Below, in pieces: positions 1-64,000 of a stretch of DNA of 64,000 nucleotides (position 1 is its first letter; each line of letters starts with the position of its first letter). The stretch lies in assembly GCA_029964075.1 (NCBI GenBank), contig CM057142.1, positions 6,215,770-6,279,769 of the forward strand, given 5' to 3'. A program made the translations under genes and the position numbers. The stretch comes from Patiria pectinifera. Its lineage: Eukaryota > Echinodermata > Asteroidea > Valvatida > Asterinidae. The notes beneath the pieces are model-generated. The model was not told the DNA's origin. It saw nothing but the letters and a program-made list of their open reading frames with translations, and did not search any database.

Positions 1-3000
1 ATTTCTGAATATTTTTATGTATTTCAAACTTTTTATGTCGGCTGTGCTGTAACAACATACACATAGTTAGAATTCTTTCTTAAAAAAATACCCAGAGAAA
101 TTTCTTAAGTGGAGTTGATCTCTTCTTTTTAACTTCTTCCTCTGCTCTTCTTTAAAACTCTTGAAAGTTTGGACTTCACAAAGATTAGCTCTTGTGGTAA
201 TTATTGTTTTATTTCAACCTTAAATGTCTTCCCAAAAATTCTGAATCAGAATTCTCTGAAACGAAAACAGTCTTCATTCCTAACATCATTAAGATGAGAC
301 CAGGGAAGTTATGTTCTTCCGCTATTTTTTTTATATCCCCCCTCTCTATCTCTTCTCTCCATCGGCTTATTCTTCCCTTTCTTGCTCGGGATGCATTCCG
401 ACCGAAGAAGTTGATTTACGCCCTGTTTGCACAGGTTTTGGTTCCAGATGAGTTGGGAGAAGCCAAATCATTGAGTGGATCAGGGGGGAGAGCGTCTGAC
501 GAGTCCCTTCACCAATCTAATTTATTAGTGTTCCGGTCGGGAAAAATATTTGCGAAACTCGAGTGGCGTGCCATCTGTTTGTCTTTGAATTTTGTCTCTG
601 GCTTCCCACAATTTGGTGGGAATTTGGCTGGGCTGCTGAGGGGGAAAAATGCACGCATGCCGACGACCGTAATTCTCTCCTTTTTTTTCAGGGGGAGCCA
701 AAGACAGGGTATTAGTATTTCGTCAAGACGTATTCTTTTTGGGGAAGAGTTTAAAGCAAAAGGAGAAATCTCCAAAACAAAATGCTTTGAAACATTCATG
801 AGTATTTCCAAACGTAGTTGGGGAATTAGAGAATCTTTTTCGTTTTTGTGATTTCATAATACTTTCGAAATTGTCACAAAATTATGTAAAAATTTTGCTT
901 GTGAAGATGAAATTGAATTTTGAAATTGAATGGGAAAAATACGAGACTGCAGTTATTTTGACATCATTGAGAACTGAAAGACAGAAACTTAGCAGAAAGT
1001 GTGAAAAAGGGTAATTAATGTTACGGCGCCGGGTAATAGTGCCTTTACCGAATCAGCTTTTTTACAAAAAAAAAATTTCTCCTGAATCGGACAATTTTCA
1101 ACAACTGTAAATTTATGTCCAAGTGCTTTCTGCCTAGGAAAGTCTTCAATCTTTATCTGATGCGATTTCTACCCGCAAACAACACTATATTCATCCGTTA
1201 TGCCAGTCTTTTTTTAGAGTGCATGTGCTTTACCAAGTTAATTTGTGCCATGAAATATTGCTAGCATGTTTTGTAATTGAAAACACAAGCACTCAATAGT
1301 CGCAAAGGTTGCTTCATCGGCGAAATTGAAGTGGTTGTCGAAATGAAATTTTCACTCTAATAGCTTGCTCGTGTGGGCAATTGTGCCTGTTTGTGTCACG
1401 CCATTCACGAAGGGGGGGGGTGTGCAGAAATTATTGAATTAAATAACATGAATGTTGTTCAAGTGATGTTCACATATAGTGCATGAACTGTCGGGCGGGA
1501 GGGGATATGAAGTGAAAACGATATTTGCAAGAACGAGTCTGGATTGATTATGCGGAGGACCTCCAATTGTGCATTTGTCGGTGGCCTTTGAAGTCGTTTA
1601 GCGATAACCGGCAGGCTAGTCTATTGCTGCTAGAGATAAGAGGTCATTTGCATTAGAAAGACACTGCTCCAAGGGTTGATAATTGTCCATTCCATATAAG
1701 CAGGGAAGATATTCTCTACATTTTCTTGTTGTTAGCGATTGCAAGTATTCATCGTGATCTAGCAAGGTCTTGGCGGAATTAATTGGACGCTCATATGGGA
1801 CTGTTTGAGTTTTGACTTTTCTGCCGCTAACTTGATTTTTAGCCAATGATGTTCTTGTTTCTAGGCCTTTGAGAAGAGACCATGACAAAGTTGTTTGTGT
1901 AGTTTTGTTTTCTTTTTATTAGAAAAGTATTATGACTGACATCAAAACATTTTGAAGAAATAGGGTCCAATAATTATTATTCCTCTTCTTTTTTTGTTGT
2001 TGTAAATTTCATTTTACATTTTATTTCTGCACACCATTTTTTCGTCATTTGTAAAAAGTAAAAAAGTTCCTTACTTCTATTGGACGTTAGGGGCCTGTTC
2101 TTTTTAATGCATCCAAAGTAGACTAGCCAATCGGTCTTTTTGTTGTTATTTTTTTTGCTCCTGGGATTGAAGAGATTTTAATTAGGTTAGAAGTGGGTCA
2201 CACAGTGGTGTTGGAGTCATATGTGTTGTGTGTTTCAATAGAAAAGTGACCTAGCCAAAGTCAGTGACTCCAGATCGGTGCTGCCATTTCCCACTTGCAT
2301 CTGGGTAATGATGGATGAGTGGAATTGAACCCTTCCTAACGTCGTCGGGAATACTTGTGTTATACTGCCCTCGTGTGTCAACCGGCAGGCAAGTCTTTTG
2401 GAATCCCTGCTCAGGGATCCCGTCTTACTAAACCACAAGCGTCGCGGATGACAGACGCTAATGCCGTAGAGCCAAAAAGTCACATGCATCACGGGGATAG
2501 TCCACAACGCACTGTCGGCAACCCCACCCCCTCGACCATTCATCTTGAATACCGCCCTCTAGTGGCCGAGCGGCAGAGAGGGTCAGGGCCTTGGTCTGGG
2601 TCCTGGCCAAGCCCGCGGAATGAGCTCCCATCCCACAATGCCGTCCAGTTAGCCATGTAGTGCGCGGAGCTGACAGGCTGAAACCGTGGTAAGCTCAGTG
2701 CGGGAGGGTCAATAGGTGACGGGGGCCCCTTTACCGAGTTACATTCCGCACATTGGCCGCATACCGTCCTGCTAGTCGGCCTGCCGTGGCTTGAGTAGTT
2801 TCTTGGCTTGTCATTGGAACATGTCAGGGACTGGCCCAAGCAATCCTCCACAACAGAAAAAAAAAAGCACGGCTAAGAAATCACCAATTTCTTATTCAAG
2901 ATCGGCAACAGTAACACAAGTCCATGAAGAGATTTCCTCAACGTTAAATGATATCAGATCCAAGCACGATACAGAAGCGTGCATGGCGTACCGGTGCCGA

Positions 3001-3250
3001 CATGTAAATACCAAAAGGCAATGTCTTCGAGTCAGTCCTAGCTTGATTGGGTTGGTGGATTGTCACATCTTTCTGTCTCCTGTTTATTGTAGTAATACTT
3101 GCATCTTAATACCAGCTGCGAAAGTGAGAGCGTGGCACTGACAAAACAAACAAATGAGACAAAGATGAGCAGTTTGTATGCTGCAACGAAGGAGGAAGGC
3201 TGTCTTTCGGCGCTAAATCTGATGTTTGAAGGACTTGATCTTATTAAACT
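1..3250. other. No gene supported
   Basis: AT-rich sequence. The 215-codon frame at 204-851 has no recognisable domain and a coding-unlike composition. A higher-GC stretch at about 2520-3060 contains a weakly protein-like frame (start 2821), treated as a finding rather than a gene. Confidence 0.5.
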
Positions 3251-3427
3251 AGGGATGTAGTCGAGTCCATCACAAGTACAGTCACAAGTAAAGCACAAGT
3301 CCAGTCACAAGAAACAGTGGACGAAACAATATCAACGGAATGGCTTTACCAAAGCTCACTTGAGTAGCTTGTGAGTTGAATTGGGACTGGGCTTCGGGGA
3401 CTTGTGCTGGACTCCACTACATCCCTG
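3251..3427. mobile_element. 177-bp MITE with internal CACAAGT repeats
   Basis: Inverted termini AGGGATGTAGTCGAGTCC and AGGGATGTAGTGGAGTCC (read from the right end). Inside are repeated (C)CAGTCACAAGT units on the left and ACTTGTGC on the right. There is no coding capacity, and I could not settle a target-site duplication. Confidence 0.6.
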
Positions 3428-3429
3428 TA

Positions 3430-6400
3430 ATTGGTCACAGCCATATATCATGTCATCATTTTACCGTCTTCTTTGAAAAGTGTAAGCGGTACAAATTGGT
3501 TGAAACCACTGAAATGTTGAAGTTTGATTAATTTGATTTTTCGTTTGTTCTTGCGAACATTTCTCACAATCAGTTTTATTTTCTGGGGCAGAAATTAAGG
3601 GGTTTTGGAATTCTATATATTGCATATATGCTGATCATTAGTCATCACAAATGTCTCGGGTGTACCTAAATTTGCATATTTCAAATGATAAAAACTTTTA
3701 AAAGGATTTAATTGAAATAATCAAAACGTTTTTGACCAAATTAAAATTCTTTAATATTCCATGCTTTATCTGCTGTCAAGCCTCCAACCATAATGATCCA
3801 TTTTGAGTGAAAATATAAAAAATTACGTTTCGTCAAAATTTTCTCAGTCTGACCGACCCAAAATGTGCAACAGTATTATTAATAACTGCGAGAGAAAGAA
3901 AAACCTGACTGTTTTAGTCCTTGTTCAGTGATTCCCCCCCCCCCCCCCCGCCACCGGCCTGTTCACACACATACACCTGTATTTGATAGCAGATAGCCTA
4001 GGGACACTAGTTCTCATAGAAGGCACTCCCTCTCTGTCTATCGCGTTACTCGACTCACGACTAAACAGTTACCTCATAGCGCGAGGCGTTAATCAGTGGA
4101 CTAATACCGAATACGCACCCTGCTCCCTTCGCTTTCAATAATATCCCCCCAGACTGGGCAATTTCTGTTTTCTTTTTGTTTCTCCAATATTTAACAGCCA
4201 AAGAGTCTTTTGAGTTTTGGTATCGACACATCTTAAATAGAAACTTCAGGGATTGTGATGTCCCGGCTTCTCCATGCACTTTGATGTTATCATGAAGCAG
4301 CAAGTGAAATGAACAGCACATCAGGAGTTGATTGGGGAGCGTGAGCGCGTTGTGGCCTTTCTTGAGTTGTTGCGTGGGCTTGGGGCTGCACAGTCATTTG
4401 AGATGCTTGCAATTTTTTTTTTTTGTATTTGCGGTTAGTGAGTGTGTGGGAACGGAGAGACATTTCCAACATCAAGACAAGCTGGGAGATAACCGTAACG
4501 TGAACTCCAAAAAGACCATAATCTCATTACAAGTTTTAAACAATGGTACGATAAGACGGGCAGTTGCCTTCTCCAGATGTTGTTTCATCTTTATATGTAA
4601 ATGAACTTTTTTTTCTGAAAATTGATTGGGAAGGGTGTGAATTTTAATTAAAGTGGAGTCCATTACAATTAAATTTTGGGAAGGTCCAAAACATTTCAAG
4701 CTTGACATTCATTAAGTATTTGTTTTAGTTATTGTGTGATATTTGAAGAATAATATACTCAAATAAATGCCTCTCCACACCTTTCTTAAGATAAATTTAG
4801 TTGGAAACTATTGTCCACCATGCTCATTTGAAAGCTATTTTAAGAAGACTTTCAAAAACTCTTGAAAAAAAGGAAGAACAAGTTTCACAGAAGTCTAAGA
4901 CTGTAAGAGCTCATTTCATGCACATTCAACAAAGTTATCAACTTTTTTGGGGGAAAAATCTGCCTTAAATTTTTATTTTTTTTTGCATGGAGTGGTAATT
5001 TGTTTTGCTATTTAGGGATCAAAGCATGAGTTCAGATACATGTTCATCAAAAAAAAAAGATGTTGAATAGTGTGCCTTGGTCTTGTGAATTTTTCTCTCG
5101 TCAGAAATCAACTCTTTTTTATGAATCTGAAACTCAAGTTGGTGCTCAGTGATACGTGAGATGTACCCCTACAACTTAAAAGAAAAGAGACTAAAGTCCC
5201 TGTTGCAAAACAGAATCACAAATACTCTCTCTGTTTTGTGTTGTACAGAAGCGTTCAACTGCAAAGACAAGCTGACCATTGTACCCTGATCATTTTGATT
5301 CAGATCCTGAAAAAGTCAATTCAGAAGAACAAAAAAGAGCCTGTATTTATTTTGGTTGATGTCGCCTTTGTATTTTGTAACTGTTGAATATGCATTCGCC
5401 TTGGCCGCCCGTTCACAATGGCCGAAAAGTCTGAGTGATACACAGAGAGGTGTCAGTGTTTGTCTAGTGTTTGGTATTTCGGCATGCCTCATTTGTGGTA
5501 GACAGTATATTATTGGCCTCAGTCCGTATCACCATAGAGCTACAAAGCTCTATGGTATCGCCATCACCTAAGCTGAGACAATGTGTCTCTTTTTTTCTTA
5601 TAATCTTAGTCTGAGTGTCTCTTCTTACCCTCTTTTGTTTAATCCTTGGCGGGGAGCGTGGGAACCGAGTCACACTTGGATGGAGGGCTTGTTTCAAGGT
5701 TTGTTAGGGATATATGTTACAAATTAATCCCATGCTGCGTTCACAATATGCCCCTGTTCTGCCCATGAAGGAATTTGATTAGGTACAGCTAGAGATTTTC
5801 ATTTTTTTTTCCTAATGTGGGAGTCTTTTAAGTGTAAATGTATTTTTAAGCTTTGGTAGGAGTTTCTCAAGTCACTTTGGTGTTGGTCGGTTGGTCCCTA
5901 TAAATTGACCAAAAATATTTTACCAAAATTGAGCAAACGCCATGCCGTCATCAGTAAATGCACTCTAAAATTTGTTTGCAACAATTTGTAAAGTTGTTCT
6001 TGACAATTTTGTAAACGGAGGCAAGATATGTGTAGTAATGTTATAGTCACATGGTATTTTCTGTAGTGGTTGGACAGCATCCAGAAGGAGGAAATGAAAT
6101 TGACCAAAAGTATGGTGTTCCACATGTGCCATCGGCGTCAAATTTTTCACCAGAGCTTATTGTGCACTCGCACTAGTTTTACCATTTGAGCAGTGCCAGA
6201 AACAATTGATGCATACATGTAGATTAGCCTTCATCAGAATTTGCATAAATATCAACATGAAACCATGACAATGTACTGGGTTTTTTTTGTATCTCCTGCG
6301 CAAACTGTATGATTGCTTCCAGAACTGTATTTTATCGTATGACTGGCGCTAAGAATGTCAACTCTCCTTCGTGAAGGTTAGAGTGGACAATAAATTTGTG

Positions 6401-8420
6401 CTCAATTTATGAAATAAAAATGTGAAAGTCAGGTTTTTGACCCTAATAATCTCTGAGTGATGTATTTTCATTGTTCAGATTGATTTTGTGACATCATATT
6501 TTGAGTGGTTTTCAGCCTATTTTTTTTTGTATATATTTCCAACTAAACCTGCATAAACGGAGAGGACAAAATACGACATATAAATGTGTATTTATAAAAA
6601 TACAGCAAAATACAGCAAAAGACATGTTTAAAAAAACCCAGAAAAGATAGTCAAAACGACCTGAGCAGTCGACTCCATTTAATAACAATTAGCAATAATA
6701 GTAATAATTGATTGTGACGTCATGAAACCTTAACTCACTGCCACAATAAAAATATGTAGAATTGCAAAGAGGGAGTAACTGTTCATCTGCTTTATGTTTC
6801 CGTATTTTCAAGTTACGTTTAGATCTGGATCTTTTTCTAAAGTGCACCAAACATGTCAACCTCGCTGCAAGTACACTCTGTCCCAGAGTATTTGTTTTGG
6901 TACCCTGGTCATAAGGGTTCTATATTGGGTCACTCCCGGTGTTTTTGTTGCCTAGGACACATGGCTTTCTCCAGCCAAACCAATTAAGGTCCCGATACAG
7001 TCCTGCTGTGTTAGGTTGCCCAGGCAGGCTGCCGCGTGGCGGGTGGTACGCGTGCCACTCAGCCCTCCATGGGGTCAAGGGTCAACTGAAAGAGGAACGA
7101 GATAATACTGACTAGAGAGGTTTTTAAGTTTATGGCAAAGTGATTTGATTGGGTTGGATGGGTGTGCCTCTCACTGTATACCAGTGCAGTGGGCAGGACT
7201 CGAGATGCTATGTACTTGTGTTTTTAATAGGCATTCCTATACACAACATGTTCTTACCAGTTCGCAGCATTTCTGATTGGGAGGGACTTTTTCAGCGTCT
7301 GCAAAGATTTTTTTCAAGATTATACGTCTGTCAAGTCGGACGTGAAAAGTGCTTGTACATTCATGGTTTTTGCCAACTTTAAAAGATCTACACAGCTAAT
7401 ATTGGATGTCATTCCAACAAATATTTACGCGTAAGACGTGGGTAACAATGCTAATTTCATGTAGAATGGTTCTGCATATGAAAACTCGTAGCTGTTTTCT
7501 TGCTTTCAAAGATTTATGCATTAAATTGGATACAAGAGAGATATTTGTTTGAAAATGAAATAAAAAGTTCATTTCTTGTTCAGCCTAAGTGACAAGTGAA
7601 ACCCATTGGACAATGCGAAAAGTGAAGTTTGTAGGATTTAGAACCAATTTTAATTTAGAATAAAAGAAAGAAATAGAACATGTTGGTACTTCTCTTTTTT
7701 GATATCCCATTATTTTTTTATTAAATATTTTGACCAAAAAGTGTAGATTTTCATTACAATTTCATCAGGCTTGTACAAGTGTAAAATCCCTGTTATTTAA
7801 AGCATGTAGAAATTATATTCTGTAGATCATCTTGTTGCCATCTGCCCTGGTCATCCCACACTGTAAATTGTCATGTCTACGACCAAGCACGACCATAAAC
7901 ATGTCCCATGCATCGGCCCGCACAAGCCAGCTGGCCAGGCCGTGTTGGGGCCAGCCTTGTCCAGCCAGCCGGTCCACGAGTCTCCCTAGTTAGGCCTGTC
8001 ACCCCCCAGTGGTGAACTCCCCGTTACTTTGTCCTCAGTTATACAAGCCACTCCAAATACGGTGCTTCGCCGGAAATGGCTATTAATTGGAAGCTATTAA
8101 AGGAATCCCCCTCCCTGTAAATGCCACACAAATAACACCCGAGCTTTTTTTTTCTCCTCCATTCAAATCAGTTGAATAATTATTAATATTACTTATTATC
8201 ACTTAATTATTTCGAGGGCTGTTTTTTTTTAATGTATTTTTTTTATCAATAGACCGAGTTGGAAATTAAATTTCCTCTTTATGGCAGTTCTATAGTGTTG
8301 GACGTACCATTTAGGACAATTCAACAATTTTTTGTTAAAGTAGAAAATCGGCTTGAATCACCTAGTGTCGGAAGTATTTGGATAATTTTTTTTTCCATGT
8401 ACCTATTAATTTCTCAGTAG
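3430..8420. other. No gene supported
   Basis: AT-rich intergenic sequence with a C19-type homopolymer at about 3931-3950 and one short hairpin. No frame resembles a known protein. Confidence 0.5.
5531..5556. repeat. Short perfect hairpin
   Basis: ACCATAGAGCT and AGCTCTATGGT form an 11-bp perfect stem with a 4-nt loop. Function unknown. Confidence 0.5.
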
Positions 8421-8431
8421 TAAGTAACAGC

Positions 8432-8484
8432 CAGTGGCACACCCAGGATTTGGCTGGGGGGGGGGGGCCCTGGGTCCGCCACTG
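8432..8484. mobile_element. 53-bp hAT-like miniature element with 8-bp TSD
   Basis: It starts CAGTGGCACACCCAGG and ends CCTGGGTCCGCCACTG (inverted), around a G12 run. It is bounded by a perfect 8-bp direct repeat GTAACAGC (8424-8431 and 8485-8492). An 8-bp TSD with CAGTGGC termini is characteristic of hAT superfamily elements. It is very short for a mobile element. Confidence 0.65.
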
Positions 8485-8492
8485 GTAACAGC

Positions 8493-11400
8493 AGAACTAT
8501 CATGTGACCATTGAACATCATTAAATATAAAAATTTTAATAAAATACAGATAATAAGCTTCAAAATGTCATGCATGATTTGTTTGTGGCTTTTGGACCAT
8601 TCTGAAATGTTTATAATTCTGTGAAATTGTGCGTACGTGCGTACACGGGAGTGGAGATATTTTCTTTTCTGTGGTTGCAAAACTAGAGATCACATTTTCA
8701 TCCGCGTCGTCCATATCACTCACTGAAAAAATTTAAATGAAAACCACAAATTACGGATATCATCATAGATTGCCAGTCTGCCAATGGCGTGGGCATTTCA
8801 AAATTCCACTCAGGATTTAAAATATTAAAAATTGATTTCAATATATTTCTCTTCTTTCTTTTTTTCCCGTTTGATTGGCAGACATTTGACCTGTCTGTCC
8901 TCGCCGCTGCGTTCCTGGAAGTGTTTGTTTTACAAGCTCTAATGAGGAACGGAAGTTCGACATACCTCCGGCTCTCCGCTGTTTATTTGTAGTTTGCCTC
9001 TATGAAAGACAAAACAATTTTTCAATCGTATAGATCTCCACATTGCGCATGATTCTATTCATATGACCGTACGCTGCGCACAATATTATTCCATATAACC
9101 TCATCATGATTGGATGTGTACATGTACAGCTTCTTACTTTATCAATCGCTGTTCTCCAATTGATTTTTTTTGTGTGGTAATTTTGCAACGAAGTTGAGGA
9201 ACACATACATGAAGTGTGACATTAAAATGTTGTTTAAATGGTTTGAAGGTCAACTGTTTGTTGAGTTGCGTGTATAGAAGTTCTACTCAGATTTCTTTGC
9301 TTTTTATATTTTTCAGTGCTTGACGTTCCGCTGGGGACCCAAGTAAACTGTTGTGTTTTATTCAGTCGTATTGTTTGACTTGTGAAAATCATTCAAGATA
9401 CATATTTTTTCATTTTCTGGTTAATATTTGCGTAGGCCTACATTAAACTAAATAGTAACTAGTTAAATAGTAAAAGCTGGAAAAAAGTAATCAGCTCAAA
9501 GATCTTGTCTCATTTGACATATGAGTTTGCCAGTGACCAAACGCAGATGACTGAATAATGTACAGCTGCCATTTGAATCTGAGATGACTGGACTACCATG
9601 CCAGAATCCCATTGCTGAACTATGAAGCCCTTTGATTGGTGGAATCTCATCAGTAAAGTACATGTCTGCCAAATGCAGTGCCCAATCAGAAGCCAGCAAC
9701 TGTGAACCGCTAAATGGCTTGGGGACCCCAGACCGTGAAATCAATAGGCTATACACGTACATTGTAAACCTGTTAAAAAAAAAAAAAGACATTGAGGCCC
9801 ACTACATATGAGGTCAGAATTGACTATCAGTCGTGCATCTGGGTCCAAGTCGGTTTTAATTAAAAGAATTTCGCTACAAAAGGTCGTAACCATCGCAACC
9901 TGCTGAAAGCTCCAAAGTTGATGTTGAGCCTCATCTGACCAATTCCCGTGCCTCCTAGCCACAGCAAGTATATAAGGTTAATCCTGTGATTTCAGCTATA
10001 GGTGACCTTTCTGAATGGCCACTGCACTTCCAATGAGGCTCCCCCCTCCCAACATCAATGCTAATAAAATTGACTTTTTTCACTGGAGGCCTGTGCGTAA
10101 ACGTGGCTCTTGAAAACGTGGTTGGAAAATATTACCCTTATCTTGTCATTTCTTCTTTACGTATTTCTTTCCGTAAATTTGTTTTGACGGTGACCCACGC
10201 TCAGATGATACTCGAATTCGGCTGCAGATATTACCTTTTTCCCTCGGAGACAGATTCATTTTTATGACAAGGCCACAACGTCGTCGTCCAAATTCAGGCA
10301 GGAAGACGGGAGATAATTTATAGCGGCCCTTTGCTCCTTGCTGCATCATTCAACGAATTAGTGTAAATCGTCTGATCTGTCAGAAATGTGTTGGTACCGA
10401 TACCATGCTTCGTCAGGATTTTTCTTCCGTGTTGTGTAAATCACAGGAATGTGGTGATTTCTTTTTTTTTATGAAGATGAGGTAGTGTTTGCATTTTGGT
10501 TCTTCTGTTGAAGTGGAGGAGCAAAAATATTCGATGTTAGCACTTAAGAGAAAATAGAAATTGCAGAACCGAATGTTAAAAAGTGTACCATTTTCGTTGT
10601 AGAGCTTCCTTGAAAATTCTGCCGGCCTTGTGCAAAATGTTCAAAGCATGTCCGTAAAATAACTTTATTTCATTTTGTGATGCAAAGAGGTAATATGGGT
10701 GAAAGGAGTAACATATCAAATCAGTTGAATTTGATATCATTTTTTTGAATTAAACTTTTCTGAATACGGTAAGTTGTACAATAATGTTTCTTACCCTTCA
10801 GTTGAAGAATTTCTGTTTCTTACTTTCACAACAAAATTACTCTGGAATAAATCTAGTAAGATCACCAACTTTTGCTACACTCCTCCCCTTTAAGATTATT
10901 GTTAATTTGATGATGTTTGCATGCCTAAATATTGATTTTGATGATGAAAAAAAAATCCTCGGGACCAAGTCACAAATCATGTCCGAGTCGTGAACTTTTG
11001 TCTTTTTCTTCTTCCGTGTTGCATCCCTGATGATGCACAGACCCCTCCAAGTTTGGCCTAATTCCCCTTGCGCTAACGGCTAATAACGTAAACTCCATAG
11101 ATCACTGGGCTTAAATAGCCCAAGGGTCGGCATAAATTCAGCCCGCGGCTTGTTTAAACCCTGGCCTGATGATGACACAAATTACCACTTTGGTTCTTGT
11201 TGTCGTGAAAGTCTTTTTGTCTTCGATAGAAAACGAGAACAAAAAAAAACAAGAGAGGAAAACCTGCATCCCAATTTAAGAAATACTCGACATTCTGGCA
11301 GCCCTTTAATTTACTGCCCCCAAACAGCTTTTCTTATTTTATTTTTCGTTTTGGAGGGTATAAATCCAATGGTGCCACCCCGGCCTAGTTTATTGGGAAC

Positions 11401-11800
11401 TTCATGACGTCATCCAGTTGCATTGCTGTTTGTTTGAAAGTGGGAGTGGTGACAATCCAGAGTTTCTGTGATAATCATAAATTGTCTCTGGCATGAGCTT
11501 CACAAAGTCAGCTTGAAATTACAACAACATAAAAGACGGAATCCTTAATGTTATTCATCTTATTGTGCAATATGTATAATTGAGGAGATATATTTTGTTG
11601 TTTACACATCGAACTTACTGGTTGTGTATGGTACAGACTATTACTATGTATATTTCTTTCCAGTTGTAAGTTTTTGATCATTGCAACATCTTGCTCAACA
11701 CTCATCTTGCCGAAGTTGCTCTAAACTCATCTTGCCACAGTGCTTTGTATCTTCCATACAATTACTTCAAGCCAAGTGTTTTTGCTGTAAAATATTTATT
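8493..11800. other. No gene supported
   Basis: AT-rich intergenic sequence. Only short frames without recognisable motifs were seen. Confidence 0.5.
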
Positions 11801-11808
11801 ACCCTATT

Positions 11809-11888
11809 AGGTCACCTGACCCTGGGTGACAGGTCACATGACCCTGAGTGACAGGTCACATGACCCTGAGTGACAGGTCACATGACCC
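11809..11888. repeat. 22-bp tandem repeat, 3.6 copies
   Basis: The unit is AGGTCACATGACCCTGAGTG plus AC. Each copy holds AGGTCA-CA-TGACCC, an inverted pair of nuclear-receptor half-sites with a 2-bp spacer, overlapping CACATG. The first unit has CACCTG in place of CACATG. Confidence 0.85.
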
Positions 11889-12140
11889 AGAACTGGTCAA
11901 GATCACTTTACACCCAGCTAGCTTTGAGTTCTGTTGCTCCCTCTGTTTATTTACTTCCAAGGTGAAAAGTAGATTCATCTTAGATGTCCAGCATTTCTCC
12001 AGCATCTGGGGTTCTTCTTACCATATGTACATGTACTGCCTGTCCCAGTCATTAGTGATTTTTTTTTACATCTTGAAAGTTTTGGTCATCTGTTTGACCT
12101 GTTTATGTAGGCTGTATAGTCCTACATGTAGATAGAAATA

Positions 12141-12210
12141 CATCAGTGAAGGGCAAAACTCAATATTGAATTTACATCACTCTGACGCACATTCCATCTT
12201 ATGAATAGTT
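12141..12210 (+). repeat. Truncated copy of the SINE tail
   Basis: Shares GTGAAGGGCAAAACTCAATA and the ending TTCCATCTTATGAATAG with the SINE at 12258-12420. The tRNA-like head is absent, so this is a 5'-truncated copy. Confidence 0.55.
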
Positions 12211-12257
12211 TCATTGCGGTACCCGCTGCTATATCTGATTCGAACCATCCAGCCGAC

Positions 12258-12420
12258 CCCGGCAAGCTCGGTGGTCGAGTGGTAAGACGTCTTGGCTAGT
12301 AAGCAGAAGGTTGTGGGTTCCAGTCCCACCCGAGTGTTTATGAAAATATGTTGGTGAAGGGCAAAACCCAATATTGAATTTAAGTCACCCTGATGCAAAT
12401 TCCATCTTACGAATAGACTG
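12258..12420 (+). mobile_element. tRNA-derived SINE with GGTGAAGGGCAAAACCC tail
   Basis: An A-box-like TGGTCGAGTGG and B-box GGTTCCAGTCC form a tRNA-like head at about 12258-12335. A tail containing GGTGAAGGGCAAAACCC and TTCCATCTTACGAATAG follows. The same tail without the head occurs at 12141-12210 and 15898-15977, which shows a dispersed family. Confidence 0.65.
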
Positions 12421-13376
12421 CACTGACACCAAATGCGGTGCAAAATGCTTCCAAAAAAGCTGTTCTTTTTTGGCAAACCCGACTAGTTCATGTGGAACAA
12501 CAAACAAGAAGAGATACATATTGCTTGCACAGAACTTGAACCATGTTGCTTTTTCCCTATGCAAACATTCAAACTACAAAACTACACAACTACACAGCCT
12601 ACTTGGGTTTTAATACTTGTGTGTTTCACAGTACTGCCGTCAGTTTTGTCAGATGTCTACTGTAGCACACACACAAAACGTTCAAAAGTTGTAAAATTTT
12701 GGGGCATTTTTACCTATTTATTATTTGGATAATAAAAAGCAAACTACAGCTCTTGTATTGACAGTTACGTTTCTTTATTTGTTTGCTCATTGTTTATTTT
12801 ATATCACAGAAGACCATTTTGTTCTCAGTTTCTCCTTTTAATGCTTCATATTCTCTTCTTCTACATTCCATCGTCTTCATGACCCTTGTTGGTCTCATTT
12901 CAACTTTCCACCGTCTGTCCATTTTAATCTCCTTAATGAGGCGGCCACAGAACTCTGTCTTGACATTGACAGATCACCTCAACTTGCAGTGGTCCGTGCC
13001 CACCAAAAATGTTTTTAAATCAGCGTGAGCATGGGCTTGCTTTCACCAAGATCATTTTTCATCCACGTCCCCCCACCCCTTCATTTCACCTTTCGCATTT
13101 GGACTTTTAGGTTTTTTGCTTTTCATCATATCGAAGGTGTCCTTAACTTTAAAACTCCAACTGCCGGCCACGATGCATCTGTCACAGATCAGAGGCCTTG
13201 CTTAAGCCAAATGCTCTAAATATTTCGTGTCGAGGTTTCCATGACGACATTATAAATGGAATGCTTTGTTTTTTGGCAGGGCACCGGGGAAGGTAGTGAA
13301 ATCTGTATCGAGGGGTACCTACGGTTCAGTGGGTTACCGGCATGGGCAGCGTTGGCCATTACGCGCCGTGGCAATC

Positions 13377-13437
13377 TCCGACATCATCATTTACCATCAT
13401 CTTAATCATCATCATCACCATCATCTTCATCATCTAG
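13377..13437. repeat. CAT/CATCAT microsatellite
   Basis: An interrupted (CAT)n run. The poly-His frame across it is a repeat artefact. Confidence 0.7.
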
Positions 13438-13802
13438 ACCTTCTATTTACAACTCTGGAAGGATCTCCTGTGCAGCACCAATTTGCCGTCAAAAGTAATC
13501 CCGTGTTTGGGAGGCGTTAGCCCAATGACAGGATCACACACCAACAAATATGGCAAGCCATTCACTAAGGGATGAAAACGTGAAACGTGAAGCGTGAACA
13601 ATCAACAGAGGTCTTACGTAAAGTGGCAAACTGGAAGTAATGAGTAGAACAAAATTATGTAGTTGTCATCTTTGAGTTTTTTACAACCCCCTTACTAACA
13701 AAAAAATAACCAAAAAACTGGCTTGATAGCAATAAATCGAGTACACCGCAAGGAAGACAACCCATATCATAAGTAAGATTTGAGGCTTTGCATGGTGGAG
13801 AT

Positions 13803-14086
13803 GCTAATGTATGAAAGGTTTGCCGAAACACCATGTGCAAATAATTTCTCAACTAAGAGAATGGTTCTGAAAAGAACCAGAGGTATAAACTCCTCTTTAT
13901 ACATGTACCTCTGGTTCTTTTCAGAACCATTCTCTTAGTTGCGAATAATTTCTCATCTAAGAGAATGATTCTGAAAAGAACCAGAGGTATAAACTCCTCT
14001 TTATACCTCTGGTTCTTTTCAGAACCATTCTCTTAGATGAGAAATTATTCGCACATGGTGTGTCCGCAAACCTTTCATACATTAGC
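13803..14086. repeat. 284-bp nested palindrome (two tandem hairpins inside a larger inverted repeat)
   Basis: The outer arms pair GCTAATGTATGAAAGGTTTG at the left with its complement at the right end. Inside are hairpin 1 (13853-13938, about 32-bp arms) and hairpin 2 (13941-14052, about 53-bp arms with one clear mismatch and a 6-nt loop). Both are built on the same unit, with AATGGTTCTGAAAAGAACC and GAGGTATAAA. It has no coding potential and is probably a foldback element or a palindromic duplication product. Confidence 0.8.
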
Positions 14087-14089
14087 TAT

Positions 14090-17000
14090 ATCATAAACAG
14101 ATAGGGAGACCACCAACAAGGGATTGGATCTAAAGAAAGTACGATTAGAGGACAACTTTGAGAGAAATAATATTTTCATTGTTCCCTGCCCTTCACAAAG
14201 TGAGCTTTTTTTTTTTTTTAAATGTATGTTGAATTGAAGGCAAGTATAAGTGTGAAAGGGCAATTCCGTAAATTCGGATGTACATGTCAGACACTTTAAT
14301 TAGCTGCTGTTGGAAAAGTGAATGTGATACATCACTAATAATGTGACATCTAATGAGTAGAAAACAATTACAGACCAAACTAAGGTACCACCACCTTAAC
14401 GACCTTGTACATGTACATCATGTGGTCGGACGTAAGTTGAATTTTACAGAATTGCCCGAAAAGTAACATTTAAGTGACCCAATCGAAGGAAAGGAGTCGG
14501 TCTTATAAGGTTTTTTTTTATACCCCAGTTTTTGACAAGTTATTTACCATGCCTTGTGCATTTGGAATCAGCATGAATGCAGCACATTTTTGCTCCAGTT
14601 TGTACCTTCCTTGACGGGATTGTAAACCAGTGTCGTACCATGTCAGGAAACTGAATAGGGTCTCTGAAATGAATATATAACAACCTGAAAGTGTACAGTT
14701 TCTTAGTAAGCCAGTTTGGTGAGATTTAAAACCTAATTGTGTAAAACATCATTAATTAAGCAAATTTCTTGCTTGGCGCAAATTATGAGGAGTAGTCACA
14801 TTTCTTCAGTTCTTCTTTCGATCGCTTAACCCTTGCACTGCCCCCAACCATCCTGCCTATTACCCCTCATACCACCACAAAGCCCGGCCCAGCACTCTTA
14901 AGGTTTCATGGATTCATGGAGGAGTATATACAAAATGTAATACAATTTAAGAGGTGCTATTTTGCGGGCCCAGCAAATCCATTAACTACTGCAAACAAAT
15001 ATTTTGTTATTGTAGCGTAAAACAAGACACTCCACAAGCGCTGGAAATCGACTTCAATAATCAACGCCGCCTGAACTTGTTAATAATCTGTTCTTCTCAA
15101 TTTCTCAAACCCCCTAAAAAACCCTTGGCAAGTTGCCCCAAATTCATCAGGTACTGTTTCCCCTAGCTATGCCACCCACACACTGCTGGTATTTTGCTTT
15201 TCTTCGCCTCCCCGTCTTTTATTACTTGAGATGGAAAGCAATAACATGACGTTTGTGGAACTCTCAAATCACTTTTCCCTCGCTTTGTTTTTCTGCAGAC
15301 TAGCTTTCCTGTTCTAAGCAGTAGGGGGTGGGGGTTGATTTTGTTCATTTTGCACGATTGCTTCTTTCCTATCGACTTAACAAGAAAATGCTTGCTCAAA
15401 GTGAAGATAGGACTTGGTACCAAATGCCCTTCAAAATTATTTCGCTTGAAATGGAGTCATTCGGAAGAAAACAATCATTTAAGATGGTTTTAGAAAATGT
15501 GTCAACGGGCAAATTTTTTTTACGTGGGTTTGCAATGGAACCCAGTTACGTGACCAACAATTTTGCATACATTTTCTCACTTTTCTGAAATGTGTATAGT
15601 ATCCACTGAGCTGAAACTTCAACACGTTAGTTGTTTAATAATATGCATCCTCTTACCTGTAAGATTTTGAGCAATTATGTTGCTTTGAACGAAAAAAAAC
15701 ATGCACAAACAGCAAATGTTTCCATATACCTTTAACTCAAGTGTGAACGGAGTCTTTATAGATACAATGCCTGTGTTGAAATATTTGTTAATCAGGTGTA
15801 ATTATGTATGGATTCCGCCTCAAGTACCAAAAACTAGGGTTGGGTTTTAATTCCTGTTCATGAGAAGTCACATGGCTTAATTTTTTTTCTGAGTATACAG
15901 TGTTTATACGTTGGTGAAGGGCAAAACCTAATATTGATGTTCATCACCCCAAAGCAAAATTTCATCTTATGAACAGTTAATTTTTTTCTGTGAGTATTAT
16001 CTGGTGTCTGAGCTGAGTGTATTACTCGCCAGGTAAGCACATGTTGCCACTGCGGAACCAGTCCAACTTAGGAAAGTTACTGCAAACTAGAGAATAATGT
16101 TCACCTTGTCAGTAATGTAATAAACTGTTGGGTTTTTTTCACTGTAAAAACAAAAACAAAAAACTATGTATTGTAGTTTAATGAAAAACAATTCTTCAAT
16201 TTGAGATGTGTAAAAACAAGGAGAGAATGTGTGCAACTCATTTCACTTACTTGTCTCAAGTCATACTAGTCCTGTTACTTCTTGTCGTATTTTCAAGTAA
16301 TACAATTCTCCAACTTCTTGTCCAGTTCCTGCATCTCATTTTTATCCCTCTTCAAACCGGACTTCATCTGACCACCACCTCTCCTCCCCCCCCCCCCTCC
16401 TTCTCTCTCTCTCTCTTTCAAGAGAAGAGAAAAATCCTTCTAACAGTCTTATCTCCTGCTGACAAATCCCAAACACTTAGAGCAAATCTCCTCTAAATCG
16501 CCCCAAACCGGTTCTCCGAATCTGGGTTGATTGACACGCTGTTTGTGTTCGGAGCATCTCTAATATCTTGTGTGCACAACATGCGCTAGTAATCTTCCCC
16601 TGATTATTTCTCTAACCCAGATGTTTTTTAAAGTCGTTATAAGAGCTTTTTTCCCCCCACTTGGCCGGGTCCGTGATATGATGCAGTTGGTTGCCGCTTA
16701 CATAGTTGGGCTGGTGTTGCTTTGGGTTAGATTGTCAGAACAAGGTGAAGAGAAAGTTTTGGCTAAGTAAGAACTCCAGATGCCAGTGAATTTAGATCTT
16801 GTTTGTTGTTGAATACTCATTCCTTGACGGTATCTTCTCTCATCCCTACGCTTCAGTATTCCATGTTTGACCTGTCATTAGGCATGTTGTAATATCCGCG
16901 GCACGGGTTAACTGGACCAGACTGGCTCCAGTTCTTTGATTTGTGGCCGATATAAAAAAGTTGGACTGTTGTACCATCGTTGTCGTGTAGAGATCAAAGG

Positions 17001-20000
17001 GTTGAAGAACCCTATGAACTCTGAGCGACCCCCCTCTCTGACCGGCTTTTGAAGTTGGGACGGTCTGCCGACAGAAACCGCTCAGCAAAGCAAGCACTGG
17101 TCATGAATGTCAGACACGAGCACAGCTGGCCCGAAAGAGAAAGATGAAGTTTTGAACTTGCCAGAGAACCCGGTATTTGATGGACTTGGGCTTCAGTCGG
17201 TCTCATAATAACAGCCCGAGAGATGTTGGTTGTAACAAGATGCGCTGCCCAGATGTTAGTACTAAGGTGTCATTTCACTGCATAAGTTGATGAACTGAAT
17301 GACATTTCATATCTGTAAACTTGAAAAATAGAACAAAGACAAATGAAGTACATGTACAGATCTTAATGTCTTTGGACGGAAAGAAAAGTCGCATGAATTC
17401 CTTACTATTTCATATTCCGTTCCCCGTGGACCCTTTATACAAAGATACCTTTCGACATGATAAATGGGTAAATAGCCTGACCACTTGACTGCAGGAAAGA
17501 TTTGCCAGGTACATAATCTGAGATCAATGTGAGAATATTGCAGATGAACGTTGCGTACACAAATGCCTCGAGAGGAATAATTCTGGGGTTAAAGAAAGTT
17601 TCTTTTAGACTATTTTGGATTTGTTCAATTCCTACTGCGTTTCTCTTAATAATGGTTAACAAGGTAACAAATATGAAATCACCATAAGGTTTATTTTTTT
17701 TCATTTGTTTTAACTTTATGGTTTTGGAAGTGTCAAACTAGTTGACTGACAAACAATCTAGAGATTTCATTCACGCTGAACATTTTGTGCATGTGGCTCA
17801 TGTGTGTCATCCTTGGCCGCCTGTGCTCATCACAAAAGCTGCCGCCGTGTTTTTGTTGGGGGTTCGTCAGTAGTTGAAAAATGGTACATGTTTTAAAACA
17901 CAGCGGCATGTTTTAACGAGGGACCGGTATCTCACCAGACAAAATATGCAGACAAACAAAACACATAGAATGGGGCGAGAGAGCGGCACATACTTCAAGA
18001 CAGCAATGCTGCGAAAATAATTTCACCATAGAGATCGGTATTGCAAAGGCAAATATTGAGTTATATTTGGAAGTGAACATAAAAAAAACTTGTAATTTGT
18101 AAAAAATAAATAAAACTCCACTATTTTTATATTCAGTTCAATTCAATTGCTAAGTTGTGGTTGGTTTGTGGGAATGATTTTTATACTTCAAAATTTTATA
18201 CTTAAAAATGCACTTGTTTATCGCACTCAAATTCTTTTTTTTTACAGCTGATAGTAAGTAAATTTGAAAACTAGAATGGTAAAGCAAGTACTGAAAGTTA
18301 TTTCATGAAAGACTGACAAAAATACGCAGTGCTGTGATAGTATGAAGATATTCTGTAGTCTGTGTATATTTCAACAGAACAGCCGATAATGTAAAAAATT
18401 ACATGCACCATTGTTGGAACTATGCTTCCAATTAGTACAATTTATTTATGCCAAATGACACGATGAAATAAAGTTTAAAGTCTTTTGGAAACTATTTTTC
18501 ATTGTCTCATTAAATTTGTACCTTTTATTTGTTTTGCTTCGTAAACATACCCCATAGCTCAAACCTAAGAGTTATCCACAATCCCCCCCCCCCCATGGCA
18601 CCACTCGCACTCGGACACTTTTCTAAGTATAACAAGACCCCCCCCCCCTTTATTTTAAAGTCCTAATAGTTGAGCTAGGAAATTGAAATGTATTTTATTA
18701 TTCGGTTGATAGAAGTAATCCTGGCAAACTGAAGTTAGTGCACAACAGTTTTCTATGAACTTATTCCAATTTGTCGAAACTTTCAAATTTCTGAAATTGT
18801 CACATTCGTCTGTGGTACATTGCAATGCAGAAACATTCGTAAAAGCAAAAATGTGAAGGCTGTCTGTGATAAAAACCTTCAGCAGACTACGTGACTTGCC
18901 TGCTGCCTCGCATGGCACGCTGGCTAGTTTGAGGGTGATTTGATACCATTACAATCTCGGACAATTTCCCTGTCGGAAATTGTGAGAAACTTACTGTTGC
19001 AGTTAATGATCACCCTGGAGTATTGAATTCCAAAATAACACTACGAACCACAAGATGAATGTAGTATGCGCTGTCACTTAGATAAAGAGATACATGAATT
19101 TTAACCCATTTTCACCAGTAAGTGCGCAAGTTCTATCCCCAAGTTAGGTCTGTATACCAAAGTTGTTTTCGACAAGCTCTTCAACAGTTTTTTTGTTTTC
19201 TTTTTGATATTTGGCGTCTGCAAACCCTCTGAAAATAGGCTTTTTATTTTCGGTTAAGCCTGTAATAGACAGAAATATCCGTCTAAATCATTGCTGGTCC
19301 ACAAAAAATTGGAAACTTGTGTAGTGATTATGCCATAACTATTTAAAGCATGAGCAGATTTTTGTTCATTTAATGTGCTTTTCAAAGCCAGCAATATAGC
19401 AACTGTAAATTATTTTTCGGGCCGAAACTCGAAAAAATACTATGGGGAGAGTAACTTGAAACTACCAACCATGTTAACAAACTTTTCGTTTTTCGAAACT
19501 TCCGGCTTTCTTCCTCAAACTGCAATTGTTCTCTCGGTATCTGTCCATTTCGCAATTCTCATCAGACTCTCCATTGTGCTGCCGCCATATATTTGTCTGA
19601 AGCTCCTACTTGACGTTCATAAGTGGGTCTTCCCCAGTTTTGATTCCATTGTGTGGCAAGAAATGATCTCTCTATTGGTTTTTCTAGAGAAAAAAAAACC
19701 TACCTGAAGTAACAATTGACTATCTTTGAGTGTGCGTGTGTGTGGAGTTCCATGATTGTACCATTCACTTTGCGTCCAGTAGGTCGTATAGGCCTATGTT
19801 TCTTGAACAAACTCGGTCGGAAATATCCGGGAAGTTGCGGGCCAACGAATTCGTGTTCATGCACGAGTCATGTGATTGTGCCATGTAATTTCTGGAGTGA
19901 GTAGTGTTTTAGTAACAAAATCAGGTTTTTTACCCCAGGGACCCCATGACGACCTTTGACCCCAGTTTGGTCATGAGACATGTTGGGGCTGGGCTACTGA

Positions 20001-20970
20001 TACTTCTGACAAAGTTTGGTTGAAATCGGTCAAAATATGTAAGAGCAATAGACAATGTCAGTGTTTTTTACTAACTAACTAACGGACTAATGGAGAAACA
20101 TGATGATTTGTTGGGCTGGTATCCCGCAGCCAAAAAGTATTGCTTCAAGCATTCCCTCCCCCCTTTTTTTAAAAATAAATTGAAGAAAAATTTACTTTCA
20201 GTACACAGTTACCCTCAAGATTGTCAAAGAATGGGACGTCAACATGCTTACTGTGTTATCTGCACCTCTGCCAGTTGACCTCGGACAAACAAGGATTTAT
20301 TTTGGACTGGCCTTATCAAAATATGATATTCAATCGCATGATATATGTGATATGATGTCAGTGTGGCTGTGTGGCGTGTGCCAGGCGCATGCATGCTGAC
20401 TGCCAGTGCACGCGTACGACACCCGCCGACCTGACCGCTACCGCACTGATAGCAGAGCCCATGTCCAAACACAGCCCTTGTTTAAAAAAAAAAAAAAAAA
20501 AGCACTCATAAAAAAATGTCGTTAAAATGTTGGCACACTCTGGTCTGCATTTTTGCGCCCTGAATAACACAGATATTTGTGGCTTTAAGCCTGCACACAT
20601 TGGGGAGAAATAAAGTTTGTACAGTTTGTAATGAAATAAGTTTTCTTGAGTTGGACGGGGGATTTTGAATAGTTGACTGTGGTTTTGAAGAGGTAATTTA
20701 TTTGCAGTTTGGCTGGAGATATTTCACAGAAGCAAATTTGTGGTTAGTGCTTGGCCAATGATTGATTTAAATGTTTTTTTCTTTGTTTTCTCATTGGGAA
20801 AACTTTTTTGTTCTCAATAAAATGTAAAATGTTTTGTTACTCAAGCCATGTGTGGCAGAACCATACGCGGTTAGCAGTGGCCTATTTTTGGTTAGCAGAA
20901 AATTAGAGCTTGTCAACACACTTCTTGTAAGCAGGGATTCTGAGCTTAAAAGTTGTATTTTAACACCAAA
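14090..20970. other. No gene supported apart from a SINE fragment
   Basis: AT-rich with homopolymer C tracts (18584-18594, 18638-18649), a CT tract near 16380-16430 and poly-A at 20482-20500. No coding exon was recognised. Confidence 0.5.
15898..15977 (+). repeat. Truncated copy of the SINE tail
   Basis: Carries TTGGTGAAGGGCAAAACCTA and TTTCATCTTATGAACAG, diverged from the other two copies. It has no tRNA-like head. Confidence 0.5.
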
Positions 20971-20978
20971 CGGTGTCC

Positions 20979-21307
20979 TTAAGCTTAAAATTCCATGCTA
21001 AGCAGAAACAGTGAATTCAGACGCTGGGATAAACTGGGTTTTCATGACCACCAAATGGTGGCCTTAAGCTTAAAATCCCACGCTAAGCAGAAACAGTTAA
21101 TTTGGATGCTGGGATAAACTGGGTTTTCATGACGACCATCGTGTGGCCTTAAGCTTAAAATCCCATGCTAAGCAGACACAGTGAATTTGGGTACTGGGAT
21201 AAATCGGGTTTTCATGACCACCAAATGGTGGCCTTAAGCTTAGAATCCCACACTAAGCAGAAACAGTGAATTCAGGTGCTGGGATAATAGACTGGGTTTT
21301 CATGACT
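20979..21307. repeat. 85-bp minisatellite, four copies
   Basis: Units start at 20979, 21064, 21149 and 21234, exactly 85 bp apart. Each begins TTAAGCTTAAAATCCCA and contains CTAAGCAGAAACAGTGAAT and CTGGGATAAACTGGGTTTTC. The units end in the small palindrome CCACCAAATGGTGG (disrupted in copy 2). A degenerate partial unit may precede the array. Confidence 0.85.
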
Positions 21308-21469
21308 TTTTTTTGCCGCCGCCCATATTTAGCATCGTTGCCCTTGACCAGACCTTCACCGTAATCTATCCTATCAATTGAGCAGGTTTTTTCTTGTCAA
21401 TTTTAATTGTTTTGTACGTGACAGCTGTTTCCCACACTGATCCCTCCCTGCAATCACCAGTCTGCTCGG

Positions 21470-21650
21470 TGTACCTAGTCCCACCCACACAGATAACCAA
21501 TCAAACATGCTAATGAGTCTGGACCCCATTAAAACTCCATAAATATTACATTGCGTTTATTGGAAAGATCAGTATGCAAATGAGCTACACAACCAGACCA
21601 ATCCCGATTAAGCTAAGTGCATTGCGCTGTTTATGCATTGAACTACATGT
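21470..21650. promoter_or_regulatory. Candidate regulatory island
   Basis: AGATAA, CCAATCA and TAATGAG lie within 30 bp (21491-21517), followed by an exact octamer ATGCAAAT at 21574-21581. The base composition is less AT-skewed than the flanks. Motif evidence only. Confidence 0.25.
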
Positions 21651-24239
21651 ACTTGGGACAATATCATTTGGATTCTTTTTCGAGAGACAAATGCACGCAC
21701 ACTTTTGTCAAATTTTATGAGATAATTATTCAAAACGGACTTTGGTCCCTGTCAACCAGGATCAAAAAACGGTTTACAGACTTTTTTGTTTCGGTTGATG
21801 AATATATTGATTTGCTGTGAGCTGTTTTGCGTTTTCCATATGCTTTGCGGCAGTGTTGGTTGCGCAAGTCAATGTTCATAGTGGAAGCATGTAGATGCCG
21901 TCGACATTACTGGAATGATAATTGAAAAAGCAAAGAATAATAAGTGAGTTTTTTTATTGAGATGAATATACCACTATTGAGACAGTTTGAGAAAATTTGT
22001 TAATCCTAACCCTTGCAGATACTCCAAAATACACCGAGAGGTTTGTAAGATTTTGGTTAAACTATATAAAGATGAAGAAATGACCTTAATGCAAAAATAC
22101 TAGAAGCCATTGAAGCACTGAGAAGTATTTTTCAACACCCAGGGGCGGATCAAGCTTTTGTGAAATTGGGGGGGGGGACCTGAATACCATCTGAATCTTG
22201 GAAACTAGCGAACAATGCGTGTCGCTCTTCATTGCGGCATACTTGCCGACAACCACACAGATTCTGCTGTTATCAATTCCAAAACAGAAATGGCAAAATA
22301 CACGTCTGCATCTTTAAACTCTTGGCTTTGGGAGGCATGTGCTCAGCATTCTGTCCTGTCCGTTGCCCCCAATCTCACCAATCAACCTTAATGATGAGGT
22401 CTCAAAGAGATTTAACAAGGTCTTGGCTCGGCATCCAGGGGGATTATCTCACAAAACTGCTAAGTGGTGGAATCTGCTTATCAGGTAAAGTGCTATCATT
22501 TGTCGGCTTAAAGTTGGTCTTCGACGTATTCAATTTTTATTTTCTGTTTTGGGCATCTGCAACCCTCTGAAGAAAAAAAACCTTCTTTGGTGGGGTTGCT
22601 TTTGCACCTCGAGTGCACCAAAAGATCTGCCTGAATTATTGAAATTTGAAAATAAGCTAGAAATATGGCAATTAAAAACAAAATTAAGGGGGGGGTGAAC
22701 TTTAATACCAGCAGGGAGAGAGCAACTTTAAGTTAGTGTAACACTACATTTGCTGCTGAATCTGGCTTACCAAATAACTACAACAATTTATTTTCTGCTA
22801 AGAGAGCTTCTTTCGCAACTCTGTCCGGATTTCTGACCATCCCCATCTGTCTCCGCATCTCTTGTGATGGATCTCCGATTTCTCCATCTCACTCTTCCCT
22901 CTAGCTAGGCTGGCATCTTCGGTCTCAGTCTTGGTCCCCGCTGCCTACTGACCTCCTGACATCCCTTGTGTCCCAACACAGACAAAAATCCAATCCATCA
23001 ACAGTGTCAACATTAGTTAGCCGGCCTGTGAATCTCCGTTGACCCTTGTTAGCCTGTTTTCTGTTTTATTCTGTCAATCTAGTCTCCCTCTCCTCTATAT
23101 TGGCAAGAGAAAGAAGCTATGCTCAAAAGGAACTGGCGGAAGATGGTCAGAATTCAAAATTAGTGGAATTATCTTGGATCGATACTTCCTGACAGTGTTT
23201 GCCAATTTGTGTACTACTTCCACCACTTGAGAATGCCTGGCAATTGGACCAAGGTTTTATGTGCGAAGCATGAAAAGCTGAAACTGGTCAAAAGCAAAAT
23301 TCATCATATGACATCTTGCCTGGTCAACTAGTTTGCAGATATTGTCGTTGCTTTCTCAAATGTGCCCCAGAGTTTTCTTGGGGTGTGTGTGTTTTGTTCT
23401 TTTTTCTTTGTTCTTCTATTGCCATTAGTCACAGATGTCCTTGAAAAATTTGCTTGTTGGATCAGTCCCATGCGCCTACCAAAAAACCCAAAACACTTGC
23501 ACAACGCAAGGGTTCAAAATTAACTGGGCAAAAAACCTGCTGGTTAGAAATAACTGTTTGCTTATCGCTTACCACACTAGCTTGCTTGCATTGGCCAAAC
23601 TTAAATTGGGAACCGCAAACAAAAAATGTGTCTACTGACTGCCTTAAGCAGAATCACCAAGACGTGCATTCATTTGATTTTAAGTTGTATTTTCTTTTCC
23701 ACTTCCCTGTAGTAGTTGGATAAATGTAGATATGTTTTGTCTGTTTTTATGGGCTATTGATGGTTTGCATGAATTTTGAACTCTTCCCGTCACCTCGCTC
23801 CCTCCAAAATGCCACACCCCGGAAGTCAGTTGGAAGTTTTTTGCCGATAAAGTTTTTTTTCTTAGTCCTCCTCTGCATAAAATGAGTATAAGGATGCATC
23901 CAGTGCAGTGAACTTCTGGGAGTCGTGTACAGTTGACTGACATCCTGAAGGATCCATTCTAGAAGAATCTCTTTCTCTGGCCTTTCTTTAAAAAAAAAAC
24001 TAGACTGTTCCTCTGCTCCCCTGTTTGGGATCCATCATATCTGGCAAGCAGACACATTGGAGCAGTAGACATCGTTACATAGATGAATGTGGATGTTGTG
24101 GAGGCACCGTCCTGCATCTGTCGGTTCGTGACACGCAGTGTTTTTGCTGTACATGATGCTGTCATCGTTGTGACAGGAGGTTTGGCCAAAGAAGTTCAAG
24201 TGGAGTTCGCTTGCATCGCACGCAGGCAGTAATTAGTAC
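21651..24239. other. No gene supported
   Basis: Contains one hAT-like terminus, CAGGGGCGGATCAAGC, near 22139 followed by a G10 run; otherwise unremarkable. Confidence 0.45.
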
Positions 24240-25310
24240 AGTGCCGTGGATAAGATGGAGAGGGATTGGGCTGTTGTGTGATGAGGGGTTTGTGGTTGGG
24301 CTGGGTTTGGATGGCCAGGGAAGTCGGTTTGTTGGTTAGTTGGTCTGTTAGTTGGTCTTATGGTAGGTTTTTTGTTTGGTTGGTGGATGGGCTGTAAGTT
24401 GGGTTACACCTCTATGTTCCGACACCCCTATGTTCCGACTGCACATATTCCTATTCCTAACCCTAACCCTAACCCTAACCCTAACCGGAAGTAACACAAT
24501 CTAGGTTGTCGGAACATAGGGGTGTCGGAACATAGAGCAGTCACCGTAAGTTGATTGGAGGTTTTTTGTTTTTGTTGGATGATGGGAGTTGATAAGATTG
24601 TTGATTACATGGTTGATGAGTTGGTTTGTTGGGTTGGGTTGACTGGATTGTTTTGTTGGTTAGTTGGTGTGGTTTGTTGATAAGGCAGTTTGTGGATGGA
24701 TTAGTTGGTTTGGTGGCAAGCTAGTGTGTTGGTTAGTTGGTTTGGGATAGGTGGATTAGAAAGTTGATTAGACGGTTTATGGGAGGTAGGTGGATCAGCT
24801 GGTTGGTTTGTTAATTAGTTGGTTTGGGATGGATTGGTGATTATATGGTTTGCTAGTTGTTTTGCGGGTAGTCTGTGGACAAGTTGGAGTTGGTTGGTTT
24901 GTTGGTTACTTGGTGGGGATAGGTGGATTAGAAAGTTGGTTAGTTGGTTTGTTTGTTAATTGGTTGGTTGGGGATGGATTGATTAGATGGTTTGCTAGTT
25001 GGTTTACAGGTAGTGTGTGGATAAGTTGGAGTTGGTTGGTTTGTTGGTTAGTTGGTGGGGATAGGTGGAGTAGAAAGATGGTGCATTGGTTTATGGGCGG
25101 TTGGCGGATCAGTTGGTTGGTTTGTTAATTAGTTGGTTGGGGAATGGATTGATTAGATGATTTGTAATTTGTTTTGTTGACTGTTATTGGATCAGTTGGT
25201 TGGTTTGTTGGTTACTTCGTTGATATGTGGATTAGAATGTTGATTAGTTGATTTACTGGTAATGGGTAAATCACTTGGTTGATTTGTTGGTAATATTTAG
25301 TAGGTTTGGT
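24240..25310 (+). repeat. GTTGG/GTTTG-rich degenerate minisatellite tract
   Basis: About 1 kb dominated by repeated GGTTGGTTTGTTGGTTAGTT-like runs on the plus strand. It has extreme strand asymmetry (almost no C) and is interrupted by the telomere-motif element at 24402-24545. Apparent small frames here (such as 24850-25128) are artefacts of the repeat. Confidence 0.75.
24402..24545. mobile_element. Telomere-motif inverted-repeat element, copy 1
   Basis: A 144-bp element. Perfect 30-bp inverted arms (24410-24439 and 24508-24537) are built on ATGTTCCGACACC units and flank a loop holding about five CCCTAA repeats (24456-24486). The inverted similarity extends outward to termini GGTTACACCTCTATG and GGTGACTGCTCTATG. 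An 8-bp direct repeat GTAAGTTG (24394-24401 and 24546-24553) looks like a target-site duplication. It sits inside a GTTGG-rich tract. It matches copy 2 at 35195-35335 in length, architecture and TSD size. Confidence 0.7.
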
Positions 25311-28300
25311 GGTATATTGGTCAATAACTGAGCACATACAATGGTCTGTTTGGCAAGTCGGCATTGGATTTGCGCAATAGACGTTTTATCTAACTGGTAA
25401 CCAGTTCCTTGGTTGCATGATTGAATAGTTTGCTCTGTTAGGATTACTGTGTGTCTCATACTGCTATGCGTGAGTTATTGCTCGGGAATTAATGAACTTG
25501 TACATGACCCAAACCATTGCCCCAGAGACTAAACAAAGTCAGCTGCGGAGTTAATGACTGGGCATGCCATCACGTTTTAGCCGCGGACGCTCATCAGCAT
25601 GGGTTCAGGGACCTCTCTCGCTCTGTGATTGAACGGAACAACTGGATGTCACTCAAAGAAATGAAACTTTCCATTCGTGCACGAGTGTCAGCCAGGGACC
25701 GTTGGCTTTGTTTTGTCTTTTTGGAAAATGGTTTGGCATTACATCATCAGTTTGCAATGCAGGACGGGGTTTTCTTGTGAAGTGAAACTGCGGCATGGAG
25801 TCGTCACTCCTCGGCGATTTTGATTAATTACGCTATCTTTCGCACTAATCTAAGACACGTCAGTCAAGCTTACGTAGACAGTATTGTGTTTCACCAAGAT
25901 TTGCGCTTTAGCCTAGCCGGAAAAACGTTTGGAGAATTGGAAGTCGCGGCGTGAAGCTGACTCTGTTGTGATCGTATGCAATTAAACGCATTAAGATTTT
26001 CGCCGGGGTTATTCAGAAGCACTGAGATGTTTCCTTCAGCGAGCAAAGAAGAAAAGATAGAAACGAAACCTCCGAACTGAAAGTTTTGTGCGATGTGAAC
26101 ATTGCCTTTGTTAGTCAGGAATTCGCAGTTGATGAGTTTGAGATGCAAGAGGGATGTTCGACCGCATAATTTAGACGTGAATAAAGTTTTGAGATAATTT
26201 TTTTTCACTTTGAACAAAAAATCTTTAATCCAAGGACAGTGTACTCTCTCCACCTGCCCGCTATGTCCAAGAAACCTCTCCATAGAACAGTTATCGAAGA
26301 CAAGAAAATGCTTACAGAAAGAACTGATCAAATTGCCCTTAATTCAAAATTACGGACTTATAGCACCGGTACTTGACCATCTGGTACTCCTGTGTTGTCC
26401 CTGGTGCGAACAGTTCCAAATTAAAGGCATATCATTTGCTTTTCATGCATTTTGTTCATTTTCAATAGTTACATCACTCAAAATCCAAAGAAGAATCTTC
26501 AAAACCTAACTTTAACTTTCTGTTCAGTGGATATTACATTTATCGAGAAAAAGTGAAAAACCATGCAAAACTTTTTGATCACGAAACAAGTTTTCAATAG
26601 CAAGCTTTATTCCGACATTCTGATGGTACCCTGTACCACATTGGTACCCTGTATAGTACCACAGTGAATGGCTGCTAACTCAAACTGACAGTCTGGTACT
26701 TTCCAGGAAACTGGTTCCCTGACACCCCCCTCCCCTGGAAAGTTCACTGTGATTACTTTTTAATCAGACCTCAATTAGCAGCACAATGATCAAAGTTTAA
26801 AAGGATGGCCTCGATTATTCAAAGTTTAAATAAAGTTGACAAATGGGAGAAAAGAAAGTAAACTGATTGCTGGACATGAGGTGAATGTGAAGAATCATCC
26901 TGTGTGCCTTCATTAAATTTATGAATAAGATGGATACGTGGAAAGGAAATTATTACTATGAAAACTATGTTGATGAAATTATTTTGGGGGTTAGGGAGAT
27001 GGTAAAATGAAGCATGATTCATTGGCAAAACGTGTATGTTTTGATTTTTTGCACCTGGTAATGACAAGAGAACTTACAGCTTGAATTGTCAGCAGGCAAC
27101 TGAAGATGATGACAGTCAAAAATCTACAAAAAGATTTTCAATAACTACTTCTGCATTGGCAGAAAGTTTGCTAACATGAAAAAGCACCGAGGAAAAATAA
27201 ACTGTATGCAAATATATATGAAGGTTGTCCTCTTCAGTGAAACTCTGTCCTGCCCAGACATAATCTGACCATGAAGAAAATTCCGTCTAATGGCACTTCA
27301 ACCCTCATCAGACTTGGCTTCATTTAATCAGAGATACATCAATTTGGAAAATCCCTAAATGAAAATGGATAATGACCTTTACAAAATGCCGCAGGAGGCC
27401 AGACACATTGCAGATGCATTAAAAAAAAATCTAGAATCGAAAGAAAGAAACATGGAGTCTGTTTTAGGGTAGAGCATGTACGCTGGGGTTATTACATGTT
27501 AACAGGGTTGAGATTTAATCAGTGGAACTGTCGTGTGGCTCGGGGAAGGTCAGCAACGTGCTTAGCGACAGCAGTGTCCGTAAGGACAAGTGGACGTCAA
27601 CACGTAGAACCCCCAGCGAGTCGCAATCGCCGTGCAACAAGGACGAGACTGGCAGCCAGCAGATGGAATTATAAAAGAAAAGATGCTCATTTGAACAATA
27701 TTTCAATTCATCATTCAGATATGAAGTGAAAAAAAATAATTAATGACTGTGTAGCACATGGTTGTCAGACATCCGCAATAATTTCATTGCAAGGGATAGA
27801 GGCCCTTGAGCAGGGAGCGTGAGAAAGCTTGATGAGATAACTATAAGCAGAGTTGGTGTCGTGCGTAGTCATAGAGGGCGGTTTTTGTTTGTAGGAGCTG
27901 TGAGTTGTTGGGCATAGATGACTTGCGTATTGAAGTGTAGCATTGAGGCTATATAGGTAGTTGATGGAGATTTGAGACGGGGGGGGGGGGGGAATGTTAT
28001 TTGAGAAGGGGTTACACGAAGGGTGACAAGTGTAGAGACGTCTCCCCCAACCCCTGATTAAAAAAAAAGAAATTGTCTTTAGAGAGCTTCTCATTTGAAG
28101 TCCCATCTACTAACTCAAAAATTACTATTTATTGGAAATTTTTACAATATCCTGATGATGACGTAGACAGTTCCGCTGAATAGTTTTCACCCCCACCCAC
28201 ATTTGTCCTGTATGACTGCATCTATCTGTCATCACACCTGACATTTCCTTCCTGCTTTTCGTCAACCTTTTGCACTTCCAAGAAATGGTTTGGGTTATCC

Positions 28301-29287
28301 TGCCACTGATCTCTCTCGCAGACGGTGCCAACGTGTTTCAGCTTTCACTCCTGCATCTTTCTGATGATGCGGGCGTGCAGCTGTAACCGAGAAGATGCTG
28401 GAAAAGATGGAAGATAACCCGCCTAATAACTGTCTTAAATGCCACCGTCCTGACGATGTCAGTTAGCGGAGTATTAACTGACTCGGAAGCTTCCCCGCAG
28501 CGCCTTCTCCGACTACGACAAAACGAAAGTATCTTGTGCTGCTAATCGGCAAATTGGTTCTAACGAAGCTGCAATTTGGCTAATTGCGCCAGCATCGTGG
28601 TGGAGCCGCTGAGTTCATCTTGGCTGCATTAGCTTTTGCGTGGGCACTGGATTTTTTTTTTTCTCTGCCAAATCGCGACGGCAAGGGGGGGGGGTGTTTG
28701 TGAGCTTCCTGGAACGGAGCTTGGCAGCAGACTACATCTCTGAATTTTTTATGACTTACTTCGCCGGTCATTGTCATCAGGGCTTAAATACCGCCATAAC
28801 TCATCCTACATTGCGGGCTTAGCGCAGCTGACTCGCTTTAAACCCAAGCTCCAAATACCTCGCTGTGTTGGACGATCATCTGTTACTCGTCCTTCTTTAA
28901 CATCCTCTTCCTTTTCTTGTCTTTTTTTTCTCCTCTGTTTCTTATTCACGGTTCATTCGCGGTCTCGGACCGACTGGCTAGTGGCATTGATGTGTACAAT
29001 CATCTGTTGCTGTGCGTGGGTGTTCATTTGGCTTGATGAGGGCGATTGTCATAATGGCTGTTAATTCACTCAAGCATGACGGGATGGTCTTCTCCAGTAC
29101 ATTTTCAGTTGCACAGTACAATGCACCAAGATCCCGTTCCTCATTACTTTATTTCGTAACAACTTTCATTACTCCAAATGCCGTCTTTCTATCAGTCTGA
29201 TTAGACAATCGTCCTGATGCCAGTTGCATCACCCAAACGCGATTGCACTATCTTCTCTGTAATTTGTCGGATGAATACAGAAGCATT

Positions 29288-29374
29288 CCACCTACGTAAT
29301 TGTGTTTTTGTCTTATCCACCTACGTAATTGTGTTTTTGTCTTATCCACCTACGTAATTGTGTTTTTGTCTTAT
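29288..29374. repeat. 29-bp tandem repeat, three copies
   Basis: Three nearly identical units containing CCACCTACGTAATTGTG followed by TTTTTGTCTTAT. This is a recent local tandem duplication with no coding role. Confidence 0.85.
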
Positions 29375-30228
29375 CTTTTCCTTTCACCAAACTTCTTCCA
29401 GGTTTTTTTTTTTGGAAGTGCTGAGTGGTCATAATAATGATTGTGAACTTTTCTGACCCCAACTGTATAAGTTTTGTAACATTTCAGGCGGAAATTTCTG
29501 AAATTAAGTCCTAGCACTGCTAATCGCTTTTTCTTTTGTAATTTCTTTATTCCTTCATCAAAAGTGTTTGATGGGAAAACTCAGATCGGTGACTAGCTCA
29601 TCTAGTTGAAAGCAACACGCCCACTTTTTTTTCCCGAAATAGACTTCAAGGATGGTTCCAGTATCTGACTTAAAGTTGTGCATCACTTGAACTTCATGTT
29701 GCTTGACCCAGGGGAACCTTAACTTCCTATAAGACCTTCTAAATCATCTTGATACTGACATGTTTTGTTGGAAAGCTTAAAATAAATTTCAGATCTAATT
29801 TAAGTTTGATCTGGTCTACTCTATAGAGCGTGCAAGTTGACCTCAAACGCCTCCGAAATTGTACGAGAATACAGCCCATCCGGGCACCATGTTAAGGATC
29901 TACAACATGTGTAATATCCTATATTTTGCATTTTTTGTGTGTCTTGACTGGGCTTATCCAATCAAGGGCAACAAATGAGTACTTCAAAAGAAAAGAAAGC
30001 ATCACAATTTACTCTATCTGCTCCGTTCACAAGTACCCCCTCACTGGCAAAGAAAGTACAGTTGGGGGTGATCGACCGACGCCATCTTGCCTGACCGACC
30101 GACGCCATCTTGCCTGACTACAATTCATTTGCCGCGAAGCACGGCCACTGCGTGTACATAGTACAAATCCCCTGGTGTACGTGCGTCACACACAAGGAAC
30201 GGTGCGCGTCAACCAGAGAAATGTCCCG

Positions 30229-30296
30229 CCAATGGGTTTGCTCGTACCCCCCGCCCTGCCTGTTTGCAGGGCGGGGGGTACGAGCGAAGCCCATGG
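30229..30296. repeat. Strong GC-rich hairpin
   Basis: Arms of about 31 nt with few mismatches, containing CTCGTACCCCCCGCCCTGC and its exact complement around a 6-nt loop (CTGTTT). Just upstream (30072-30117) CGACGCCATCTTGCCTGAC is duplicated in tandem. Confidence 0.75.
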
Positions 30297-30950
30297 AACG
30301 TCGTTGCTAGTAAAAAGGGCGCCCTCTTTCGTCGGTGCACGGAGCCTATAGTAAAAATATTGTGAATTGATGACTATTTTAAAATCAAACATGTTGACCG
30401 TACCTATGTTCATTCAAGCACACAGGTAACAATTGGATAAATTCAAACGCATGATATGTTACATGAAAGATAAACGTCGAATTCAATCTTAATGATCCAT
30501 TCTGATCTGATGTTGTCAGATCAAATCAAATCTGATTCCCCCCCCCCCCCTTTTTCCATTGGAAATTTGGCAATTTGAGAACAACTTCCCATGATTAGCG
30601 GGTGTAACATAAATTTCGTTTTTGAAACATTTTATGCTCCCCCCCCCCTCCCCTCCCCGAAAACCCTGTGTTTCACTTTTGGCTATTTATTTTAACGCCC
30701 CGTGGAAAGCGAAGAGCACCACCTATTGTCTGACATTAACCATGCTTTCGGTTTTGAATAGCGACCCCATGGGAAAATGGTGTCCAGCCCCCCCCCCCCC
30801 CCACCCCACCCCACTTTTTGATTTTACGGAGGCCGGGTGTCCAGTGAAAAAAAAAAATGTCTATACCTTTCAGCATGGATGAAATTGGGCGTCCCTCCAA
30901 TGTAAGATCCAGCCCCCCTACCCCAGTCGCCCCCCTCCCCCCCAGGATGA

Positions 30951-30970
30951 GAACCCTGGCTACGCCGCTG
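30951..30970. mobile_element. Single terminus of a hAT-like element (GGCTACGCCGCTG)
   Basis: The sequence ending CCTGGCTACGCCGCTG is the reverse complement of a CAGCGGCGTAGCCAGG terminus. It abuts the GATC-rich tract, which also appears to the left at 30497-30537, with AATCTGATT on both sides. This suggests an element of about 430 bp inserted into the tract, but the matching left terminus was not found. Confidence 0.35.
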
Positions 30971-31210
30971 ATCTAATCTGATTGAGTCTAAATAAATCTC
31001 ATCCATTCTGATCAGATCTTATTTATCCTGATCTGGTCAAATTCATTATCTAATCTGATCAAATCAAATCAAATCAAATCCATTTTGATCTTATACTTTC
31101 CGAACCCAATCCAATGCGATCTGATCAGATCCACCCTGATCGTATGTAAAACATTCCAGTCTGATCCAGTCCTTGCTGATCCCATTTGATCCACTTTGAT
31201 CTGCTCAGAC
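30971..31210. repeat. Degenerate GATC-rich tract (CTGATC/AATCTGATC)
   Basis: Dozens of TGATC, ATCTGATC and AAATC motifs at irregular 8-15 bp spacing. They probably descend from a short tandem repeat. The same motif is present at 30497-30537 across an apparent insertion. Confidence 0.6.
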
Positions 31211-34200
31211 ATCCGCCCTGTTAATCCAGTGGACATAGTTGATCTCATCAAATCCATTAATCCAAAAAATGACTCCATATTAAGCCAGCTGGCCCAGTAC
31301 GTTCCTGTATCTCCACAGAATTCCACCATTCATCCCTCATCCCATTGTGACCATCTCATCTTCCAAAACAGACTCGAATTGGACACTCGACCCAATTGTT
31401 CCTCTTTATTTCACACTCTTAACAGCCCAATGAGCACATCTCTGCAATTTACTTGTATTTAAGTAATTATAACCGCCGCGTTCTCTGCTGGAAGGCAGCC
31501 ATCCATATCATGGAGCCTTAAAAGATATACATACAAAGTGGGATACAGAAGTGGAGTGTTGTGCTGTGCAGCTGACAACTTTCCCATGCAGTTATTGCCT
31601 CTGTTCTCTACCTTGTTGAGGATGGCTGTTTGAAGCTGTATAACATGTATGATGTAAAAAATAAGTAGGATGAGAGTAAGAACCCATTATACCTGGTAAT
31701 TGTTGTGATAGCTACAGATCCAATGACAGGCGATGAAGATTTAATAAAGCTAGAATAAAGAAGTAGTTTTGTATTGACAAGGTAAGGTATGGCTTATGGG
31801 GTTTAAACCCCCTTCTTCCCACCCCACCCACCCCCAAAAGGACAAAGGGTTAGGGGTAGAAGTGAACTCAAGGTACCATTGGAAAAATAGCTAGGGCACA
31901 AAATGAACCATTTGCGTTTGTTTATGGTGTGAATCGAGGACACACACGTGCAACATCATCGGTGAATCGAGGACAGGAACCAAATCGAGGGCGACTTCGA
32001 TTAGAAAACATGTACAAAACCAATGAGAGTTGTTACGAAAAAGTTACAAACAAAGGAAAAGTACAAGCAAAGGAAAAGGGAAGAGGAACAAAAGAATATC
32101 CTCAATTTACATCATAAACAAATGTGTGTGTACATGTGCAATCATCTAACATGAACATAGTGTCAAATGGTGTTTTGTGGTTCCCCACCCCACCAAAAAA
32201 TATGAAGCCTTTTTCTAGTTAATTTGTCCCCCTTGAAAAAACTATCCATTCCCTATTTGCTTAGCTTGAGTGTGTTTTTTGGTCATCCGTTCTGATTGTT
32301 TGTCCATTAGGACTGTAAACCTAATCTTTTGTTATGTAAAGCTCTCTCTCTCCCTCCCCTTCCCCTTTTTTTTTTACAAAAATCATGGTTCCGTGACACT
32401 GCCACACTGCAGCTGTCTTTAAAAGAAATGAAAGATGCATATAGTCATTGAGATAATGGAGATACTTATTAATTTAAACGACATAATGGAATAGACTGGA
32501 CTATTTCAGGACCGTAAACCAATCTTTTTCGCATTAATACTTTAAGATATAGACCAAAATGTAATTTCATTTAATTTTTGGGATAGTGTTTAGACACTCA
32601 GATGCTTAAATATGCAACAGGTTGAAGATAATGAAAACAAAATGGCTTACAAAAAAAAGTTATCAAATAAACTGCACTATTTTCAGTACCAGGTTGAACA
32701 AAGAAATTGACTGAAGTGGGATGTGGACCAAAGACCTTGTAACACTGTAGTGGTGCTCTAACAACTGAAGTAGGTTTTTTGTGTACATAGGTAAACATTT
32801 TTCCTCTTATTGAGGGGGGGGGGGGGGTTGAAGGGAAAGTGCAATTACAAAAAGCAGTCCCTGATGACAGTTAGCTCAATGGAAGAGCCAGTGTATAACC
32901 CTTCTGTTTAGCCCCGCCCATCCTCAAGATTGTTTACAATACTGAAGCCACCACATATGTGGCTGTTCGTCCATTACCGTTATAATTATTCCAATTCGGG
33001 AATAATCAGTTTGGCGGATCTCTTTCAAATTCAGACTTTGATGAGAGGATCACTGATAACATCAGCTGGAATGATTTCAGTTGTGTCTTCCCCGAACTGA
33101 GCGAGTCAAGAGATACTGTGCTTTGCTTCATGGATGTCTTTAAGATTAAAGGGAATATACATCATTTGCTTTTGCTGTAACTTTCAGAAATGAAATGGAT
33201 TTGGGGGGTTGGTAATATATAGCAAATATTGTTACGCTGACTTTTTTGACATTTTGGGTTCGTAGGTGCTATAAAAACCAAGAAAAACAATCATTTTCCT
33301 GTAGTTTGGTTCCCTGACTCCATTTAAGATGAAATGGAGCAATTTATAGACATTGGGGAATTGTAAGGTCAGGGAACCAGTCTAGCTGGCTTGTACCCAT
33401 TCATAGGTGTGTAATCGATTGCAAACAAACGCGGACTAACTTAATATGGTCAATTAGGGCCAGTATTTGAAAAAAGCCAGTTTTTTCCAATGCTGGTCGG
33501 CCGACCAGCGTTGGAAATTGATACAAAAATACCACTTTTCTTGAAAATGACAGTATACCAGGTGCCATGATTTTACAGGATGCTTTAGACTATCATTCAC
33601 TAACAGTCCAGTAAGGTATTTTAAAATAATTTGGTAGTTTATTTTTTGATGTTTGCAAATGTTGTATATTGCCTTTAAGCCGCATCCCAATGAATTGGCT
33701 ACGGCTTGCGATGACACATGCGTCTAATGGATTGATTGAAGCCACTTCCCATAGTCACATGTACAAGTGCCTGTCGTAGCCAAGGAATTTCGGACATGGC
33801 CTAAGTCTGATATTTCAAATTGTGGTACTCCACAGTACATTAGTTTGTGTGATTAATTAAAAGTCTTTCAGTGTCTTTTTATTTTTGCCACTGAAGCTCA
33901 ACAATCTTTTGCAAAAATTTCAAGTGTTTCCTTCAAAGAACAAAATCACATGACCAGGAAGGGGGCACAGCACTTTCTATTTTATCCTGCGATGAACAAT
34001 CTGGATTTTTTTAAAGCTAAAACAACACATGTATCCATTTGCAATCCAATTGGACATAGACTTGTACAGCCTTGGGTCTTTTCAGCTGGGTTTGTGTGGG
34101 CATATCTCGTGCACTTGTGTGTGTGGTCAAGTAATTTACTCGCCAGGTTGAAAGATTCAACCCAGTTTGCTCTGCCGATTTCCCAGAAAACAGGTCGTTG

Positions 34201-35180
34201 AATATTCAATAGTCCTCTCTGTTTTCCCGGCGCTGGTGCTATTTGCTGTATCAATCTGTCAGTGTGTAGCGAGGGGGGGGGTGCATCAGTCTTGGACAAG
34301 AGCCAAGATTCAAGAAGGTAATTGCAAGATTTTATCAGGGATGCTGAGGAGATTACTGGTTGCTAAACGCATCAGGAGGATGCGTTGCTGGTGCTGGGGA
34401 CGGGGGAGCATAAAAAGATGTATCTACTGAACTCCACTCTGGCAGCCATCTTGGTTTTCACACAAATTTATAATTATAGCTAAATTACAGGTATCAGGTT
34501 TAGGCCAGAAGCTATGATTTTGGAGATAGTGCTGCAGCTATGCACCATCTTGTTTAGTGTCATATACTGACGCTTCAGTCACAGAAATAACTGTTATAAA
34601 CGCATCCACGTGTATGCAATGCGTGCACAAACCAATATGCACATGCAGTGTGTTCCAGACCTTCTCTCTGGGCTTAACTGTAAAGTGCACGGACTCCAAA
34701 TGCTGGTTGCAAAGTGGTAAAACTTTGAATTTCAATAGCTCTTACACAAGCAAGGGCTGTATCCAAATTACTTCTCCTTGACCAGCATTAACACACATCT
34801 ATGGGACTGTGACTACAGCGGCGTCCATAGGCTTATGTGTGACTGCAAGCCATAGCCAAGTCATTTTGATGAAGTTTAACTTAGTGGTAAGAGACAGTAT
34901 TGTGGTGCAGTCTCTTTTCAATGAGTGTGAGTTTGTGAGTAGACGTAGTTTGCCACAAATTTTTAGTTCAGGTATTTTGCCCTTAATAGAGAAGACTTTT
35001 GACTAGCAATAAGTGGGCGTGAACATCCGGGAATTGTTTACATTGGCTTATCTAGCTCCCAGACCTATGTTCTTGAAACTCAATGGTTCTTCAGTCTGGA
35101 GTGCTGAATGGTAATACACAGCAACCGATGAAAACTGGTGTGCAAATGAATAGATGTTTTCATTGGATGATGTCAGCCGT
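31211..35180. other. No gene supported
   Basis: AT-rich with a G tract near 32813-32827. A tRNA A-box-like string TTAGCTCAATGGAAGAGC near 32872 lacks a B-box. Confidence 0.45.
33305..33382. repeat. Nested inverted repeat
   Basis: TGGTTCCCTGA pairs with TCAGGGAACCA, and inside it CTCCATTT-AAGATG-AAATGGAG forms a second stem. Possibly a small foldback element. Confidence 0.55.
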
Positions 35181-35194
35181 CCCCACCTAGGTAC

Positions 35195-35335
35195 GTGGTC
35201 TACCCGATGTTCCCCAATACCTATGTTCCCCAGAAATCCTTAGGGTTAGGGTTAAGGTTAGGGTTAGGGCTAGGGTTTATTCTTAGGGTAAGGATTTTGG
35301 GGAACATCGGTATTGGGGAACATCAGTATGCACCC
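35195..35335. mobile_element. Telomere-motif inverted-repeat element, copy 2
   Basis: A 141-bp element. Its arms at about 35206-35242 and 35289-35324 are near-perfect inverted repeats of GATGTTCCCCAATACC type. The loop carries TTAGGG repeats plus degenerate variants, in the opposite orientation to copy 1. It is flanked by an 8-bp direct repeat CTAGGTAC (35187-35194 and 35336-35343). The termini GTGGTCTACCCGATG and GGGTGCATACTGATG are each 15 nt up to ATG, as in copy 1. This parallel structure indicates transposition rather than telomere healing. Confidence 0.7.
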
Positions 35336-36059
35336 CTAGGTACAGATTTGTTAGTCTGTAGGAGTAGTCCATTCATTGTACTTTTTAATGTGCTTCAAGT
35401 CTTTTGGGACCTACTCAAATTCGAAGGAGGGTTGGATGTAGTTTTCAATGATGTATGAGGATGAAAAACTGGTATTGTGAAAAGAATGATAAGGCTTTTG
35501 GTTGTGGCGTGTCAGTATGTATGTCTGTAATGGATGATGCATAGAGTATGTGTTTCCCTCGGTGTCTGGTCGTGGAGGGATTGGGACGAGACACTGTCAT
35601 TTATTCCACCCAGCTCATCAATTGTAAGTTTCTCTTGACATCTCTGGTGTGGTTGGCTTCCAGAAGTTGCTGCCTCATGTTGTTTGAAGTAAATAGGTTT
35701 AGTGGTGTGTATCAAGCTTTGATGATTTGGAAGGCTTGGTGTTCAACAAAAAATGTAATACGAAACAAATTTTGAAATCACGAAGTGTGGAAGCACAGTT
35801 TCAATACCAAACTGGTTTTAAATGGGAATGGGGGGGGGTGTTCAATTAAAGATAACTCCGCTTTTTGGAGGGAAAATGTAAATGTCAAACCATTCATGTG
35901 TGCGTTCTTTTGTACTGCAATGCGTGTGTTTTTTCCCTCATTGAAAAAAAATTGAACTATTCTTGGATCCTTGTATAATGTATTTGTTGACAACAATGCT
36001 GAATTTTTAATATCGCCATTTGATGTGCATTTGCCGTCGCCTTTCTGGCAACTCCCTCC

Positions 36060-36480
36060 CCAACCGTTCATAGAATTTGAAAGTGCACTCTCACAAAGCG
36101 ACCACGCCAGGATTAGCTTCACTTGTTTTGCACAAAAGCTTGCCTGGCAACGGTTTCCCCCGCGTGCAGCTAGCGAGCGATGCCTCATTGTCAGCGTAAT
36201 TGTGTCAAGTCCCTGTGTTTAATTAATGAGGCAAGTGTCTCCCTGCTAATTTGCATCTCCTCAAAACACTTTAATTACAGGATTTTATCTGCTCACACCC
36301 CCCCCCCCTTCCATCCCACCATGTACCAACCACCGCTCAGTCGCCAGAATGCCGGCCGGTTCCCTCAGTCGGTTTTGGGGGCCGGGTGTTGTGACAGTTT
36401 TTCTTGCAGGTCTAGGGTTGTTTGTGTGTTTCCAGGGGATCGTGGGTCAATATTTGAAGAGATTGTGTTGCCGTCATTAA
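36060..36480. promoter_or_regulatory. Candidate enhancer with clustered factor motifs
   Basis: A balanced-GC island with Otx-type GGATTAG (36110-36116) and an RFX X-box-like GCTTGCCTGGCAAC (36138-36151). It also has TAATTAAT (36220-36227), a POU octamer ATTTGCAT (36249-36256), and TGCCTCATT repeated in inverse 36 bp later. It lies about 2 kb downstream of the CHAC1-like 3' end. Motif evidence only. Confidence 0.3.
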
Positions 36481-37779
36481 TTCACGGGCAGTGTCAGCGG
36501 CGCGATGACAAACTGCCCAATAGATAGTGCTCATCCACAATTTTTTCCTACAGAGATTGGGGAGGTTTTCCACCACTCTCGTTGTCTTTGATGTTCCATT
36601 TTGCCGACACTCTCATAACTGGCATCAAGAATGCTTCCTGGAGAAATAGTAATTGCTCAATCGAACCAGATTTTGTTTTATCAAATCAGTATCATTTTGT
36701 AATACGTGATGAAAAGAGAGCAAGCTTCTTAAAAATTCTTAAAACCTCCTGAAATGAGTCTCTACTTTCAAATTGCCCACCCCACCCCCACCCCACAACA
36801 CCCCAGCCCCTACCCACACCCCAACTCCCAACCTCTGGAGAAAAACAAATACCACAAATAAAACAACACACATCAGAATGCATTTGCAATAATATTTTTG
36901 GTTTTGTTTTAATGAAGCAAACATGTGAATATTGCATTTGAAGCACCTTTTGTATGGTCCACTACATATACAGCTGGTTGTCAGCCATTCAGAATATTTT
37001 TATATCACAACAATAAAATTAAATCAAAGTTAAAAATCTTCTTTAAAAAAAGTAGTCAATGAATTTCAGAAACAAGAAGTGTCTTGGCTCTAGCACAGAA
37101 GTTGCATCCAGTGCATCTTGGAGTGTTATTCCCAAAGTCAGGCATGTAACTGGGAATTTAGAACAAATGAGGACATTCCAAACCACACAAGACTTTGCAC
37201 AGTGTTTTTCAATTTGTAATGGCATTCATGAGAAGTAAAAAATGAGGAAATCAGAGGATCCGAGGAGAAGTTGCATGGCCGCAAAGTGTGCCTAACATGA
37301 AAAATCAGGCTCTTGACAGCAACATTCTTCTGTTAAAAATTAAATTAAAAACACAACAAAACAAAACAAATCATTGTGCAGTTATTTTTTAAGTGGCAAC
37401 ATATGTACTATGTCCACGAGTAATGTCAAACAAATAATACTGACGGTTTCAAGGTCAGTTTCATGAATGTATATCTAGATGGCTTAATTTCTGGCCAGAG
37501 CTTAGGGATAGCTTTTGAAAGTGTTTTTTTTTTCTTCTTTAGAATAGACGATATGTTTAAATTGTGCAATTCTGTTCATATGCACAGACAGCACAGGTGC
37601 ATTTTTCATTCAGCTTAATGCCATAATAAAAACATCTCATCAGCATGAACTCATCAAGGTAATTCGGTCGCTTTTGAAGTCTTTGTGAACATGACAGTAG
37701 CACCACAACAGCCATTCACAGCAGCTGTGCAAGATTGAAATTAGGGAGAGGGCTTATTTGCATTTGCTGATATTTCACA

Positions 37780-37850
37780 TTAATAATAATAATACAGAGC
37801 ATTTTTTAATGCCCCAAATCCACTTTGATTAGATGCTCAAGGCGCAGAGA
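37780..37850. repeat. AAT microsatellite with adjoining interspersed-repeat sequence
   Basis: TTAATAATAATAATA is followed by AGAGCATTTTTTAATGCCCC and GATGCTCAAGGCGC. The combination resembles the tail of a dispersed retroelement, but the family is not identified. Confidence 0.3.
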
Positions 37851-38330
37851 AACAAAAAAATACAACATAAACAGGATGAAACATGTAGGTACACACAAAT
37901 GAATTACATGAATATGAAACAGCAGGAAATGTTAGAGGAAATGTTTGCCGTTTAGAAGTTATATTCATGCAAAGTGTGTATTGTCCATATACACTTTTTT
38001 AAATAAATAAATATAAATATTTTTTTCTCAATATCTACATCTTTATATTACAATGTTATGTACATTGAACTGGCCAAGATGATAAACTTCATATATAACC
38101 TTGTTTTTGGTTTACTGTTGCCATGTGTCTGCTCCATTTTACCCTGTGTAGTTTGTTATGACAAGTGCAGTGAACAGGTTTTTTTTTTCATGCATAGTTC
38201 ATTTCATTGACATTTTAACTTTTGTTGAACTTCACATGGCCTCAGGTGCTGTTACATCGATGGAAGAATGATACAGATCTTTTCTCTCTGCTAACATAAA
38301 TAAAAATATCCAAAATACTGATAATTGTTG
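37851..38330 (-). other. Probable 3' UTR and flank of the CHAC1-like gene
   Basis: AT-rich sequence directly downstream of the CHAC1-like stop codon on the minus strand. No canonical AATAAA in the sense orientation was found close to the stop, so the UTR end is not assigned. No gene is seen. Confidence 0.4.
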
Positions 38331-38813
38331 TTAATGGCTGATGGTAAGAGTAGATGTACTAGATGGCCATGCTTTAAGATTGTTATTATCTTCATCTGTG
38401 CATTTGACAGGAAGAGCAAAGATTTCTTGGGATGGTGTTCGGGAGCTGAGACGGTGAAGCAACCTCCTGGTTGTGGATTCCAACTCAAAGAGATGATTGT
38501 CCTCATCCTCCGGGATCAGTCTTCGTACGGTCTCCGCCAGTTGGAACAGGTACTCCATGTTGTGTCCGCTCATCCCCCGGGAGCTCAGGATCTCTGTGGC
38601 TATAGTGTGCACCGGGGCGGGGCCCATGTAGTGGGGGCAGTCGGGGGTAGCGGTGTAGACAACCACGTCGTGTTGCGAGCCAGCCCTGGCGTAGAAGGTG
38701 GTGTTCTGGAATGTGTAACCACCCAGTCTGCATTCCCTGGTGTTCAAGTGGCCAAGGGCTGCTAGAATTTGTGCTTCACCCTGGAGAAGGAAGGCCATAC
38801 CCCACGTCACACC
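38331..38813 (-). CDS. CHAC1: CHAC1-like gamma-glutamylcyclotransferase, terminal coding exon
   Basis: Third and last coding exon, 160 codons plus stop, after a CTATGTGCCACAG acceptor. It opens with GVTWGMAF (residues 75-82), then the catalytic-glutamate segment LNTRECRLGGY. Here E101 aligns with the general acid/base Glu of CHAC1 (E115 in human). Downstream are VYTATPDCPHYMGPAP and ILSSRGMSGHNMEYLFQLAE, both typical of the ChaC C-terminal half. All expected catalytic motifs are intact, so the enzyme looks functional. About 40 residues after the conserved fold, ending TISH, are lineage-specific and Ser/Thr/Asn-rich. The exon is separated from exon 2 by a 3979-nt intron that carries repeats. 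Confidence 0.94.
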   Translation of the reverse strand, partial: GVTWGMAFLLQGEAQILAALGHLNTRECRLGGYTFQNTTFYARAGSQHDVVVYTATPDCPHYMGPAPVHTIATEILSSRGMSGHNMEYLFQLAETVRRLIPEDEDNHLFELESTTRRLLHRLSSRTPSQEIFALPVKCTDEDNNNLKAWPSSTSTLTISH

Positions 38814-41721
38814 CTGTGGCACATAGAAAATAGATAAGACATGAAATCACTCAGTACTTGGAACGTAACAAGTAATTTGGGGTGGGGGTGGGGGGGGGGG
38901 GTTAAGGTTGTTGTTTAAAGACCGGTTCATACTTCCAGCAAAATGAAGGCAAACCCAAAGTGAATTTGACGTCATGAAACATTCGTTGCCAAGATTGCTG
39001 GAGTTGAAACGTGTTCAACCTTTACATAAAAATTGAGGTTTGTTTTTACACTGACTATGAACCAATCTGTAATAAAAGAGAGGGAAAAATCATTGCATGG
39101 AGTAGAGTCCCTGGCTACGTTCAAAGCTTAAACTGTTAATTGCAGCGCTTTTCTTTTTCAGTGAATTCAAAAATCTTGGAGTAAGTTGCCATGTACATGG
39201 TTCATTTAAGTTTTTTCAGTCAATCATTATTTTTATACTGCAGCACAAAACAATGATGCATCTCGATACTCGAGGAAAATTGTTTCTATGTTATATTTAC
39301 TAAGTACTGAATTGTGCTCAGATATAGGGAGTATGGTATTTTTTTTCAAACAATATGGTTTTTTTTGGTAATTAAAAGTCTCTGTCACTGAAAGATGCAG
39401 TCCTTATAAATCATGTACAAGTCCTTTGAAATCACACTAAAAGTTTAGGTTGTTTTTGTTTTGCAATTTCTAGAAGCCTAGATGTGACATGAACGCATAT
39501 AAGATTTCAGAGGTATGTATGTTTTATAATACCAGCAACTTTTAGGGGTTGAGTGGAAGTGTTGCATAATAACAGGAATGATGTTTTGAAGAAAAAAAAG
39601 CTTAGCATTTCAACCATTATAAATATAGTATTTTCCCACTTGTATTGTTGTTTTTATTTCCATTTTCAATATCATCTTTTTCAATTTCCAGGTTCAGGGG
39701 AAATGTGTAAATGCCAAATGACGTGTGAAAATAAGCAGAATTTTACATTTACTTGCATTTGGGCGACCATATTACTTATAACATTGAAGTTTTTTTTTAT
39801 TGTTAAAATGGGATTCGTTTATGCACACTGCTGGTATAAACACAAAATATACATGATTAAATTGATGCATATACGTGTATAAGACAACATTTTGCATTTC
39901 CTCTATTTTTGTAAACAATTGTTTGGAGAAAAGCCAAATGTTCAAAGGTTTTAGTTGTTTATGTCTTACATGTAAAATTATTTACTGCAATCTATGCACT
40001 CAGTTGATCCTTTGTTTTCCTTAAAGCACTTACTAATGAATTGAACATAATGAAATTCCAGCGTGTAAATAAAGTTATTTGAAGTTGGTTAATCCAGAAT
40101 ATGTCCAGAACAGTGAAGTCTAAAATTTCATCTAAAGCTGTCAGCTTTTAGGTTGTTTTGTCCATTCTTCAGTGGCAGATCTGGGGGGGAGGGGTCTATA
40201 CCATATACCATATTTCAATAGGGGGCGCTGTTCAAATTCGACGATTATTAACACTAGATTACAGAACGGTGTACCGTATTTTGAACAGGACATTATACCA
40301 GTATAATTTTTTTTGGGGGGGGGGGGGTTTCGACTTATTTTTTTGGAATTTGTATGATAATTTTTTTTGAGAGAGCTGTTTTTTGGGGTTTTTTTTACCC
40401 CCAAAACCCCCCTCTGGATCTGCGCCTGATTATGTTTATAACTTATAAGAGTGCGTGTTTATAAATTACCTAGCAATTTTTTTCTAAAAAATATATATTG
40501 TATAAATATAACAAAAATGAGTTTCTTTCAGCATCAGAGAAACAATAGGCTTCCATAGAAATAATTCTAGATTTGACAACCTATATCATACCAAAATTGA
40601 TAGCCAATGGATACGCTACGGCCACACATGTCAATGTTTTGATTCTGTGCTCTGACCAAGTCCATCAGGCAAAACAGGCTGAAACTGTTATAATAGCCGA
40701 TATATTCATATATAAAGAATAATCCCCGTGCCGCCTCTAATCTATCGATCGAGCACAGCAATATGGGCGATTAATCAATAGCCCCATCACATTACCAAAC
40801 ACCTTGCTATAGCCAGGCCTTGGGCCAGACCACATATGCGGTGCCTCCCCTTCAAATCTCGACCAGTTCCCACGGTCTACCACTTGATAATCTATTGGCT
40901 AGCCTGGGATATGCATTTTCACGAGTGCGGGATATTTTGTAAAGGCTGCTAATAACGAAGAAGTATGATATAACGAATATTATTACGTAACCAAAACGCC
41001 AAAGTTTGTGAAAATTTTGTTTGTGATCCTGGTATGTATGACACGCGGTTTCCTTGTCACGTACGTTATGGTGCACCGAATCGGGATACTGATTAACAAA
41101 GACAACATTAGAACAAAGTTGGTAGTAATTGTCAAGGTTTATCCGTATCTTGCAAATTCAAAAGGGTAATTACACAAAAATGTACTTGTAAGTCTTGCAT
41201 GATACTTTGTTTTGACATCTCAGTAAATCCAAGTTATTCTTTTTAGCCACGAGAATAATTCACAAACTCACGAATTTTCATACCATTTTTTTGGTTCGCC
41301 ATTATGTTTCGTCATTTTGTTTGTTAAATATAATCAAAGATGGCAATACAACCATATATTTTACTTTTGGAAAACACCTCTAATTCTTTTCCCCTTTTTC
41401 ATTACGTAAATCAAGATGCCGAGTATAAATTCCCCGAAAAACCTAACCGCACCAGCGCTTCCAAAACAGTTCCAGATAAGTTTCGCGGTTTGTGCGTGCG
41501 CCGCTGCGTCGGCAAAATGAAAAAGTTTTTTTTCAATTTTTTCAATTGTCTCAAACCGCCAAACTCATTTGGTTTGACTGGAATCCTGCTGCTGCACAAT
41601 TTTAACGTGTTTTTAAATTTTTTCGTTAAATTCGAATAAGCTTTATACCTCCTCTGACTCCTCATATATTTGCACTAAGTTTAGTCGGGGCACCATTGTT
41701 GCAGTCATGCACACACATGCA

Positions 41722-41753
<32 letters not shown>

Positions 41754-42792
41754 CCGCGTCACCGCACCACTTTTTGGGCAAGCTCCATACCAGAAACCGG
41801 AGACTTTTTTTTTTTTGGCCTAATCAGCTAGAGGCCATGCACGTGACACACACGTCATTGCGAAGTGCATCATGTGACCGATGTGCGTGCGTCATGTCAA
41901 CAACTCCACGTGCTCCTGATCCGCGAAGCCGGTTTGGGACGTGTGGGTGGGCGTAGTAGTATTTTGGGGATTCATTCATAAAAAAAAAAAATACGCATGG
42001 GTGCGTGGGCATGATAAACAAAATAAATACCGAGTCACATGCAACGGAATGTCATGGAATCTTGAGACATTCTTGACTGAAACTCTGTCCAAACGAAAAC
42101 AAAACAGGATGTGGTGTTTGGGTTTCTGAAAATATTTTCTGACGCATTGCGGAAATGACTTCTTAGACTGTAATGTCCCGTGATCTATGGAATGTAGTAT
42201 AGTGGTTTCGGAGCGAAATATGTAATAGAAATGTCCTGACAAATGTTAAAAGATAAAATTTATTCATTTCATCGTCGTGGACCTTGAACCAAAAGTTAAG
42301 TTTTTTTTAAATACCGTATTTTTTTCTTTTTATCAAACAGAATACATGTAGCAATATTTTTTTTTTTGATAATAGATCCCGTGTCGTAATTTGACCAGCG
42401 TTTTAAAATACATGAAGTTACAGAGAAAATATCAATACATAATTTGAAAATATTGGATGTGTCAAAAAGCCTACCTGCTCCTTTTGTTTTAATCTAACGT
42501 TTACCGAATCATCAAACACTGGACGAATTTCTATCAGACGTGCTCATGGTTCGTACTCTGGTATCAAAAAAATGCGCGGCAACGAAATTATTGATTCTAT
42601 CAATCACGGGGACATTTTACCTTCGATTCTAGAACTAGTTTTCAGAGTTTCTGTTGGAACCCTGGGCCATTCACAATGTGATTTTCCAGCTCATCGGGAG
42701 GAGAAAGAATACTCCCAGAGCAAGAAACAAAAGACATCTGCCATGGTACAACTCTTATCTAAGAAAGGAAACGAAGAAGGAACAACACTTAC
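38814..42792 (-). other. Second intron of the CHAC1-like gene
   Basis: A 3979-nt GT-AG intron. It contains an inverted-repeat element at 40170-40428, a 30-base poly-A run near 41723-41752 and several homopolymer tracts. No coding sequence is supported inside it. Confidence 0.85.
40170..40428. mobile_element. Inverted-repeat element with CAGTGGCAGATC termini in the CHAC1-like intron
   Basis: The left end CAGTGGCAGATCTGGGGGG and the right end (reverse complement CAGGCGCAGATCCAGAGGGG) are imperfect inverted repeats around 220 bp of AT-rich filler. The termini resemble hAT-type MITEs in marine invertebrates. The flanks show no clear duplication, so the boundaries are approximate. Confidence 0.45.
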
Positions 42793-42828
42793 CTCGGCTT
42801 GTTCAACTAATGTGGCGACTCTTCCAGG
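42793..42828 (-). CDS. CHAC1: CHAC1-like, coding exon 2 (36-nt microexon)
   Basis: A 36-nt exon encoding the 12 residues PGRVATLVEQAE (63-74). It is flanked by an acceptor reading TTTTTAACAG and a donor reading GTAAGT, and is phase 0 on both sides. The sequence restores the family-typical PGRV-TL-E stretch between the RRFWQG block and the WG block. Skipping this exon would keep the frame but remove a beta-strand of the fold. It is too short to be seen as an isolated ORF; the protein continuity supports it. Confidence 0.9.
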
Positions 42829-42994
42829 CTGTTAAAAAGACGAAAGAAAAATTATCGTCATTTTTTTAGTCTTCAGTGTTAAATTATGATAAAAAACAAC
42901 AAAATGTAATGACTGCATAATTATTGTTTCACTTGGTAATTTATAATGGTAAAATAACTGAAATTCTAGGCAAAAATCTTCGAGTCTGTTTTAC

Positions 42995-43180
42995 CTTTCC
43001 TGGCACTCCTCTGTGCGTCGTGTTGCCCTGCCAGAACCGCCGAACATATCCCTTGACATGACCGATTTCCACCGTCGAATACTCGAAATTTGGTTTCCAG
43101 AGAAGGGAGCCGTAGCCAAAGACCCACAGACTGGTCGTGTCTGTGCAGTATTCGGGCAAAAAGCTGTCGTTTGGCGCCAT
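42995..43180 (-). CDS. CHAC1: CHAC1-like gamma-glutamylcyclotransferase, coding exon 1
   Basis: First coding exon of a ChaC-family enzyme, which cleaves cytosolic glutathione to 5-oxoproline and Cys-Gly. It encodes residues 1-62. The start is the first in-frame ATG, and the 18 residues before the fold are a short variable N-terminus. The nucleotide-fold signature [10 protein letters not shown] lies at residues 19-28 (YGSL binds the gamma-glutamyl moiety in the family). It is followed by [19 protein letters not shown], strongly diagnostic of ChaC proteins. The exon ends in phase 0 at AAG before GTAAAA. Joined to exons 2 and 3 the protein is 234 aa, closer to vertebrate CHAC1 (about 222) than CHAC2 (about 184). 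That length and the stress-type promoter favour CHAC1, but an invertebrate CHAC ancestral to both is possible. Confidence 0.93.
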
Positions 43181-43300
43181 TTCTGTGAGCAGAATTCGAC
43201 TATTTCGATGTTGTTTACTGCACGAGATCTACGTGATTCTGATCAGTATGGGCCTTTCGATCTCGCATGCTGCATGCTTTCCACCCACGGGTCGTCGCGC

Positions 43301-43432
43301 TGATGACGTATGAGCGTCAAACGTCATGAGTTGAACCTATCAATGACGCGTATTCGGGACAGCGCCTCCAGCAGGCTATGAATATTGATGATGCAGGGCT
43401 CTGATCGCTACGGCGATACACGATGATGCAAT
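43301..43432 (-). promoter_or_regulatory. Stress-response promoter segment of CHAC1-like (CRE-like sites plus CARE)
   Basis: Between about 120 and 250 bp upstream of the CHAC1-like ATG lie TGATGACGTA (43301-43310), ACGTCAT (43321-43327), a TGACGCG variant near 43343, and an exact TGATGCAAT (43424-43432). TGATGCAAT is the C/EBP-ATF composite element bound by ATF4 heterodimers (the CHOP amino-acid response element in reverse complement). Vertebrate CHAC1 is a known ATF4 target with both an ATF/CRE site and a CARE in its proximal promoter. Function here is inferred from motif identity and position. No TATA box was seen and the transcription start is unknown. Confidence 0.6.
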
Positions 43433-43439
43433 CACAACA

Positions 43440-46090
43440 AAAGTTGCGCTATAATTATGAATGGATGCAGTATATTCTCAACAAGAACACGACCAAACAT
43501 CATGAACATCCGTCATGTCATGGTAAAAATGCGTTGCGCCCTGTATCGAGGGCAGTTTATATTGAAAAGAGAATATAGTTCAGAGGATCGTCGTGCTGTA
43601 TTGTTGCTTGAACTGAGATGGATAGAATTTGATCTGTTTATGGATCAGACGTGGTAAACAATATAGGTTTTTTTAGTTAATAAAAAAAATTATATATTAT
43701 CCTCAGTTCGTTCGAAGCCATGAATTTACTGTTATTTAAATTTATTATGGAATGTCTCCCTTATGTTTAAAGTCCCATTTCTAGGCATAATTTTATTTTC
43801 TGGGCGCAAATGGCCTAAATCGATTCATCGTGATGAAAAAAAACCCCCAAGTTTACAACATTTGGTGAGGGTGGGTTAAGTTTAGGTTCGGCTTAAGTGT
43901 CATTAACGTTCGGATGTTTGTGCTAAAGTCCATGGGAATGTCTCCTAAAGGTACAATTTCCCATAATAACTGTACTGTTGCTGCATGTTGTCCTTATAGA
44001 CACTCGAGCATTGTTTAATCCAATCGAATCTGGTTTGTTTGTGAACACATTGTAAGCACGTCCTTGGTTGAAGAGTGAGCAAGGATGAACGTGATCGGCT
44101 CTCAATTGGGACTACTTTCCCATTGAAGTGCGACCTGACCAATCAACTGTGTTTCCGCTCCAACTAACCTCCTTCCCAGGAGTGTCCACTGAGCAATCCT
44201 TGATATCGAAACAGTGATAGGAATTCGTGTGGATTTGGAAGTTATCGCACTTGCCAAAGCACTTTAACATTACTACTTTCAAATTGAAAAGAAATGTTCG
44301 AAGTATAGCAGTTCTATTGGACTTATAGACCTTTGTCATGCTTCCACCATTTCAGTCATGTTCCCTGTATCCAATAACAGTACCGAATGATAATGATTTG
44401 TGCAAAAAGGAACCAGACTCTTTTTCCTTCCAGTCTCGCTTTGGTTACCGGTACATCGATCTGAATGGGAAAAATAAATGGCTGATGCAACATGATAATG
44501 GTCTATTGTCAGAAACACTGCCCACACTCGGCTTTAGCACAATGTGCATCTTTTAATTGTCAGTGGAAAGTGAAACGATCGTTTTGTCGAATTAGGCGTC
44601 TGTATTGTTGTGAAAAGGGTCGACTGCATGCGTGCTGTAATTTGACAAATTGGGCAAGAAAAACCAAGGTATTTCTGTTGTGGACACCAAGGGTGCGAGA
44701 AACAAAAATCAAGTTCCAATACAAATTTCATGTTGGTCTAGGCTACGCTAGAGAATTGTGCCATTTGAACGGTTAGACTGGAAAAGAGTCTAAACTGTCG
44801 AGTCTTGGCTACTTGACCGTATACCAATTAACTTAGCAACCGCGTAAGATTCGATTTTTTATTATTATTATTATTATTTATTCGACCTCAACAAAGAATT
44901 ACAAACAGTGATACAAAACCAAACAAAAATTACACAAAAGTGGTTGAAAACGCACAACAAAAGAAACGTATAAACATGTAATTTAAATTATTAAAAAATC
45001 ATGAAGTAGAGGGCATGCACTTTGAATTACACCTGGAGTGGGCTTCCCAATTGGGAGTTGAACAATAACCAGTAAGACACAAAAAAATCACAAAGAAAAC
45101 GACTTGGCTTTATCCAAATGTTTTCAATTCCGCGGTGCAAAAACGAATAGTCGGGTAACAGGAATTTTGTTCGATTCCTGAACAAATTTATGCGGAAACA
45201 AAAATTGAGGTCGGTGTGAGGCATGATACAATTTTACACAAACACCAGATGTTTGTGGCGCTGGATGGCCCGGTTGTTTGAGCAGAGTTATCCCGGGTGA
45301 AGTAGGCCTGTAGTGGCTGGGGTCATGTGAATGGGATGGTTTTGAAGCACCATTGACATGCTTGATGTAAGAATGAACAGCCGGTCACCACAACCGGTGT
45401 AAAAGTGCCTGGTTTGTGTAGTAAGGAAGCAGGCCTATTGAACCGCGGAGCTGTAAAAAAAAAAAAATCATCTATTATTACATGGTAACACCAGAATTAT
45501 ACGACTAAATGTACCATTAAGGAGACACGGTATCGTAATTTCTTCGAACGGTGGGAGACATCGGTCATTGCCAAAGCCCCCCTTTAGAGGCACAATTTTA
45601 TGTCGCAATTAGGTTATACTTGTTGCTCGTGGTCTAATTAGTAAACATAGTGAAATTCGTGGGAAAGGGACAAGGGAATATTGGGTTAGGGCACATTTCA
45701 GTTTGTAAAATTTGGGCACAAGTCTATGGGGATGTCTCCCAAATGTCCAACCCAGGGTAATTATTATTACTGTATAGATTTGTAAGGGCTTTTTTTCCTA
45801 ACCGTTTAATATTACATTAATGTTTACACAATCTTCGGAATGAAAAAAAGGTATCACCGAAACTATTTCCGAGATTTTTTTTTCGTACATTTTCCTCAAC
45901 CGCGTTGCTAATACTGACAGTTTTGAAATATTTGATATAATTAAAAGTTTTACAAGATAGAAATTCATTTGATGTCTCGGCGCCAGAGCAGCAAGGACAA
46001 ATTCGGTTATTTTATTGTGGCGGCTATTATAGAATTTTAATTTAAACAAAAGAGCCTGACCTTATGATATTATGATTGGATTGTACCATG
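43440..46090. other. Upstream of CHAC1-like; no further gene
   Basis: AT-rich. A phrase like AAGTCCATGGGAATGTCTCC near 43927 recurs in diverged form near 45725, which suggests an unidentified dispersed repeat. Confidence 0.4.
44860..45230 (-). mobile_element. Possible 3' end of a non-LTR retrotransposon
   Basis: On the minus strand the segment ends in GAATAAATAATAATAAT repeats, a 3' microsatellite tail typical of some LINE families, after a T-rich non-coding stretch. A short frame upstream (45027-45224) has no motif I can assign to reverse transcriptase. The call is tentative. Confidence 0.3.
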
Positions 46091-46096
46091 GAGATA

Positions 46097-46587
46097 TACA
46101 GGGTGATTAAAAACACGAAACCCAAATGTCGGGACCATTGTGTTATTGAAGTTCTGCATGTAGCACTTTCAAAATCTAGGATATGAAAGCCCAATTCATA
46201 AGCTTTCTTTTAGTACAAGAATCATTCACATCACTCATGTACTTTTCAAGTTACGGGGTTTAAAAAATTCTGTCCACGGATCACTAAAAAGGTGTGCGTT
46301 CTTTCAGCAAACCGAAAACAATTCACACACATCCACATGTGATTTGTTTTCGTTTTGCTGAAAGAACACTCACCTTTTTTGTGATCCGCGGACGGAACCT
46401 TAAAACGGCGGTTGTGTTTAAAATTCCGTAAATTGAAAAGAACATAAGTGATTTGAATGATTCTTGTACTGAAAGAAAGCTTATGAATTGGACTTTCATA
46501 TCCTAGATTTTGAAAGTGCTACATGCAGAACTTCACTAAAACAATGGTCCCGACATTTGGGGCTCTTTTTTTCTTACTCACCCTGTA
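46097..46587. mobile_element. 491-bp foldback MITE with TA target duplication
   Basis: Two arms of about 230 bp form a long inverted repeat, about 85-90% identical by eye. Termini are TACAGGGTGATTAAAAA and, on the other side, TACAGGGTGAGTAAGAAA, each flanked by TA. A TA duplication and a CAGGGTG terminus are typical of Tc1/mariner-group elements. No transposase is present, so it is non-autonomous. Confidence 0.75.
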
Positions 46588-46589
46588 TA

Positions 46590-49500
46590 GCTCCACGATT
46601 GTACGCACACCTTTTTGCTTGAAAAGTTGAAGGAATATGCATGGTAATTACTTGCATTCATGGATTCAAAACTGCACTCTTTTCCCTCAACGAAGTAGCC
46701 CTTTGGTGCACTTAGTTTTGGTTAGGCCAAAGATGTTCTCCGATGTTTCTCTCCACGTGGTGTTGGTGTAGTAGACCCCTATACCATCGATACCGTGTGA
46801 TTGTGTAAATAAGCCGAACACGACACCATAAGCGGACTATTAATTAGGCATTCTATATTCAGATTATGATGCTTAATAACAGTGCTGGTTGGTGAATCAT
46901 AAATATGCCGGGTTTTACTGAAATGCACCGAAACTAAAGAACTGAGAAAAAAAATATGACAATGTTCATTAAACATGTATCTAGACATAATACTAGGTGT
47001 TTGGCAAACCGCCTGCGCACCGTACGAAAGTTTGAGATATTCACCGATATTACATGGTATGGAAAATTTGGTCTATAAATTACATGCAGCTATGGAATAA
47101 ACAAATAACCAATGAGGCTTATTGGTAAATATCACATGAAGAACACTATAAAGACCAACGATTTTTTACATGTTTTTTTTTTTAAATTTTAATTGTTTCT
47201 GTTTTTGTTTTTGTTTTTGTTTTAAATTTGTACAACCCAATAGTCAGAACAGAGGGTGCCCCTTTTCCCCTACCTGATTCCACCGTTTCTTTTGCGATTT
47301 CATCGTAACGACCGTCATTTCTGCATGCTGAAACCCTTCCTCGGATGAATTGTGCGTTTTAATGCGTGAGCAAATAATTTATAAAGGAGGGTGGAGTCCT
47401 TCTTTTTCCAAGAAACGAGGTGCCGCTTCGTGACCTCCGCATTATGTTGTATTCCTCACGTTCCCGGATTCGGTCGATTTGCAATGAACAATTATTTACT
47501 GTAGCTTCCTGATCTGTCTGCCAATAAATTGGACAATGATTAACAAAAACCTGGTTAATGCGGGTATCATAAATTATTTCATAGAGTTCGGGTTTCCTTT
47601 TTTTGGTCTCGTTTGCAACATTTCAGTTCAGTTGATCATTGCATTTATATGTTACTTGAGTTTGTAATGTTTGTACCACTCAACATTGTTGCTTGTGTAT
47701 TTTTTTACGTTTTTCGTTTTTTTTTTTATACACTTACTGTTAACAAACATGCATGTGTATAAATTAGAAAGACCTCGATAAAAACAACTATTGACCTATT
47801 TGCATTCGAGCTAACTGACCTTGGTTAAGGATTACATTAGAATATTGGAATATCGAACGGTTTACAACTAATTACCTTATGAACCGTATTCCCTGTGTTT
47901 AAACGCTGCAGGTTGATGTTTGTGCTTCCTCTGGTTGGGTGTGCATGTAATTAAACAGGCGTTCTCGTTGGCTTGTTCCGAACTGAATGGTTAAAAGGAA
48001 AACCCAAAGTAAAACTGATTATTTGGTGGGTTTTGTCAATAATTCCTTAATGTAAAGAAAAATGTATTTATTCCTGCAGTGGGGTTAGACAATACGACTA
48101 ATTAGTCGACCTCTCCGGAACAATTCTTACCTCCTCTGTGACGGAAACATATTTCTGGCCTTTGTTTTTCTCAAAATGACGGCTGATATTTTTTTAGAGT
48201 GAACATAATAGAATGTTTAGAGCTTATTACAATGTATAAAATAATTATTGTGGATTAATTTTGACGATTGCTAAATTGGTTCCACTTGCTTTACAATTAG
48301 CTCAAAACAAGTTAATGGCTGCGTTTTATTTCCTTTTTTTCGCGGATTGAACTCGGAGGTATGCCACCCCCCCCCCCCACAAAAATATCGGCCGATTATA
48401 CATGGTATAAGATGTATTAAATTTTGTTTGTGTGTCAATATTACTCTTCCATGTTATTTATTGTATCTTTCCACTTTTGAGTCATTTCTTGAGAAATGTT
48501 TTGAATTGGGGGTAAGCATATTTCTTATGAATTACCGATCCCCCAATTTGCCCGGCTCTACGTTAGTCACGTGTGGGCAACCGGACATTCTTTGTGTTCT
48601 GATGTACTCACTGTATTTTTGATGAAATAAGCTCCCATTAACAAATTCCTCAATGACCTGAAGCCTGGTTCGGAGAATTAATTCGAGGTCAATTAAAATA
48701 TTAGGTTCTTGTGATCACAAAATTATCAAATATTAATGAGTTTTAGCCGGATTGTGTATCGCGTGCTTTATGGAGATGCATCAAAATAGTATACATACAT
48801 TGGCAACCGCAAACTCACGTGACCCCGCCAGCGAAGGTCAACCGCAGACGACCAGCCGACAGACTGACGATATGGTATAGCAATGATGTCTCGTCTCCCT
48901 TTTGTATTTACTTCTCATTAATAAGGCAAGATGGATTATTGTGAATAGAGACGGTCTGTTGACAGGCAGGCAGGGAGTCAAGGTCCAACGTGAGTGTATG
49001 ATGGGAGCGGGTCGGTCACGTATACACCAAAGGGGGGATGCAGCCCCACACGCCCCCTTTCCCCTGTCAACAGCTGCGCTTGAAGACCACCAACGGAACC
49101 AACAATATACCACAGACTGTTACCGCTATACCTCAAGTCCCAATTTTATGGAGCTATTAATTAAGCATAAATTACAATTCAGCAAATTTCAGCTGAGCAA
49201 AGATTCAGATGAGAACCAGTTTTCAAGCTGCATGCATATTTTTTTTTATATCCCCTGGCTTGAAAGCCGGAAAATGTTATTGCTAGTGCAAATTCCTTTC
49301 TGTGAATTAGCAGATGCTTAAAGGGCCCAATCTTTGGAAATGCACCTTTGTTTCCCATCTAACATGTTTTCAATTTTCGTTTTGCAATTTTCAAGGGTAT
49401 GTTGGTGCCTTTTCGGTTTTTATGCCATTGCCAATTTCCATATTCATGAGCGAAAGTCTGATGTCATTTCAGGCAGAAACCTCAATGTTACAGCCTTTTA

Positions 49501-51800
49501 AAGCATGGGACATTTTCAAATGTTTAAAGAAGTGCACTTTTCAATAAAATTAACCAAAAAGGGGATGTCAACTATTTTTCATACATTTAAGAGTAGTAGA
49601 AAGTTGCACAAAATATTACAAAGAAAGATTCACTTCATGAACCCTTTAACAGCTCTATGAATTTGGCGCCAGGTATGTGCACCGACGTGGCCGTATTAAT
49701 GAAATGTTTCCGAGGTGAATTAGTTTGTTGTAACAAAATACTCGGCTTTGGTTAACTATAAAGCTACCCAACAATACAAAACGTGCGGTGTTAAACAATT
49801 GTTTTATCTTTATTGAACACTTGCCATGCACTATATCTCTGGAATGATCAATCATTCATGGACAACATTATTATGTACCATTTTATGCGCCAACATTTTA
49901 TGCGCCAACTTACCCCTCTTAACGCAACTGTCCACAGTGCCAGCGCATTCCTCATCCGACAGCTTAACTCACCAATTATTCAGCAATTTGGAAACAGGGG
50001 ATACTGGCCTTTGTTTTTAAATCAATGGTGGTCTTTCATCCACGATTGATGAGATGCAAATAAGACATCAATGAAAAGTTAACGACCTGTCATTTAAGAT
50101 GGAGCCACTTTAACAGTGTTCAAGTTCATAACTTTTGCTTATTAACCCGTTATTTTTGGATTACCTTTTTTTTTTACACCCTGTACAGTATGTCCCCCCC
50201 CCCAAAAAAAAGTGTCCGTCTGACTGTTTTAAAAATATTCACAAAACCATGAGGTCAATTTTACAAATTATTGGTTGTGCAGATACTCCTAAGCCTTGGC
50301 CTCAACCCCTATGAGTTTCACAAGACGTTATACAGGAGACTTGGCTCCGTGGATAACGGGTGATACTCGGACTATATCAGGCTGATCATAATGAAATTAT
50401 TGATGAAATATTAATTGCTACAGAATTTGTGAATACATATAGATACTGATTTGGAGCTAAACTGACGAGATTTGAACCTGGTCCATGTATTTTTATTTAG
50501 GATACCAGTAGGTTCACGTGATCAGCAAAGGCTTGGTAATTTGCATATTATCGACTTGACTCCGCAGTTATAAATAAACTCGTGTGCGCGCGCCGTGGCT
50601 TGCTTGCAGGGCGCGCGCGGGCCGGCCTGCCTGCAGCACATGACATGTGCCACTTCATCCGGCTTCCGCACGTTGTGGTATTATAGCTTATCGGCCGCTA
50701 AGCCGCAATGATTTTTCGCAAGTTTCTTTCCGGTTTTGCCGTATATCGATTTGGCGGGTTAAGTGAGATCATCTTTCACCGAAAGCCATCGATGTTGCCA
50801 GCAGTGCGCGTGCCTATCGGTCAGATTCAGCTTGCTATCAGCGGAAAGCAGAAGTAGAAGTAAAATATAAACAGTGATTTAAGTTTTTGCTTTCTTCGCC
50901 TCCATTTTGTGAGTTTGAGCCTTTTTATCCCAAGGCACGCAGCCTTGCTAATTGTACCCAGAAGCTCAAATCTGGCTTTCCGACTACCCGAACGAGAAAT
51001 GAGAAAATAAAATTCATAAAAAAAGTGGTTTTTGGGTTGTGAAGGATCCAATATTGGCTAATTATACAGATAATCAGGAAAAAAAACGTTTAAAATAGAT
51101 TTTAAGATTTTGTGCTACTTGGGCCTATGTACCTCACATTTCATCTGGCTGGTTTCCCATTAGTCAATCAATTAGTCAATGCATTGTGTAGGCAACCTAA
51201 ATAACTGTTCGTCGTCGTGTCCATAAAAGTAAAAACCACTCACAGCGGTACGACAAACTAAAAGACAGGCAATGTGAATTTCTTTTCTTCGTGGAAAACT
51301 TGATGAAGTTAATTAGCGTGTTTGTGGTTTATATGAGCTGATGTCGAGAAACAGAAGCTTTTGCCAGCATGGTTCCTCCCACCCCAACCGTAGCCGACTG
51401 CACCAATCCCATGATTGGAAGGCCTGTGCGATGACGTGGCCACAGGGGGCGTAAATCGGCCCGCGTGGACCCATTCAGTCCCAGTTAGTTTTGATATGAA
51501 AGCTGCATAAATATTGTTGTTGGCCCCAGTACTAGCATCATGCCGGGCCGCGCTGGAAGCGACTAAGTGCTTCGTTTATGGCTTTGCTTCAAAAAAGGGG
51601 CGTGCATTAAAAATGGTATAACCTCGCGTGGCCCCCAGACAGGCAGGCGCGTGGCTTACACGTGGGCCCCCGCCGACCCCAGCATTTCTTGGCGATGTGC
51701 CAAACTGGGTAATATTGTATGGCATCGTTGCACGTGCAAATCGCGGGCCGGTGCAAGGTACAAAACCAGTGTCGTATTAAAAAGGCTCATATTTTCACTG
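46590..51800. other. No gene supported; one GC-rich hairpin island
   Basis: A GTTTTT microsatellite lies near 47195-47225. A TACAGGGTGTAAAAAAA-type transposon terminus lies near 50168-50186 (minus orientation). A CpG-rich island at 50500-50760 has inverted GCGCGCGCC/GGCGCGCGC (50586-50594, 50610-50618). No coding exon was recognised. Confidence 0.45.
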
Positions 51801-51804
51801 CCAA

Positions 51805-51972
51805 GCTGAATCGTGTCTCAAACTGCATATCCAGTCGTCAGTGTGTTGAAACTAGTCCTGCCTGCAAGATATTTCTATGTTACTTTTAGCCGAATCGTGT
51901 CTCAAAACTGCATATCCAATCGCTAGTGTGTTGAAACTAGACCTGCCTGCAAAATATTTCTATGTTACTCTT
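51805..51972. repeat. 84-bp direct duplication
   Basis: Two adjacent units starting at 51805 and 51889 share GAATCGTGTCTCAAA, GTGTGTTGAAACTAG and CCTGCCTGCAA, with a few substitutions. Confidence 0.8.
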
Positions 51973-52839
51973 ATGTATTATATTTGATATACCTACCATC
52001 GCTTATTAATTTCGTCCATTCATTTTCGTCCATTAAAAATTAAGAAACCGTCCCACATATTCATTAGATGGCCAGCACCACAACACCTACAAAAGCATGT
52101 ATCTTGAATGAACTCACGGGTAAAGGACGATCAATAAATGTTGAATTAGTTGACATCCGGTCCATTATTTCTTCCAAGAAAATGGGATGCATAGATTGTC
52201 TTCTTAAAGATGAAATGTATCGAATTGTATATATTTGTAACAAAATACTGCCGGTTCAGGCAAAGGATATTAAAGGGTATGGCAATGCAGCTGGCTTAAA
52301 GGAAAGGCGAAGCCATTTTTTTTTAGCATTATATTTAGGAATTTCATGATTTAAACCGTGGTCGTTGGATTCTATTAATGTTAGTTCGATCGGTCTATTC
52401 CACAAAACACTTTCCCCCACCAGACTGTTTTTCCAAATTCGACAATGTTTTCATTTTTATTTTTTATTTAAGAAGCAAACCTATGGGCCTGTACATTTTA
52501 CAGTAAGGATAATCCATTGTAAGAAATAATCCATTGTAAGAATTAAGGAACTGTGATTATTATTCCTTTGAAATTCTCCGCACCGACAAATCTGGGTCAG
52601 CCGCCTGGGGTAAACAAAAAAAAGAGAGATGGAAATCTCTGCCCCACAGATCGACCATATAGCCATCGGTCAGAGAGGAAACGAAACACCTCCAGATGAT
52701 GATTGTGATGAGAGTTAGCCATTAAGACTTGACATTCGTCATGATAATATCCCAGCTCTTCTGGCACGTTCGCGCGCGTGTTACATGCTGAGGTGGCGGC
52801 TTCGTTTCAACTTGCAAGTTTCCGCGCGCAGGTCAAACA

Positions 52840-52950
52840 TTTTACTGTTAGCACGTGGGGCCGGGTCCCGGGCTCGGTCAATCAATAACATCCAGGGTAC
52901 GGGTAGCTCTATATAAAAGTGGGATTCCCGCCCGTGATATTGCCAACCGT
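52840..52950 (+). promoter_or_regulatory. Candidate TATA-type core promoter
   Basis: An exact TATATAAAAG at 52910-52919 on the plus strand follows a GC-rich stretch with CACGTGGG (52852-52859) and TCAATCAATAA (about 52878-52888). This is a classic arrangement, but no gene downstream on the plus strand could be recognised. Confidence 0.3.
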
Positions 52951-54857
52951 ATAATAATTTATCGTCCATAGTTTGATGAAAGGTGTTTTTTTTTGGGGGG
53001 GGGGGTAAATCTGTCATAGTCATTTTTGTTGTGTTGTGCTGGACTCGAAAGCCAGCCTATAATACTCTAACTGAGTCACTTGACTGACAGACTGAGTAAC
53101 TGAGTAAATCATGTCCTAAAATTTCGGGTACAGCTGGAGTTGGACTACTTTACAAGCAAGTCTGGTCTTGGTATTTTTTTAATAAAATAAAGTCACAATT
53201 GAAGATGCAGCCTGACCTCTTTCCAACTAATCATATCAGTGTAGCAACACATTTCAGTCGGAATTTCTTGTCCACAATTTGGCTGTATTACATTCCATAC
53301 TTTGTTGCCTACACAGTGTTTCCATGACGACGTTGGACTCTCATTAGCTCTGCGTATTTGCTTTTGTGGCAACCGAAAGATGAGAGAAAAAATGTCGGCA
53401 AAGATCAAACAAGCAGATGAGAAGCTAGGCGTACATTCGACCAAGATCTCAATCCAGGTGATGCAGGGGTTCGACTGATCCTCACCGCCAAATTGCCCGG
53501 GCTAGTTCGGCATGGTTTGACTCCAATATCTATAGACTACGACCACACAGTCAATGACAGAGATCCAATCTATCTCGCGAGGCGAGAAGATCATGCATCG
53601 GCGTGTTGACTCAAAGATCTTGGTTTGTTTATTTATGAACTCCAGTCCTGATGAATTGTCCCTTACTTTTTCTTTCAAGAGGAGGTCTGTTCCCCAAAGT
53701 TTTTCCTGTGCATTTAAAGAATCGCTCGAACAGTTGACAAAAGTAACGATGAGTGTCAATGTTCTTGGTAAGTTTCATGACGATAATCAAAAATGTTATA
53801 TTCTTCGTTATTAAATGCATAATATATGACCTTTAGATTCGAAAAATTAATATGGAGATTGTATAGGCCTAATTATGCATTTTCTATATATAGGAAAAGG
53901 TTTTTTTTTCCTGCTTAGTTCAAAGTCAGGGCTAGGCATAGCTTCCTCCAAGTCCTCAACAGCACCATGGCGTCGCTAGGATGAGGCCCATGAACCAACC
54001 TCGTCCCCAGTGCATACTTTATTTCCAACCTCGTTTTCAATAGTAAGTCCTGGATAGGAAACTTTCTTCCTGTACTCTGATTCAATATTGCAATCGGCTA
54101 GTAATGCAATAATTTCGTGTACTAGTTGGTGTTGTTATTCACAACGTGCAGTACGTGTTTTTGCGATCAATCGTCCACGCATTCTCGAAAATATTAATTT
54201 CCTTTCCAATTTGTTAATTTGAATATGACATGTGATACTGCATGTTGTCTCGTTAAGATCGTTACAGTTTAATTAAAATAAAATCGTGTTTTCGTTACTC
54301 ACGCCATGCTCGCGCTGCGACGAATTGATTCTGTTTTTACCCCAGGCACCGCATACAAAACAAACGCAAATGTAACGCACAGGCAGGCACCAGACTATTT
54401 CTCATTTGCATACGTGTTCAAAAATCTTGCACATGCAAATGATCCAATACCAGGGTGAGAGAACAGGTAGTAGTGGGCGCGTACTGCTCGACACCCTGGG
54501 GACGAGGTTGCCCATGAACAGCACCAATGTCATCAGCACCATCGCCATGTTATGATGGCAAAATAATTAGACCTCATACTTTCCCGTCATTTCAATTTGG
54601 GACCCGTTTCGCTTGATGACCACTTGTACGCATCTCACAAAAATTCTGTCCACATCTTCACCCGTTGACCTGTGGTAGAAATGCCGTAGGCTCTTGAATG
54701 CAAATCGAACGTGCGGTTTCACATCGATTAATGGAGAAAAAAAAAACCGCCTGCATAATAATTAAGCTGAAAGTTGCTCTGCTGGTTTGATTTAATCTTC
54801 TACCCATTTCCTTGTCCTTATTGTAAAATATATGCTTTATTATAATGGTAATGGAAT

Positions 54858-55158
54858 AGTGGGGAGTGTGGCCCAGTGTGGCCTAGTGGTTTGGGTTCGT
54901 GACTCATGATCAGAGGGTCCGGGGTTCGAATCCAGTTGCTGGTCATTATGTTGTGGCCCTGGGCAAGCCACTTCACCCCACTTGCCTTTCTCCACCCAGG
55001 AGTATAAATGGGTACCGGCATTAGCTGAGGAGTAACCTTCGATGGACTGGCATCCCATCATGGGGAATAGAAATATTCTCAGTCGTCTCATGCTACTCAA
55101 ACTGGAGATAAACGCCGGCCTGATGGGCCACATTGGCTCGTGACAGACTTTACTTAAT
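54858..55158 (+). mobile_element. tRNA-derived SINE, full length
   Basis: The head has pol III A-box-like GTGGCCTAGTGG (about 54879-54890) and B-box GGTTCGAATCC (about 54923-54933). A body follows with GGGCAAGCCACTTCACCCCA and CCCAGGAGTATAAATGGGTA, a conserved SINE body style I recall from marine invertebrates. A 7-bp direct repeat ATGGAAT (54851-54857 and 55159-55165) bounds it. The anticodon-arm region and acceptor stem do not form a functional tRNA. Confidence 0.7.
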
Positions 55159-56799
55159 ATGGAATGACTAAAATAGTAGCGTTTGTGCTTCTTATTAGCG
55201 GGAGGCATTTTTCAATGCATTTCACCTGTGCAGAGCTTGCTTCCACAGCGAACTCTATGAGCGTCAAAATGTTAAAACGTATCGATTTGTTCTCACTACG
55301 AGTTGGTCAATTTCCGGAGCCCGGCTTTTTTCCCTTTTAATCAGCAAGGTGTAATTAACAAGAGTGACTGCTGACTTGTAAGTGCTTCATTACAATAATC
55401 ACTGTCGCTGCATCGCTAATAATGGCCATCGTACAGTCGTGGACAAGCCATGATCAGTATAAAGTGAAAGAGGTATTTGCAGACATGTTACGCAGGATTT
55501 ATAAAAACCTCTCACGGAAACCCCTGGACTCACCATGTATGGTGCACACGATCTCTTAACCCCAAAAAGTCGTCTTAGTTTCACACATTTGTTCCAAATG
55601 AGCCTCATTATTACTGTAATGATCTTGGTAATCACTCTGTACCAGACATTATTGTTTCCATAGTGTCAAAATTAAGTAGGCCTGCTATAACAAAGTGTTC
55701 TAAAATTGTGTACTGTCAAATTCTCTCCTAATAGAGACTTTTGTGGCCTCTGCTCTTGAGGGTTGTTAGAAATAATGGGTCCCACTACTGTAGTCTATAA
55801 TATGGAAAATTCCCTCGCACAACAAGGGTCTATGATAATGTGAGCAGATTCGGCGACTATTATGCAAAACAAGACAGCGTCTTGGCCTCGAGATTCTTAC
55901 CATTCAACCTTCTATATCGGGTCTTCGGTAACCCGTTGTTGTATTTCAAAAACGTGGCATCCAAATCGACCAATCAACAGCTTAGTCCACATTTCTGATC
56001 GAAACGACGTCACAGTTTCCAAAGTCGACTCTGATTGGCTGGTGCGAGGGGTCGCATAACATTTGCATGCCAGGATAAATCAGATGTTCGGCCGTGGCTC
56101 TGCACACTGAATGTCTGATCCTCAGACTACACTTCTGAGGCGGTCTTTGAACTTGTGTCTGAGAAATTGGGGATGAAACTGAACCCAAATGTCGCTTTAT
56201 TTTGCAATGGAGTGGAGAGATCATTTTTCAAAGTGGCGATGGGCTTCAATACTACTTTTATGGGTGATTGTCTTCGGATTCAAAATCACCCAAAAGTCAT
56301 CGGTTAACCCCTAAAAATCGAACAGAAAGTGGAAGATGGATGCCTTGAACACCTGTCAGAGTTGTATTATTCCCGAATTTTCATTGGTGTTTATACGAAA
56401 ATGTATGGACTGGTTTGCTCTTTTAATACGCATGGTATAAATAACCACGACGTCTCAACTGTTGTGAATATCGCAACACAGCGTCAGGGAACTACACATC
56501 TGAGTGGCTAAGGGAGGGGCAGTTTTCTTGGTGGGGCTTACGTATGGGTGTTTGGGGTGTTATTCAAAAGAGGGATGATCTCATTGTTGCCATCATTAAT
56601 CAAACAAAACTTCTGGCCAACTTTTGCAAACAGCAGATAATTCAAGAAGTTCATATGATGTCCCATCCCCTCACCCGCCTATTTCCTTCCACTATTCGTC
56701 AAAATGACCAAAAACAACAAACATGAATTAAACAGTACAACCTGCGGACAGTAATGAATGCACCAAAAGACATGGATTAGCTTTTTTTCATGTTTTTTT

Positions 56800-59700
56800 T
56801 TTATTTATATATTTTAAAGACTTTCACAGGCGTATAAAGTATAAGCAGTTTCACGCTCCGTACAGTATACGGAGCCAAAGCTCCGCCCACAACAAAACAC
56901 CGACTTTCAGCGATTTTATTTTGCACTCGACTTTGCACTTTCATACTTAAAATAGTTTTGTACGATTAAAAAAAAAGTCTTTTCTGTGTACATGTACCAT
57001 AAGTCTATTTTGTAAAACTGAGAATTGGCGAACACCTTTTAATACCGTTGGATTCAAAACACATTGCACTCACAAATTTTTAAATATTTTTTTTTCTGAA
57101 GAAAAATGGTTTTTGTGTGAGAGCGTTCTATAACTGTATACAGACTTTCCACAGAAAAGGCATGTGGTTTTTGACTTTACAAATATTAAAAAGGAGAAAC
57201 TTCGAATGGTGAACAACATACAACGTGGTGATGGAAAAAACTATAAAAACAGCGAAAATGGGCATTGTTCATGTACAAAAAGATTACAGATTTTGAATAC
57301 ATCATCAGGAGAGGCACAATTTATATTAATATTAATCCATAGGTCAGACAGTGAAACTGTCTTTAGTTCCTTGCGGTTTCAGATATATTCATGGCACCAA
57401 GGCCGCCACCAAGTATGATGTCTGGAGACTGCCGCTAATTGGCGCCAGTTAACTGCTGTATGAAGTATGGTTATCGTCGATATTTTGATACAGCTATTAA
57501 TTTGTCTATACTGCAGCAGGTAATGACAGTTTCACATTCTGAGTAATTTCTTTGAACATATACTGAATACCATCACTGGTTCAAACTTATAAGAAAGGCC
57601 TATTCCTTAACAACATTTCTGGCAGTGGTTTGTCATTGTTTTTTGTCAATAAAAAAGGCAATTTTACGGGAGATTAAAGGGAAAGAATAGTCCCTTGAAA
57701 TTACGAATTTTATAGAGAGCGCGTATAAAGGTTTGCCGAGTTACAGTACAGAGAATGCAACATTATACTGCTCACGTACAAAGCATTGACAAAACATTTC
57801 CACTTATTGGTCCGATGTACATTTTTTTTTACAAACCTAGTACACAATTCTACTGAGTAATCTGATATATTTATTTATCTGTGAAATGCATATTCATTAG
57901 AAAAGGCTTCCAATCGATTGGACTTGTTCACTTGCAAAAAGTTTCAGGTATACAAATTTGGGGTATATTCACAATTTCAAAAAAGGAGTCTTCTCGTATT
58001 TTGGTCAAAAGTAAAACGATCTAATCAGATTCCTCGGCTTTTAAGCTGTATTGAAAATGGAAGACCTCAAATTGTTGAAGGAGTAGCCTGTTTTTAGATC
58101 ACAGAGATGGGAATTTCACAAACAGCCATAAAAAGGACTGCAAACTATGTTAAAAAAATAGGAAAGGAAAAAATCTTGTGAAAAAAACTCTGAAAAATAT
58201 GTAGAGCCGTTTAATGAGTACTGGGGTCGGTCTTCTTTCAGAAGTGAAGGACTCACTGACTACTCCATATGTTTTGGTGTTCATATTTAGTTCAAAGGCC
58301 ACACCAAAACATTACTGAAACTCCAAAAAACACCCAACCGGCCCAGACCAATTTTTTTCTTGGGGGGAGGACCACACAATATAGGTCGCCTTTCTTTTGA
58401 CAGCCCAAACAATGGTTTTACTAGCTGTTGTTTCTGGGCCGTGAATGAACCGCTACTTGCACCTGCTCCTGAGCACAAAGCCCATTTAACGGGCTGAATA
58501 GGGCAGGATATAGGCTGTGCTCTCTGGCTACCCATGTGGAACTAAGCCGGCGGTTCAAACCTCGCATGCAGTGACTGGGCCCGTGTACTTTGTGTTATTG
58601 AAGAGTGTTCAAAAACAGGGCTCTCATTTTTCAAGCTTTATTCATATAAATAAGTGAATGGTAAAGAAGCCATTGGCCCCCGGGCAATGGAGGGTGTTTT
58701 TTTTTTTGGTTGTCTCCAGTTTCGAAGAAACAAAACATGTCTTCTGGTGTTACCGGATGAGTTAAAGAATTTCTTTACTTATAAAGGCCACGAATTCTCT
58801 CAGGTGTGTTTGTATACAGGCAGTGACAGTCCAATCTTTGTTTCCCATAAATTTGATCACCTGTTTAATATTTCTGTGCTCCCTCTCGGCCCCTCCCATC
58901 TGCCATCTCCCCCATGAAGAAATCTTGTGGTCCCAAGGTGCTGTTGGCTGTCTGGAATATCAGACAGCGTCAAACCACGTGATAATATTCTATATTAAGG
59001 ATGTCATTGGTATGGCAACAAATCCGTACGATTTGGATGATAAAGAAGAATTCGTCCAGTTATGAAGAAGGGTTTTATAGTCTGAAATGTGGTCCTCGAA
59101 GCACCATCTAAATACTGTTTCAAATAGAAACCCAGTGTTTCGTGAGTTTTACCAAAGTTTGGCTAAAGTGTACTTATTTTCACGGATGCTCTTGGAAAAA
59201 AAACCCAGTTTTGCCTTTGTATTGAGCTCAGTATATCCCTGATCCAAGGAAATTAACGAATCGGCTGTTATTTAAGTCTTGACATCTAAAATTTTTGTAA
59301 GTACATGCTGCCATTGTCAATAGCATCCTCCTTTTCCTGCAAATCATACATTGTAGTCTTTGGGTATCAGGTAAAACATTGTGATTAACCATGAACAGAA
59401 CTGCAGATATCAAAATGACAAAAGGTGTCGCAAGTGCTTCGTTCTTTAAAAAAAAAAAGAAAACATCTGCCAGTTTGGTTCATTTATTTCGGATTCCAAA
59501 ATCACAAAATACCAAATACGATAATCCAATGATTTTCCACATTATGTATATACAAATGTGCATTTTTTACTTTCCCTATAAAATATACACAGCATATACA
59601 AAATTGGACAAAATGCCAGCGAAAACACCTATCGCACTGGTGAGAAAACGGCCAAGAACGGAGCATGATAATGTCCGGCACAATAAAATACATTTTGGTC

Positions 59701-60484
59701 CGCATGCATAGTAATTAATTCTGGTAGCTAGAAAATGGTCCTAATCGGTAAGAAACTTCTAGCTATCCAATAAAGTCATTAAAATCGATTCTCGTTTTTT
59801 TTCGCCTTTGTTAGTTTAATAATTAAATTATGGAAATCAAAAAGGAAACTCTTAACTCACAAAAATATATAAAATATTTCAAGAAAATTTATATCTCAAT
59901 AATTTAACAACACAATCAATCATAAGTTCCTATTTTTTGATCAGTTTAAGTTTTCATTTGTTTGCAATAAATAGGAATATGTAACAACTTTCAATAGAAA
60001 AAGGAAACTACATCGGTAAAAAGGGATGGTGTTAACCTCTTTATGTAAACGTACGTCACCGCATTATCCCAGTACAAAGCATGGCCATTCTGTATGGTAC
60101 ATAGCCTTACTATACAAAGATAATCAAAAACAGCGCGCTATAGAAAGCAGACACTTTTTACTAAAACACAGTTTACTTTTTCTATTTTGTTTATGAAAAC
60201 TTTTTTTTGTTTTGTTTTGTCGTTTTTTTTCAAGCTTTGGAATATTGCTGCGAATTAACTATGATATGATTATCATCCAAGGCACAGTGGTATCCTTAGC
60301 TGCAGTACGTACGTACAGAAGCGGCCAGAGCCGGTCGGCAACAGGCTGCATAGAAGAGTAGTTTCTGAAGGAGAGGCGAAGTCATCAACAACAGCAATAT
60401 TGGCAGTGATGTATAAGCAGGTATTTTTTAAAACAAAAACAAATGGCAGTGTTGGCATCACAGGGCGACCACAACATTGAAGAC
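56800..60484 (-). other. Probable Delta 3' UTR and downstream region
   Basis: AT-rich sequence downstream of the Delta stop. Read in sense (minus) orientation it holds AATAAA at about 59483-59488 and further copies near 58630, 57870 and 56803. The true cleavage site cannot be chosen. Possible post-transcriptional motifs are a TGTGAT near 60455, a Pumilio-like TGTATATA near 59546 and a GTCTTCC near 58059. All are short and could be chance. No other gene is seen. Confidence 0.4.
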
Positions 60485-60490
60485 TCATAC
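60485..60490 (-). CDS. Delta-type Notch ligand, terminal coding exon: one codon plus stop
   Basis: After the acceptor TTTGTTTGCTGTTGACAG the first six bases read GTA TGA. Spliced to GAG this gives ...A-T-E-V-stop, exactly completing the ATEV PDZ ligand. The intron is 589 nt (60491-61079). The assignment rests on three things: a good acceptor, the correct phase, and the product matching a known conserved C-terminus. The rest of this exon, at lower coordinates, is 3' UTR. Confidence 0.8.
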   Translation of the reverse strand, partial: V

Positions 60491-61079
60491 CTGTCAACAG
60501 CAAACAAAAAGTGAGAAAAGAAGAGAAAAGTCAAATATGAGCTTTCACTTAAATATGCCACAAACTTGAAAGCTTTTGTATCTGTTTTGATTTGATGTGA
60601 TCGATTCACTTGGAAAATAGGAGAATTGCCACTCTTTGATTTTTATGAATTTCTTCATCCTCGCAGTCATGCATAATTACACCTCCAAGGTTCATCCAAC
60701 CAAAATACCCGATTGAAAAGTATACCCAGTCAGCAAAAAGCGTAACTGGAGATTGTCGGAGACAGAGTCTGATATTGCCAACATCAAGAGGCATTTCAGA
60801 CGTGATAGCATCCCTTGGATCATATTTCACAACACTGTTTGACAGTCCCAGATATAGATCAACTTTTAGTTGATGCTTCCATGACATGGGCACTTCGTGA
60901 GTGATACGGCCTGACGGTGTAATGAAATCGTCCTCCTTCTGCCATTCCCTGAACCGGGCATCGCTACAAAGGATGATTTGTAAGCCGGGGATGGAATAGT
61001 TTTCAGAGATCGAAGTTTTATGGATAAGTAGGAGGACACAGGACAACAAACACTGCGTGGAATCTTCAACTCTACTCAC

Positions 61080-61188
61080 CTCTGTTGCTTGCAATCTTGC
61101 CGGCGTCGACCTTTCTTCGTTGAGATGTACTGAATAACACTGTGAATTTCTATTTACACTTTTTGGGTTGCTTTCTTCAATAACTGCA
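61080..61188 (-). CDS. Delta-type Notch ligand, penultimate coding exon (distal intracellular domain)
   Basis: A 109-nt exon after the acceptor GTTTTCTCTTCTACAG, entering in phase 2 (TC|T = Ser). It encodes 36 further residues, AVIEESNPKS...RLQATE, and ends exactly at GAG before GTGAGTAG, a strong donor. The tail ATE followed by V matches the C-terminal PDZ ligand of vertebrate DLL1 and DLL4, which recruits MAGUK scaffolds. The next exon supplies that V. If the donor is not used, the frame stays open for another 157 codons. Confidence 0.85.
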
Positions 61189-62114
61189 CTGTAGAAGAGA
61201 AAACGAGTAAACACCAAAAATGTAGAGTTAGAATTCTCTGTGTGTGGATTGTTTTTCTCACGCCTATTAAAACAACCTTGCGGTTAAGTTAAGAAGGCTT
61301 TATACAGTACAAGAGACCTTGAAGACGAAATAAAAGAAAACGAAACATCAAACACTCAAGGCACAAATGAAGTGGATGTTAATATCGTTTTTGAGGGATA
61401 AGATTGGATGGGATCAATACAAGGGTCCCACTGTCAGATTATCATAGGTGTTATGCTGGAGTCTGTTTTGAAACGCAGGAAAATGGCCTTGTGTTTGACA
61501 GCACAGCGAAGATATCCTTCGATGGGAAAACTGAAAAGGCATTAACACACTCAACAGATTCTAATGAAATTGAGCACAATTCTTCCATATCCATTGTAAA
61601 AGATAAAACATTGACAGCATCACACCTTTGTTGTATTTTTTGTCGTGACTACAACTATTTGGAGGCTGACAATTGAAATAAACGATGAAAATAAAAGTGA
61701 AGTAACAGCAACTTTTTTTTTCAAAATACGATCGTCTGCCTTAAGTTTTTGCCATCCTCAAGCCAACTGAGTTTACATAAAGTATTCGGTCCCTTAAACA
61801 ACTTCATGATCATCAATGATAGATCAACATGACGCGCGCACGTTGAAGTACTCTCCTCTCTAAAATGCAATTACTCGATACGGTTTGTGCTGACGTCACC
61901 GCTTGGCGACTGCCGATCGGGTTCAATTTTGGAGCACGAGCCATGCGCCGCTCAGTTTTGACAGATGGAAAAGATATTAATGTGATATCTGAACGTGTGT
62001 AGCTCACATCACGCGTCCATTAACGAAACAAAATCGCGCTCAACACCGAAGTAATTTCCTTCGAGTTGATGGCCAGGCAAAAAGAGGGTCAGGATACAGT
62101 GAGATAATACTTAC
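61189..62114 (-). other. Delta intron between main and penultimate coding exons
   Basis: A 926-nt GT-AG intron interrupting the intracellular domain. No repeats or coding sequence are recognised inside it. Confidence 0.8.
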
Positions 62115-63207
62115 GAAATTTGCACGATGGAACACTTAATATTGTGTCTCGGCGTGCTCTCCGTTGACTGACATGTCGAGTGCAACGATTCAGTTCTTTT
62201 GAGCTGAGAAGCTTTCTCATCGTAATAATAATAACTATCCTCCGCGTCCAGTCTCGGCAACGAGTGTCTCTGGACGTAACTCATGCACTCCTGTGTGCTT
62301 ATTTTCTCCACGGGCAGGCTCTCGTGGTATGTCTCCTTGGCGGAGTAGTCTTTGCACTTTGATTTGCTAAAATTGTCACTTTCTGTATTGCAAACTTTGC
62401 TGCTGATGCTAAGCAGCGGGAGGACTTTCTCCTCCTGTGAAAAGTTGTCTCTGTACATGTGTCTGTTGTTGGGCGTCGAGTCTGTTTTCTCAACGTCCCG
62501 CGCACCACGTGCGTGGCTGTGGTCCACGTGTTGTCTTCTGTATACTACAATAATGAGAATGATGATGAGAATAATGATGAGCACACCGAAGGACACGTAG
62601 ATAGCAATCTGGGTGACATCGGACAAGCCGTAAGAGGTGTGGATGTACGGTGAGCTGGTTCCCACATCACCTCCTCCATTGCCTCCCAATGAGGAGGCTG
62701 ATGAGCGATCGTTGGTAGTACTACCAGGGGTGACCGACGGCTCCAGCGTGGTAGTTGAAGCCGTCACATCATGCCTCTCGGCTATTCCACACGTCTTACC
62801 AATCCAACCAGCAGGGCAGGTACACACAAAATCCAGGGGATTCGTAAGATCCGGGGAGCAGGTGCCTCCGTTTAGACACTGGTTGGGCAGACAGGCCGTC
62901 GGTACGGTGCAATTCCGGCCGGTATATCCAACATGGCACAGACACTCGTAGCCGTTGACCTCATGGTCCACGCAGGTAGCTCCATGGGCACAAGGGGCGG
63001 TAAGCTGGCACTCAGTCAGCTCAGTCTCACACTGGGCGCCGGTGAAGCGTCTAGGACACACGCAACGAAGGGTGTCGAAGTCAGCCACACAGGTACCGCC
63101 GTTCTTGCACATATCGGCCGAGCACACGTTCCTGCTGCAGGTGCTTCCAGTATATCCATTGGGGCAGTCGCAATAGAATCCACTCAGAGTGTTGACGCAA
63201 GTACCTC
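62115..63207 (-). CDS. Delta-type Notch ligand: last EGF repeats, transmembrane helix and most of the intracellular domain
   Basis: A 1093-nt exon (acceptor TTGTTCTCCAG, donor GTAAGTATT). It completes one EGF, then encodes three more: CSADMCKNGGTC, CQLTAPCAHGATC and CLPNQCLNGGTC. A Ser/Thr/Gly-rich juxtamembrane linker follows, then a hydrophobic helix IAIYVSFGVLIIIL... encoded at about 62540-62608, with a basic stop-transfer YRRQH. About 140 intracellular residues follow, rich in Lys, Ser, Tyr and acidic residues, with lysines that could be ubiquitinated in Mindbomb/Neuralized-dependent endocytosis (family knowledge). I saw no clear NxxN Neuralized motif. The apparent stop right after CSIVQIS is only the TAA inside the GTAAGT donor, so the protein continues in the next exon. 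No DSL domain is visible, but the EGF-TM-tail order and the C-terminus identify Delta rather than Jagged. Confidence 0.94.
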
Positions 63208-63367
63208 CTGGAGAACAAGATTTAAAAAAAAAAAATACAAATGAGTTCCGCTGATAAATTTTCCAAAAAAACCTGCAGAAGTCTTCTTTGATAAGTCTTC
63301 GTTCTGCTTCTGATTCCTTGAAGAATCCGTTTCATGGTATCTGAAAGTTAAGCATTTCCTGACTTAC

Positions 63368-63569
63368 CGTTGACACACGGGCTGCTGCTACAGTAATCTC
63401 TTGTCTCACATCGGTTGCCCACGAAGCCTTGCGGGCACAGACATTGGTGGCCATCTTGGGTTGTGATGCAGGTGCCACCATTACTGCAGCAGGTAGGTAC
63501 CAGGATGGTGTCACAGTACATGCCAGTGAACCCTGACGGACAGGCGCATGCGTAGCCATTCTCGGTGCT
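63368..63569 (-). CDS. Delta-type Notch ligand, EGF exon
   Basis: A 202-nt exon, acceptor TTTACTTATAG and donor GTAAGT, entering in phase 0 and leaving in phase 1. It completes the preceding EGF (STENGYACACPSGFTGMYC) and encodes a full EGF (CCSNGGTC...CLCPQGFVGNRC), then starts another (DYCSSSPCVNG). One repeat has the unusual adjacent cysteine pair CC at its start in place of the spaced C-x-C. The EGF array acts as the extracellular stalk of a Notch ligand presented on the signalling cell. Confidence 0.92.
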
Positions 63570-63872
63570 CTATAAGTAAACAAAGAGGGAAAACAAACCA
63601 AAAAAATCCAATTAACCCAAAGCTTCTGAAAACCATACGAAAGGACCACCACGTTTACAAATTGGCAGGCATTGGTAAATTATGTTGGGGTTCTATTCAT
63701 TCTTTTTTTCACGGCCGCCTGGGATGTTTTAATTGGCATTAAATTAGCCTCCGTTTGCCGGAGTACACTGTAGCTGGACCCATCAGCATATACAGCCATT
63801 AAGTGTGCATGCTTTTTCATCCATGTCCATCGTAAAAATTAATGATTCATGTGACTGGTGCTACTGCCTTAC

Positions 63873-64000
63873 CTGACATGTACCACCATTCTGGCAAGGA
63901 CACTCAACCGCCACACTGCAGTCGATACCGGTGAATCCCGGCGCGCAGTAGCACGTGAAGCCTTCGGGTTGACCGCCGTTCTCGCAGGTGCCTCCGTTCT
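63873..64000 (-). CDS. Delta-type Notch ligand, EGF exon (partial, continues beyond window)
   Basis: The most upstream Delta exon visible; it runs off the right edge, so the signal peptide, MNNL and DSL domains are outside the window. It encodes the end of one EGF repeat (NGGTC...[11 protein letters not shown]) and the first half of the next ([11 protein letters not shown]). It finishes in phase 0 at CAG before a GTAAGG donor. The spacing of cysteines and the G-F/Y-x-G-x-x-C closure are standard for extracellular EGF modules. Membership in the same gene as the downstream exons is shown by the EGF repeat being completed across the splice junction. Confidence 0.9.

Follow-up and report, generated by a model that had tools for sequence, protein, structure and literature searches.

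Two short elements in a 64,000-nucleotide stretch of the Patiria pectinifera genome (the whole stretch analyzed, here called the window; C14:6215770-6279769) are mobile units with fixed tips, modular arms and telomeric cores that vary in hexamer steps. They fall into families, and their insertion duplicates the target site. Both are very likely non-autonomous foldback transposons that move by cut and paste with a transposase supplied in trans, most plausibly one of Mutator type, and their telomeric core is probably captured cargo.

Anatomy of the two elements in the window

Both elements lie where the first-pass annotation had placed them, at 24402-24545 and 35195-35335 (Table 1). They are short, noncoding and bounded by terminal inverted repeats, as MITEs are, and at 144 and 141 bp they are too small for a transposase gene. 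Their arms consist of tandem 16-bp units, which vary in number across the families, as in foldback elements. The second ATGTTCC block described for each arm is present, with two units 16 bp apart in every arm. The GG/GTG tips also stand as described, but not their length of 15 nt: the first ATGTTCC is preceded by 12 nt in all four arms. The telomeric loops do run in opposite orientations, with CCCTAA on the plus strand in element 1 and TTAGGG in element 2, and the flanking 8-bp direct repeats are perfect at both elements (GTAAGTTG and CTAGGTAC). The window has four exact matches to ATGTTCC-N9-ATGTTCC, every one of them inside elements 1 and 2. Folded as single-stranded DNA, the elements reached z = -10.0 (element 1) and z = -7.05 (element 2), and none of 200 shuffles was equally stable.

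Table 1. Positions of the two elements and their parts within the window
Feature	Position	Strand	Remarks
Left target-site duplication GTAAGTTG, element 1	24394..24401	.	8/8 match to right copy
Element 1, family 1, foldback MITE, 144 bp	24402..24545	+	near-identical copies elsewhere in genome
Element 1 left arm: 12-nt tip GGTTACACCTCT and two ATGTTCC units, spacing 16 bp	24402..24439	+	
Element 1 telomeric core (CCCTAA)n	24456..24486	+	TRF, 5.2 copies, 100% matches
Element 1 right arm: tip GGTGACTGCTCT (reverse strand) and two ATGTTCC units	24508..24545	-	
Right target-site duplication GTAAGTTG, element 1	24546..24553	.	
Left target-site duplication CTAGGTAC, element 2	35187..35194	.	9-bp reading also fits after one-base shift
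Element 2, family 2, foldback MITE, 141 bp	35195..35335	-	core orientation opposite to element 1
Element 2 arm: tip GTGGTCTACCCG and two ATGTTCC units	35195..35232	+	
Element 2 telomeric core (TTAGGG)n, slightly degraded	35240..35277	+	TRF, 6.3 copies, 87% matches
Element 2 arm: tip GGGTGCATACTG (reverse strand) and two ATGTTCC units	35298..35335	-	
Right target-site duplication CTAGGTAC, element 2	35336..35343	.	

The annotation had taken the two elements as copies of a single family whose arms differ in sequence while remaining self-complementary. The difference between the arms is real, but the single family is not: the arms differ because the elements belong to two different families. Strong conversion within elements had been offered as one cause of the self-complementarity, and it found no clear support. 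Among 108 arm variants of family 1, 24 had a mirror counterpart in the opposite arm of the same element (0.22), and the share was 0.21 when the arms of other elements served for comparison. In family 2 the corresponding figures were 50 of 140 (0.36) and 0.29, and this small excess could reflect subfamily structure. The simplest reading is that the founder of each family already had matching arms.

Families and abundance across the genome

A search of the whole assembly (613.5 Mb), which the first-pass annotation had put forward as a check, recovered a large repeat class. The arm motif ATGTTCC-N9-ATGTTCC occurs 3810 times (1925+1885), against 10 occurrences (7+3) of the reversed control, and the 18-mer (CCCTAA)3 has 779+1253 matches, against 2+2 in the control. 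Exact tips, a search that is blind to arms and core, identified 329 family-1 elements (164+165) and 79 family-2 elements (40+39), with no control matches in either case. Within the first 80 nt of the tip-selected family-2 elements, ATGTTCC was present in 73/79 and CCCTAA in 72/79. A telomeric run 10 nt or longer was found in 67/79 of these 80-nt ends (base-shuffle mean, 0.28); in several of the other 12, arrays are decayed or extend past the 80-nt view. The lengths of family-1 elements were multiples of 6 in 85 of 100 cases among the matches listed, as would be expected if hexamers are added and removed; the search pattern limits this set to 114 to 144 nt, and a single insertion may have given rise to many of its members.

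We distinguished four families. Family 1 has the unit ATGTTCCGACACCCCT and the tips GGTTACACCTCT and GGTGACTGCTCT, and family 2 has the unit ATGTTCCCCAATACC(G/T) and the tips GGGTGCATACCT and GGGGTCTACCCG; the scored units per left arm number 1 to 7 in family 1 and 1 to 5 in family 2. Family 3 (unit TCCGAAGTCCCATTGG) has long arms of 16-bp tandem repeats. Its unit 21-mer has 341+345 matches in the genome (control, 0), 12 of which form an unbroken run with 16-bp spacing at C4:13010117-13010313. Family 4 (unit TCATAAGTCCGACGCC), known from a single copy inside locus L099, is without a telomeric core and has AGTCCACC flanking both sides.

The hand-read 38-nt ends of families 1 to 4 align in a common ungapped register, except for the pair of families 2 and 4, which is not significant. 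With 5000 shuffles and uncorrected, the match gave P values of at most 0.0004 for the family pairs 1-2, 1-3, 1-4, and 3-4, of 0.0004 to 0.007 for families 2 and 3, and of 0.08 to 0.33 for families 2 and 4. Families 2 and 3 also have the core junction CCCTAATCCTA(A/T)GG in common, and its family-3 form has 90+91 genome matches at no more than 3 mismatches (control, 0). Because the junction occurs in both families, the telomeric core probably predates the divergence of their arms, as judged from the sequences.

Insertion sites and internal telomeric arrays

Flanking duplications were scored in 47 elements whose ends were defined by script, among 64 loci plus the two elements of the window. Many copies have spread as passengers of larger repeats: 18/47 lie at the ATCAAATT flank of a single larger repeat, and another 4/47 lie in a second host. 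With both groups removed, 25 elements remained, among them one same-flank pair, L061 and L062. Perfect duplications of 8 or 9 bp flank 13/25 elements outside the two common hosts (9 scored as 8 bp and 4 as 9 bp); three of the nine 8-bp cases (W2, L082, and L084) also fit 9 bp after a one-base shift. With a threshold of at least 7/8 or 8/9 identities, duplications were found in 18/25 elements and in 0/600 cross-paired flanks, and 7/25 elements fell below it.

The ATCAAATT host also provided paralogous empty sites, which come from this one host repeat only. A 25-mer spanning the uninterrupted site had 32+37 matches with up to 2 mismatches (control, 0). Five empty-site candidates were fetched and compared with the joined flanks of L002, a filled copy. 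L129 aligned along the full 600 bp with 559 identities, 40 mismatches, and 16 gaps, and so did L130 with 547 identities, 40 mismatches, and 22 gaps; the other three (L126 to L128) aligned partially or more poorly. Both L129 and L130 have a single ATCAAATT at the site where filled copies have two. These paralogous empty sites directly attest a precise insertion with an 8-bp duplication. The earlier proposal that transposition spreads telomeric repeats here is borne out by the families, the 8-bp (also 9-bp) duplications, and the empty sites.

Could most of the spread be due to segmental duplication or to carriage within larger repeats? The common host flanks speak for it, as do the flanks that L061 and L062 have in common. 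However, the remaining elements lie at differing flanks, and the two copies in the window have different flanks and perfect duplications. Elements at different sites refute it as the sole explanation, and we regard it as very unlikely to be the main one.

Telomeric repeats in chromosome interiors are commonly read as traces left by a fusion or by the repair of a break. We sampled all 64 distinct loci among the (CCCTAA)3 matches listed (58 on C1 and 6 on C2), after merging overlapping matches to one locus; the sample required three perfect hexamers and comes mostly from one contig. Classified by eye, 57/64 arrays lie in families 1 and 2, truncated copies counted, and 5/64 lie in family 3 (L051, L074, L076, L077, and L078). 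By an automatic measure, an inverted repeat of at least 10 bp encloses 56/64 sampled arrays, compared with 115/2000 random window positions. The 64 arrays are not 64 independent insertions, because many are copies of one larger repeat.

Telomerase-assisted repair of double-strand breaks has been proposed as the origin of internal telomeric sequences in rodents and primates (PMC2246262). Those sequences are likewise short internal (TTAGGG)n tracts; each would have arisen through repair at its own site, whereas the arrays described here are moved inside a transposon. Two of the 64 sampled arrays (L063 and L089, judged by eye) lie outside the families and could be ordinary arrays of that kind. 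That telomerase made the arrays in general, one by one, is extremely improbable: 62/64 are in complete or truncated foldback elements by eye, and the same tips and arms recur at unrelated sites with 8- to 9-bp duplications and empty sites. For elements with tips and duplications, a break-repair origin is refuted. Foldback elements are the source of most sampled internal telomeric arrays, and a separate fusion or break at each site is unnecessary.

Mobilizing enzyme, telomeric core, and related systems

The first-pass annotation had loosely suggested mobilization of the Merlin or hAT type. Duplications of 9 bp and GG tips speak against hAT membership. Merlin elements have GG ends and 8- to 9-bp duplications, a length that agrees with that found here, and the genome has 16 Merlin-type (PF12762) matches. 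Against a Merlin partner stands the inspection of 7 of the 16 loci: with 1.3 to 1.6 kb read on each side, paired arms and a telomeric core were absent from all 7. Each examined locus held 0 to 2 isolated near-matches to a single tip or single unit, and the clearest inverted repeat at these loci starts with GGAAAAATTC, unlike the element tips. On the 7 loci read, a Merlin enzyme is unlikely to be the partner transposase.

A Mutator-type enzyme remains the best guess as mobilizer. The assignment is by analogy, because asymmetric tips, tandem-unit arms, and 8- to 10-bp duplications make up the anatomy of Tm1, and Tetris was assigned similarly. By the Mutator-like yardstick of 8 to 10 bp, mostly 9, the 13 perfect duplications here comprise nine of 8 bp and four of 9 bp. 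The genome has 30 Mutator-like (PF10551) matches with open frames of up to 644 amino acids, counted by domain. We also looked for long autonomous relatives in twenty stretches, eight of which (9.9 kb each) adjoin seemingly unpaired arms. The unpaired arms proved not to be the ends of long elements: a partner arm, often degraded, was found nearby and was missing in L108. A 2.95-kb span between two family-3 copies in L099 was considered as one element; it has only short open frames and was therefore read as two separate family-3 elements. Among the loci read, no larger transposase-encoding element with the same termini was found.

Each element has GG-type tips of 12 nt that differ slightly between its two ends, arms whose 16-bp units vary in number, and a (CCCTAA)n core. 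We propose that a transposase acting in trans cuts at these tips and inserts the element, duplicating 8 or 9 bp of the target. An ancestral hairpin most probably acquired the core at its center, perhaps through healing of a break there by telomerase or through capture of telomeric DNA. The family-2 core sits centrally in a near-palindrome (AAATCCTTA...TCCTAAGGATTT), which suits telomeric capture at a broken hairpin tip. Since then, the core would have been carried along, with whole hexamers won and lost through slippage. It is probably cargo, presumably with no function of its own.

Alternatively, the core may be a working part under selection, with telomere-protein binding or a G-quadruplex aiding transposition, protection of the excised DNA, or insertion targeting. 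Three families with diverged arm units all have it, the junction described above is common to families 2 and 3, and CCCTAA is about as recognizable as ATGTTCC in the 79 tip-selected family-2 elements. Set against this are the mobility of family 4 without a telomeric core (AGTCCACC on either side, one copy), decayed cores in some copies, and the ability of slippage by itself to keep a tandem array regular in steps of 6. On balance, a selected core seems quite unlikely. A more specific version, in which the core, as a functional module, brings in telomerase, proteins that bind telomeres, or an activity that handles quadruplexes, so that the transposon co-opts the host telomere system, we consider improbable. 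If it were true, the core would persist through arm divergence by aiding excision, end protection, or target choice.

Among known systems, the TU elements of sea urchin are foldback elements whose arms consist of short tandem units and which make 8-bp duplications; the likeness to our elements is one of description, and TU elements are not known to have a telomeric core. MITEs with hitchhiking (GTCY)n microsatellites, reportedly described by Coates et al. 2011, carry a tandem repeat likewise; in the present elements that repeat is the telomeric hexamer, placed between arms of tandem units. A close counterpart in anatomy is Tm1, a Mutator/foldback family of root-knot nematodes. Its tips are short and asymmetric, its arms contain tandem units of 13 to 15 bp in varying number, its target duplications measure 8 to 10 bp (mostly 9), and it has both MITE-like members and a paralogous empty site (PMC3169594). 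Its units differ from ours in sequence and in length (16 bp here), and its interior holds a histone hairpin motif or a Phantom-type transposase, whereas ours is a telomeric core; the available portion of that paper does not mention telomeric repeats (PMC3169594). Tm1 has coding members, which resemble Phantom/Mutator (PMC3169594), while none were found here among the loci read. Tetris of Drosophila virilis is also a non-autonomous foldback element with 8- to 10-bp duplications and tandem repeats in its arms (PMC4079207). The repeats in its arms (TIR-220) differ in type from ours, and the portion of the account available leaves a telomeric core unmentioned, gives its transposase as not known with Mutator suggested, and lists sea urchin among foldback hosts (PMC4079207). 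Among the papers that searches of the open-access literature listed, we recognized no description of MITEs with a telomeric core, and an entry in Repbase or Dfam is possible.

For this genome, interior TTAGGG signals could be mistaken for fusion points, because a foldback transposon accompanied most of the arrays sampled. With their many replicate insertions, and with empty counterparts for some, the families would also allow measurement of how short telomeric tracts affect fragility, replication, and the binding of telomere proteins.

Repeats and open frames in the window

GC skew was 0.26 across window positions 24001-28000.

Tandem repeats and open frames in the window
Feature	Window position	Strand	Remark
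85-bp unit, four tandem copies	20964-21306		
GTTGGT-rich tract	24300-25082		surrounds element 1, the family-1 copy
142-bp tandem duplication	24800-25082		
Open frame	38331-38822	-	resembles ChaC-type gamma-glutamylcyclotransferase (judged by eye)
Open frame	62111-63127	-	resembles EGF-repeat membrane protein, Notch-ligand type (judged by eye)

Distribution on contig C7

In the tip search, C7 held 43 of the first 100 family-1 elements listed, all 43 of them within 0.03-9.6 Mb, which is as far along C7 as the listed matches extend. The same chromosome carried 10 of the 16 genome matches to PF12762 (Merlin-type), a less likely candidate for the partner transposase. Together, these counts suggest that C7 is perhaps a transposon-rich chromosome.

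Elements associated with other repeats

The related, coreless family 4 is represented in locus L099 by a foldback built of TCATAAGTCCGACGCC units (L099:2916-3270), which is flanked by an 8/8 duplication, AGTCCACC, and enclosed by two family-3 elements. The host repeat of the composite copies, as read in filled copy L002 and candidate empty sites L126-L130, contains GGTGGGACTCGAACCCACGACC or close variants. By eye, GGTGGGACTCGAACCCACGACC is similar to a tRNA T-arm, and on this resemblance the host repeat may be tRNA derived.

On contig C1, one family-1 and one family-2 element are separated by about 2.5 kb in locus L111 (C1:1003000-1010000), and we found this pairing again at C1:5306145/5308772, 6605963/6608616, and 7650426/7652981. 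Because the pairing recurs at several places on C1, one larger repeat may carry both elements as passengers.
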